Shown here: positions 1 to 47,595 of the stretch, piece after piece
Numbering within the stretch: position 1 is the stretch's first letter
Layout of the letters: each line of letters begins with the position of its first letter
Source of the DNA: Candidatus Polarisedimenticolaceae bacterium
GTDB taxonomy: Bacteria; Pseudomonadota; Gammaproteobacteria; Chromatiales; Chromatiaceae
Reading direction: 5' to 3'
DNA length: 47,595 nucleotides
Assembly: GCA_021647945.1 (NCBI GenBank)
Contig: JAKITT010000017.1
Coordinates: 1-47,595 of the forward strand
The notes under the pieces: model-generated
What the model saw: the letters and a program-made list of their open reading frames with translations, nothing else
What the model was told of the DNA's origin: nothing
Database searches by the model: none
Program-made: the position numbers and the translations under genes

Positions 1-230
1 GTGAGAGAGCTGCGAACCAAAATCCTCAATGAAACCCGAGAATCACAGGTCGCACCACCAGATCCTGGGGACGTAGACTCTCGAAATCCGGAGGGTTTAC
101 ATGCAAGTACCTAACCGGACACTACTGGTTTGAGGTAGAAGATCTAACCGCGTTAGCCCTCTATTATGCTATCACTGGAGATCAGCAATCTACTGAAGAG
201 TTACTGGCTTGTGGAGCATACCAAAGCCTA
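1..230 (+). other. Open coding-like stretch upstream of the hydrolase, frame-shifted
   Basis: In the reading frame of the downstream hydrolase there is no stop codon from position 33 to 231, but also no ATG, GTG or TTG. The translation just upstream of 231 (YLTGHYWFEVEDL, then ALYYAITGD) looks protein-like. From position 1 to 111 a different frame is open (ending in NPEGLHAST before a TAA at 112-114) and would flow into the hydrolase frame if one shift occurred near 105-111. This suggests either that the hydrolase gene begins left of the window and carries a frameshift, or that the region is the decayed end of another gene. A sequencing error cannot be excluded. Confidence 0.35.
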
Positions 231-1541
231 ATGGCTGATATGTCTACTTCACCTATCTATGCACATGTAGAGGGTAGCTGCCAGCTCTTGTCCATGCCGG
301 ATTCACCCCCCGATTCTGTCTCTACCTTTTATGCTGATTCGTCTTGTCTGACACAGCTACCTTATAAAGCGACATCTTTTCTAAATTACTGTCAAAACAA
401 CTTACTTGCTGGCAAAGAAACGTTCATAGGTAATGCCAATGCTTGGGTCGACGATAGCACCAACAGATATGCTGGCTTGGGCAAAAATAGCCGCTGGACC
501 TTGTCACACGGGGCACGTTTTGATTATTGGGCCATCCCTCTGAATGGGAATCGACGCCCTTTCGTCAAGAAAGTAGAGTACAAAAATGTTAATAGCTGTG
601 CATTAGAGATGCGTATCTTCAAAAAGGATATTAATGAAGAAAACCTAAAGCCATTAATTTTCATACACGGTGGCGCATGGAAGTTTCGTAGCTTTGGCGC
701 AATAGGCGTGGAAGCAGCAGTCTCACATTTTACTGAAAGAGGCTATGTTGTCTTTGCTCCATACTATCGGTTGATGGGGAACTCTGATGGGCCTACGGAA
801 TGTCAAGAAACATTAGGTGAGGATATCGTTACCGATGTAGAAGCTGCGTTTGAATGGGTACAACAACATGGTACAGATTTGGGCGTTACTCCAGGCCCTA
901 TAACATTGGTAGGGCAGTCGGCAGGTGCCCACCTATCGGCTTGGCTTGGCTTGCATGAAACCTATAGTGCTGATGTTAGAAAGAGTCTACTGTTCTATCC
1001 TCCTATCGATTTAGAAAGTTTTATAATGGGAACCGCTCCAGGTGGTATATACGATACGGTTGAAAACGAAATGGGTAAAAGCTTGGTATCTGAGTTCTTA
1101 ACAGGCCAATCAAACTTGGAGATGATGATAGATCGCGATAATCTGCCCTTATTTGCGCTTCAAAATGGTATGCCTCGTCGGGTACAGGAGGGGGAGTCGT
1201 TTGCACCGACCTTTATGATTCATGGCAATATGGATGATTTAGTTCCTGTAGAGTCTTCAACGCGTATGTGTGATGCACTTGCTGGACTGCCCTTTGGAAG
1301 CACTAGTGCAGATGGTGGTGATTATCCATGCGGAGTAGATAGCAAACTTTCTGTAATCGATGGGGCTGATCATATGTTTGATATGAAATGTATGACTGAG
1401 GGTATAGATCCTGAACTCCTGAAGAACTTGCAAAGCCATGTTCCCGGCTTTGAAACCGGAGCCGCTTGTCCGGCAGGGTCTAGCGCCGGTGCTGCACATG
1501 TACGACGGGCAATTGAGGATGCATTTATTTGGCTTGATTGA
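231..1541 (+). CDS. Alpha/beta hydrolase, esterase/lipase type
   Basis: Predicted carboxylesterase-type alpha/beta hydrolase of 436 residues. The oxyanion-hole motif HGGAW is at residues 146-150, the nucleophile elbow GQSAGAH places the catalytic serine at about 230, the acid is probably one of the aspartates of MDDLVPV (335-336) and the histidine is in GADHMF (about 381). The order and spacing fit the HGG-type esterase family. The substrate cannot be deduced. The first 140 residues are not recognisable, and the frame stays open upstream without a start codon, so the true N-terminus is uncertain; the ATG at 231 is the first in-frame start. No clear signal peptide follows this ATG. A palindromic repeat begins only six bases after the stop. 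It stands alone, convergent to the minus-strand operon that ends at 1921. Confidence 0.8.
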   Translation: MADMSTSPIYAHVEGSCQLLSMPDSPPDSVSTFYADSSCLTQLPYKATSFLNYCQNNLLAGKETFIGNANAWVDDSTNRYAGLGKNSRWTLSHGARFDYWAIPLNGNRRPFVKKVEYKNVNSCALEMRIFKKDINEENLKPLIFIHGGAWKFRSFGAIGVEAAVSHFTERGYVVFAPYYRLMGNSDGPTECQETLGEDIVTDVEAAFEWVQQHGTDLGVTPGPITLVGQSAGAHLSAWLGLHETYSADVRKSLLFYPPIDLESFIMGTAPGGIYDTVENEMGKSLVSEFLTGQSNLEMMIDRDNLPLFALQNGMPRRVQEGESFAPTFMIHGNMDDLVPVESSTRMCDALAGLPFGSTSADGGDYPCGVDSKLSVIDGADHMFDMKCMTEGIDPELLKNLQSHVPGFETGAACPAGSSAGAAHVRRAIEDAFIWLD

Positions 1542-1546
1542 GCCAG

Positions 1547-1684
1547 GTAGGGTGCGTACCACGCACCATTCGTGGTAACGGTGTATTACCAATATCAATT
1601 TGAATTGATAATTTGGATAGGGTGGCTTGAATGTTTGTTTGATGTGATCGGGGACATGGACGTGGTGCGCATTGCGCACCCTAC
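1547..1684. repeat. Inverted pair of GTAG-headed palindromes (REP-like)
   Basis: The left arm (1547-1567) reads GTAGGGTGCG then TACCAC and GCACC, a palindrome headed by GTAG. The right arm (1664-1684) is the reverse complement type, GGTGCGCATTGCGCACCCTAC in two short halves. The spacer is about 100 bases. This arrangement matches REP pairs, in which GTAG precedes an imperfect palindrome and two copies face each other. It starts directly after the hydrolase stop codon and could also act as a transcript-end structure. Confidence 0.75.
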
Positions 1685-1774
1685 CCCCACACAAAATTTT
1701 ATGGGTGTGGGGTGGGTGTGAAAACATGGAGGTTTTGGGTATGCCGAATTATCGGCGTGCAGAGGAGCATGGAG

Positions 1775-1842
1775 GTAGGTGCGAATTCATTCGCACAGAT
1801 GTCAGTTGCGGCGAGTGGCTGTGCGAATGAATTCGCACCTAC
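1775..1842. repeat. Perfect inverted pair of GTAG-headed palindromes
   Basis: Positions 1775-1798 and 1819-1842 are exact reverse complements of each other (24 bases), beginning GTAGGTGCGAATTC at the left and ending GAATTCGCACCTAC at the right, with a 20-base spacer. Each arm is itself a palindrome around GAATTCATTC. This is a second REP-like family, different in sequence from the pair at 1547-1684. Between the two pairs and up to the DUF3570 stop at 1921 I see no gene. Confidence 0.8.
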
Positions 1843-1920
1843 ACTGAGCACGAAAGTATGCGAGAACAGCAGGGCCTTGTTGAGTCTCACCGCCGGAGGC
1901 GGTGGTTTAGCTAAAATGAA

Positions 1921-3063
1921 TTAATACCAAACCGAAACAAAAAGCCGGAATACATTGGCTGAAAATTCATAGAGAGGCTCCCCACCTGCGCCACCCCCAG
2001 CGGTTGCATCATGAAAATCATCGTAGCTAAACACAATGTAGTCATAGCTAAGATTAAGACTGCCTCGGTCGAGTATTGACCAGCTCTGCTGTAGGAATTC
2101 ATAGCTAACACCTAGACCAAAGGTGTGGCTGTTAAATGTACTTAGCTCTTTATCACGAGCGAGATGGTTTTGGTAATCAGCAGTGGGGTAGAGGTCGCTG
2201 TAGAAGGTGGCTGCACTCTGTTGATAAAAACGGTATTTAATATCAAAAGTCCACTCGGTATCGCCAAGGGGGTGAACATAGGCGAGTTCACTGTTGCTGG
2301 CATCAATCCCCCAGCTATCTGTAAAATAGCGATAGCCTGCACTCAGCGATGCTCGGTAGGGTAGGTAATAGATGCCACGAATAGCGATGGTACTGCTATT
2401 TCTAGTACTGGGGTATTTTTCAGACTGTAGGTCAAACCCCCTCTTTTTGCTGTCATCCACATAACGAACCATGCGGTATGGATTGTTTAAATAACCTTGG
2501 TCTGTAATGGTCTCCCAGGTTATTCCCATAATGGCATTTGCGCTCATCACCTGTGATATACCTAGTCGATAGATTCGGCGATCAACACTCTCTTTAAAAT
2601 CAGGTTTTGTATTCTTCATCACCACATCAGCACCTTGAGCGTAGCTGATGGTAACCGTGGTCATTGCACCAAACATCTCTTGGCTGATGCCAAAACTGGT
2701 AGTTTTTGAGGTGTAGTCGCTCTCTTTGCTGTCGTTATAACCGAGGCTGATAATGGTTGAATTGTGCAGGTAATCGACGGTAAAACTGTGCTCTTTGCGG
2801 TTTTCAGTATATGTGCTGGCACCAGAGATCATTTCAACATCAATGGATGCACTGGTGATGCTGTCTTCATAGTAATTTACTGAGGCAGAGAGGGAGTTGC
2901 CTAGGCTTTTCCGAATTAAAATAGAGGGGCCTATAACCTCAACGCCACCGCCTTCATAGGCGTGAATCAGTATGTCGGCTCTATCTTCGGGCAGAACAGC
3001 AGCTTGATTGATGAGTGGTAGAGCGAGCAGTAAAGCTAGGCCGAGGGGACGGTTTAGTTGCAT
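1921..3063 (-). CDS. DUF3570 outer-membrane beta-barrel protein
   Basis: Exported protein of 380 residues with a signal peptide (cleavage after about residue 21, INQAA) and alternating hydrophobic/polar strands rich in Tyr, Ser and Gly, ending in SVWY with a terminal aromatic residue as in outer-membrane barrels. It fits the DUF3570 family, commonly encoded next to a DUF4266 lipoprotein, a thioredoxin-like protein and ApbE; the first two are immediately upstream here and apbE lies at 19566. Its start overlaps the DUF4266 gene by 10 bases, implying translational coupling, and it is the last gene of the minus-strand operon. Residues 75-84 (DVEMISGAST) contain an SGAS core similar to ApbE flavinylation sites, but the spacing from the aspartate is not canonical. 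Molecular function is unknown. Confidence 0.85.
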   Translation of the reverse strand: MQLNRPLGLALLLALPLINQAAVLPEDRADILIHAYEGGGVEVIGPSILIRKSLGNSLSASVNYYEDSITSASIDVEMISGASTYTENRKEHSFTVDYLHNSTIISLGYNDSKESDYTSKTTSFGISQEMFGAMTTVTISYAQGADVVMKNTKPDFKESVDRRIYRLGISQVMSANAIMGITWETITDQGYLNNPYRMVRYVDDSKKRGFDLQSEKYPSTRNSSTIAIRGIYYLPYRASLSAGYRYFTDSWGIDASNSELAYVHPLGDTEWTFDIKYRFYQQSAATFYSDLYPTADYQNHLARDKELSTFNSHTFGLGVSYEFLQQSWSILDRGSLNLSYDYIVFSYDDFHDATAGGGAGGEPLYEFSANVFRLFVSVWY

Positions 3064-3281
3064 CCGCAGCCACCACCCGCACTGATATCTGCACCGCGTG
3101 CCCCCTCTCGTGCCTCATAGACATGCCGTGAGTAGGCGGATGAGACGGGGTCTCGGCTGAAACTCATGATGGGATCAGCCAGTTTGGCCCGCTCATAGGG
3201 TTTGACCCACGGTTTAATACCGCAACTGCTTAACAGCAGTAGCGCTAAAAAGAGGAGGCTAATGAGTTTTATTTTATCCAT
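3054..3281 (-). CDS. DUF4266 small lipoprotein with C-terminal CGCN
   Basis: A 75-residue lipoprotein. The signal peptide ends in a lipobox (LLLSSC, Cys about 20), followed by IKPWVKPYERAKLADPIM, the conserved block of the DUF4266 family, and a glycine-rich tail ending GGGCGCN. The paired cysteines at the end may bind metal or take part in thiol exchange with the TlpA-like protein encoded just upstream. The start codon lies 8 bases after the TlpA stop and the stop overlaps the DUF3570 start. Pairing with DUF3570 supports the family call; the biochemical role is unknown. Confidence 0.85.
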   Translation of the reverse strand: MDKIKLISLLFLALLLLSSCGIKPWVKPYERAKLADPIMSFSRDPVSSAYSRHVYEAREGARGADISAGGGCGCN

Positions 3282-3289
3282 TGTTTTGG

Positions 3290-3808
3290 TTACTCAGTTA
3301 ACAGGGCCTCGATCTGCTTTTGGTAGAGCTGTTCGGTGCCAGGTTGGTAGCCGTGGTGGATATCACGAATGGTGCCATTTCGGTCGATTAGAATGGTGGT
3401 GGGCATGGCGGCGACCTCGTATAGGTCACTCACCTTATGCTCGCTGTCGTAGAGTACCGGAAAGCTCACGGGGATCTGTTTCAGCATCTTATCTGCGTTT
3501 TTAATCTGATCATCTACATTGATCCCTAGCAGGGTGAAACCCATGCCTTTATATTGTTGGTAGAGACTCTCTAATTCAGGCATCTCTTGACGGCATGGCC
3601 CACACCAAGAGGCCCAAAAGTTGACCATCACTAACTCGCCCCGAAACTCACTTAACTTTAAGTTTTCACCGCTACGGCTCTTTAGTGTGAAATCGGGAGC
3701 TTTCTCGTTCTCCTCGACAGCATAGGCACTGGTGAGCAGCAAACAGGCTGACAAAAATAGCAGAGCTGACTTTAGTAACAGACGGGAGGAATGTAGGTTG
3801 CTTTTCAT
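3290..3808 (-). CDS. TlpA/ResA-like periplasmic thioredoxin
   Basis: Thiol-disulfide oxidoreductase of 172 residues with a signal peptide (about 1-30) and the thioredoxin-fold AhpC/TSA-Redoxin-type core. The active site FWASWCGPC has cysteines at 69 and 72, and a cis-proline motif AMPTT follows near residue 135. Such proteins reduce apocytochrome CXXCH cysteines or other exported thiols, an attractive role here because the same block encodes several CXXCH proteins and a cysteine-tailed DUF4266 lipoprotein. Whether it is soluble or tethered by an uncleaved signal is unclear. It sits in the middle of the minus-strand operon with short gaps on both sides. Confidence 0.9.
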   Translation of the reverse strand: MKSNLHSSRLLLKSALLFLSACLLLTSAYAVEENEKAPDFTLKSRSGENLKLSEFRGELVMVNFWASWCGPCRQEMPELESLYQQYKGMGFTLLGINVDDQIKNADKMLKQIPVSFPVLYDSEHKVSDLYEVAAMPTTILIDRNGTIRDIHHGYQPGTEQLYQKQIEALLTE

Positions 3809-3820
3809 ATAAATTTTCCG

Positions 3821-4498
3821 TTAGAAAAAGAGGCTAATGCCGCCGGTAAACTCAATGTTGTGGGTCTCTCTGCTCTCTTCAAGCAGTTCGATCTCAAAGA
3901 TATGATCGCGCACATCGATATGGAGTGCGAACCAATCACTGCCTAAAAAACGGTAACCGGCGCCAAAGTTGGTTGTGAAGTGATCACCACCAGCAAATTC
4001 AGTGCTACCAATTCCCGCGATCAGATAGAACTGGGTGGTGAAGGCGGTTTTACCACCGACAAAAACTTCACCCGGTAGAATATTGTAACCGAGTGAGAAG
4101 TTGTAGTAAGTGAGTTTGCGCTGTTTATCGGTAAGTAATTTGCTATTGCTGGTATCTAAGCGTTCCCAGCTATTCTCTCCTGTTTTGGTCTGCCCATAGC
4201 TTCCTTGAGCAAAAAAATCTTCGGTAATGTGGTAGGCGAGGCGGACACCATAAACGGGATTGACACCAAAATCTTCAACACTGATTACACCGCCAAATAG
4301 CTCAACTTCAAAATTTTCAGTATCAATTGCATCAATGGTGAGCGTCCTCCGAGTGATCTCTGGTCTAACCAGTTGCTCATCTTCGTTGCTACTCAAACCG
4401 GCTGCGATGGCGTTGGATTGCAGTGCCAATAGCAGGCTCATGGTGAGTCCAATGCAGCTGGTGAGTTTTAAAAGAAAAATGCGAATCCCGCCTTCCAT
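3821..4498 (-). CDS. Outer-membrane beta-barrel domain protein
   Basis: An exported protein of 225 residues with an N-terminal hydrophobic signal (about 8-33) and strand-like segments typical of small eight-stranded barrels, finishing GGISLFF. It resembles the family of small outer-membrane beta-barrel domain proteins that often occur as paralogous pairs. The upstream neighbour (4468-5211) has a similar barrel with an added SH3 domain, and the two genes overlap by 31 bases. The barrel motifs EVELFGGVISVEDFG and VYGVRLAYHITEDFF are clear. Probably a structural or channel component; no specific function is visible. Confidence 0.75.
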   Translation of the reverse strand: MEGGIRIFLLKLTSCIGLTMSLLLALQSNAIAAGLSSNEDEQLVRPEITRRTLTIDAIDTENFEVELFGGVISVEDFGVNPVYGVRLAYHITEDFFAQGSYGQTKTGENSWERLDTSNSKLLTDKQRKLTYYNFSLGYNILPGEVFVGGKTAFTTQFYLIAGIGSTEFAGGDHFTTNFGAGYRFLGSDWFALHIDVRDHIFEIELLEESRETHNIEFTGGISLFF

Positions 4499-5211
4499 TC
4501 ATCTATCTCCTCATTCTCTTTTCTGTCGGTAAACAGAAGGTGGTTTTTATAGTCGAGCCGAAACATGAATCGGCGTGTGATGTAGTAGTGCAACCCAAAG
4601 CCAACGTGTGCAGCGGCCTCTGTACGCTCTTCATCTCCTGCTAGTGAAGAGTCTGCTTCAGTGGTGATTGTCCCTCCGCCTAATATAAAGAAAGGCTCTA
4701 CTCCCCAGAATGAAAAGGGCTTCATCAACAGGCTTGCATTGGCCATTAGGCCGCTGGAGTAGTTGCCGATGATCTGTGACAGGTTTAGCTCTGCTGCGAA
4801 CTCCGGCGTGAATGAGTAGCCCAGATAGAGGGCAACAGTGCGGGCACCAGAGAAGTTGCCTGTCATAAAGCCCATCTCCCAGTTTCGCTCACTGAAATCG
4901 GACTGTTTGCCATCATTGAGCTGAACCTGTTTGCCAGCCAGATCAAGGGTCGCCTTAAATTGTTCAATGGAGGCCCACCCCGGCTTGCCTCTGTTGATCT
5001 CAACCTTAAACCAATCGGTACGGCGTTTGAGCACCCGGATGTGTTCACCCCGTTCGATGATGTCGATAATGGGATAACCGCGTCCAGGGCCGGTGCGTAG
5101 CTCCAGGAAGGGGTCGGTCACCTCGACATTAAAATACTCTTCATCAGCTGCTGCGCTGGTTATTAGGAAGAGGGTGAGTAGGGCGATGAAAGCACGGCTG
5201 GTTGGGTACAT
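4468..5211 (-). CDS. SH3-domain plus outer-membrane beta-barrel protein
   Basis: A protein of 247 residues in two parts. After a signal peptide (about 1-22, ending TSAAA) a bacterial SH3 domain runs to about residue 88 (LELRTGPGRGYPIIDII, then GWASIEQF). Residues from about 105 to the end form a beta-barrel with alternating strands and a terminal FFF. The SH3 part may contact peptidoglycan or a partner while the barrel sits in the outer membrane. The ATG at 5211 shares one base with the stop of the upstream haem lipoprotein (TGATG); the TTG just before it is a less likely start. It is a paralogue of the next barrel gene, with which it overlaps by 31 bases. Confidence 0.8.
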   Translation of the reverse strand: MYPTSRAFIALLTLFLITSAAADEEYFNVEVTDPFLELRTGPGRGYPIIDIIERGEHIRVLKRRTDWFKVEINRGKPGWASIEQFKATLDLAGKQVQLNDGKQSDFSERNWEMGFMTGNFSGARTVALYLGYSFTPEFAAELNLSQIIGNYSSGLMANASLLMKPFSFWGVEPFFILGGGTITTEADSSLAGDEERTEAAAHVGFGLHYYITRRFMFRLDYKNHLLFTDRKENEEIDEWKAGFAFFF

Positions 5212-7826
5212 CAATTCTCTGGCGCATCAAAAGGGTTATTGTAATATTGTGCACCAATCTCAATCCACTCTGATAGTAGTTTTCGCTCTGCTGGGGTTAA
5301 CCAATTGGCGTGAGTACCACCTTGGTCAAATCTGGCTAGGAATGTTTGACTTGCCATACCTGCTCGGATAGAGGGGCCTTTTGTAGGCACTTTTATCATG
5401 ACTGGTTGATCAAGTATTGGAGCACCATCATCATCTAGATCATAGAGTAGATTGCCACTATCATCGGTTTCCTGAACCTCGACATCCTCCAAATTACCAT
5501 CTAAATCTACTTCCTCTTGTAGATTATCGGCAGATAACAGTTCCTCGTAAGCCTTGTAGTGATCAGGGGCCCTCTCAGAATCAGAAAGCCCATCAGTTAG
5601 ATCAAGCTGTATGTTGCCGGGACTATTAATTAGATTAAATTCTATGTTGTCGGGACCATCGAGAATGATATTTACAGCATCGTGACAGATGGTACATCTG
5701 TCAGCAACAAGAACTTCATCACTATCATATAGTTGCCTCTCTTTACTCCAAAGAGGGTGAATAGATATCTCATAGTTGATAACAGTACGGCACAATATAT
5801 TCCACGTCGCTTGGCAGTCACTGGTGGCTGGTTGAGTTGTTGTATCAAGATCGTTGTAGAGATAGCTAAAGTTAGTATCTTTGGCTCTGGCCAGTGGGTC
5901 GGTCCAGTCATCCTCATAGCTGATACCAACGGTGGGTTGCATGGCTGAGCCGAGACGCATCCGAGTCTGAGCCATGCTCTCACCCATCTCAGCAATCATG
6001 GCTGGCTCTGTATTGGGGAAGGGGATACCTGAGGTGACAGCACCAAAATTGACTGAGGGCGGTACTGCATCACTGCGGCCATGGGGCATATCACTATTGG
6101 GGTCATGACAGCCGTTACAGGTGATGGTTTCACCCGCTTGAAACTGCAGCCAGTAGGCGTGTTGATTGCCTACGCGACGGCCATTTTGGTCGAGTGCCTC
6201 AAATGAGAGAGCAACATTCGCAGGTACTTTTGCTATCACTGAGCCATCAGGCTCAATGGGTACATAACCGATGATCTCACTCATACGGGGAGGGAGATCA
6301 ACGGCTAGGTCAAGAAAATCATCATCAGGAACTGAAACCGCTTTTTTGATGCGTAAAAAACGGGCAGGGCGCTGATCAGCGGTTGTTTGTAGAGGATCGG
6401 CCAGAGTGGCAATACCAGAAGTGGTAGTATCAACGCCGTCAATGTCATACACACTACGAATATGCAGGATGCCCATGCCACTCTCTGCAGCAGTGGCATC
6501 AAGCCCATCCCCAACTAACATAGTGGGCAGGTCTCTGCCTTGAGTGGCCACCACTTCAGATATCATCACCCCTTCAATGCTCATCACCACAGGCAGCTGC
6601 GTCTGCTCACTCACATCGTAGATCCAAATACCATAGAGTGGTGGTGCTTCAACAACACCTGGTTTGGCTATAAGGCTATTGGTACAGGGCAGCGTCAGGT
6701 CACCATCAATTAGGCGACAAGGGCTCCAGCTAACCAATAGACGGCCTGAGCCATCCCAGAGAGGGAAGGCATCTAAAAAACGTCCGGCGGGAGATATTTC
6801 GGTATCTGTACGGGCTGAATTTACCGTAGCTGAACGTTGAGCAGAGCCACTTAATACCCCACGGTTGAGCCAAGTTGGTGAGAGGTTATCAACATAGTTA
6901 TTGGTATCAATCTCTATTAAATTGCCTGAGCCAATTATCCCGTTAAAGGGTTTTAGCATGCTCAATATTTGGCCATTTTGCAGCTCACGTGGTTGTAAGA
7001 ACTGTACAGTGCTGCCATCGCTACCGGTCTCATGGCTATTACTACCATAGAGATATTCGAGCTCCGTGCCATCAGGACGAATGGTGTAGAGCGAGATGCC
7101 ATTTTGGCGCAGGTTATCATTCCAGCGGCTGAAGATAATTTTGCCATTTTGTAGAACGGTGGGGTCAAGATCATGGTTACGGTTAAATGAGATCTGATTG
7201 ATATCATTGCCATCACTATTCATCACATGCAATACAAAGACAGCTTCACGGCCTGAATCATTCATCGCCGCAAATTGTGGTTTTCCCTCGTCGAGAAGTA
7301 TCGCTTTTGCACGGCGTTGACGGGTAGATGAGAAGACGATGCGCCCATCAGGCAGATAGTGTGGAGCAATATCTTGGCCCAGCTCTGCCGTTATATCTGT
7401 GCTGATAATCCGGCGTAGGGATTGTGACTCGATCTCATACTCCCAGATGTTCCAGGTGGGCTGCTCATCATCACCTGCCCCCTCGATCTCTGCCAATTTC
7501 AGAGCAAAGAGTAGCCGTGTTCCATCGTAAGAGACCTCAAGATCTTTGACTGACCCAGTACCACCTGTGATCTGCCGTGTGATGTTGCTCTCTGCTGCCG
7601 AGGGTGAAGCACGCACGCGCAGGTAGAGATCAGAACCAGTGTTAAAACTAGATTGCTGACGATAATCAACATCAACGGGAATGGGTTGCTTGATATAGGC
7701 GATAGGGTGATCAACCACAACAGGGTCTTTATCTTGATCGCTACCACCAATGCCCGAGCCACCACAGCTAATCAGCAGCAGAGACGTGACAATTAGAGCA
7801 ACAGTAATAGAGTGGTAACGCCTCAT
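5211..7826 (-). CDS. Two-haem PD40-type lipoprotein, hydrazine synthase alpha-like
   Basis: A secreted lipoprotein of 871 residues (lipobox LLISC, Cys 21). Residues about 50-400 contain repeated beta-propeller-like segments (YLPDGRIVFSS, VLQNGKIIFSRW), and the middle region (VPIEPDGSVIAKVPANVALSFEALD) resembles the central domain of the hydrazine synthase alpha subunit and its many relatives outside anammox bacteria. Two c-type haem sites are visible: CNGCH at 570-574 and CTICH at 711-715. An acidic stretch follows (about 760-810), and the C-terminus (GGTHANWLTPAERKLLSEWIEIG) looks like a cytochrome-associated end. A ribosome site AGGAG lies before the ATG. It is the first gene of the minus-strand operon, divergent from the plus-strand haem operon. 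Family resemblance is inferred by eye; hydrazine chemistry is not implied. Confidence 0.8.
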   Translation of the reverse strand: MRRYHSITVALIVTSLLLISCGGSGIGGSDQDKDPVVVDHPIAYIKQPIPVDVDYRQQSSFNTGSDLYLRVRASPSAAESNITRQITGGTGSVKDLEVSYDGTRLLFALKLAEIEGAGDDEQPTWNIWEYEIESQSLRRIISTDITAELGQDIAPHYLPDGRIVFSSTRQRRAKAILLDEGKPQFAAMNDSGREAVFVLHVMNSDGNDINQISFNRNHDLDPTVLQNGKIIFSRWNDNLRQNGISLYTIRPDGTELEYLYGSNSHETGSDGSTVQFLQPRELQNGQILSMLKPFNGIIGSGNLIEIDTNNYVDNLSPTWLNRGVLSGSAQRSATVNSARTDTEISPAGRFLDAFPLWDGSGRLLVSWSPCRLIDGDLTLPCTNSLIAKPGVVEAPPLYGIWIYDVSEQTQLPVVMSIEGVMISEVVATQGRDLPTMLVGDGLDATAAESGMGILHIRSVYDIDGVDTTTSGIATLADPLQTTADQRPARFLRIKKAVSVPDDDFLDLAVDLPPRMSEIIGYVPIEPDGSVIAKVPANVALSFEALDQNGRRVGNQHAYWLQFQAGETITCNGCHDPNSDMPHGRSDAVPPSVNFGAVTSGIPFPNTEPAMIAEMGESMAQTRMRLGSAMQPTVGISYEDDWTDPLARAKDTNFSYLYNDLDTTTQPATSDCQATWNILCRTVINYEISIHPLWSKERQLYDSDEVLVADRCTICHDAVNIILDGPDNIEFNLINSPGNIQLDLTDGLSDSERAPDHYKAYEELLSADNLQEEVDLDGNLEDVEVQETDDSGNLLYDLDDDGAPILDQPVMIKVPTKGPSIRAGMASQTFLARFDQGGTHANWLTPAERKLLSEWIEIGAQYYNNPFDAPEN

Positions 7827-8166
7827 CCAGCCTGACTCCTAAATAGATAGTGACCAACAGTAATAAACAGCTATTGGCTAACATAGGATTTAATAACAGT
7901 GGAGATCAGAGGGTAGGGCAAGTGGATATTTTGTGAACTGCAAACCGAGTCACGTTTGATTTTTTTGAGTTGATAGGTGCCTCACAACTCAGAATTTTAG
8001 ATCAAAAAAGCGGGGAAATTGTGCGCTGGTCGACGGACTGGGTAATTTTAAATCCCCGTTTCAGGGGTTTTGTGAGTCGATCGACAAAACTTTTTTAGCA
8101 TTTGGTGAAAAATGACATAAGTTAAAATTCAAAATTGTGCCATTTCACTCACTTAGAATATTGATT
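7827..8166. promoter_or_regulatory. Divergent intergenic region between two haem-protein operons
   Basis: About 340 bases without a gene separate the divergent starts at 7826 and 8167, so promoters for both operons should lie here. The stretch contains several palindromic segments: GAGTTG/CAACTC around 7969-7990, CGGGGA at 8011-8016 pairing with TCCCCG at 8053-8058, CCCC/GGGG at 8054-8067, and the terminator-like hairpin at 8067-8096. No convincing sigma-70 boxes could be assigned. Confidence 0.5.
8067..8096 (+). terminator. Terminator-like hairpin in the leader of the plus-strand operon
   Basis: GTTTTGT (8067-8073) pairs with ACAAAAC (8084-8090) across a ten-base loop and is followed at once by six T residues (8091-8096). 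The hairpin lies about 70 bases upstream of the first plus-strand gene, so it would stop transcripts entering that operon unless it acts as an attenuator. The GGGG just before it can pair with CCCC at 8054-8057, which can alternatively pair with GGGG at 8012-8015. Confidence 0.5.
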
Positions 8167-9378
8167 ATGTCAAAAATAGAACTCAAATATCACTATCAAA
8201 ATAGGCGGCTTATGCAGCTGTTTCTGCTGGGGCTGAGTTGCCTGCTTACCATGACAGCTTGGGCCGGTGAGCGAGAGCAGGCACAACGACTGCATGACAG
8301 GCTAGCGGGTGTGCCGCCATCAGCAGCGATATTAGATAGTATGGAGGCAGATATCCTAGCAGGTTATCCGATTGAAGCCGCCAAGACAGCGATGAAGAAT
8401 GACGCTTTCTATAATGTCACACTGAAAAACTACGTCACCCCCTGGACTAATGAGGAGCAGACCCTATTTGCTCCACTCAACGACTACACCGCAACAGTGA
8501 TCGGCATGATACGGGACGATGTCCCTTTCAATGAGCTGCTCTCTATCAACCGCTTCTATGTCGGTGACCCATCTCTGGGGCTAACGCCTTACTCAATGAC
8601 CAACAATAACCATTATGAAGAGCTAGAGGCGAGTGGCGTTAGCCTACAAGATGAGTTGGTCTATGTTCTGCAATCAGATGTCACCACGCTACCGGCTAAT
8701 GCCACCGCAGGTGTAGCTACTAGCCGAGCCAATGCCAAAGCTTTTATGACGGCTGGCACCAACCGTGCTCAGTTTCGCTTCACCATTCTCAATCAGCTCT
8801 GCACAGATCTAGAGCAGATCAAAGACAACACCCGCTCCTATGACCGAATCACACAAGATGCCTCACGTAGCCCAGGGGGTGATAGCCGAATCTTCTTCAA
8901 CAGCTGTGCCGGTTGCCATACCGGTATGGATCCCATGAATCAGGCTTTTGCCTATTATGATTACGATGTGGCCGCAGGCCGTATTGACTACAACGGTGTT
9001 AATACGATTGATCCTGATACCGGCTCTCGCGTACAGGGCAAATACCACATTAATGCCGATAACTTTAAAGATGGTTATATCGTTGTTGATGACCACTGGG
9101 CCAACTACTGGCGTGAAGGGCAAAATTCACTATTGGGATGGGACATAAACCGGGTTGGAGAAGGAAATGGGCCTAAGTCACTGGGTGAAGAGTTAGGCAA
9201 TAGCGAAGCTTTTGCCAAATGCCAAGTGAAAAAGAGTTTCAAAACAGTCTGTTTTCGGGCACCTATTAACAGTGCAGACCAAGCCAAGGTTGTTGCCATG
9301 ACATCCTCTTTTAAAGACTCAGACTACAACATGAAGCAGGTTTTTGCCGAAGCTGCTGTCTACTGTATGGGGGATTAA
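8167..9378 (+). CDS. Exported single-haem protein, DUF1588-like
   Basis: A protein of 403 residues with a signal sequence (MQLFLLGLSCLLTMTAWA, cleavage near residue 36 from this start). One c-type haem site, CAGCH, is at 247-251, followed by TGMDPMNQAFAYYDYD. This layout (cysteine-haem box, then a D-P-hydrophobic-F-x-YD segment) resembles the DUF1588 domain of large secreted cytochromes in planctomycetes and related groups. The ATG at 8167 was chosen; a GTG at 8137 and an ATG at 8212 are alternatives, and no strong ribosome site decides. The stop lies three bases before the next gene, which has a good ribosome site, so the two are surely cotranscribed. Function unknown; an electron-transfer or substrate-binding role is inferred. 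Confidence 0.7.
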   Translation: MSKIELKYHYQNRRLMQLFLLGLSCLLTMTAWAGEREQAQRLHDRLAGVPPSAAILDSMEADILAGYPIEAAKTAMKNDAFYNVTLKNYVTPWTNEEQTLFAPLNDYTATVIGMIRDDVPFNELLSINRFYVGDPSLGLTPYSMTNNNHYEELEASGVSLQDELVYVLQSDVTTLPANATAGVATSRANAKAFMTAGTNRAQFRFTILNQLCTDLEQIKDNTRSYDRITQDASRSPGGDSRIFFNSCAGCHTGMDPMNQAFAYYDYDVAAGRIDYNGVNTIDPDTGSRVQGKYHINADNFKDGYIVVDDHWANYWREGQNSLLGWDINRVGEGNGPKSLGEELGNSEAFAKCQVKKSFKTVCFRAPINSADQAKVVAMTSSFKDSDYNMKQVFAEAAVYCMGD

Positions 9379-9381
9379 GGG

Positions 9382-11832
9382 ATGATCTACTCTATGACAC
9401 GCTTGCTAGCTCTACCCACGCTACTTCTTTTTTTGGTTGGTTGTGGCGGTGAGTCGACCGAAGTAGCCGTTGCGCAAGCTGATGACACCTCTACTTTCTA
9501 TGATTTGGCTTACAAACATGGTGATGTGGAGGCATTCCGCTTTAGCCTGTGGGACAACTTGAAAGCAGATAACCGCTGCGGCGGTTGTCATGGCGAAGGG
9601 GGAGATGAAACGCAGTTTGTTCAAAATAATTATAATGATGCCTACGACCTAGCATTCGGTTTGGTTAATCTCGAATCACCCAGTAGCTCTGAGATTGTAA
9701 GTAAGGTAGAAAATGGTCACCAGTGCTGGTCATCATGTGACGACAATGCTGGACGTATCACAGACTATATTAGGGAATGGGCGGGTGATACCAATTCAAC
9801 CAGTGGTGTGATTCAATTTGACACACCACCCGATACAGCGCCGGGTGATAGTAAGAGTTTTCCAGATCTACCGGGTGTATTTGCCACAAGCATCTACCCA
9901 CTTTTGGTTGATAATTGTGCCGATTGTCATGCTGAATCTGCACCCACCCCACAAGCCCCTTTTATCTCAAATGCTGATGTGGCTGCTGCCTACGCTGCCA
10001 GCCGAGACAAAATTGATTTAGATACACCTGCCAACTCCCGATTGGTCGTACGCCTTCGTCAAGAGTTTCATAACTGCTGGGATGACAATTGCCAGGCCAA
10101 TGCCGATGAGATGCAAGCAGCAATTGCTGCCTTTGCGGACTCCATACCACTGACTGAGATTGACCAACAGCTGATACTTAGCAAGGCCCTGATGCTTGGT
10201 GAAGGCGCACTGGTTGGTGGTAATAAACGTTACCAAAACTACCAGATTGCGTTTTATGAATTCAAAGAAGGTAGCGGTAGTATTGTTGAAGATACTAGTG
10301 GAGTCTTACCTAGACTTGACCTGATATTGAGTGGTAGCTATAGCTGGGTTAACGGCTGGGGTATCGAGTTTAGTGGCGGTAAAGCAAAGGGATCAACCAG
10401 CAGTAGCCAGAAATTAACGGCGTTGATCCGAGCCAGTGGAGCCTACTCTATCGAGGCTTGGGTCACTCCGACGACTGTTACCCAAGTTGGTCCAGCCCGT
10501 ATCATCAGCTACTCTGCTGGTAATGATGCGCGTAATTTTACTTTGGGGCAGACACTCTACAACTACGAATTCCTGCACCGCTCCAGCACAACCGATGTGA
10601 ATGGTGAGCCTAGCCTAGCCACAGCAGATGATGATGAGGTTCTACAGGCGACACAGCAGCATGTTGTGATCACATTTGATTCATTCAATGGTCGACGGAT
10701 TTATGTTAATGGCCGTGATACGGGTGATATCGACCCATCGGCAGGCGGTAATCTAGCTGATTGGGATGATAGCTTTGCCCTCGTTCTTGGCAGTGAGGTT
10801 ACGGATGATAATGAGTGGAATGGCAAACTACGTTTGGTGGCAATACACAACCGTGCATTGACTCCAGCTCAGATTGAACAGAACTTTTTAGCCAGTGTTG
10901 GTCAGAAGTTCTTTTTACCCTTTGATATCAGTAAATACGTCTCTCCTTCAGATCTTGAAAGTAGCTATATTGTTTTTGAAGCAGAGATGTATGACAGCTA
11001 CAGCTACTATTTTTCTAAACCACGATATATCTATCAGGGTGATGGAGAATCACTCGATAATGTTGCCATTGAAGGTATCCGTATCGGTATCAATGGCAGA
11101 GAGGCAAAAGCAGGGCAAGCCTTTGATAAGGTTAATGCCACCCTTGAACGCAGTCTTTATGATGAAGAGACAGGCCAACAGTTATCACGCTTAGGCACCA
11201 CCATTCCAATCGAGAAGGGGATGGATTTTGATGAGTTCTTCCTGACCTTTGAAGTGGTGGGCGGTGATACCAACCCATTCATTGAACCAGACCCAGTAGA
11301 CTCTGGTGACCCAGTAGATAATACAAAATCTATTCCAGAAATAGGCCTACGTACTTTTGATGAGATCAATGCCAGTATGTCAGCCATTACAGGTGTCAGC
11401 ATGGTTGAGAGCAATGTGAATGCAACCTTTGAAACCATTAAACAGCAGCTGCCTTCGGTAGAGAGTATTGAGGGATTCCTCTCCTCTCATCAGGTAGCTA
11501 TCGCTCAACTCTCTATTGAGTATTGCAATGCATTGGTTGAGAACACCTCACTGCGGAGTAGTTTTTACCCTGGTTTTGACTTTTCAGCCTCTGCCCAGCA
11601 AGCATTTGATACTTCAGGCGAGCGTGATCTTTTAATAGACCCACTATTAAATCGTGCTTTGGGGATTAGCGTAGCAACTCAGCCTGATCCAGCAGCGGTA
11701 AAGATTGAGCTGAATAGTCTAATAGATACCCTAACCGCCTGTGGTGGCAGCTGTGCGGCTGACCGCACCTTAACAGTAGCAAAAGCGACCTGCGCAGCAA
11801 CCATTGGCAGCGCAGCCATGCTGCTGCAATGA
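9382..11832 (+). CDS. LamG-domain lipoprotein with two c-type haem modules
   Basis: A lipoprotein of 816 residues (lipobox FLVGC, Cys 21). Two similar haem modules occupy the first 260 residues: CGGCH at 66-70 followed by HQCWSSC, and CADCH at 179-183 followed by HNCWDDNC. A LamG/concanavalin-like domain spans about 285-510 (YEFKEGSGS, then YSIEAWVTPTT, IYVNGRDTGD, AIHNRALTPAQI). The C-terminal part (about 530-816) is unrecognised and carries two further cysteine pairs near the end. LamG domains usually bind glycans or proteins, so this may be a surface redox protein with an adhesive domain. GGGGGATTAAGGG precedes the ATG. It is followed 13 bases later by the Tat-exported gene. Confidence 0.8.
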   Translation: MIYSMTRLLALPTLLLFLVGCGGESTEVAVAQADDTSTFYDLAYKHGDVEAFRFSLWDNLKADNRCGGCHGEGGDETQFVQNNYNDAYDLAFGLVNLESPSSSEIVSKVENGHQCWSSCDDNAGRITDYIREWAGDTNSTSGVIQFDTPPDTAPGDSKSFPDLPGVFATSIYPLLVDNCADCHAESAPTPQAPFISNADVAAAYAASRDKIDLDTPANSRLVVRLRQEFHNCWDDNCQANADEMQAAIAAFADSIPLTEIDQQLILSKALMLGEGALVGGNKRYQNYQIAFYEFKEGSGSIVEDTSGVLPRLDLILSGSYSWVNGWGIEFSGGKAKGSTSSSQKLTALIRASGAYSIEAWVTPTTVTQVGPARIISYSAGNDARNFTLGQTLYNYEFLHRSSTTDVNGEPSLATADDDEVLQATQQHVVITFDSFNGRRIYVNGRDTGDIDPSAGGNLADWDDSFALVLGSEVTDDNEWNGKLRLVAIHNRALTPAQIEQNFLASVGQKFFLPFDISKYVSPSDLESSYIVFEAEMYDSYSYYFSKPRYIYQGDGESLDNVAIEGIRIGINGREAKAGQAFDKVNATLERSLYDEETGQQLSRLGTTIPIEKGMDFDEFFLTFEVVGGDTNPFIEPDPVDSGDPVDNTKSIPEIGLRTFDEINASMSAITGVSMVESNVNATFETIKQQLPSVESIEGFLSSHQVAIAQLSIEYCNALVENTSLRSSFYPGFDFSASAQQAFDTSGERDLLIDPLLNRALGISVATQPDPAAVKIELNSLIDTLTACGGSCAADRTLTVAKATCAATIGSAAMLLQ

Positions 11833-11845
11833 TTTGGAGAAAGTG

Positions 11846-13432
11846 ATGGCAAAGCGACAACAACCTCTATCGGCAGATGCTCCACTGAGACATGCCGATC
11901 ATAAACGCCCAATGACTCGTCGAGACTTTTTGGCTCAAGGTTTTCTTACTGGGTTAGGTGCGGTAACTGCACCCTCACTATTTGGCCTCTTTGCAAGCCC
12001 CCGACAGGCCAGTGCAGCACTTTCATCTGACCTTGAGGCATTGAAAACCTCATGTGGAGTGACCGTTCAGGGTGCAGGAAAAATTCCTTTTATCTGTTTT
12101 GATTTGGCGGGTGGTGCCAATATCCTAGGCTCCAATGTGCTAATAGGCCGACAGGGTGGGCAGAGGGATTTTCTGACAACAGCCGGTTACAGCAAAATGG
12201 GCATACCGGGTGACATGATCCCCTCCATCATGAACTCAGACACGGATTTGAGTGATTATGCCAATAGTGAGCTTGGGCTCTCTTTCCACTCTGATAGTGC
12301 CTTTTTACGCGGTATTTTAGAACGTGTTTCAGTCGCTACTGCTGCCAATATCAATGGCGCTGCCATTCCTGCCCGCTCTGATAATGATACCGGCAACAAC
12401 CCCCACAACCCGCTCTATGCTATCAACCGTGCCGGTGCCGATGGTGAGCTACTAACGCTCATTGGTTCGCGTAATACCGACTCTGGTGGTAACTCTGTTG
12501 CACCGCCAAGTTTGGTTGATATTGCACTACGCCCTACCAAAGTTGATCGCCCCAGTGATGTAACGGGGTTGGTCGATACCGGTAAATTGGTCGGCCTGCT
12601 CAATCAGGCCGATGCTGTTGCCGTTATGGAGTCAATCCAGCGCATCAGTAGCATGAAATTGGGACGTGTTGATACCAAGGTAAGCACCGATGAGATTATC
12701 AAAGAGCTGGTCAATTGTGGTTATGTAAAGAGTGCTGATCTGATCGACCGCTATGGCAACCCTGCTGCGCTTGATCCGATGCTTGACCTGGATATTGTCG
12801 GCCCTATCTTCTCATTAGATGAATTGGAGAGTGATCGGGAGTTCCGCAAAACAGCTTCAGTGATGAAGCTGGTGCTCAACGGTTATGCCGGTGCTGGCAC
12901 CATCACTATGGGTGGCTATGACTACCATACTGGCAATCGTTCTGTGGGAGAGATTCGTGATCTGCGTGCGGGTCGCTGTATGGGAGCCTGCTTAGAGTAT
13001 GCCGCTCGGCTCAATATGCCACTGATGATCTATGTCTTTAGCGATGGCTCTGTCTCCAGCAATGGCACGCTTGATAACTCTGTTGATGGGCGAGGAAAAG
13101 GAGTCTGGACCAGTGACAACTCATCAACTGCGGGCTCTTTTTTCTTAGTCTACAACCCAGGTGGTCAGCCGATATTAAGAGGGGGTACAGATGATGCCCA
13201 ATTAATGCAGCAACAGATTGGTTACTTTCGTGCTGATGGTTCAGTGGAGACCGCCTCTAGTCCAGCAGCTAACAATGTAAATTTACTCGTTGAGACAGTG
13301 GCACTTAATTATATGGCGCTGCATGATGATCTGGGAGGGTTTGAGGCTGCATTTCCTAACCATGGTTTAGGCAGTCTTAGTCTAAGGGATAGCTTGACTG
13401 CTTTTAACCCAATCGTCTCTGGGACCATTTAG
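11846..13432 (+). CDS. Tat-exported DUF1501-like protein
   Basis: A protein of 528 residues starting at the ATG at 11846, preceded by GGAGA. The N-terminus carries a twin-arginine signal (TRRDFLAQG at about 24-32, hydrophobic stretch, cleavage near RQASA at about 58). The body (FICFDLAGGANILGSNV, later MPLMIYVFSDGSVSSNG) recalls the DUF1501 family, typically Tat-exported and encoded beside secreted cytochrome proteins. Tat export suggests folding or cofactor insertion in the cytoplasm before transport, though no cofactor motif is visible. Position after two haem proteins links it to the same envelope process. The family assignment is tentative; the export route is much firmer. Confidence 0.65.
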   Translation: MAKRQQPLSADAPLRHADHKRPMTRRDFLAQGFLTGLGAVTAPSLFGLFASPRQASAALSSDLEALKTSCGVTVQGAGKIPFICFDLAGGANILGSNVLIGRQGGQRDFLTTAGYSKMGIPGDMIPSIMNSDTDLSDYANSELGLSFHSDSAFLRGILERVSVATAANINGAAIPARSDNDTGNNPHNPLYAINRAGADGELLTLIGSRNTDSGGNSVAPPSLVDIALRPTKVDRPSDVTGLVDTGKLVGLLNQADAVAVMESIQRISSMKLGRVDTKVSTDEIIKELVNCGYVKSADLIDRYGNPAALDPMLDLDIVGPIFSLDELESDREFRKTASVMKLVLNGYAGAGTITMGGYDYHTGNRSVGEIRDLRAGRCMGACLEYAARLNMPLMIYVFSDGSVSSNGTLDNSVDGRGKGVWTSDNSSTAGSFFLVYNPGGQPILRGGTDDAQLMQQQIGYFRADGSVETASSPAANNVNLLVETVALNYMALHDDLGGFEAAFPNHGLGSLSLRDSLTAFNPIVSGTI

Positions 13433-13483
13433 TCGGCTAAATAGTTATGCAGTGTGCAGCAACCATTATTGGACCCTGAAAGT

Positions 13484-14011
13484 ATGAAACTAAAACAAAT
13501 AATTGCTGGGCTATTACTCATACTGTTGTCATTAATGGTGGTGAGTGCAGAGAGCGCATCAGCAAAAAATGAAACGTTAGATGGACAGATTCAGAACCTG
13601 AAGAGAGAGGTGCTTAAACTCAATCGCAACCTTTTTTTGCTGCAAGAGGAGCTGCTTTTTCCCGGCAGTAGTCAATTCTCAGTTTTTCTCTCACTCGATA
13701 TTGGCCAATTTTTTAAGCTCGATTCAGTCAGTCTCAAGATTGATGGGAAAACAGTCGCTAACCACCTCTATACCCAACGGGAGCTGCAAGCGCTAACACG
13801 TGGTGCAGTGCAGCAGCTCTACCTAGGTAATATTAAATCGGGCCAGCATGAACTGGTGGCGTTCTTCACCGGTGTTGGGCCTGATGGGCGTGACAGCCAG
13901 CGGGCCGCCAGCCTAAATTTTGATAAGCGCGTTGACCCCAAATTTATTGAGTTAAAAGTCATTGATCAAAGCTCAAATGGTCGCGCCATATTTGAGGTTA
14001 AAGAGTGGTAG
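13484..14011 (+). CDS. Small exported protein of unknown function
   Basis: A protein of 175 residues with a clear signal peptide (MKLKQIIAGLLLILLSL, cleavage near SASA at about 27), then a short coiled-coil-like segment (LDGQIQNLKREVLKLNRNLFLLQEEL without its middle is the pattern) and a beta-rich domain. I chose the ATG at 13484 over the GTG at 13454 because the signal peptide starts there. Its stop overlaps the GTG start of the next gene. I do not recognise a named family. Position just before two TPR-type proteins suggests a shared complex. Confidence 0.65.
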   Translation: MKLKQIIAGLLLILLSLMVVSAESASAKNETLDGQIQNLKREVLKLNRNLFLLQEELLFPGSSQFSVFLSLDIGQFFKLDSVSLKIDGKTVANHLYTQRELQALTRGAVQQLYLGNIKSGQHELVAFFTGVGPDGRDSQRAASLNFDKRVDPKFIELKVIDQSSNGRAIFEVKEW

Positions 14012-15858
14012 TGAGAGCAGGCCAAGGCGTGGTGCCAAGGTGGTTGTTTTACACTGCCCTGTTGTGGGTGTTGTTCTCTGCACAGCCACTATTAGCAAAG
14101 CCTGCTAGCAAGGGTGAAGTGACTAACCTCGCCTATGGTGAGGTGCTCTACCAGTTCTACCAACAGAACTATTTTGAGGCCATTGTTCATCTCACGGCAG
14201 CACTGCAAAAATCCCCAATGAGAGAGCAGGGCAGTGATGCCGAGCTGCTGCTGGGTGGGCTCTATCTATCCTATGGCATGCACAATGAGGCGGAGCGGAT
14301 TCTTAACCGTCTGCTGCTGGAGCAGGAGAGTGAAGTGCTGCATGATCGCATTCAGTTTCATCTGGCAAAGTCACGCTATCGACGTGGTCTACAACAGGCG
14401 GCAGAGAGGAGCTTACAACAGATCAAAGGCTCGCTGCCCGATTCTCAACAGCAGGAACAGCAGCTGATTTATGGTCAGTTACTGCTCGATCAAATGCGTA
14501 ATAAAGAGGCGGTGGCACAACTCAGTAGTCTGCAAGGTGACTCCATTTGGGCACTGTATGGCCAATACAACCTCGCCATCGCACAGCTGAGATTGGGTGA
14601 GATTGAGCAGGGTCAGGCACTATTGGATAGGCTTAGCCGCATTGAGACAACCGATGAAGAGCAAATCGCACTGCGTGACCGAGCCAAGTTGACGCTCGGT
14701 TCCTGGCTGTTACAGCAGGGAGAGCTCGATTTGGCCAAGCGCACCCTCAGTCAGATCCGCATTAAAGGGCTCTTATCCAGTGAGGCCATTCTGGCCACAG
14801 GTTGGGGTTATGCCGAGCAGGAGAATTACCCTGAAGCGCTGGCCCACTGGGTAGCACTGAGTGAGCGTTCGTCGACGAACCCGGTGGTGCAAGATGCCCT
14901 GTTGGCTATTCCCTACGCCTTCTTGCAGCTCAATGCTAAACCGCAAGCGGTAGAGCATTACAACAATGCCATTGAGATCTATCAGCGGGAGATGGCTGAG
15001 ATTGTCATGGCCCAAGACCGTGTGCAATCAGCCGTTTTCACCCAGCGCTATCTGTCGAAACCTGATCAACAGCCGGATGATAACCTCAACAGCTATCTGC
15101 AACCGATCCTGATCAGCCACCCTTTTCAAACCGCGCTCCAGAGTCTGCGTGACCTGTTGGCGATTGAAGAGAACCTGAGTCACTGGTCATCTGAACTGAC
15201 CACCTTCGACACCATGCTGGCTGCTCGTCAACAGAACTATCAGCAAAAACTGCCGCTGTTAGACCGCAGCACTGCCATTGAACAGTTTCAAAAGCTGCAA
15301 CAAAAACAGCAACAGCAACGCCTACAACTGAATCAGATAACAGCCGATGATGATGCTTTGGCACTGGCAACCAGTAAAGAGAGGCGTTCACTGGCGCGGC
15401 TTGATCTGCTTGAGGGCCAGTTACCTCAATTGGCCGAGCAGATCGACCAAGCAGATCTACAGCAACGCATCCACTTTTTTCGGGGCATTCTGCTGTGGCA
15501 AGCCAGCAGTGATTTTAAGGGACGGCGCTGGTCAGCTGAGGAGGGATTACTTGAGAGTGAACGCCTGTTAGAAGAGATCAAACAAAAGCAGGCACAATTG
15601 AAGGCGATAAGAGATCAGCAGCCCGCTAAATTCAGCCGCTTTAAAAGAGAGATCAGCGCCACGGCAGAACAGATCACCTACCTTCAGCCTGTTGTGGCAC
15701 AGCTAATTAACATGCAGCGTGCTGAAATTACCAGCGCTTCACTGGCCTATCTAAAGCAACAGCAGCAACGTCTAGAGAGCTACCTAACACAAGCACAGTT
15801 TGCCATTGCCCAGATTCATGACGATGCATTAAAACAGGCCGAGGCGCAGGCGCAATGA
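14005..15858 (+). CDS. Exported TPR-repeat protein
   Basis: A 617-residue protein beginning with a GTG that overlaps the previous gene; a second GTG at 14011 is an alternative. A signal peptide ends near LLAKPA (about 32). Helical repeats of TPR type cover about 45-320 (GEVLYQFYQQNYFEAIVHL, ATGWGYAEQENYPEALAHW). The C-terminal half (about 390-617) is rich in Gln and forms long coiled coils. It probably scaffolds a periplasmic or outer-membrane complex together with the TPR lipoprotein that follows, whose ATG overlaps this stop (ATGA). Such paired TPR proteins are known from envelope-spanning machines, for example Myxococcus gliding motors, but no motor gene is present here. Confidence 0.75.
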   Translation: MVVRAGQGVVPRWLFYTALLWVLFSAQPLLAKPASKGEVTNLAYGEVLYQFYQQNYFEAIVHLTAALQKSPMREQGSDAELLLGGLYLSYGMHNEAERILNRLLLEQESEVLHDRIQFHLAKSRYRRGLQQAAERSLQQIKGSLPDSQQQEQQLIYGQLLLDQMRNKEAVAQLSSLQGDSIWALYGQYNLAIAQLRLGEIEQGQALLDRLSRIETTDEEQIALRDRAKLTLGSWLLQQGELDLAKRTLSQIRIKGLLSSEAILATGWGYAEQENYPEALAHWVALSERSSTNPVVQDALLAIPYAFLQLNAKPQAVEHYNNAIEIYQREMAEIVMAQDRVQSAVFTQRYLSKPDQQPDDNLNSYLQPILISHPFQTALQSLRDLLAIEENLSHWSSELTTFDTMLAARQQNYQQKLPLLDRSTAIEQFQKLQQKQQQQRLQLNQITADDDALALATSKERRSLARLDLLEGQLPQLAEQIDQADLQQRIHFFRGILLWQASSDFKGRRWSAEEGLLESERLLEEIKQKQAQLKAIRDQQPAKFSRFKREISATAEQITYLQPVVAQLINMQRAEITSASLAYLKQQQQRLESYLTQAQFAIAQIHDDALKQAEAQAQ

Positions 15859-18656
15859 GAGCGCTCTATCTACTCATGCCATTGATGCTGTTGCAGGGCT
15901 GTTTTAGCACAACACGTAGTGATCAAGAGCGTGCTGGAGTGATAGGCAGCATGACGCAGCAACAGTGGCCAGCCGTTGAGATTAGACGTGATGAACCGCT
16001 GATTACAGACCGTCAGCAGGTGCAATCACACTACCGTACCCTGTTAAAAAAACGTGCGACGGAAGATGGCCCACTCACTGTTGAAGCGACTCGTCGGGTG
16101 ACTGATTTAGAGCTACGGGCACGGCAGGATCAACTCTTTGCGGAAGATACTCCTGCAATTGAAGCCACCTCGCTGCAACCCACCATCAGGCGTTACGAGC
16201 AGCTGTTAGCCAGTAACCCTGACTACAAAAACAGTGACCGCATCCTCTACCAATTGGCACGTGCCTACGGTAACAGCGGTGAAACAGAGCAGGCACACCA
16301 AGTGCTTGGGCGATTGGTCGCTGGCTACCCGCAAAGCAAACACTATCTAGAGGCGCAGTTCCGTCGTGCTGAGTATCTCTTTCTGCATCGGGCCTATACA
16401 GATGCGGCAGAGGCCTACCGTTCACTCATTAAGGCAGATGACAATCCTAAATTGCAGTACAGAGCCACCTACAAGTTGGGTTGGAGCCACTACAAACTGC
16501 AACAGACCGATGCTGCCATTGGCAGTTTCATTCATCTGTTGGACAGGCTATTGGCTGAAGATGAGGTGGCCGATCAAGCACTGCTTAATGACACCCTACG
16601 TATCACCAGTCTGAGTTTTTCCAGTATGGGTGGAGAGCAGGCCATCACCCATTACTTTGAAAAACATGGCCATCGTGACTATGAATATATGCTCTACCAG
16701 CGGATGGCTGAGCTCTATCAAGAGCAGGGACGCTACCGCGATGCGGCACAGACCTACTTGGCCTTTGTGCTGCTTGATCCAACCCATGCAAAAGCCCCGT
16801 CACTACAAGCCAAAGAGATTGCCGTCTACATTGAGGCAGGTTTTATCCAACAGGCGTTGCTGAGCAAAAAGGGCTTTATTAAACGCTACCGTAATGATGG
16901 TTTTAATTGGCAACAGTTGGAGAGTGCTGGCCAAACATTTGTTAATCAACAGCTGCATCTGACCCTGCTTGAATTAGCCAGTGAAGCGCATACCAATGCA
17001 CAGAAAAAGGCTAGGAAATATAGGAAGAAACGGCAACAAAATCTTGATCTGGCGGAGCACTGGTATCGTACATTTATCAGCCTATTCCCAGCCGATGAGC
17101 AGACTGGGCAGGTCAATTTTCTATTGGCAGATCTGCTGTTTGATCAAAAGCGCTACAAACAGGCGATTAGTGAATATAGACACGCCGCCTATGACTACCT
17201 TGCACATGAGAAATCAGCAGAGGCGGGGTATGCACTTCTGCTGAGTTATGCTGCCGCAGGTGGGGATTTAGAGGCAGCAGATAAAACCGCATGGCAGCAG
17301 CAGGCGATAAAAAGTGCCCTACGTTTTGCAGCGCAGTTCCCTGAGGACAGGCGACGTTCAGGGGTGATGGTTGATGCCGCTGAGCAGCTGTTCCAATTAG
17401 CTGAGTATGCACAGGCACTCACTGTTGCTCAGCAGGTGACCGCACAACAGCCGCCAGCAACAGCGGCTCAGCAGCTGAGCGCCTGGAAGATTGTGGCGCA
17501 TGCCAGTTTTGAACGCAGTGAGTTTGCTCAAGCTGAAGAGAGTTATAAACGTGTATTGGAATCACTACCGAGCAGAAGCCGCCAGCGTACTGTTTTTGTT
17601 GAGCGTCTTGCCGCTTCGATCTACAAGCAGGGTGAATTGGAACGGTTGGTTGGCCAACATCAACTCGCTGCCGCACATTTCCTGCGAATTGGCACCCAAA
17701 CACCCAGCGCATCCATCGTTGCTACGGCTGATTATGATGCAACAATTAGTCTGATTACGGCTAACGACTGGACGAAGGCGGTGCAGATATTAGTCGGTTT
17801 TGAAAAAAAATATCCAGGTTACAAATTGCTGCCAGAGGTACGCAAAAATCTGGCCCTTGGTTATCTCAATACCGACCAGCCGATTAAGGCAGCCACTGTT
17901 TTTAGCCAGATTGCAGAGAGCGATAGATCCCCTGAGATACAGCGTGACGCGAGTTGGCAGGCGGCAGAACTCTACCAAAAAGCGGGCTCAAAATGGCAGG
18001 CTATAGGGGCATACAAACGTTATGTTAGAGCCTTTCCAAAACCGATGGCACAGGCGTTAGAGGGGCGTGAGCAGTTGGTGCAGCTCTACCAGAAGATCAA
18101 TGAGCCAAAGAAACGAGACTACTGGTTACGGCAGATCGTAAAAGTTGATAAAGCGGCAGGGGAGGCACGCAATGATCGCTCACGTTATCTAGCGGCCAAG
18201 GCAACCTACATACTCTCTGAACCGCTGTTTAGTGACTATGAACGTATAGAGTTGCGCATTCCACTGCGTAAGAGCCTGAAGAAAAAACGCCATAGAATGA
18301 AACTCGCCATCGACAGCTATAGCCGTTTAGCCCAGTACCAAGTGGCTGAGTTTGCCACGCTGGCCACCTTCCGTATGGCTAAGATATACCAACATCTAGG
18401 GCAATCATTGATGACATCTGACCGCCCAAAAGGATTAAATGAGGAGGAGTTAGAGCAGTATGAGATGCTGCTTGAGGAGCAGGCCTACCCATTTGAAGAA
18501 AAGGCAATTGAGATCTTCCAGGCCAATGCTGAACGCACGACCATGGGTATTTACGATGAGTGGGTGAAGAGGAGTTTTACTGAGCTTGCAATGCTGATTC
18601 CAGCCCGCTATGCAAAACAGGAGCGATTAACGGAGGTGGTCAGTGTTTTGCAGTAA
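15855..18656 (+). CDS. Large TPR-repeat lipoprotein
   Basis: A lipoprotein of 933 residues: MRALYLLMPLMLLQGC gives a lipobox with Cys 16. Many TPR units are seen between about 110 and 780 (ILYQLARAYGNSGETEQA, YKLGWSHYKLQQTDAAIGS, AELYQKAGSKWQAIGAYK), several with the W/LG/A/P pattern of TPR helices. This kind of protein usually docks partners at the inner face of the outer membrane. It overlaps the preceding TPR gene by four bases and the following gene by 14, so all three are one transcript with coupled translation. No enzymatic motif is present. Confidence 0.8.
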   Translation: MRALYLLMPLMLLQGCFSTTRSDQERAGVIGSMTQQQWPAVEIRRDEPLITDRQQVQSHYRTLLKKRATEDGPLTVEATRRVTDLELRARQDQLFAEDTPAIEATSLQPTIRRYEQLLASNPDYKNSDRILYQLARAYGNSGETEQAHQVLGRLVAGYPQSKHYLEAQFRRAEYLFLHRAYTDAAEAYRSLIKADDNPKLQYRATYKLGWSHYKLQQTDAAIGSFIHLLDRLLAEDEVADQALLNDTLRITSLSFSSMGGEQAITHYFEKHGHRDYEYMLYQRMAELYQEQGRYRDAAQTYLAFVLLDPTHAKAPSLQAKEIAVYIEAGFIQQALLSKKGFIKRYRNDGFNWQQLESAGQTFVNQQLHLTLLELASEAHTNAQKKARKYRKKRQQNLDLAEHWYRTFISLFPADEQTGQVNFLLADLLFDQKRYKQAISEYRHAAYDYLAHEKSAEAGYALLLSYAAAGGDLEAADKTAWQQQAIKSALRFAAQFPEDRRRSGVMVDAAEQLFQLAEYAQALTVAQQVTAQQPPATAAQQLSAWKIVAHASFERSEFAQAEESYKRVLESLPSRSRQRTVFVERLAASIYKQGELERLVGQHQLAAAHFLRIGTQTPSASIVATADYDATISLITANDWTKAVQILVGFEKKYPGYKLLPEVRKNLALGYLNTDQPIKAATVFSQIAESDRSPEIQRDASWQAAELYQKAGSKWQAIGAYKRYVRAFPKPMAQALEGREQLVQLYQKINEPKKRDYWLRQIVKVDKAAGEARNDRSRYLAAKATYILSEPLFSDYERIELRIPLRKSLKKKRHRMKLAIDSYSRLAQYQVAEFATLATFRMAKIYQHLGQSLMTSDRPKGLNEEELEQYEMLLEEQAYPFEEKAIEIFQANAERTTMGIYDEWVKRSFTELAMLIPARYAKQERLTEVVSVLQ

Positions 18657-18918
18657 GCGAGTCTATATGTTTGGTGTATTGATGGTCACTCTTGCTGCCC
18701 CTCTCTCAGCCGCAGAGCGAATTGAGTTGGAAGGGGCTGCCATTATCGGTAGCCAGGATCTACCGCAGGTGCTCTATATTGTGCCATGGAAAGAGTCTGC
18801 AATGGACAATATGGTAGTGAAGCCAGGTATGCGGTTTAAGGATCAGTTATTGGAGCCACTGGATCGTACTGTGTTTAAGCGACAGATTGATTACTATAAG
18901 TTGCAGGAGAGTGAGTAG
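18643..18918 (+). CDS. Small periplasmic protein of unknown function
   Basis: A 91-residue protein starting with GTG at 18643, supported by GGAGG six bases upstream inside the TPR gene; an ATG at 18667 would also give a good signal peptide (MFGVLMVTLAAPLSAAE). After cleavage it has about 70 residues with IELEGAAIIGSQDLPQVLY and IVPWKE, a compact conserved-looking segment. No family name comes to mind. Overlap with the TPR lipoprotein gene suggests it belongs to the same complex. It is the last gene of the plus-strand operon. Confidence 0.65.
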   Translation: MFCSKRVYMFGVLMVTLAAPLSAAERIELEGAAIIGSQDLPQVLYIVPWKESAMDNMVVKPGMRFKDQLLEPLDRTVFKRQIDYYKLQESE

Positions 18919-18927
18919 TTATTTGCG

Positions 18928-19161
18928 TTATCGTTTTTGGTGCCCAGCGTCATACACCATATATGCAAAAGCGCCGATGACGGCAAGCAATACTAAAAGT
19001 GCTGATGTGGTGATAACGCCTACACCAATAATAGCACCAAAAGTCTTGAGTTCAGAAGCTGTACCTACATTTGAAAGAAGCCAGCCGATTAAACTAAGGG
19101 GGGTATCCACTTCATTGGCCTTTTTCCACTCCAGACACTTTATGCTCGTGTAGGGTCGCAT
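18928..19161 (-). CDS. Possible small membrane protein whose start lies in a mobile element
   Basis: An ORF of 77 codons. Residues from about 24 onward (SLIGWLLSNV, then a strong transmembrane stretch IGVGVITTSALLVLLAVIGAF) come from unique sequence, whereas the first 22 residues including the only ATG are encoded by the repeat at 19097-19242. Without the repeat the frame meets a TGA a few codons upstream and has no start. It may be a decayed gene fragment or a young ORF created by the insertion. Its stop is nine bases from the stop of the convergent gene. Confidence 0.3.
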   Translation of the reverse strand: MRPYTSIKCLEWKKANEVDTPLSLIGWLLSNVGTASELKTFGAIIGVGVITTSALLVLLAVIGAFAYMVYDAGHQKR

Positions 19162-19242
19162 TTATGCGACCAGCCGAACCTGCAAACATGCACATGAATG
19201 TGCACCTACAGCCATATTAGGCCAATGAAGTAGATACCCCCT
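19097..19242 (-). mobile_element. MITE family A, copy 1 (intact, target duplication visible)
   Basis: A 146-base non-autonomous element bounded by inverted repeats (AGGGGGGTATCCACTTCATT at the left, its near complement at the right). TTAAACTA occurs directly on both sides (19089-19096 and 19243-19250), the signature of insertion. Inside are two GTAG-headed palindromes facing each other, one around GTCGCATTTATGCGAC and one around TGCACATGAATGTGCA. It is inverted relative to the other three copies. No protein is encoded. Confidence 0.85.
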
Positions 19243-19323
19243 TTAAACTAATATCTGAAACAATCTCGATTCAAATTGAGGTAAAGACTCTGCTGTTACA
19301 ACGTGTATGTTGCCTCATGGCAA

Positions 19324-19422
19324 CTGCCAACAAGAATAAACCACAGAGAACACAGAGGGCACAGAGAATTCAATATGATTAATTTCCTCTGTTCTCTGTG
19401 TTCTCTGTGGTTATATCTGTTT
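19324..19422. repeat. CACAGAG-type inverted repeat element (family C, copy 1)
   Basis: AACCACAGAGAACACAGAG at the left pairs with CTCTGTGTTCTCTGTGGTT at the right, forming a long imperfect hairpin with an AT-rich loop. The flanks CTGCCAA, AAGAAT and TTATATCT are shared with copy 2 at 22154-22403, so they belong to the element. It lies between the small periplasmic gene and apbE. The rest of 18919-19565 holds no further recognisable feature. Confidence 0.75.
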
Positions 19423-19565
19423 TCAGCCAGTTAGACTAAGCACAATCATGTAACCAATAGCCCATTTTAGGTGGGATCCTCAAACTTCTTGCTATGTGGG
19501 TGGTTAGTGACTCCAACTAGAATAACAGGTAAGTTATTGTTTCTTTTACTATATCAAGTTTAGAC

Positions 19566-20603
19566 ATGATGATAATACTAGGCCATAGTTGCCGAATAGG
19601 CTATCTGTTTCAACCAACATTTCACAAGAGCGTTGTTCGCTACATAATTGTCCTACTGCTGTTGACTAACATGCCACAAGCCAATGCCGCTTGGGTAGAG
19701 AAAACGGCGGCGGTTATGGGGACTCATATCTCAGTTGAATTATGGCATCCCAACGAGGAACAGGCAGAGCAGTTGGCTCAAGATGTTATTGATGAGATGT
19801 GGCGTATCGATCTGCTGATGAGTCCATTTCGTGAAGAGAGTGAGCTGAGCCGTATCAACCGGCTGGCAAGCCAATCACCGGTAAGCATCTCTCAAGAGAT
19901 GTACCAACTGCTGCAAAAGGCTGTCTACTTCTCCCGTTTGAGCCAAGGTGCTTTTGATATCACCTTCGCCAGTATTGGCCAGCTCTATGATTACAGAGCA
20001 GCTATCCACCCAGAACAAGCGAAAATAGAGTCTCTGCTATCAACGATTGACTTCAATCATCTGTTATTTGATTCAACCAAACGTACGGTAGCATTTGCTA
20101 TCAAGGGTGTGCAGATTGACCTGGGTGGTATCGCTAAAGGACATGCTGTTGATGGCGCTATTGAGCTACTAAAAAGGGCAGGGGTAGCGCATGCACTGGT
20201 CACAGCGGGTGGTGACAGTCGCATCCTGGGTGATCGTAGAGGGCGGCCGTGGCATGTGGCCATCCGAAACCCCAGAGATAAAAATTCAACCGTCGTGTTA
20301 CTGCCGCTGTCGGATGCTGCCGTCTCTACCTCGGGTGATTATGAGCGCTATTTTGAAGCGGGTGGTGTACGTTATCACCACATCATAAGCCCTAAAACGG
20401 GCCAATCACCCAGCCAACTGCGCAGTGTCACCATCATCGGTGCCGATGCAACCACCACCGATGCGCTCTCAACAACACTCTTCATCATGGGTCTGAAAAA
20501 AGGCTTGGCACTCATTGAAACGCTGACCGATATTGATGCAGTAATCATCGACAGCAGTGGCACAATGCACTACTCAAAAGGGCTTGCAGAACCAGCGCCC
20601 TAA
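19566..20603 (+). CDS. apbE: ApbE, FAD:protein FMN transferase
   Basis: Flavin transferase of 345 residues that attaches FMN from FAD to a Thr or Ser of exported proteins, with Mg2+. Family motifs in order: AAVMGTHISVEL, SPFREESELSRIN, AFDITFASIG, VQIDLGGIAKGHAVD, VTAGGDSRILG, VSTSGDYERYF, HHIISPKTGQSP and the metal-binding TTTDALSTTLFIMG. The N-terminus has a hydrophobic stretch (about 22-40, ending MPQANA), so it acts on the periplasmic side. The long segment before this stretch makes the exact start uncertain. ApbE genes often accompany DUF3570/DUF4266 genes; here these lie 16 kb away with the TPR operon and repeats between. No Nqr or Rnf substrate is encoded in the window. Confidence 0.93.
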   Translation: MMIILGHSCRIGYLFQPTFHKSVVRYIIVLLLLTNMPQANAAWVEKTAAVMGTHISVELWHPNEEQAEQLAQDVIDEMWRIDLLMSPFREESELSRINRLASQSPVSISQEMYQLLQKAVYFSRLSQGAFDITFASIGQLYDYRAAIHPEQAKIESLLSTIDFNHLLFDSTKRTVAFAIKGVQIDLGGIAKGHAVDGAIELLKRAGVAHALVTAGGDSRILGDRRGRPWHVAIRNPRDKNSTVVLLPLSDAAVSTSGDYERYFEAGGVRYHHIISPKTGQSPSQLRSVTIIGADATTTDALSTTLFIMGLKKGLALIETLTDIDAVIIDSSGTMHYSKGLAEPAP

Positions 20604-20767
20604 GTCGTCTCTTTTTTGTACCAATATGTGAGCTAGGTAGCGCTATAACAGAATGAATAGCACAGTATATTTACCGTAATTTATGTAGGCTTATATCTAT
20701 GCCCGTGACTAACCAGCGGCTATAAATAACAACATAAGTTTCATATATTTGCGAGAGGCTAATATCT

Positions 20768-22033
20768 ATGTTTAAGCGATTCTCTTACGGCTCTTTGAGT
20801 CTCTGTTTTAGTCTATCCGTTCTGCTGCTGAGTGGTTGTGGTGGTGCGAGTAGTGGCGGTGATGGCACTATCACTGGAGGTACATCAAAGGTTGAATTGG
20901 GGCGTAAACTATTTCGTGATGAAGATCTATCAAGTGAAGGCAATCAGTCATGTGCGAGTTGTCATGATCTAGATGATTCAGCCAACAGTGGATTTGCCGA
21001 CCCTGATCCAGCTGTCACCACAGCAGACCCTGTTTCAGAAGGATCGGTAGCTGGAAGATTTGGTAATCGCAATGCACCAACAGCTGCATATGCTTCCTTC
21101 TCTCCTGAGTTTGAACTGCTTCCGGTTGGGGAGCGGCAGGAGCAGGCAGAAGAGACGCCTTCTAAATACCGGGGAGGACAGTTTCTTGATGGACGGGCAA
21201 GTGATCTTGTTGAGCAGGCGAAAGGTCCATTTCTAAACCCGGTTGAGATGAACAATGTTGATGCTGAGGACGTGGTGGCCAAAGTCAAAGCCAGCACCAA
21301 ACACAACTATGTCGCCGACTTTTTAGCTTTATATAACGATCACTTAGATGACACTGCGACTGCATACAATAATATCGCAGATGCGATTGCTGCCTTTGAA
21401 GCATCAAAGGAACTTAATCCATTTACATCCAAGTTTGATGCCAAGCTGGCTGGTCTGCTGGTACCAACAGACCCATGGACAGATTCAGAGCAGCGTGGCC
21501 TGGAACTTTTTATGGGTGATGCTAAATGCGCCAACTGTCATACCCTGGATGAGACGGGAGCGGCACGTTCACTCTTTACCAATTTTAAATACTACAATGT
21601 TGGCACGCCAGCCAACCCGGATAATCCAGCAGACCCAGCCATAGATGAAGGGCTTGGTGGGCTTGATGAATTTGGTGAAGCTGCAAATCAAAGCGTAGAT
21701 CCGGCAGATATAGCTGCGGGTACGGAGCGTGGAAAGTTTAGAGTGTCGACACTACGTAATATTGAGTTGACTGCACCCTATATGCATAACGGGGTGTATG
21801 AGACCTTGGAAGAGGTGATAAGACACTATGATACATTTGGTGGTGAAGGTATTGAGGCTGAAGTAGGTGGTTTTTTTAACTCAGCCAACAATATTGCCAA
21901 TGAATTACTGGATGAACTAAATCAAAACGGGCTTGGTTTAGACTCTACTGAAATCAACCCACCAGCAGTGACAAGTAATGATTACACAGATTTGGAAGCT
22001 TTTCTGCTTACACTAACTGACGGTTATTTCTGA
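20768..22033 (+). CDS. Di-haem cytochrome c peroxidase / MauG family lipoprotein
   Basis: A 421-residue lipoprotein (lipobox LLLSGC, Cys 24) of the bacterial di-haem peroxidase superfamily. The first haem site CASCH is at 62-66 and the second CANCH at 254-258. The family segment FRVSTLRNIELTAPYMHNG is present, with the methionine that usually ligates the second haem, followed by LEEVIRHYD. Members reduce hydrogen peroxide or carry out MauG-type oxidations in the periplasm. The lipid anchor and the low-complexity linker after Cys 24 tie it to a membrane. A GAGAGG ribosome site precedes the ATG. It is separately transcribed from apbE, 164 bases downstream of it. Confidence 0.92.
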   Translation: MFKRFSYGSLSLCFSLSVLLLSGCGGASSGGDGTITGGTSKVELGRKLFRDEDLSSEGNQSCASCHDLDDSANSGFADPDPAVTTADPVSEGSVAGRFGNRNAPTAAYASFSPEFELLPVGERQEQAEETPSKYRGGQFLDGRASDLVEQAKGPFLNPVEMNNVDAEDVVAKVKASTKHNYVADFLALYNDHLDDTATAYNNIADAIAAFEASKELNPFTSKFDAKLAGLLVPTDPWTDSEQRGLELFMGDAKCANCHTLDETGAARSLFTNFKYYNVGTPANPDNPADPAIDEGLGGLDEFGEAANQSVDPADIAAGTERGKFRVSTLRNIELTAPYMHNGVYETLEEVIRHYDTFGGEGIEAEVGGFFNSANNIANELLDELNQNGLGLDSTEINPPAVTSNDYTDLEAFLLTLTDGYF

Positions 22034-22064
22034 ATATCTATTGATTTGTGTGTGATGCAGTAAC

Positions 22065-22146
22065 GTAGGGTGGGCACGTTTTTTGTGCCCACGCAGTTTT
22101 GCGTAATACCGGAGCATGGTGAGCACAAACACCGTGCCCACCCTTG
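22065..22146. repeat. Inverted GTAG-headed palindromes (GTAGGGTGGGCAC type)
   Basis: GTAGGGTGGGCAC at 22065 is followed by TTTTTTGTGCCCAC, a palindrome, and the region ends with GTGAGCACAAACACCGTGCCC at 22118-22140, its inverted partner. This is a third REP-like family and lies just downstream of the peroxidase stop codon. Its hairpin with a T-run could also terminate the peroxidase transcript. Confidence 0.6.
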
Positions 22147-22153
22147 TACAAAT

Positions 22154-22403
22154 CTGCCAAGAAGAATGAACCACAGAGGGCACAGAGAACACAGAGAAAA
22201 GAGAGAATTACTTAGGTGATTAGGTACAAAGCTCAGTATGCCCGTAGGAGCGGCGCCCTCGCCGCGATTGGGCTTGGCAGCGGAATTCATCGCGGCGTGG
22301 CGCCGCTCCTACAGATAACAACCAGTATGGCTGAGCTTTGTACCTAATCACCATTACTTATATCGAATTCTCTGTGCCCTCTGTGTTCTCTGTGGTTATA
22401 TCT
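22154..22403. repeat. CACAGAG-type element (family C, copy 2) split by MITE B
   Basis: The left part (22154-22214) matches the left arm of the copy at 19324, with CTGCCAAGAAGAAT then ACCACAGAGGGCACAG. The right part (22353-22403) carries CTCTGTGCCCTCTGTG and TTATATCT. Between them sits MITE B copy 1 (22215-22352). Removing it and one target duplication restores a contiguous hairpin element. Confidence 0.8.
22215..22352. mobile_element. MITE family B, copy 1, nested in a family C repeat
   Basis: A 138-base element bounded by inverted repeats GGTGATTAGGTACAAAGCTC and the complement at 22333-22352. An exact eight-base target duplication ATTACTTA flanks it (22207-22214 and 22353-22360). The interior has facing GTAG-headed palindromes (GTAGGAGCGGCGCC and GGCGCCGCTCCTAC). 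No coding capacity. A second copy lies at 31811-31951. Confidence 0.88.
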
Positions 22404-22495
22404 ATTTCCATATAGCTCTATATAGCTCTCCAACATTGAATAGCCCCCCTCCTGCTGTAGAATAACCGACCAAAATATCAGCAGAAGGGCGTATC

Positions 22496-23320
22496 TTGGG
22501 TCGTTTATTCAAACAGAGTTTGTTGCTTACGCTTCTACTGCTCTCAACGCAGCTACAGGCAGCAGCAACGCGCGTTGTCTCAATCAATCTCTGTACTGAC
22601 CAGCTCTTGCTGCTGCTGGCGGATGAGTCTCAGGTCGCCTCCATCACCTTTTTGGCCCAAGATAGAACCAGTTCTTTTATGGCTGAACAGGCGGCCCACC
22701 ATACGGTTAATCATGCACGGGTTGAGGAGCTGATTGCACAACAGCCTGATCTGGTGCTGGCGAGTGAATACAGTGACCCCGCTTTGGTGCTGTTGTTAGA
22801 ACGGCTCGGTTTTCAGGTGGAGCGTTTTCCCAGTGCCAACGCCATCCAGACCATTCGTGACAATATCCACCGATTGGCAAGCCTGTTGGGGCAGGAGAGG
22901 CGTGGGGATCAATTGATTGCTGAGATGGATCGGCGAATTGAGCGCATTGCAGCCAAACCACGGGCTACTCGACCACGAGCGCTCTTCTACCAAGTACGAG
23001 GTTATACCAGTGGCAAGAATACGCTACAGGATGAGGCGCTACAGCTGGCAGGGTGGCAGAATCTCTCTAGCCAAGTGGGTATCAGCGGTTATGCACAGAT
23101 TGATCTTGAGACGCTGCTGCTGGCTGAGCCAGAGCAGCTTTTTACCTCCTCTTATGCTGCCAATAGCGATTCAATTGGCCAGCGTCAACTGCGTCACCCC
23201 GTATTGCAGCAGCTTGCCGGCGGCAAACCAATGGCGGAGATCGACTACCGTTTCTGGATCTGTGGTGGGCCGATGATCGCTGATGCGATTGAGGCGCTTG
23301 ATGTGGCGCATTGGCAATGA
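22496..23320 (+). CDS. ABC importer periplasmic binding protein (BtuF/FecB type)
   Basis: A 274-residue protein starting at TTG 22496 (AAGGG lies seven bases upstream) with a signal peptide (LFKQSLLLTLLLLSTQLQA). RVVSINLCTDQLLLLLAD is the typical start of the BtuF/FhuD/FecB fold, followed by VEELIAQQPDLVLASEYSD and a long connecting helix. It delivers a ligand, probably a corrinoid or ferric siderophore, to the permease encoded downstream. The gene overlaps the permease start (ATGA). No cobalamin riboswitch or Fur box was recognised upstream, and no TonB-dependent receptor lies nearby, so the ligand stays open. Confidence 0.88.
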   Translation: MGRLFKQSLLLTLLLLSTQLQAAATRVVSINLCTDQLLLLLADESQVASITFLAQDRTSSFMAEQAAHHTVNHARVEELIAQQPDLVLASEYSDPALVLLLERLGFQVERFPSANAIQTIRDNIHRLASLLGQERRGDQLIAEMDRRIERIAAKPRATRPRALFYQVRGYTSGKNTLQDEALQLAGWQNLSSQVGISGYAQIDLETLLLAEPEQLFTSSYAANSDSIGQRQLRHPVLQQLAGGKPMAEIDYRFWICGGPMIADAIEALDVAHWQ

Positions 23321-24315
23321 ACAAGCTGAGTCAAAAACATCTGCTGCAACTCTTCACTTTGCTGTTGGCGGCACTTACGGTCAGTTCACTCTTCGTAGGC
23401 TCCAACCCTATCCCCATTGTGCAGGCACTGCTGGAGAGCTTTTCAGATGATCCATCTATATTCGCCATTATCCTGACTGAGGTGCGCCTGCCGCGCACAC
23501 TTATTGCGGTGATTGTCGGGGCGACACTGGGTGCCAGTGGCGCTGCAATGCAGGGGTTGCTACGTAATCCACTGGCCAGCCCCGGTCTGATCGGTAGTGC
23601 CAGTGGTGCCGCGTTGGGTGCCGTCATTGTGCTTTATTTTGGCTTAGTCTCACTCTTTTCACTGGCCCTGCCGTTGGGCGGTATCATCGGCTCACTGTTC
23701 GCCACATTGCTGGTCTACCTACTCTCTGGTCGGCAGGCGGGCACGGTGACATTGATCCTGGCAGGTGTGGCGGTCAATGCGCTGACGCTGGCGATGATCT
23801 CACTGCTACTCAACTTGGCCCCTAGCCCCTATGCCGTGCAGGAGATTGTGCTTTGGATGTTGGGTTCGCTGGCCAATCATAGCCTGGATGATCTCTGGGT
23901 GATGTTGCCCGGCACACTGTTGGGCTGGGCGCTGCTGTTGGGCTGTGGACGAAAACTTGATGCACTGACGCTGGGCGAGGAGACGGCTCAGTCGATGGGT
24001 ATCAACCTGTTCAGACTACGCTGGCGTGTCTTTTTGGCAGTGGCTCTGGCGGTTGGCTCGGCTATTTCAGTCACTGGCTCTATCGGTTTTATCGGTTTAG
24101 TGGTGCCTCATCTGTTGCGACCATTGGTGGGCTATCAGCCGGGTCGCCTGATGACCGTCAGCGCACTTGGCGGTGCTATCTTACTCTTGGCTGCGGATAT
24201 CTCTGTTCGGCTGTTGCCAGGGTCAACAGAGATTAATGTGGGTGTGATCACCTCACTGGTCGGCGCGCCATTCTTCCTCTACTTGATCTTAAAAACCCGG
24301 CGCTATCAGTTATGA
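23317..24315 (+). CDS. FecCD-family ABC permease
   Basis: An inner-membrane permease of 332 residues with about ten hydrophobic segments. The segments LTEVRLPRTLIAVIVGATLG, SGAAMQGLLRNPLASPGLIG and FIGLVVPHLLRPLVGYQPG are diagnostic of the BtuC/FhuB/FecCD family; the last lies before the ATPase-coupling loop. The ATG at 23317 overlaps the binding-protein stop by three bases, and its own stop overlaps the ATPase start. Together the three genes make a complete importer for vitamin B12 or an iron chelate. Confidence 0.93.
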   Translation: MNKLSQKHLLQLFTLLLAALTVSSLFVGSNPIPIVQALLESFSDDPSIFAIILTEVRLPRTLIAVIVGATLGASGAAMQGLLRNPLASPGLIGSASGAALGAVIVLYFGLVSLFSLALPLGGIIGSLFATLLVYLLSGRQAGTVTLILAGVAVNALTLAMISLLLNLAPSPYAVQEIVLWMLGSLANHSLDDLWVMLPGTLLGWALLLGCGRKLDALTLGEETAQSMGINLFRLRWRVFLAVALAVGSAISVTGSIGFIGLVVPHLLRPLVGYQPGRLMTVSALGGAILLLAADISVRLLPGSTEINVGVITSLVGAPFFLYLILKTRRYQL

Positions 24316-25091
24316 GGCTACTTGAAGGTCACAATCTATCGCTGAGTTTAGGGGGTCGCCCCATTCTAAAGCAGGTTGACCTGAGCCTAGCTAAGGGAGA
24401 GATGCTGGGTCTGATCGGCCCCAATGGTGCGGGTAAAACGACGCTGCTGCGACTCTTGGCGGGTTTGGTGATGCCAGATGAGGGGAGGCTTCAGCTTGAG
24501 CAGCAGCCCTATCATGCCATTGATGTTGAGTCCCGTGCTAAGAAGATTGCCTATCTCAGTCAGAGTGGCACGGCACACTGGCCACTCACGGTTGAACGTT
24601 TGATTGAGTTGGGCCGCATTCCGCATCTTGGCAGTTGGCAAAAACCCAACCAGCAGGATGAGGTGATCATCCGCGATATTATGTTGCAAACAGATACCCA
24701 ACATCTGAAAGAGCGCTCATTTGACACCCTCTCAGGGGGGGAACGCGCCAGAGTATTACTGGCGCGGGCACTGGTCACTGAGCCGGATATCCTACTGGCA
24801 GATGAACCTGTCGCAGCGCTCGACCCTGCTCATCAGCTAGATGTGATGGCGCTGTTACAAAGACACTGTAGTGGCGGAGGTTCTGTTGTCGTCGTACTGC
24901 ATGATTTGAGTCTGGCAACGCACTATTGCCATCGTCTACAACTGCTATTAGAGGGGGCTGTTGTCGCGGTAGGTTCTGCTGTTGAGGTGCTTACTGAGAG
25001 CAACCTTAAACTGGCATACCAGATTACAGCGCGTCCAGCGTTATCCACATCAAGGCTATTTCCTCTTAACTGGCAGAAAATAGAGGATTAA
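24312..25091 (+). CDS. ABC transporter ATP-binding protein (BtuD/FecE type)
   Basis: A 259-residue ATPase. Walker A GPNGAGKTT is at about 36-44, the Q-loop in AYLSQSG, the ABC signature LSGGERARVLLARAL near 140, Walker B ILLADEPVAALDPAHQ near 160 and the switch histidine in VVLHDLSLA near 200. It drives the importer encoded by the two preceding genes, to which it is coupled by a four-base overlap. The last 40 residues include LKLAYQ, common in FecE/HmuV-type proteins. Confidence 0.94.
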   Translation: MRLLEGHNLSLSLGGRPILKQVDLSLAKGEMLGLIGPNGAGKTTLLRLLAGLVMPDEGRLQLEQQPYHAIDVESRAKKIAYLSQSGTAHWPLTVERLIELGRIPHLGSWQKPNQQDEVIIRDIMLQTDTQHLKERSFDTLSGGERARVLLARALVTEPDILLADEPVAALDPAHQLDVMALLQRHCSGGGSVVVVLHDLSLATHYCHRLQLLLEGAVVAVGSAVEVLTESNLKLAYQITARPALSTSRLFPLNWQKIED

Positions 25092-25226
25092 TTTCAACAG
25101 CTTCCATACCAATCTTAATTTATCACCTAAACTGCATATGTGGCTTATCTTTTCACTACTGGGAATTAAAGTGGCATGAAGATAGGCCGCTAACATGCTG
25201 AGAAACCAAATAATTGAGTTTAAGTG

Positions 25227-27053
25227 ATGAAAAGAAACGAGATATGGAAAACTGCGGCTGCTTTTCTACTAAGCACTTTGTTGTTGCTGCCATCCATGGC
25301 GGGGGCGGCAGATGAACTGGAGCAGGTTGATACACGGGTTTTGATCGACATCTCAGGCAGCATGAAGGAGAACGACCCTCAGAATCTGCGTCGTTCGGCG
25401 CTGCGACTATTGGTGGGCCTGCTGCCAGCAGAGACTCGCGCCGGTGTCTGGACATTTGGCCAATACGTCAACATGCAGATCAAACTAGGGGTCATTGATG
25501 ACGCATGGAAAAAACGTGCTCGTGCTGAAGCGGGTAAGATTCACTCACGTGGCCTCTATACCAATATCGAACTGGCTCTAAAACGCGCCACTAACGACTG
25601 GAGTGGCGCACCAAAAATCTATCGTCGTAGCATCATACTGCTGACCGATGGCATGGTAGATGTATCCAAAGACGCAAGCAAAGATCAGCAGTCACGCAAT
25701 AGAATTCTTGATGAGATAGTGCCACACCTTAAATCATTGGGTGTCGCGGTACATACCATTGCACTCTCAGAGCGGGCTGATCATGAACTGATGCGCCAGC
25801 TCTCTGAATCAACCGGGGGTTGGTATGAACAGGTCAACAGTGCCGATCGACTGCAACGGGTCTTTTTGAAAATGTTTGAGAAGGTGAGCCGGCCCGACAC
25901 GGTGCCACTCAAAGATAACCGCTTTACCATCGATAAAAGTATCTCTGAAGCGACCCTGCTTATTTTCCGCAGAGAGGGCAGTGAACCGAGCCGGATTAAG
26001 CCGCCAAAGGGGTATAGTTTTGAAGCGGACAATGCCCCATCCAATGTTCAGTGGCATCGAGATCGTGGATACGATCTGTTAACCATCAAAAACCCTCAAG
26101 CGGGTGAGTGGAGTATCCAGGCGGATATGGACCCTGACAACCGCGTCATGATCGTCACAGATCTAAAGATGAAATCGACTGCACTACCAAGCCGAATGTT
26201 GGTGGGTGAGGCGATGCCGATTGAAGTCATGTTTACAGAGCATGGTGAAATAATCAGCAAAAAAAGATTTTTACGCATGGTCAATATCACCTCTGAACGT
26301 TGGGCTAAAGATGGCCTCTCAGAGCCACGCCCGGTGGTTGATAATGGCCAGGGAGATGATGAAAAAGCCAATGATGGCCGTTTCACCTTTCGTTTTGGTG
26401 AAGGTGTTGATGAGGGTGTAGGGGAGCTGATTATCAGTGCCAAAGGTGCCACCTTTGTTCGTGAACAGCGTCAACTCTATGAGATCCTTCAGCCTGGTTT
26501 CCTTGAGCTGACACCTGCCACTGATGGAGCTGGTCGCTTTAATCTAAAGGTGACATTAGAAGCTGACATGTTGAAGAGAGACTCGATCCATTTTGATGCA
26601 CAGCTTGTGGGTGAAGAGGCGTCATCAAAAATCATACTGAAGCCTAGTGGAGAAGGGGTTTATACTAGCCAACTTGACCCCGCAAGCTTTCATGGTGATC
26701 GGCAGCTCAAGGTTAAACTGACGGCCCAAAGCCAGAATGACCAGCCTGTTAACCACCGATTTTCATCTATTAAGATAGTGGGTTCCGCTGCTGAAGTTGA
26801 AGAACCGCCACCCCCTGTCGAAAAGATAGAAGAGGCAACACCAGAAGAACCCGCTACTGAGTCTGAAAAAGAGGATGAAGCGGTGACTGAGGAGGAACCC
26901 GAGACGGGTGGAGGGTTACAGCAGGCACTCATTCTCTTTGCAGCAGGAAATGCCATCCTTATTATTGTTGGTGGTGGCATCTACTGGTTTATGCGCCGAA
27001 AGAGCAAGAACCCCAGCCTTGAAGATGATGAAGAGATTGAAGATGACGATTAA
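25227..27053 (+). CDS. VWA-domain envelope protein (TIGR03503-like)
   Basis: A protein of 608 residues with a signal peptide (about 8-28, SMAGA), a von Willebrand A domain at about 36-230 with the metal-ion site DISGSMKEND and ILLTDGMVD, a beta-rich middle region, an acidic proline-rich linker (about 520-565) and a C-terminal transmembrane segment (about 570-592) followed by RRKSK and an acidic tail. This layout corresponds to the uncharacterised family TIGR03503. The large domain should face the periplasm. The ATG at 25227 follows a GTG three bases upstream. Next to it are a 48-residue membrane peptide and an acidic anchored protein, probably one functional group. Confidence 0.82.
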   Translation: MKRNEIWKTAAAFLLSTLLLLPSMAGAADELEQVDTRVLIDISGSMKENDPQNLRRSALRLLVGLLPAETRAGVWTFGQYVNMQIKLGVIDDAWKKRARAEAGKIHSRGLYTNIELALKRATNDWSGAPKIYRRSIILLTDGMVDVSKDASKDQQSRNRILDEIVPHLKSLGVAVHTIALSERADHELMRQLSESTGGWYEQVNSADRLQRVFLKMFEKVSRPDTVPLKDNRFTIDKSISEATLLIFRREGSEPSRIKPPKGYSFEADNAPSNVQWHRDRGYDLLTIKNPQAGEWSIQADMDPDNRVMIVTDLKMKSTALPSRMLVGEAMPIEVMFTEHGEIISKKRFLRMVNITSERWAKDGLSEPRPVVDNGQGDDEKANDGRFTFRFGEGVDEGVGELIISAKGATFVREQRQLYEILQPGFLELTPATDGAGRFNLKVTLEADMLKRDSIHFDAQLVGEEASSKIILKPSGEGVYTSQLDPASFHGDRQLKVKLTAQSQNDQPVNHRFSSIKIVGSAAEVEEPPPPVEKIEEATPEEPATESEKEDEAVTEEEPETGGGLQQALILFAAGNAILIIVGGGIYWFMRRKSKNPSLEDDEEIEDDD

Positions 27054-27276
27054 CCCGGATATTTCACAAATTTGTGCAAAGACAGCTCTCGACTCCTGTC
27101 TTCGCTTGTATTTGTGCATCCATGCACTTCATTGCGCAGGATATTGGTTTCAGAAGAAAATTTCTGAAGAGATCCCGTATCAGTGATTACGGGTGACTGA
27201 AGAAATATTTCTTGTGGAATCAATAGACAAGCAAGATTGTACATAATTTATGAATTATCCGAGTTAAAGGTGTGCG

Positions 27277-27423
27277 ATGAGTGAAAGTGCTTATTTCTGG
27301 CTAATAACCGCTGGAGAGTTATCTCTAACCTTCTTTGCCTTCTTCATGCTTTTTCTATATGCAAAAAAGTATTTGGCGAAGATCGATTTAGGCTTTGATA
27401 GCAGCAATAACGATGCGAAATAG
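27277..27423 (+). CDS. 48-residue single-span membrane peptide
   Basis: A short ORF: MSESAYFWLITAGELSL begins it, a transmembrane stretch (LTFFAFFMLFLYA) follows, then KKYLAKIDLGFD and a polar end. It begins at ATG 27277 and stops at 27423; the next gene starts 12 bases later with the ribosome site AGGAGG overlapping this stop codon, which strongly suggests coupled translation. No homologue is recognised. It may be a small subunit of the acidic membrane protein encoded next. Confidence 0.65.
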   Translation: MSESAYFWLITAGELSLTFFAFFMLFLYAKKYLAKIDLGFDSSNNDAK

Positions 27424-27434
27424 GAGGTCATAGG

Positions 27435-28691
27435 ATGATCGAAATAAATTCCATCATTATTATGGCTATGGGCGAAGTGCTCTTGGTCTTGCTGATCATC
27501 ATCGTCGTAATGGTTGTTCTTGCGATGAAGCGCAATGCTAAAGACCAAGCTGCCGCAGAAGCCTTAATTAAACAACTCAAAAAAGATCGTAGTGCCAGAG
27601 ATGAAAAAGTACGTTGCATGTTGAACGGCAAATATCACTATGAAGATAGCGTGCTGGATAGCACCGTACGCAAGTTTTCAAAATCTGAGAGACACTTCTA
27701 TCAAAGATTTATAAAAATATACCTCAACAGAGACCATGAAAAACTATCTAAACTTGCCACTGATTTTGATGCGGTCACTGACCCCTTCTTCAATCTTGAA
27801 CTGCCTGCTTCTACTAGCAATAAAGAGCAGGCCCCTGCCGAGAATAATGAGTTCGCACGTCTTAAAGAAGCAAACGACAAGCTGAAAGAAGAACTCTCAG
27901 TTTCGATGAGTACGCTGGGTAGGATGTTGAGTGAGTACGCCAACGTCTTGGATGAAGATGCCCGACAAGAGGCCGCAGCAGAGGATGGTTCTAAAGAGGC
28001 ATCGATATCATCTGTATTGATGGGCACATTGGCAGAAAATAGCACACAAGATGATGCTGATGTAGATGTCTCTACCGAATCACCTGTTACCGATGAGCTG
28101 TTAGAACTATCCGAAGAGGAACCAAGTGATGGTTCTGATGTAGATATCTCTACTGAATCACCTGTTGCTGATGAGCTGTTAGAGCCATCGGAAGAGGAAC
28201 CAAGTGATGGTTCTGATCTAGATGTCTCTACTGAAGCGCCTGTTGCTGATGAGCTTTTAGAGATTCAAGAAGAGGCGCCTACTGAAGAGGCCCCAGTAGC
28301 CGTTCCTGAAGAGAAAGAGAATCTATCAACAGATGCGGTTGATGATCTATTGGACTCTATCAATGTACCAATAGAGGAGAAGAGCGATTCCGATGATGAG
28401 CTGTCAAAGGATCTGTTGGATGATTTAGATAAAGTCGCCAATGAAATTGATGAAATGGTTATTGATGCACCCAAAGAGGTATCAGAGAGCGAGGTTGATG
28501 ATATCGATGCGCTGCTTGCAGAGAGTGCTGCTACAGAAATAGCGATTGAGGCACCTAAAGAGGAGAGTGAGAGCAGCGATCCAGATGATATCCTTGAAGA
28601 GCTACAGAAGGCGCAAGATCTTGGCCAAGAGATCGAAAATCTAATTGATATGACGGATGACGCCAGTGCAGATGAGCCGTCAAAAGATTAG
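27435..28691 (+). CDS. Membrane-anchored acidic repeat protein
   Basis: A 418-residue protein with one N-terminal transmembrane helix (about 8-30), a basic segment (KRNAKDQ), a conserved-looking domain to about 125 (FSKSERHFYQRFIKIYL), a coiled-coil (about 138-165) and a long acidic tail. The tail contains three tandem units of 26 residues starting at residue 209 (DVDVSTESPVTDELLELSEE is the first part), encoded by 78-base repeats from 28059 to about 28285. The AGGAGG site lies just before the ATG. With the preceding VWA protein and small peptide it forms an operon of unknown role. The last codons GAT TAG lie in a sequence matching the end of MITE B. Confidence 0.75.
   Translation: MIEINSIIIMAMGEVLLVLLIIIVVMVVLAMKRNAKDQAAAEALIKQLKKDRSARDEKVRCMLNGKYHYEDSVLDSTVRKFSKSERHFYQRFIKIYLNRDHEKLSKLATDFDAVTDPFFNLELPASTSNKEQAPAENNEFARLKEANDKLKEELSVSMSTLGRMLSEYANVLDEDARQEAAAEDGSKEASISSVLMGTLAENSTQDDADVDVSTESPVTDELLELSEEEPSDGSDVDISTESPVADELLEPSEEEPSDGSDLDVSTEAPVADELLEIQEEAPTEEAPVAVPEEKENLSTDAVDDLLDSINVPIEEKSDSDDELSKDLLDDLDKVANEIDEMVIDAPKEVSESEVDDIDALLAESAATEIAIEAPKEESESSDPDDILEELQKAQDLGQEIENLIDMTDDASADEPSKD
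28059..28285 (+). repeat. Three tandem 78-base coding repeats
   Basis: Units start at 28059, 28137 and 28215; each encodes about 26 residues of the pattern D-V/L-D-V/I-S-T-E-S/A-P-V-T/A-D-E-L-L-E. The first two are almost identical, the third diverges in its last third. Copy number may vary between strains. Confidence 0.8.
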
Positions 28692-28705
28692 GTGCAAAGC
28701 TCAGT
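28686..28705. repeat. Solitary MITE B terminal repeat fragment
   Basis: GATTAGGTGCAAAGCTCAGT differs by one base from the family B terminal repeat at 22218-22237. It overlaps the stop codon of the acidic repeat protein. No other part of MITE B follows, so this is a remnant, or chance resemblance over 20 bases. Confidence 0.5.
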
Positions 28706-28736
28706 CACTCAGATGATGCACTGTAATTTAAAGAAA

Positions 28737-28880
28737 AGGGGTATCCACTCCATTGGCCTAATATGGCTGTAGGTGCACATTCATGTGCATGTTTGCAGGT
28801 TCGGCTGGTCGCATAAATGCGACCCTACATGAGCATAAAGTGTCTGGAGTGGAAAAAGGCCAATGAAGTAGATACCCCCT
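28737..28880 (+). mobile_element. MITE family A, copy 2
   Basis: A 144-base copy in the opposite orientation to copy 1, ending GATACCCCCT. TTTAAAGAAA stands on both sides (28727-28736 and 28881-28890), a ten-base target duplication in AT-rich DNA. The interior has palindromes GTAGGTGCACATTCATGTGC (28769 onward) and GGTCGCATAAATGCGACC (28807 onward). It separates the acidic-protein gene from cca. Beyond it, 28891-29027 shows nothing recognisable apart from the likely cca promoter. Confidence 0.88.
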
Positions 28881-29027
28881 TTTAAAGAAAACGGGGCAAG
28901 GCTCGCCTCCCTTAAGGCATTATTGATAGACAATCAACAAAGTCCATTCACCTCAGCCTCAACAGGCGTTATTATCCAACGTTCGCAGATCAGTGAGAAT
29001 AACGCCCACCATGTACCGTAAAACAGA

Positions 29028-30137
29028 ATGAAGAGCTACCTTGTCGGTGGCGCCGTTAGGGATAGATTGCTTGGCATGACCGCTACCGAACAGGATTGGC
29101 TTGTTGTCGGTGCGACTGAACAGGCGATGCTTGACCAGGGCTTTCGTCATCTTGATAGTGATTTCCCTGTTTTCCTTCATCCTGAGACAGGGGATGAGTA
29201 TGCACTGGCCAGAAGAGAGTTTAAAACCGGCGCAGGTTATAAAGGTTTTACCACCCAAGCGACCGCCGAGGTCACTTTAGAGCAGGATCTCAGCCGTCGT
29301 GATCTCACCATCAACGCCATCGCCGAAGATGCAGATGGACAACTCATCGACCCCTATCATGGCCTGCAAGATCTGCAAAAGAGAAGGCTTCACCATATCA
29401 CCCCCGCCTTTGTAGAGGACCCGGTTAGAGTGCTGCGGGTGGCCCGTTTTGCCGCCTATCTTGGTGCATATGGCTTTGAGGTGGCAACAGATACGCTGGC
29501 ACTGATGCAGCAGATGAGTGCCACCGAGGACTTTGGTCATCTGAAGCGTGAGCGGGTTTGGCGCGAGTTCAAACGTTCACTCTCGACCACGTCACCCTGG
29601 CTTTTTGTCCAGATACTTCATCAATGTGGTGCGTTGCAGCACCTCATGCCTCTGCTTGATCAGCATCACACAATGGCTATCACCACGCTACAGCGAGCCA
29701 CCATCTCCTGTGATGACCCCGTTATCCGTTTTGTCGCGCTCTTCTATTGGCCCGTCATCAAAGAGGAGGCTGATATCAATCTGTTATGCCAGGGGTTACG
29801 TGCTGAAAAACCTTTTACCGAGTTGTTACAACTCACGGTAAAAAATGCCTCTTCACTGCATGATCTACAGATGAGTGATGCTGAAGAGGTACTCAGTCTG
29901 CTTGAACAGAGCAGAGCCATTAGAGCTCCGCAGTTGTTTAATAGACTTCTTCAACTTGTGCGCATCTTGTGGCCGGAGAAGATCAACCTAACGAATTGGC
30001 TGACAAACCTACTGCCAGTCATTGCTGCTATCTCAGCCAAATCGCTTCAGCCAACAGGGCTTGAGGGTAGGGCGCTGGGTGATGCACTTCGGCAGGCACG
30101 TCTACACGCTATAAAAACATTCCCCTCAACACCTTAA
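29028..30137 (+). CDS. cca: CCA-adding tRNA nucleotidyltransferase
   Basis: An enzyme of 369 residues that builds and repairs the 3' CCA end of tRNAs. The polymerase head shows YLVGGAVRDRLLG at the start, the acidic catalytic segment in ATEQDWLVVGA, and RRDLTINAIAED, then the nucleotide-recognising part DPVRVLRVARFAAYLGAYGF. It lacks the C-terminal HD phosphohydrolase domain found in the longer Escherichia coli enzyme (412 residues), so it belongs to the shorter form. The ATG at 29028 is the start of the conserved region. The next gene follows after four bases. Confidence 0.95.
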   Translation: MKSYLVGGAVRDRLLGMTATEQDWLVVGATEQAMLDQGFRHLDSDFPVFLHPETGDEYALARREFKTGAGYKGFTTQATAEVTLEQDLSRRDLTINAIAEDADGQLIDPYHGLQDLQKRRLHHITPAFVEDPVRVLRVARFAAYLGAYGFEVATDTLALMQQMSATEDFGHLKRERVWREFKRSLSTTSPWLFVQILHQCGALQHLMPLLDQHHTMAITTLQRATISCDDPVIRFVALFYWPVIKEEADINLLCQGLRAEKPFTELLQLTVKNASSLHDLQMSDAEEVLSLLEQSRAIRAPQLFNRLLQLVRILWPEKINLTNWLTNLLPVIAAISAKSLQPTGLEGRALGDALRQARLHAIKTFPSTP

Positions 30138-30141
30138 AATT

Positions 30142-30687
30142 ATGCAGATAAAAAATAACCACGAACGATATGGCTTGATTGCAATAACACTACATTGGTT
30201 AGTCGCTCTGGTGGTGCCAAGCATGTTTGCCCTAGGTCTCTGGATGGTCTCACTCACCTACTACAACCCTTGGTATAACCAAGGACCCTTTATCCATAAA
30301 GGGGTGGGTGTTGTGCTTCTTCTCATGACTCTGTTTCGCCTGCTATGGCGTTTTATCTCACCACCGCCACCGGCGCTTAGTAGAGCGGGCTCATTTGAGC
30401 ATTTTGCAGCCCGTGCTGCTCACATCCTGCTCTATCTGCTCATTGTTCTAATGTTCATTAGCGGCTATCTAATCTCCACGGCGGATGGTGCCCCACTTGA
30501 GGTGTTTGGTCTGTTTGATATTCCTGCGCTGATAGATGGTTTTGAGGATCAAGAAGATATTGCAGGAGATAGTCATCTATTATTGGCCTATGGCCTGATT
30601 GGATTGGCCGGACTGCACGCCCTTGCGGCACTGAAACACCACTTTTTTGATAAAGATAGCACCCTACTACGCATGCTTGGGCGCTGA
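30142..30687 (+). CDS. Cytochrome b561
   Basis: An inner-membrane di-haem b cytochrome of 181 residues with four predicted transmembrane helices. Candidate haem ligands are His18 (ITLHW), His52 (FIHKG), a histidine in AAHILLYL of the third helix and a histidine of GLHALAALKHH in the fourth. It accepts electrons from quinol and commonly pairs with a YceI-family protein, as in yceJ-yceI of E. coli; here a YceI gene follows after 28 bases. Superoxide-linked or quinone-linked roles are proposed for the family. The gene starts four bases after cca. Confidence 0.92.
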   Translation: MQIKNNHERYGLIAITLHWLVALVVPSMFALGLWMVSLTYYNPWYNQGPFIHKGVGVVLLLMTLFRLLWRFISPPPPALSRAGSFEHFAARAAHILLYLLIVLMFISGYLISTADGAPLEVFGLFDIPALIDGFEDQEDIAGDSHLLLAYGLIGLAGLHALAALKHHFFDKDSTLLRMLGR

Positions 30688-30715
30688 TCTTTCTCCTTCG
30701 ATAGGGAAGAATGCT

Positions 30716-31294
30716 ATGCGTTTGTATCAACATCTTACTGCTGTACTGATCAGCACCCTAATAGTCACCGCACCGCTGCATGCGGCCGACTATGTGATCG
30801 ATACCAAAGGCGGTCACGCATCAATCAACTTTCGCATCCAACACTTGGGTTACAGTTGGTTGATTGGTCGCTTTAACACCTTTTCAGGCACCTTCAGCTA
30901 CGATGAAGATCACCCGTCGATGGCCAAAGTAAGTATAGAGATCGACACCGGCAGTGTGGATAGCAACCACGCTGAACGAGACAAACATCTCCGTGGCAAC
31001 AACTTTCTCGAAGCAAAACGATATCCAAAGGCCTCATTCATCTCTAGCTCTTTTAAGGAGCTGGGGGGTGGTAAGGCACTCTTAACGGGTGATCTCACCC
31101 TAATGGGTCTTACTAAGCCAATTACCATTGATGTAGAGCATACTGGCAATGGGCGAGACCCATGGGGCGGTTACCGCCGTGGTTTTCGAGGCACAACCAA
31201 ACTGGGGCTTAAAGATTGGAGCATCATGTTTGAGCTAGGCGCTGCCTCACAAGAGGTTGAGCTTGAGTTGGTTGTTGAAGGTATCCGCCAGTAG
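30716..31294 (+). CDS. yceI: YceI-family periplasmic lipid-binding protein
   Basis: A lipocalin-like protein of 192 residues with signal peptide (cleavage after PLHAA, about residue 24). Family hallmarks: YVIDTKGGHASINFRIQHLG, SYDEDHPSMAKVSIEIDTGS, LTGDLTLMGLTKPITIDVE and GGYRRGFRGTTKLGLKDW. Such proteins bind long isoprenoid chains, for example quinones, in the periplasm, which suits the adjoining cytochrome b561. The ATG at 30716 is preceded by AGGGAAGA. The frame is open further upstream, inside the b561 gene, but the signal peptide fixes this start. Confidence 0.93.
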   Translation: MRLYQHLTAVLISTLIVTAPLHAADYVIDTKGGHASINFRIQHLGYSWLIGRFNTFSGTFSYDEDHPSMAKVSIEIDTGSVDSNHAERDKHLRGNNFLEAKRYPKASFISSSFKELGGGKALLTGDLTLMGLTKPITIDVEHTGNGRDPWGGYRRGFRGTTKLGLKDWSIMFELGAASQEVELELVVEGIRQ

Positions 31295-31384
31295 CTAGCA
31301 ACTTAGCTTAGCTGCTGGCAATCACCTGCCAAGCGGTTAATAATGCGCGCCATCTCATAACCAACTGACTTAAAAGGAGCCGCA

Positions 31385-31615
31385 GTGGCCGATTTTGACC
31401 AACATGTCGATGCAACAGGGCTGGACTGTCCCATGCCTATTCTACGCAGCAAAAAGGCGTTGGCCGCCATGCAGAGTGGTGAGGTGATCTACATCACCGC
31501 AACGGATCCCGGCTCAGTAAAGGACTTTACCGGCTTTGCCCGTATGACGGGTAATGAGCTACTTGAGTCACGAGAGGAAGAGGGGGTTTTCCACTTTCTA
31601 ATTCGGAAGGCTTAA
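31385..31615 (+). CDS. TusA/SirA-like sulfurtransferase
   Basis: A 76-residue protein with the family motif GLDCPMPILRSKKAL near residues 12-26; the cysteine of the CPMP motif is the sulfur carrier. Small size and the later segment ITATDPGSVKDFTGFARMTG fit the TusA-like fold, which carries persulfide for tRNA thiolation or sulfur oxidation. Whether it is the tRNA-specific TusA or a sulfur-metabolism paralogue cannot be told. GTG start at 31385 with AAAGGAG upstream. A strong terminator follows the stop codon. Confidence 0.9.
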   Translation: MADFDQHVDATGLDCPMPILRSKKALAAMQSGEVIYITATDPGSVKDFTGFARMTGNELLESREEEGVFHFLIRKA

Positions 31616-31619
31616 ACAT

Positions 31620-31658
31620 AAAAAAGCCTGAACAATATTTAGCTGTTCAGGCTTTTTT
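31620..31658 (+). terminator. Rho-independent terminator (usable in both directions)
   Basis: AAAAAGCCTGAACA at 31621-31634 pairs perfectly with TGTTCAGGCTTTTT at 31644-31657, with a short AT-rich loop and A- and T-tracts at the two ends. It begins right after the TusA-like stop codon. Confidence 0.93.
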
Positions 31659-31709
31659 ATGCGTGATCTTAAAACCATGTAACTATTCAGCACCCTTGAA
31701 AAAATCTCT

Positions 31710-31796
31710 GTAGGGCGGGATTTATCCCGCCAGCGGAGGTAAATTGAGCCGCATGATTTTATTTCGACACCACAGGCGGGATAAATCCCGCCCTAC
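31710..31796. repeat. Inverted pair of GTAG-headed palindromes (GTAGGGCGGGAT type)
   Basis: GTAGGGCGGGATTTATCCCG at 31710 faces CGGGATAAATCCCGCCCTAC at its other end (31775-31796); each arm is a near-perfect palindrome. The 43-base spacer is unique. Another REP-like family, placed between the terminator and MITE B copy 2. Confidence 0.8.
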
Positions 31797-31810
31797 AGCC
31801 TGAAACAACA

Positions 31811-31951
31811 GGTAGTTACTGTACAAAGCTCAGTATACCCGTAGGAGCGGTGCCCTCGCCGCGATTGGGCTTGGCAGCGGAATTCATCGCGGCGTGGCGC
31901 CGTTCCTACAGATAACAACCAGTATGGCTGAGCTTCGTACCTCTAATCACC
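31811..31951. mobile_element. MITE family B, copy 2
   Basis: The interior from GTACAAAGCTCAGTATACCC to AACAACCAGTATGGCTGAGC matches copy 1 almost base for base, including the facing palindromes headed by GTAGGAGCGG. The left terminal repeat is altered (GGTAGTTACT in place of GGTGATTAG) and the right has a two-base insertion (ACCTCTAATCACC). No target duplication is evident, so this is an older copy. It lies three bases from the end of the lipase-like gene. Confidence 0.8.
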
Positions 31952-31954
31952 AAC

Positions 31955-33424
31955 CTATTTGAGAAAGATAGTGCTGTAAGCCCCAGGATCAACGCGTGGA
32001 ATGGTGGCATTCAAGGCGCCGTTAATGGTGTCAATCATACGGTTTGAAATGACCGCATAGCCGCGTGCTGTTGGGTGGACACCATCCAAGGAGAACGCAC
32101 CGCCAGTGGCATAGGTGGCATCAACAAAACCTGTTCCATAATCAATACCGGTGGTGCTTAACTCCAGCATAACCGCAGCCACATCAAAAAAGGTTAAATT
32201 AACATCCCCTTCTGCCGCATTTTTGATCGTTGTATTAAAGGCGACCCTGGCTGTTTCAATCGCTTGAATTTCCGATGGTATCAAGACATATGCATCTTCC
32301 AATGGCTCAGTAATTCCCCAAAGTTTTGTAGAGGGGGCTACCGTATTAATTTTTAAACTGGTGGTAAGAATCAGCAGATCATCTGCCGTTGCCTGTCTCA
32401 TAGAAGGTAAACCAGAACCTGTCAGATCTGTAAGGTCTTCATCCAATATGAGAACCCCATTTTGCCCGGCAGAAAAAGTGATCGTTCGTTTGGCAACTTC
32501 AGCAGGGTCTCCAGCCAGTAGTGTTGCAACACCACCATTGTATGCGACAAACCCAGCATTCAAGGCATCAGCCGTTGCTTGATCCAGTGGCACAGCATTG
32601 TAGGGCACGGTTGTAAAGTATGGGATGGTGCTGACATCTGGAATATTGACTAATAGACCTTGTGTTGCTGGATTAGCGGCTGTAAATGCCCCGACTAAAC
32701 CAGTATAAGTTGCATTAAAAGTAGCGACAGGAGTGATGTCGTCAGAGTCGACCCCTGAAACAGCACCGGTACCCCCTGAAAGAGCATAAGCGAGCACATC
32801 ATTATTGCCTATCCACATGACATAAAAAGAGGGTTGTTGTGCAGCTGCATCAGCAATTATGGTTGTTGTTGGGTCTGAAGAGAATCGGACAAAATATGGG
32901 TTTGCGGTTTTCCCTGCTAATCCTGTCCAGTCGCCATAATTTGGTGCAGATATCAAGTGGAATGACTTTGCTCCAGGTACACCCATGTTGTTATAGGTAT
33001 TGCCATTTAGGCCTGAGCCAATGACCTCTGTTGTAGGATTTCCTGCAATGGGTCCAGATGTCTTTGTTGATGCATCAAGAACACGTCTGTTGCCAAAATT
33101 CTCAGTATCTGCGACGGAGTTAAAGAGCAGCCCACCCAGATTGTCACTAACCAGTGGTTGAGCAAAACTCCCACCACCCACTTTAGCAAACTGTTGAGCA
33201 AGAATGGCGGGGTAGGAGTTGTTCTGCCCGTGCAGGTAGAGTGCACCATCGGCATACCCCGCCGTTAATGAGTCACCTATCGTTACAAATGTGGTGAGAT
33301 CAGCATTGCCACTGCTGTGCGATATATCCTCGACAGGATCATCAAAATCAGCTGAGACATTACAGCCTGCCATCACAAGGCTGAGAAGGGTTAGGCCTGT
33401 TAACTTAATTATTTGATTATTCAT
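31955..33424 (-). CDS. SGNH/GDSL hydrolase lipoprotein
   Basis: A lipoprotein of 489 residues (lipobox SLVMAGC, Cys 20). The SGNH blocks are TIGDSLTAGYADG (nucleophile Ser), the asparagine block WIGNNDVL and DGVHPTARGYAVIS with Asp and His near the C-terminus. It should hydrolyse esters or lipids at the cell surface. The start at 33424 is supported by the lipoprotein signal and an upstream GAGG; the frame extends another 35 codons upstream with no signal character. It lies 13 bases downstream of a FadL-type porin gene, a frequent pairing that suggests release and uptake of fatty acids from the same substrate. Confidence 0.88.
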   Translation of the reverse strand: MNNQIIKLTGLTLLSLVMAGCNVSADFDDPVEDISHSSGNADLTTFVTIGDSLTAGYADGALYLHGQNNSYPAILAQQFAKVGGGSFAQPLVSDNLGGLLFNSVADTENFGNRRVLDASTKTSGPIAGNPTTEVIGSGLNGNTYNNMGVPGAKSFHLISAPNYGDWTGLAGKTANPYFVRFSSDPTTTIIADAAAQQPSFYVMWIGNNDVLAYALSGGTGAVSGVDSDDITPVATFNATYTGLVGAFTAANPATQGLLVNIPDVSTIPYFTTVPYNAVPLDQATADALNAGFVAYNGGVATLLAGDPAEVAKRTITFSAGQNGVLILDEDLTDLTGSGLPSMRQATADDLLILTTSLKINTVAPSTKLWGITEPLEDAYVLIPSEIQAIETARVAFNTTIKNAAEGDVNLTFFDVAAVMLELSTTGIDYGTGFVDATYATGGAFSLDGVHPTARGYAVISNRMIDTINGALNATIPRVDPGAYSTIFLK

Positions 33425-33437
33425 GGTCTCATATCCC

Positions 33438-34700
33438 TCAGTATCTGTAGTTAAGGCCGAAACCAAAGGCGTGTACAGTGGATTTGTATTCACCACCAAA
33501 GGAGGTGACGTTACCTGTATTGGGGTCAACTATATGGTCATAGGAGCCATCGAACTCTTCAAATCGCAAGTAGAGGTATGAAAAGTCCAAATCTAGATTT
33601 TTAATGACTTCATAGGTGAGGCCGGCGGTATAGCCTACTGAGTCATTACGTGGTGTTTCAGGAGCAAAGTAGCCATCTCTAATGGGTGATTCATCAACAT
33701 AGATACCAGCGCGGAGAGTTAGATTACTTCTCAGTGCATGCTGAACACCCAGACGGTAGATATTGACATCTTTATAGTTACGCGCATTGCTGGAGTCTGG
33801 AATGGCATCACTGTCAAAATCGATATCTAGGCTCTTATAAGCACTCCAGTAGGTTCGGTTGATATCAAAAGCTATAACGGTGCTGGGGGTTAGATCGTAA
33901 GCAATGCCTAGTGTTAACTCTGCTGGTAGTACAAGATCAGCATCAAACTTTCCATCAGTATAAGTTGCTTGCATTGAGGCCGGGATGTTTTCAAATTCAG
34001 CATCGCCACCTTTTGCCTTCATGGTGACTTTAGAGCGGTAACTGATGCCAACACTTAATTTGTCGATCGGTTTGGCCAAGAAACCGATGTTATATCCCCA
34101 TGAGCTGATGCCTTCTGCTTCTATGGTGACATTTGAGCGATTGCCATCACCATCTACCAGTGCGGTGGTGAGGTTACGATTAAACTCTACGCCACCATTG
34201 ACGTAGGTGACGCCAAAACCAATGCTGTACTTTTCATCAATCTTATAAGAGATCGTTGGTTGTACATATATCGTTTTAAGTGCGATCTCATTGACGAGGT
34301 GTGAACCGGCCCAATCCTCTTCCCACTTCACCGTGTTGCCATACGGGGTGTAGATACCCAGCCCATAGGCGATCTTACTGTTATATTTTTTTGAGTAGTA
34401 GAGGCTGACGGGGGTGCCGATAGGGTTGTCTGTTTTAGCGGTGGTGTTGGTCTCTTCGTTCTGATATTTACCGACACTGTCAATCAGCGTCACGCCAGCA
34501 GATATATCTGTATCACTCTCCAACAGCACCATGCCTGCCGGGTTGAAGAAGAGCACTTCAGCGCTATCTGTCATTGCGACACCAGCATGCCCCATGCCTA
34601 AGGCCTTTTGTCCTTGAAGGCCAACGCGATAGCCTCCTGCAAATGAGGTAGAGACAATACACATACCAACGGTTACCAAAGCTATTCTTTTCATAAGCAT
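33438..34700 (-). CDS. FadL-type outer-membrane transporter
   Basis: A protein of 420 residues with a signal peptide (MKRIALVTVGMCIVSTSFAGG) and the family N-terminus GYRVGLQGQKALGMGHAGVA followed by SAEVLFFNPAGM, which form the plug that fills FadL barrels. The rest is strand-rich and ends in GLNYRY. FadL-type proteins import long-chain fatty acids or other hydrophobic compounds. I start at the ATG at 34700; 34694 is equally possible, and the upstream extension to 34751 has no signal. It is transcribed with the lipase-like gene and divergently from smc. Confidence 0.9.
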   Translation of the reverse strand: MLMKRIALVTVGMCIVSTSFAGGYRVGLQGQKALGMGHAGVAMTDSAEVLFFNPAGMVLLESDTDISAGVTLIDSVGKYQNEETNTTAKTDNPIGTPVSLYYSKKYNSKIAYGLGIYTPYGNTVKWEEDWAGSHLVNEIALKTIYVQPTISYKIDEKYSIGFGVTYVNGGVEFNRNLTTALVDGDGNRSNVTIEAEGISSWGYNIGFLAKPIDKLSVGISYRSKVTMKAKGGDAEFENIPASMQATYTDGKFDADLVLPAELTLGIAYDLTPSTVIAFDINRTYWSAYKSLDIDFDSDAIPDSSNARNYKDVNIYRLGVQHALRSNLTLRAGIYVDESPIRDGYFAPETPRNDSVGYTAGLTYEVIKNLDLDFSYLYLRFEEFDGSYDHIVDPNTGNVTSFGGEYKSTVHAFGFGLNYRY

Positions 34701-34834
34701 ATCGTTCGCTATATTTTTAGAGATTCGGAGTATGGAGTGTTTTTCTACCACACTTTGAACGAGCCGTCATTTATTATGATAAATTGCTAAGCATAGCTTC
34801 TGCTTATCTTGGGCTTCCTGTATCTTCCCTCTCT

Positions 34835-37800
34835 ATGCGTCTTGAGAAGATAAAACTGGCCGGTTTTAAATCCTTTGTCGATCCGACAACGGTACATATG
34901 CCTAGCAACCTGATAGGCGTTGTTGGCCCTAACGGCTGCGGTAAGTCAAATGTGATCGATGCGGTGCGTTGGGTGATGGGCGAGAGCTCAGCCAAGATGC
35001 TGCGTGGTGAGTCGATGGCTGATGTGATCTTCAATGGCTCCTCCGCACGTAAACCCGTTGGCACTGCTACCGTTGAACTGATTTTTGATAATAACGATGG
35101 CTCAGCGGGTGGTCAGTACGCGCAATATAGTCAGATCTCCGTTAAACGTCAGGTCAGCAGAGATGGTCAGTCAAGCTACTTCTTAAATAGTGTGCGTTGT
35201 CGTCGTCGCGATATCACAGATCTTTTTCATGGCACCGGGTTGGGTCCACGCAGCTACTCCATTATCGAACAGGGCATGATTTCGCGTTTTATTGAGGCGC
35301 GCCCTGAAGAGATGCGCCTCTTTCTTGAGGAGGCGGCGGGTATCTCTCGCTATAAAGATCGCCGACGTGAGACACAGAACCGCATCAGCCACACCCGTGA
35401 AAATTTAGAGCGTCTCAATGACCTACGTGAAGAGGTGACCAAACAGCTGGCACACTTGAAGCGACAAGCGGCAACGGCGGAGCGCTATCAGCAACTGAAA
35501 CAGAGCGAACGACGCACCAAAGCAGAACTTTTAGCTCTACGTTGGCAGGCGCTGGATGATGAGTCAGCGCTGCATATCAAGAGTATCACTGAGCGTGAAA
35601 CATCGGTTGAGGCATCAATGGCTGAACAGCGCCGACTTGAGGCTGAGATTGAGCTGGCACGTGAAAAACAGACCGAAACGCATGATCAGTTCAACAGTGT
35701 ACAGGGCGATTTCTACGCCATTGGTGCAGAGATCAGCACGCTGGAGCAAGCGATTCAGTTTGCCAGAGATAGCCGTCGTCAATTGGAGCAAGATCTGGCT
35801 AAAAGTGAACAGGCGTGGCAGCAGGCGAGCCATCATCGTGAGCAGGATGAGCGCAAGCTAGCAGACCTTAACCAGACCTTGACGGAAGATGAACCCAAAC
35901 TCCAGCAGACACGCCAGCTGGAGCAGCAGGCGAGTAGCAAGCTCGATGAGTCAGAGTTGCAGATGCAAAACTGGCAGAGTGAGTGGGATCAATTTAACCA
36001 GCAAGCGACTCAGCCAGCGCAGACGGTGCAAGTCGAGCGCTCACGCATCAATCAGTTGGAACAGCAGTTGGAGAACCTCAAACGTCGCACTGAGCGGCTC
36101 GATGAGGAGTTCTCCCGGCTGGCGGATGAGGGGCTGAGTGAAGAGATTGCAGCGCTGGAGCTGCTTGAAGAGGAGAGCCAAACGCTGATCGAACAACAGC
36201 AGGGCGAGCTGACCTCTGTGACGCAACATATCCGCCAGCAACGTGAAGATAATAGTCAATTAACCCAGACACTCAATAGCCTGCGTGCGGAGCTACAGAC
36301 GAGCAAAGGGCGTCACGCCTCACTGGAGACGCTACAGCAGGCGGCTCTGGGCAAACAGAAGAGCGATCTTACCGGCTGGTTAGAGGCGCATGATCTCGCA
36401 CAAGCGACCCGCTTGGCTGAACATCTCACTGTTGAACCACGCTGGCAGCAGGCGGTTGAGATGGTTCTTGGGCACCACCTACAGGCAATCTGTGTTGACC
36501 GACTCGATATGCTGACTAAGCAGGATATCGATACTCTACTGAAGGGCACGTTAACACTCTTTGAGAAGAGCTCACTCGCGCATCAAAATACCGATGAGAC
36601 CCTGATTAGCAAGGTAGAGGCCCCCTGGTCACTTCAGGCCATTATGGGGGATATTTGGTTGGCCGATGATTTCGAACAGGCACTAGAGAGACGCAGCCAG
36701 CTCAATGAGAGTGAGTCGGTTATTACGCCTGATGGTATTTGGTTAGGCCACAACTGGCTGCGGTTGGTGCGTGATGCAGATGAGAAGTCGGGGGTACTGG
36801 CGCGTGAGCAGTTACTAAAAGAGCTGGAACAGAAGTCCGCAACGCTTACCATTCAGAGTGACGCCTCGGCGGAGCAGTTGGCGCTGGGTGAGGGTCAACT
36901 GAAAGAGGCCGAACAGCAGCGAGACCAGCTACAACAGCGCCATAATGAACTCAATCGTAAGCTCTCTGATATTCGCCAAAACCTCAGTGGAAAACGTGCC
37001 AGAGCTGAGCAGTTAACACATAGACGAGAGAATATAGTAAAGGATAAACAAGAGGTTGCAGAGCAGATTGAAATCTGTTTCGAGAGTCAGGAGGAGGCCC
37101 GCCTTGAGCTGCATGTGGCCCTTGAGGAGATGGAAAACCTCACCTGCCGTCGTGAAACACTGGTAAAACAGCGTGATGAGCTGCGTGATGCGCTCACCAC
37201 CCATCGTTTGCAGAGCACCGAACAGCGTAATCGAGCACATCAACTGGCACTACAGATCAGTACCATGCGCACCAGCCGTGATGCCATTAAGCAGAATCTT
37301 GAACGCACCCATCAACAGCTTGAGCAGCTCACTGAACGTCGAGAAGAGCTATCACTCATGATGGAAGAGCATGAGGAGCCGCTGTTGGTGCAGGCCGATG
37401 AACTTGAGTTGAAACTGGGCAGACGCATTGAAGTTGAGCGTGCATTAGCCGAGGTCCGCAACGCACTGGAGGTGATCGACAAACAGCTGCGTGAGTTGGA
37501 GCAGAAGCGCCATAGTGCAGAACAGACGGTGCAGGAGCGTCACGCCCTATTGGAGCAGGCGCGTCTGGCCCACCAAGAGGTTAAAGTGCGCGCAGATACC
37601 ATTGGTGAACAGCTGAAAGAGGCCAAGTTTGAGACTGATGAACTGCTGAGTGACCTGCCCGGTGAGGCCAATATAAAGCGTTGGCAACATGAGGTGGAGC
37701 AACTGGCGACGCGTATTCAACGACTCGGGCCGATCAATCTTGCGGCGATCAGTGAGTATGAGGAGCAGGCGGAGCGCATGGAGTATCTTGATACGCAGTA

Positions 37801-38338
37801 TGCTGACATCACCGACTCACTCGATACATTAGAGAATGCAATCCGTAAGATCGACCGCGAGACCCGTACTAAATTTAAGGAGACCTTTGATAAGGTCAAC
37901 ACCGGCCTACAGCTGATGTTCCCCAAACTTTTTGGTGGTGGCCACGCCTATCTCCAGTTGACTGGCGATGATCTGCTTGATACCGGTATCTCTGTGATGG
38001 CGCGCCCACCGGGTAAACGAAACGCCAGTATTCACCTGCTGTCAGGGGGTGAAAAGGCGCTGACTGCCGTGGCGCTGGTTTTTGCCATCTTCAAGCTCAA
38101 CCCCGCCCCCTTCTGTATGTTGGATGAGGTGGATGCGCCGCTTGATGATGCCAATGTGGGGCGCTTCTGTGAATTGGTAAAATCGATGTCTGAACATGTC
38201 CAGTTTATCTTTATCACCCACAACAAAATCACCATGGAGATCGCCCATCAGCTGACCGGTGTTACTATGCATGAACCCGGTGTTTCACGCTTAGTAACGG
38301 TTGATGTGGAAGAGGCTGCTCAGATGACGTCCGCTTAA
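34835..38338 (+). CDS. smc: Chromosome segregation ATPase SMC
   Basis: A protein of 1167 residues, normal length for bacterial SMC. MRLEKIKLAGFKSFVD opens the head, Walker A is VGPNGCGKSN (about 32-41), long coiled coils flank a hinge at about 520-650 (LEAHDLAQATRLAEHL), and the C-terminal head carries LSGGEKALTAVALVFA and CMLDEVDAPLDDAN. It organises chromosomes, normally with ScpA/ScpB, not found here. The ATG at 34835 begins the conserved N-terminus; 17 upstream codons to 34784 are unlikely to be translated. In gammaproteobacteria that carry smc instead of mukB, zipA and ligA follow, as here, but a MITE sits between smc and zipA. Confidence 0.97.
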   Translation: MRLEKIKLAGFKSFVDPTTVHMPSNLIGVVGPNGCGKSNVIDAVRWVMGESSAKMLRGESMADVIFNGSSARKPVGTATVELIFDNNDGSAGGQYAQYSQISVKRQVSRDGQSSYFLNSVRCRRRDITDLFHGTGLGPRSYSIIEQGMISRFIEARPEEMRLFLEEAAGISRYKDRRRETQNRISHTRENLERLNDLREEVTKQLAHLKRQAATAERYQQLKQSERRTKAELLALRWQALDDESALHIKSITERETSVEASMAEQRRLEAEIELAREKQTETHDQFNSVQGDFYAIGAEISTLEQAIQFARDSRRQLEQDLAKSEQAWQQASHHREQDERKLADLNQTLTEDEPKLQQTRQLEQQASSKLDESELQMQNWQSEWDQFNQQATQPAQTVQVERSRINQLEQQLENLKRRTERLDEEFSRLADEGLSEEIAALELLEEESQTLIEQQQGELTSVTQHIRQQREDNSQLTQTLNSLRAELQTSKGRHASLETLQQAALGKQKSDLTGWLEAHDLAQATRLAEHLTVEPRWQQAVEMVLGHHLQAICVDRLDMLTKQDIDTLLKGTLTLFEKSSLAHQNTDETLISKVEAPWSLQAIMGDIWLADDFEQALERRSQLNESESVITPDGIWLGHNWLRLVRDADEKSGVLAREQLLKELEQKSATLTIQSDASAEQLALGEGQLKEAEQQRDQLQQRHNELNRKLSDIRQNLSGKRARAEQLTHRRENIVKDKQEVAEQIEICFESQEEARLELHVALEEMENLTCRRETLVKQRDELRDALTTHRLQSTEQRNRAHQLALQISTMRTSRDAIKQNLERTHQQLEQLTERREELSLMMEEHEEPLLVQADELELKLGRRIEVERALAEVRNALEVIDKQLRELEQKRHSAEQTVQERHALLEQARLAHQEVKVRADTIGEQLKEAKFETDELLSDLPGEANIKRWQHEVEQLATRIQRLGPINLAAISEYEEQAERMEYLDTQYADITDSLDTLENAIRKIDRETRTKFKETFDKVNTGLQLMFPKLFGGGHAYLQLTGDDLLDTGISVMARPPGKRNASIHLLSGGEKALTAVALVFAIFKLNPAPFCMLDEVDAPLDDANVGRFCELVKSMSEHVQFIFITHNKITMEIAHQLTGVTMHEPGVSRLVTVDVEEAAQMTSA

Positions 38339-38367
38339 TCAGAGTTCAATGAAACAAAATTTTTTAA

Positions 38368-38511
38368 AGGGGTATCCACTCCATTGGCCTAATATGGCTG
38401 TAGGTGCACATTCATGCGCATGTTTGTAGGTTCGGCTGGTCGCATAAATGCGACCCTACACGCGCATAAAGTGTCTGGAGTGGAAAAAGGCCAATGAAGT
38501 GGATACCCCCT
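38368..38511 (+). mobile_element. MITE family A, copy 3, between smc and zipA
   Basis: A 144-base copy with GGGGTATCCACTCCATTGGC at the left and the complementary end GGCCAATGAAGTGGATACCC at the right. Interior palindromes GTAGGTGCACATTCATGCGC and GGTCGCATAAATGCGACC are present. The target is a T/A run (TTTTTTAA and TTTCTTTTAA at the two ends), without an exact duplication. It begins 30 bases after the smc stop and ends 32 bases before zipA. Confidence 0.88.
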
Positions 38512-38543
38512 TTTCTTTTAAACATGAGATATAACCCTTAATT

Positions 38544-41350
<2,807 letters not shown>

Positions 41351-41454
41351 TAGCGGCTTAGGTTGAGAAAGGCGTCATAACCTAGCAACAAGATTTACTA
41401 TGGACAAAATAAACCGGTTACTATCTGACCACTATTTCCAAAGGAAAATGTAAC

Positions 41455-42066
41455 GTGTCACGAACTACTCTCATCTGCTACCTACTCTTAACTGCACTCT
41501 TTAACAGTGTCTCAGCTGAGACATTTTATGTGACAGATAAACTGCGTCTTGGTCTCTATGAAGAGGCCAGCAGTGGTGGTAAACAGCTGCGACTGCTCTC
41601 CAGTGGAGACCAACTCATCTTGCTTAACCGCACCAAATATTATGCTCAGGTTGAGACAGAAGATGGCGTAATTGGCTGGACAAAACTGGGCTTTTTGGTC
41701 GATGAAGTTCCACCCAGCTTTAGAGCTGCCCGATTAGAGATAGAGGTTGAGTCGCTCAATCAGCGCGTTGAGAGTGCAGAACAGAGCCAACTATTGAGCC
41801 AGCAGCAGTTAATTGATACGGAGCAACAGCTGACCACCTCCAAGAGTGCGTTAGAGCAAAACAGAAAAAATATTGCAGCGCTTGAGGTTAAGCAGGCAAC
41901 CCTATCAACAGCGCTGACCGCTGCTCAGGAGATGAATCAAAACAGCGTGCCATTTAACTGGCTGCTCTATGCCGCAGCTGCTGCAATAATCTTTGGGTTT
42001 TTGGCCGGTCTTTGGTGTCTTGATGCCATTAGCCGACACCGCCATGGCGGATACCGTGTCTATTAA
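41455..42066 (+). CDS. SH3-domain membrane protein (TIGR04211-like)
   Basis: A protein of 203 residues with a signal peptide (about 1-22, NSVSAE), an SH3 domain at about 23-85 (DKLRLGLYEEASSGGKQLRL, DGVIGWTKLGFL), a coiled coil (about 95-160) and a C-terminal transmembrane helix (about 165-185) ended by a basic tail (ISRHRHGG). This arrangement is that of the TIGR04211 family of envelope proteins, sometimes called YgiM-like. GTG start at 41455; AAAGGA lies upstream. Presumed to act at the inner membrane facing the wall; partner unknown. Confidence 0.85.
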   Translation: MSRTTLICYLLLTALFNSVSAETFYVTDKLRLGLYEEASSGGKQLRLLSSGDQLILLNRTKYYAQVETEDGVIGWTKLGFLVDEVPPSFRAARLEIEVESLNQRVESAEQSQLLSQQQLIDTEQQLTTSKSALEQNRKNIAALEVKQATLSTALTAAQEMNQNSVPFNWLLYAAAAAIIFGFLAGLWCLDAISRHRHGGYRVY

Positions 42067-42071
42067 ACGGT

Positions 42072-42506
42072 ATGTCTGATTGCTGCTCAAAGAGCGCCCC
42101 ATCAGAAGCAGCAAAGAACGGCTGTCCAGCGTGTGAAGCGCGCTGCAAATCGGTAGAGAGTGCGACCATACTGCACCACTTAAAAAAGCCGTGGGCAACG
42201 CCACTCACCGAGCAACACTACTATTTCTGCGATAGTCCTACATGTGAAGTGGTCTATTTTGGCCAGAATGGCACTTTGCTGAAGCGATCGGATCTTCGTA
42301 CCGTAGTCGGTATCAAAGAGGGGAGAGGGGATGCGCCACTCTGCTACTGCTTCAATGTTTCAAAATTTGATGCAGTGGCCAATCCAGCCATTTTTTCATT
42401 TGTCATGGAGCAGACAAAAAAGGGGCTCTGCTCCTGCACCACCAGCAATCCATCGGGCCGTTGCTGCCTGAAGGATTTCCCCAGTCAGCGTGATTCTATC
42501 GCGTAA
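42072..42506 (+). CDS. Cysteine-rich metallochaperone-like Fe-S protein (CopZ N-terminal type)
   Basis: A 144-residue protein with many cysteines: CC near residue 4, CPAC near 18 with a further cysteine in ARCKSV, FCDSPTC near 53-59, CYCFN near 91-93, then CSCTTSNPSGRCC near 118-130. The N-terminal half matches the zinc/[2Fe-2S] region of CopZ-type copper chaperones, and the last part resembles a BFD-like [2Fe-2S] binding fold. It probably carries copper or passes iron-sulfur electrons in the cytoplasm; no export signal is present. The HMA domain of full CopZ is missing. Confidence 0.75.
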   Translation: MSDCCSKSAPSEAAKNGCPACEARCKSVESATILHHLKKPWATPLTEQHYYFCDSPTCEVVYFGQNGTLLKRSDLRTVVGIKEGRGDAPLCYCFNVSKFDAVANPAIFSFVMEQTKKGLCSCTTSNPSGRCCLKDFPSQRDSIA

Positions 42507-42610
42507 TCATTTTCTACAGCATAACGCTAAAAAGCAAAATATGTAGACAACCTTCATATGGGCACTCAGCACCCATAAGCCATAAGTGCCCGTACGGGGT
42601 AAATTTTTAA

Positions 42611-42737
42611 AGGGTATCCACTCCATTGGCCTAATATGGCTGTAGGTGCACATTCATGTGTACGTTTGCAGGAGGTTCGGCTGGTCGCATAAATGCAACC
42701 CTACACGAGCATAAAGTGTCTGGAGTGGATACCCCCT
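42611..42737 (+). mobile_element. MITE family A, copy 4 (internally deleted)
   Basis: A 127-base copy. The left end and both palindromes match the other copies, but 19 bases carrying AAAAGGCCAATGAAG are missing near the right end, the loss lying between two AGTGGA copies present in copy 3. A three-base duplication (GGAGG) occurs after GTTTGCA. The right terminal repeat is therefore truncated, so this copy is probably immobile. The remainder of 42507-42792 holds no gene. Confidence 0.85.
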
Positions 42738-42792
42738 TAATTTTTATTGTCTATACTCATCTTTATTATGAGTATCATCACAGGAAAGAGCG

Positions 42793-43320
42793 ATGCATCC
42801 ACTTCTGAGATTTAGTGATGATTTGATGCTTGATATCCCCAGTGTTGATAATCAACATAAAGAGATAGTGAGTATCATTAATCTGATAATCAAGTCGCTA
42901 CAGCCTCCACGCTCTAACCCGTCATCATATATTTCTCAAGGCCTACGAAAAGATGTTGGCAGTAATCTCACTGGAGATCTGGGTCACATTCCTCCTAAAT
43001 CAGATCAATATCTGGATGAACTTCAAAAGCTCACAGTGCAGCACTTTCTTGATGAAGAGCGACTCATGAAGAAAATCCACTATGTAGGTCTTTCAGAACA
43101 TAAACGCGAACATCTGATGTTGCTGGCTGAGTTAAAGTCCTATATCAGAGATATTAAAAGTGCCACCGAAGTACTTGATATGAAAAATATTAATGCGTTA
43201 AAGAGTTGGTTTGTTCTGCATATTCGTAGCAGTGATACAGAATTTTCGAAAGCATTTCGTCAGGCAGCACTGCCTGAGCAGAGTGAGTCAGTAGAGGCAG
43301 AACTAAGCTCTTATTCTTAA
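42793..43320 (+). CDS. Bacteriohemerythrin-like oxygen-binding protein
   Basis: A 175-residue protein with the di-iron ligand pattern of hemerythrins: DNQHKEI near residue 20, HFLDEERLM near 90, HKREH near 104-108 and HIRSSD near 143-148. The usual first-helix ligand is less obvious. A loop between the first and second helices (about 36-72) is longer than in typical members. These proteins bind oxygen or act as oxygen or iron sensors in the cytoplasm. Ribosome site AGGAAAGAG precedes the ATG. The gene ends with a four-base overlap with the convergent methyltransferase gene. Confidence 0.85.
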   Translation: MHPLLRFSDDLMLDIPSVDNQHKEIVSIINLIIKSLQPPRSNPSSYISQGLRKDVGSNLTGDLGHIPPKSDQYLDELQKLTVQHFLDEERLMKKIHYVGLSEHKREHLMLLAELKSYIRDIKSATEVLDMKNINALKSWFVLHIRSSDTEFSKAFRQAALPEQSESVEAELSSYS

Positions 43321-43994
43321 ACTTTTTCAGGTTTTCTCCAGCAACCGACCAAGAAGGCCCCTGTATTCAGTTTTCCCGCCTGACCTTGTTGCTCAATCTC
43401 AAGCGCTAAGCTTGGGTTACAATCCTTGGCAAAATGTATTGCTGTGTAGGTCTGCCCTAGCACTGGAGCCAAATCTAGCAGCATCTCTGGGCTGCGAAAC
43501 CAGGCGTGATAAAAGAGTGAGACCGAGTTATTTTCCGCCTTATCTTTGCGATGTTTAGCCCAGGGGCTGAGGCTGTTAAGGGTGGCAACTACCACGAGAC
43601 CACCTGGGCGAGTAACCCGGAATAGCTCAGCCAGCGCTTGCTTACCACTCTCGATGAACTCTATGGCGGTTATTGAAACCACCTTGTCAAAACTCCCATC
43701 TGCGAAGGGCAGGGCACCCATATCGGCCGCGAGAAAGGATTGTTCTGGCAGATGTATTTGGGCACGTTTGAGCATAGGCAATGATAGATCCAGGCCGGTA
43801 ATCCGGCTTCCCCGTTCTAGCAGAGGCGCGGTAAAAATGCCGGTACCGCATCCGGCATCCAGAATATGCTCTCCTACTTGAGGCTGGAGCAACTTCAGTA
43901 CTAACTCAAGCTCGACACTCTTTACCAATGCGCCGATGGGGGTCTCAAACCAGCGTTCATAAAGATCGGGCCAATTGTCGAACAGTTGTGGCAT
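43317..43994 (-). CDS. SAM-dependent methyltransferase, class I
   Basis: A 225-residue enzyme with motif I ILDAGCGTGIFTAPL (SAM binding), the following acidic end of strand two in ITGLDLS, motif post-I FLAADMGALPFADGSFDKVV and RVTRPGGLVVVATLN, matching the Methyltransf_11/UbiE type. The substrate is unknown. It faces the hemerythrin gene tail to tail and lies divergent from the cardiolipin synthase-like gene, with 175 bases between them. Confidence 0.9.
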   Translation of the reverse strand: MPQLFDNWPDLYERWFETPIGALVKSVELELVLKLLQPQVGEHILDAGCGTGIFTAPLLERGSRITGLDLSLPMLKRAQIHLPEQSFLAADMGALPFADGSFDKVVSITAIEFIESGKQALAELFRVTRPGGLVVVATLNSLSPWAKHRKDKAENNSVSLFYHAWFRSPEMLLDLAPVLGQTYTAIHFAKDCNPSLALEIEQQGQAGKLNTGAFLVGCWRKPEKV

Positions 43995-44169
43995 ATGAAA
44001 GGGGCCTGCAATATTGGTAGTGCCTGTTGGCTATGCAGGGCTGCTCCTGCCATGAACCGCTGATGATCAGCCATTATAATGCTATTCTCATCTTCTCCGT
44101 GACATATTCACCACTCCGTTCAAAGTAAAAAACGTCGAATAACAGCAGTATTGTTCAGCGATACAGGGT

Positions 44170-45363
44170 ATGAGAAAAAAACAGCGACTAGATTATTTCC
44201 CCTGGAGAGAGAGGAGCCAACTGGCATTGTTATTGGATGGCTCCAGTTTCTTTCCAGAGATTAGCTCTGCCATCGAATCGGCGCAGAGCTATATATGTAT
44301 TGAATTGTATCTGATGAGATCAGGCAAAGTTGCAGACAATTTCATTCGTCTCTTGAATAGGGCTGCTGAGCGTGGTGTAGAGGTCTATCTGTTGCTTGAT
44401 GACTATGGCTCTCTTGGTCTAAACGACGCTGACCGTGAGCAGCTTGAAAACGGCAAAATTAATCTGGTTTTCTACAACCCTCTAAGACCCCGCAGTAACC
44501 TTAGAATTCTCTATCGAATTCTCTGGCGCAAAGTGGGCTATGACCTTCACCGGGATCATCGAAAACTGGTTTTGGTAGATGGGCGAGTTGCATTTATAGG
44601 TGGCTTTGGATTTACGGATGATTTCTTACCCAGCAATAATGAAGCTTCAGGCTGGCGTGAAAATGTGCTCAAGATAGAAGGGGAGATCGTCACTGATCTG
44701 AATAAGCTGTTCACTCAGGCTTGGAGCCGTTACTCCTCCTTTCCAATAAACCTTTTCATACCCACTCCTCGTGTAGAACACCATGAAAAGGGGTGCCGAG
44801 CACGGGTGGCATATAGTGAAGGTGGGATAAATGATGACATTAAGCGCCAGTCACTCAATCGAATAACCAATGCCAAAAGTCACATCTGGCTCTGTACCGC
44901 CTATTTTCTACCTTCCTGGCGTTACCTGAGAAGATTACGGCATGCCGCTCGCAATGGGGTTGAAGTGAGGTTGTTATTACCCGGCCCCCTGACTGATCAC
45001 CCTGTGGTGCGCTATGCTGGGCAGCGGCACTATTCTCGCTTGCTGCGTAATGGCGTGCGCATATTCGAATATCAACCCCGAGTACTCCATGCCAAATCCC
45101 TATTGTGTGACGACTGGGGTTTTTTGGGGTCAAATAACTTTGATCATTGGGGGCTCAATTGGAACCTTGAAGCCAACATCGAAATTGATGATGTGGTTTT
45201 TTCCCATAGAGTTAGGGGTATGTTCGAGTCAGATTTCCAGCAGAGCATAGAGATAACCCGTGATAACTGGCGTCATCGGGGCTGGTTTCACCGTGTAACA
45301 GAAAACATCATGGGGCGAGTGGATAAATGGGTTATTCTCATTACCAATCGTTTACGCCGCTAA
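44170..45363 (+). CDS. Cardiolipin synthase-like phospholipase D family enzyme
   Basis: A protein of 397 residues with two PLD HKD motifs: HRKLVLVDGRVAFIGG near 134 and HAKSLLCDDWGFLGSNNFD near 308. Size and order fit ClsB-type cardiolipin synthases that join phosphatidylglycerol or related lipids; there is no N-terminal membrane span, as in ClsB. The last region (RVTENIMGRVDKWVILITNRL) may be an amphipathic membrane anchor. It stands alone, followed directly by a hypB remnant. Confidence 0.87.
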   Translation: MRKKQRLDYFPWRERSQLALLLDGSSFFPEISSAIESAQSYICIELYLMRSGKVADNFIRLLNRAAERGVEVYLLLDDYGSLGLNDADREQLENGKINLVFYNPLRPRSNLRILYRILWRKVGYDLHRDHRKLVLVDGRVAFIGGFGFTDDFLPSNNEASGWRENVLKIEGEIVTDLNKLFTQAWSRYSSFPINLFIPTPRVEHHEKGCRARVAYSEGGINDDIKRQSLNRITNAKSHIWLCTAYFLPSWRYLRRLRHAARNGVEVRLLLPGPLTDHPVVRYAGQRHYSRLLRNGVRIFEYQPRVLHAKSLLCDDWGFLGSNNFDHWGLNWNLEANIEIDDVVFSHRVRGMFESDFQQSIEITRDNWRHRGWFHRVTENIMGRVDKWVILITNRLRR

Positions 45364-45367
45364 GTGG

Positions 45368-45622
45368 TTGGATAGCTGGAATGTGCCAGAAGGGGAGGAT
45401 AAGCCGTTGAAATACCCCCTCCTTTTTCGTGAATCTAGTGCTGTCGTGCTAACCAAGATCGACCTACTGCCACACCTCACATTCGATATTGCAGCCTGCC
45501 GCGATAATATCAAACAGGTCAATGCTGCTTTACCAATCTTTGAACTCTCAGCCAAGAGCACTAAAGGGGTATCTGAATTTGCCCAGTGGTTGTTGGACAG
45601 AGAGTGGTCAAAGCCCTCCTAG
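45368..45622 (+). pseudogene. C-terminal remnant of hydrogenase maturation GTPase HypB
   Basis: The 84-codon stretch reads as the last third of HypB: EGEDKPLKYP, the G4 box LTKIDLLP (NKxD in intact enzymes), and ELSAKSTKG (G5). A complete HypB has about 290 residues with the P-loop and metal sites in the missing part. The match starts around codon 6, immediately after the cardiolipin synthase stop, with no start codon of its own except a TTG. No other hydrogenase gene is present. A deletion seems to have removed the 5' part. Confidence 0.8.
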
Positions 45623-45850
45623 AACAGAGTGATGGAAGAGAGAATCCCAGGCTATTGCGCTTTATCTGTTTCACGCTGCGGCTGCATATCCGTTGTTAAT
45701 GATGGTCTATTGACCTCGGTTGAACCCTTTCCAGAACATCCGACAGGGAAGTCACGCTGTATAAAGGGTAGGGCAGCCCCCTGAGCTGGTCTATAGACCA
45801 GAGCAACTTTAACAGTGAATTCACCGCTTACCAAGCATCGAACAAAAGCT

Positions 45851-46807
45851 TTACAGCTCTTGGATTAAGGCGATAAATGCCGGTAATTTCTTGCATTTAC
45901 GTAGTGCCTTCCGTAGTTTGTGGAACCACTCGTCATGGATCAGGTTGATCACCTCTTTTAGCTTAAAGAGTACCTGAGTATCGCCACAGAAATACGGTTG
46001 ATACCGCTGAAGCAGAGCAAGCAGATAGGCCCTAATTTCTCTGCACCGCTCTACTTGATCTATGACCATAGGGCGCTCACCGCGCAGGCGAGCAAACAAC
46101 CATGGGTCGGCGATCGCACCGCGTCCCATCATCAGGCCTGCCGCGCCAGACTCACGTAACAACTGCTGCCCCTCTTCTGCCCTGTTTATATCGCCATTGG
46201 CGATTACAGGCAGTGAGGTCAATGCACACACCTGCCGTGTGACTTCATGGTCTGCTGCGCCGTCATAACGCTGTATAACGGTGCGGGGATGCAGGATTAG
46301 AAAATCTACCCCAGCAGCTTCAAACATTGGCAGCAGGTCATAGACCTCATCGTGCTGATCATGCCCAGCTCTGAGTTTTACCGAGAAGCTACCCTGGATG
46401 GAGGCTCGTAAGGCATCCAAGGTCTTGGGTAGCAAATCTGGCTGTTTTAGTAGAGCGCCTCCTGCAGAATTATTAACCATGCGTCCATAGGGGCAACCCA
46501 TATTGATATTGATGTGTTTGGCCCCAGCTTGCTCCGCTGCCTCAGCGGCTTTCACTAGTGCATCGATATCACGGCCCATCAACTGGACCACAAGTGGTGT
46601 TCCCTCCGGTTGGGCGGTGATCTCGCGGCACTCATTGGGTTTTAAGGGGGATCTTGCGCCCGGTCGCACCTGTAGGAATTCGGTAAAGACCACATCAGGC
46701 TGCACCTGCTCAATAAATAGTTGGCGAAGCGCAACATTAGTTAGCCCCTGCATTGGAGCGAGCATGAGTGGAGTCGTCTGAGCGGGCCACGGTAGGATTT
46801 TAGACAT
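45851..46807 (-). CDS. tRNA-dihydrouridine synthase family protein
   Basis: A flavin enzyme of 318 residues reducing uridines in tRNA D-loops. Signature parts: MLAPMQGLTNVALRQLF, LVVQLMGRDIDALVKAA, the active-site cysteine in ININMGCPYGRMVNNSAGG, SVKLRAGHD, DFLILHPRTVIQRY and VIANGDI, then GLMMGRGAIADPWLF. The segment after the active site cysteine (PYGRMVNNSAGGALL) differs from the classical DusA, DusB and DusC sequences, so the subgroup is uncertain. ATG at 46807 is preferred; GTG 46822 is possible. Confidence 0.88.
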   Translation of the reverse strand: MSKILPWPAQTTPLMLAPMQGLTNVALRQLFIEQVQPDVVFTEFLQVRPGARSPLKPNECREITAQPEGTPLVVQLMGRDIDALVKAAEAAEQAGAKHININMGCPYGRMVNNSAGGALLKQPDLLPKTLDALRASIQGSFSVKLRAGHDQHDEVYDLLPMFEAAGVDFLILHPRTVIQRYDGAADHEVTRQVCALTSLPVIANGDINRAEEGQQLLRESGAAGLMMGRGAIADPWLFARLRGERPMVIDQVERCREIRAYLLALLQRYQPYFCGDTQVLFKLKEVINLIHDEWFHKLRKALRKCKKLPAFIALIQEL

Positions 46808-47033
46808 GGACTCGGCTACCACACTGTCGTCTGATTTTTTTCAGGGTTATCTCGTTGATTGGAAACCGATGTGCCACATCATGAACACCCATCTCGCCAA
46901 AGGCGTCGACCAATGTTTGTTTAGCTTTGAAGTGATCGGTATGGGTGGTGAACAGGGTGATGACGCCATCATCATTTTTGATATCACAGTAGGGTGCGTT
47001 CCACGCACCATTGACGAGTTGATAATACCACAT
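46800..47033 (-). CDS. Possible small protein upstream of the Dus gene
   Basis: A 77-codon ORF (MWYYQLVNGAWNAPYC at its start, GVITLFTTHTDHFKAKQ in the middle) ending eight bases inside the Dus start. The overlap suggests coupled translation if both are real. The first codons are encoded by the palindromic repeat at 46989-47009, making the N-terminus doubtful; the rest may be the tail of a damaged gene. On the opposite strand another ORF (46806-47072) is less protein-like. No family recognised. Confidence 0.35.
   Translation of the reverse strand: MWYYQLVNGAWNAPYCDIKNDDGVITLFTTHTDHFKAKQTLVDAFGEMGVHDVAHRFPINEITLKKIRRQCGSRVHV
46989..47009. repeat. Single GTAG-headed palindrome
   Basis: GTAGGGTGCGTTCCACGCAC plus one base is the same family as the left arm at 1547-1567, differing only in the loop. 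Here it is single and lies within a possible small ORF. Confidence 0.7.
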
Positions 47034-47260
47034 GCGCTCTACCAGCAATTAGCCCGCATGGAGTTTACATAATGTGGGATGATGAAACGCTGATCCCCGC
47101 ACGGGCTACCCGCTGTTCTCTGGTTATTTACGGTTGTATCAACTGTGACTAATAGAATGTTCTTCATCAGAGCTCAAGAATCATGCTAGATTCTAAGTGT
47201 GTGGGATTGTAGCCCAATAAAAGAAACAAAATGTATGGAACACTTTATAGGTAAGCAGAT

Positions 47261-47595
47261 ATGGCTTTGATTTCTACTTCTGATATAGAACCTGAACGCA
47301 AACTTTTCCACAATGAGTGGCTTAATGTATATCAAACGGTTCTGTCTCTAGACCAAATAGATTTTTGGGAAGAGAATAACCGAACTATTTTTACATTTGA
47401 GAGATTGCTATGGAATAAAGGCAAGTCGGTAAGAGAGCTTAGCATTGATGAATTAACTAATTATATTGGTAACTACTCAGCGTCAGTGAACTCCGTGCTC
47501 ACCGCGCACGTGCAAAATTCAGGCAGGAGTCCTTTGAACGCAAGGCCCATAGCCACAGCAGCACTGACGCCCTGCTTCCGACAAGTCGATAGATA
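47261..47595 (+). pseudogene. Unrecognised gene, apparently cut by an insertion element at the right edge
   Basis: An ORF begins at ATG 47261 and runs off the window. The first 70 codons (ISTSDIEPERKLFHNEWLNV, TFERLLWNKGKSVRELS) look like genuine protein. From about 47469 the translation changes character (SVNSVLTAHVQNSG), while the other strand there reads like a transposase end, suggesting the gene is interrupted. No function is visible. Confidence 0.4.
47473..47595 (-). mobile_element. Possible 3' end of a transposase gene
   Basis: On the minus strand the last 40 codons of an ORF entering from the right edge read YLSTCRKQGVSA, then FKGLLPEFC, and end in TFTDAE-like sequence before TAG at 47473-47475. 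The TCRKQG pattern recalls the C-terminus of IS66-type transposases. GTAACTACTCAGCG at 47469 could be the element end. The identification rests on 40 residues only. Confidence 0.35.

Follow-up and report, generated by a model that had tools for sequence, protein, structure and literature searches.

Three consecutive open reading frames lie in the 47,595-nucleotide stretch of contig JAKITT010000017.1 analysed here (assembly GCA_021647945.1; the window), and they raise the question whether their products form one membrane complex and what such a complex would do. A preliminary description of the sequence had read them as an unstudied operon encoding a VWA protein, a 48-residue membrane peptide and an acidic repeat protein, and gave no function. 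The link to flagella and chemotaxis reported below is new here.

The VWA protein and its partner C

All three reading frames exist on the forward strand. The first (25227-27053) encodes 608 amino acids from an ATG, with a signal peptide, a VWA domain, three beta-sandwich regions, a linker, a C-terminal membrane helix and a short acidic tail. A GTG at 25224 is in frame with it. The VWA domain (residues 38-205; 25338-25841) matched PF00092 with 42.1 bits against a gathering threshold of 23.8 (E 1.4e-10). A MIDAS metal site is made up of the residues DxSxS, T and D, which here are D41, S43, S45, T112 and D141, all invariant across 26 sequences. The C-terminal anchor of the preliminary description was found as a membrane helix at residues 563-593 (26913-27005) with a conserved Asn575 (codon at 26949), and this Asn is nearly invariant among the VWA anchors.

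The preliminary description had also linked the protein to TIGR03503, which NCBIfam lists as a hypothetical equivalog, but membership in that family did not hold. Positions 2-373 of the 374-position model aligned with residues 225-594 (E 7.6e-46), but the score was 156.8 bits (158.1 in the genome search) and thus below the cut-off of 305.6, and the protein is therefore a distant relative and not a member. Among 274 genomes of the class a single match passed the cut-off (G195), in an ORF of 439 amino acids where the match begins about 43 residues in, which is too little for a VWA domain at the N-terminus. No neighbouring C was found there. A literature search by the name TIGR03503 gave no match. 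The VWA fold resembles that of BatB (3ibs, TM-score by target 0.65). The protein shares a membrane VWA fold with BatA/BatB, but differs in its extra beta-sandwich regions and its partner C, and a scan of seven window genes gave no recognisable Bat partner.

The third frame (27435-28691) encodes the 418-residue protein called C here, with an N-terminal anchor carrying a conserved Glu14, a helical domain, a coiled coil and an acidic tail. It is acidic as described (pI 4.05), and its tail holds the 26-residue repeats, in 2.7 copies of a 78-bp unit at 28050-28262. Because basic residues follow the anchor, we infer that the tail is cytoplasmic. The membrane Glu was present in 42 of 43 aligned C proteins; the exception (G119) likewise lacks the VWA Asn, and in G201 the VWA Asn is missing with the Glu of C retained. 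No accepted Pfam or NCBIfam match was obtained for C, and a plasmid search with C as query gave no match. With the core of C, Foldseek returned nothing at E <= 0.001 and VIA-align reached a best Z of 7.2 (rmsd 2.7 over 87 residues), which is middling for a helical model, and neither pointed to a clear relative.

Both proteins were found in 57 of the 274 class genomes, and in 56 of these 57 they were adjacent on the same contig and strand, the profile matches being separated by 39 to 1,731 bases. The VWA stop and the C start overlapped or lay no more than about 25 nt apart in 25 of 28 loci. At the thresholds used, C was missing from 21 of the 78 genomes with VWA and VWA from 4 of the 61 with C. 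The conserved unit is the VWA-C pair, not a three-gene operon. Adjacency, tight spacing and a polar residue in both anchors fit well with the joint membrane complex proposed earlier as far as VWA and C are concerned. No paper on the pair was found by title or abstract opening among the matches listed, one of these lists being swamped by unrelated words.

A membrane peptide gene confined to one genus

The 48-residue peptide is encoded at 27277-27423 on the forward strand, and its TAG stop overlaps the AGGAGG ribosome-binding site of C (27422-27427), an overlap that the preliminary description had noted and that can be read directly from the sequence. Its counterpart in the second genome of this genus is 54% identical to the peptide. 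Between the two genomes synonymous change (15.3 of 26.7 sites) exceeded nonsynonymous change (31.7 of 117.3; Fisher p 0.005), and the two other frames across the gene are full of stops. Judged by these signals, the peptide is a real gene with a frame beyond chance. It was clear in just 2 of the 57 genomes from the family and 2 of the 195 from the order, with a next best E of 0.013 in the order search, and is a local addition, clear only within this genus. A conserved three-gene system was rejected on these counts. The preliminary description had named unlinked neighbours and an unconserved peptide frame as signs against it: VWA and C are linked, but the peptide frame is not conserved outside the genus.

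In the window a 216-bp MITE-like dispersed repeat (27051-27266, no strand assigned, ends set by eye from copies), whose first three bases also serve as the stop codon of VWA, separates the VWA gene from the peptide gene. In the sister species the peptide gene instead overlaps the VWA stop by 8 nt, giving a tight three-gene layout. A promoter scan found 5 candidates against a shuffle mean of 6.1, none above shuffles. Terminator-like sites numbered 7 against a shuffle mean of 3.1.

Glu14 of the peptide (codon at 27316) sits at the same place as the Glu in the anchor of C. Against a first C-anchor profile, 19 and 8 of 1000 shuffles reached the score; for the best pairwise matches the counts were 7 and 3 of 300. 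With a larger profile the figures were 192 and 62 of 2000, which is not significant, and with the Glu fixed 514 and 234 of 2000. The peptide as a proven duplicate of the C anchor was rejected, and duplication is kept only as a possibility. The purifying selection within the genus, the placement of Glu14 and the overlap in the sister species would suit a stable three-protein complex with the peptide as a core part, as first proposed. The narrow distribution, the repeat that splits the genes in the window and the non-significant kinship with the C anchor argue against such a complex, and we consider it very improbable. The peptide would rather be an accessory specific to the genus, which may sit at the helix interface of the two anchors.

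Co-occurrence with flagella and chemotaxis

Among the 274 class genomes FliM was found in 73 of 78 with VWA and 70 of 196 without (p 3.9e-20), and in 56 of 61 with C as compared to 87 of 213 without (p 1.9e-13). The association persisted with one genome per family, both for VWA (44/47 vs 41/124, p 1.1e-13) and for C (30/33 vs 55/138), and in families of at least 2.0 Mb (40/42 with VWA, 41/87 without). Within the genomes carrying FliM, CheZ was also more frequent where VWA was present (65/73 vs 42/70, p 8.5e-5); for C the association with CheZ was borderline (p 0.05). The link of the VWA-C pair to motility is strong, and lifestyle could confound the co-occurrence beyond the controls used.

PilY1 of type IV pili, a VWA envelope protein tied to motility, served as a pilus control. 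Excerpts of two papers present it as a proposed surface sensor (PMC9210963, PMC8806160), and on that account the window protein resembles it in VWA domain, envelope location and tie to motility. PilY1 was found overall in 58 of 78 genomes with VWA and 79 of 196 without, but within the FliM-positive genomes the difference was not significant (55/73 vs 45/70, p 0.2), whereas FliM still followed VWA among PilY1-positive genomes (55/58 vs 45/79). A type IV pilus link was rejected on this weaker association. Unlike PilY1, the window protein had no PF05567 match in a Pfam search to E 1, and it associates with flagella and CheZ rather than with PilY1. An FlhF-specific link was also rejected, being inseparable from flagella (p 0.2 within FliM-positive genomes).

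CheY-binding-like peptides in the tail of C

LSQxEIDxLL is given as the CheY-binding motif of FliM in the part of PMC5677366 available, where changing ID to WA in FliM is reported to abolish binding. The C tail in the window carries a CheZ-like core, VDDLL (28338-28352, in TDAVDDLLDSI), and a FliM-like core, IDALL (28503-28517, in EVDDIDALLAES), on the forward strand; set against the FliM start and the CheZ end of the same genome, both match. The LSQ part is usually absent from C tails: the window protein has EVDDIDALL without it, and a relative (L208) carries STSQDDIDALLDS. FliM binds CheY through its N-terminus and CheZ through its C-terminus, whereas the putative peptides of C lie inside a membrane-anchored acidic tail, in several copies in some relatives.

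A strict motif, [DE][IV]D[ADES]L[LF], was counted in 30 family tails and 43 class tails (3 of the 43 class-tail genomes are also in the set of 30, without hits). It occurred 8 times in 6 of the family tails (shuffle mean 0.08) and 14 times in 8 of the class tails (shuffle mean 0.06), and none of 2000 shuffles reached either count; the other 24 family tails and 35 class tails lack it. C proteins held 19 matches in 32,445 residues, as compared to 3 in 278,570 residues of other proteins of the same loci, one of the three being a CheZ end. Of the 30 family tails 3 carried a FliN-like W motif (shuffle mean 0.11), of the 43 class C tails none, and 1 of 38 VWA tails had 4 copies; the motif was set aside as support. 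Given the likeness of the tail peptides to the CheY-binding termini of FliM and CheZ, the complex would be expected to dock CheY-like receivers, with the peptides as the putative CheY-binding sites.

Neighbouring genes and alternative roles

In some genomes receiver-TPR genes follow C at distances of 12 and 56 nt, and in some a CheV gene lies downstream of it. One C paralogue lies 21 nt behind cheZ and cheY, and another behind FliK and FlhB-C genes (G119). A ParA-like gene is found upstream in G276 and G128 (domain checked for G128). The neighbours vary across loci, with PilZ, HDOD, CheR, MCP and receiver-TPR genes among them; most in the surveyed loci are not recognisable as motility genes, and those in the window are a BtuCDF-like transporter and cca. 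Because the domain search covered 20 chosen proteins and not all neighbours, no enrichment is claimed.

The varied neighbours would also suit an envelope or surface-sensing complex of general function, with a cytoplasmic tail to which different receiver domains bind, and which flagellated free-living bacteria would need more often. Three genomes with C had neither FliM nor FlhF over the cut-off (G137 and G154, about 99% complete each, and G255, 64%), and VWA proteins such as PilY1 have been proposed as surface sensors. The FliM association, however, persists at one genome per family, above 2.0 Mb and within PilY1-positive genomes, and we find this role quite unlikely.

The pair could instead act in flagellar assembly or placement, with VWA as a structural element in the periplasm near the motor, the helical domain and acidic tail of C binding FlhF, FlhG or export parts, and no CheY docking, much as FipA or HubP work. 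Co-occurrence with FliM and FlhF, the paralogue behind FliK and FlhB-C and the upstream ParA-like genes point this way, as do likenesses to two known systems. In the excerpt of PMC11620751, FipA, a flagella-linked polar flagellum determinant, has a short periplasmic N-terminus, one membrane helix, a coiled region and a cytoplasmic DUF2802; C has the same layout and flagellar link, with a putative cytoplasmic domain of its own. HubP/FimV, according to the part of PMC12918733 available, is a single-span polar landmark with a large acidic cytoplasmic region and LysM-like periplasmic and C-terminal FimV domains, and C shares the single span and the acidic region. However, DUF2802, LysM and FimV domains were absent from the Pfam matches of C up to E 1. 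C is not classed as FipA, from which its long acidic tail and VWA partner also set it apart, and it differs from HubP/FimV in that a second protein, VWA, provides the periplasmic part. Within FliM-positive genomes VWA goes with CheZ and not with FlhF, and the FliM/CheZ-type motifs and receiver neighbours indicate CheY-like partners. A placement role thus seems unlikely.

A proposed CheY-docking envelope complex

With moderate confidence, we favour the reading that the VWA-C pair acts in the envelope as a complex docking CheY-like receivers and so tunes flagellar switching or chemotaxis. The two proteins would form one inner-membrane complex, in which the periplasmic VWA and beta-sandwich part may bind a metal-dependent ligand or a structural partner, and the C-terminal VWA helix would pair with the N-terminal helix of C, probably aided by the intramembrane Asn and Glu. 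C would extend its helical domain, coiled coil and long acidic tail into the cytoplasm, where the FliM/CheZ-like peptides could dock CheY, or CheY-like receivers such as CheV and receiver-TPR proteins, at the membrane.

More tentatively, the pair may be a transmembrane signalling system, as yet undescribed, in flagellated Gammaproteobacteria. The periplasmic MIDAS-VWA part would be a sensor that, via the Asn/Glu membrane contact, controls a row of FliM/FliN/CheZ-like decoy peptides in the cytoplasm, and a signal from the envelope or the surface would thereby titrate CheY either off the flagellar switch or towards it, with the genus microprotein imitating the adaptor's anchor to tune the contact.

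If the favoured reading is right, an envelope module without a name, and wired to chemotaxis, would be present in many flagellated Gammaproteobacteria, relatives of the animal symbionts Thiodiazotropha and of tubeworm symbionts among them, and proteins that are now without a family or merely TIGR03503-like would gain a testable function. CheY-docking peptides held at the membrane would then offer a concrete idea of how the state of the envelope or surface may bias swimming.

Genes and protein architecture

The VWA gene (25227-27053) lies downstream of a BtuF-FecCD-ABC transporter set (22496-25091) and is followed by a 48-aa ORF encoding the peptide (27277-27423), the gene for the acidic protein C (27435-28691) and cca (29028-30137). 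The VWA domain covers residues 38-205 (PF00092, E 1.4e-10), with MIDAS residues invariant across 26 sequences; against the TIGR03503 model the protein scored 156.8 bits, about half of the cut-off. An AlphaFold2 model contained the VWA domain, beta-sandwich regions to residue 518 (three, as read from the strands), followed by a disordered linker and, at residues 563-593, a helix (mean pLDDT 84.3). C had no Pfam or NCBIfam match above cut-off. In the model of its residues 1-185 (mean pLDDT 89.8, pTM 0.55), residues 2-50 form a long helix, a helical bundle extends as far as residue 119, and residues 135-184 make up a coiled coil.

Both membrane anchors carry a conserved polar residue. Glu14 of C was invariant in alignments of 24 and 40 sequences, and 42 of the 43 class rows retained the membrane Glu. 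Asn575 in the VWA helix was invariant in 26 sequences, and the anchor Asn was found in 41 of 43 class loci, counting L182 by its true anchor segment. The sole C without Glu, in genome G119, is paired with a VWA likewise without Asn; in G201 the VWA lacks Asn, yet C retains Glu.

Conservation of the VWA-C pair

The first locus survey gave 29 loci besides the window, of which one (L021) was truncated at a contig end, leaving 28. The VWA stop overlapped the C start or lay at most about 25 nt from it in 25 of the 28, with wider gaps in L019 (about 305 nt) and L026 (about 155 nt). In the remaining one, from the sister species, the peptide lies between VWA and C. Across the 274 genomes of the class, C was detected in 61, a TIGR03503-like VWA in 78 and both in 57. 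In 56 of these 57 the two genes lay on the same strand of a single contig, their profile matches separated by 39 to 1,731 bases; the lone exception, the 64% complete G255, had them on separate contigs. The VWA-C pair is very likely real and conserved. The preliminary description had proposed a three-gene operon including the peptide; the VWA-C adjacency is kept, and the peptide is clear only in two genus members, both among the 57 family genomes and among the 195 order genomes, where the next best match had E 0.013.

The peptide and the dispersed repeats

The peptide was 54% identical to its sister species counterpart, with dN 0.33 and dS 1.09 for the gene. The synonymous excess was significant (p 0.005) and the remaining two frames carried 4 to 8 stops. 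Judged from these comparisons, the peptide is a real gene in the window's genus. It also has Glu at residue 14, as in C; an origin from C's anchor is suggested at most.

A 216-bp MITE-like dispersed repeat (27051-27266; ends TAACCCGGATA/TATCCGAGTTA) separates the VWA gene from the peptide gene. The outer end of its terminal inverted repeats is a stop codon, TAG in most cases and TAA in the window; the first three bases of the element form the VWA stop codon. At least 36 matches were found in this genome, 24 of them at E ≤ 6.3e-20 including the window copy (40 of 43 candidates scored). Seven further copies were compared; most begin TAGCCCGG, and some lack an internal stretch. With the element removed and the flanks read by eye, the VWA stop would fall over the peptide start, as in relatives; in the sister species the two overlap by 8 nt.

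Another dispersed repeat, about 150 bp long, occurs at 28735-28883, 19096-19244 (-) and 38366-38514 (+), with at least 40 strong matches in this genome, and abuts or overlaps the edge of 216-bp repeat matches on several contigs (e.g. C143, C141, C159). Short ORFs at 22216-22354 and 31793-31918 have the translated stretch APRRDEFRCQAQSRRG in common, pointing to a possible third dispersed repeat.

Gene neighbours in relatives

Twenty neighbour proteins, selected by eye, were domain-identified, and because of this selection no enrichment is claimed. A receiver-TPR gene lies downstream of C in two genomes (12 nt in G252, 56 nt in G092) and downstream of VWA in G120, a genome in which C was not detected. 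A CheV gene similarly follows C in G241 and VWA in G101, and in G101 too C went undetected. CheR, two PilZ proteins and an MCP adjoin the pair on the opposite strand (G253, G128, G111, G184). G119 has three C-family genes (L151, L154, L155): besides the one without the membrane Glu, a second lies 21 nt after cheZ, itself after cheY, and a third behind FliK and FlhB-C genes.

In the sister species (G001, L149:1707-3256), the other strand carries FliK-like and FlhB-C-terminal-like genes some 2.7 kb upstream of VWA. In loci L091-L145, from Sedimenticola/Thiodiazotropha-type genomes, an LpxL-like acyltransferase gene was upstream of the pair in 36 of 55, and SoxZ-, SoxY- and BepA-like genes were on the opposite strand (all named by eye).

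CheY-binding-like motifs in C tails

The strict tail motif [DE][IV]D[ADES]L[LF] was evaluated with 2000 shuffles. The first-survey tails contained 8 occurrences, in 6 of 30 tails, against a shuffle mean of 0.08; the class tails contained 14, in 8 of 43, against a shuffle mean of 0.06. No shuffle reached either count. Three genomes common to both sets (G064, G078, G091) had no strict motif. C proteins held 19 strict motifs in 32,445 residues, as compared to 3 in 278,570 residues of other same-locus proteins, one of these being the end of a CheZ. The window C tail contains EVDDIDALLAES and TDAVDDLLDSI; in the same genome FliM starts with MSVSDLLSQDEIDALLHG and CheZ ends with SQDEVDDLLSSLGF. The CheY-binding motif of FliM is reported to be LSQxEIDxLL (PMC5677366), and CheZ and FliM are reported to use a common face of CheY (PMC3774744). 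The mechanism that we favour is direct docking of CheY-like receivers, with chances that we put at about even; its main weakness is that most C tails lack the strict motif.

Two VWA proteins (L156 in G188, L205 in G123) have C-terminal tails with ADAWAEAL four times and AAQWEAML three times. These W-type repeats resemble ADEWAAAL, the N-terminus of a FliN-like protein beside FliM in this genome. At 208 aa, the C partner in L156 is short, which would fit a shift of the motif-bearing tail to the VWA partner.

Co-occurrence with flagella and chemotaxis genes

FliM was found in 73 of 78 class genomes with VWA vs 70 of the 196 without it; for C the figures were 56 of 61 vs 87 of 213. With one genome per family (171), the counts were 44/47 vs 41/124 for VWA and 30/33 vs 55/138 for C, and after removal of genomes under 2.0 Mb, 40/42 vs 41/87 and 26/28 vs 55/101. 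Three genomes with C (G137, G154, G255) had neither FliM nor FlhF above cut-off. The pilus control PilY1 was more weakly linked to VWA (58/78 vs 79/196), not significantly so within FliM-positive genomes (p 0.2), and FliM still tracked VWA within PilY1-positive genomes (55/58 vs 45/79). Inside FliM-positive genomes FlhF had no added association (p 0.2), CheZ was associated with VWA (p 8.5e-5, and 0.00082 when each family contributed a single genome) and the CheZ-C association was borderline (p 0.05). The VWA-C pair is likely to belong with flagellar motility or chemotaxis.
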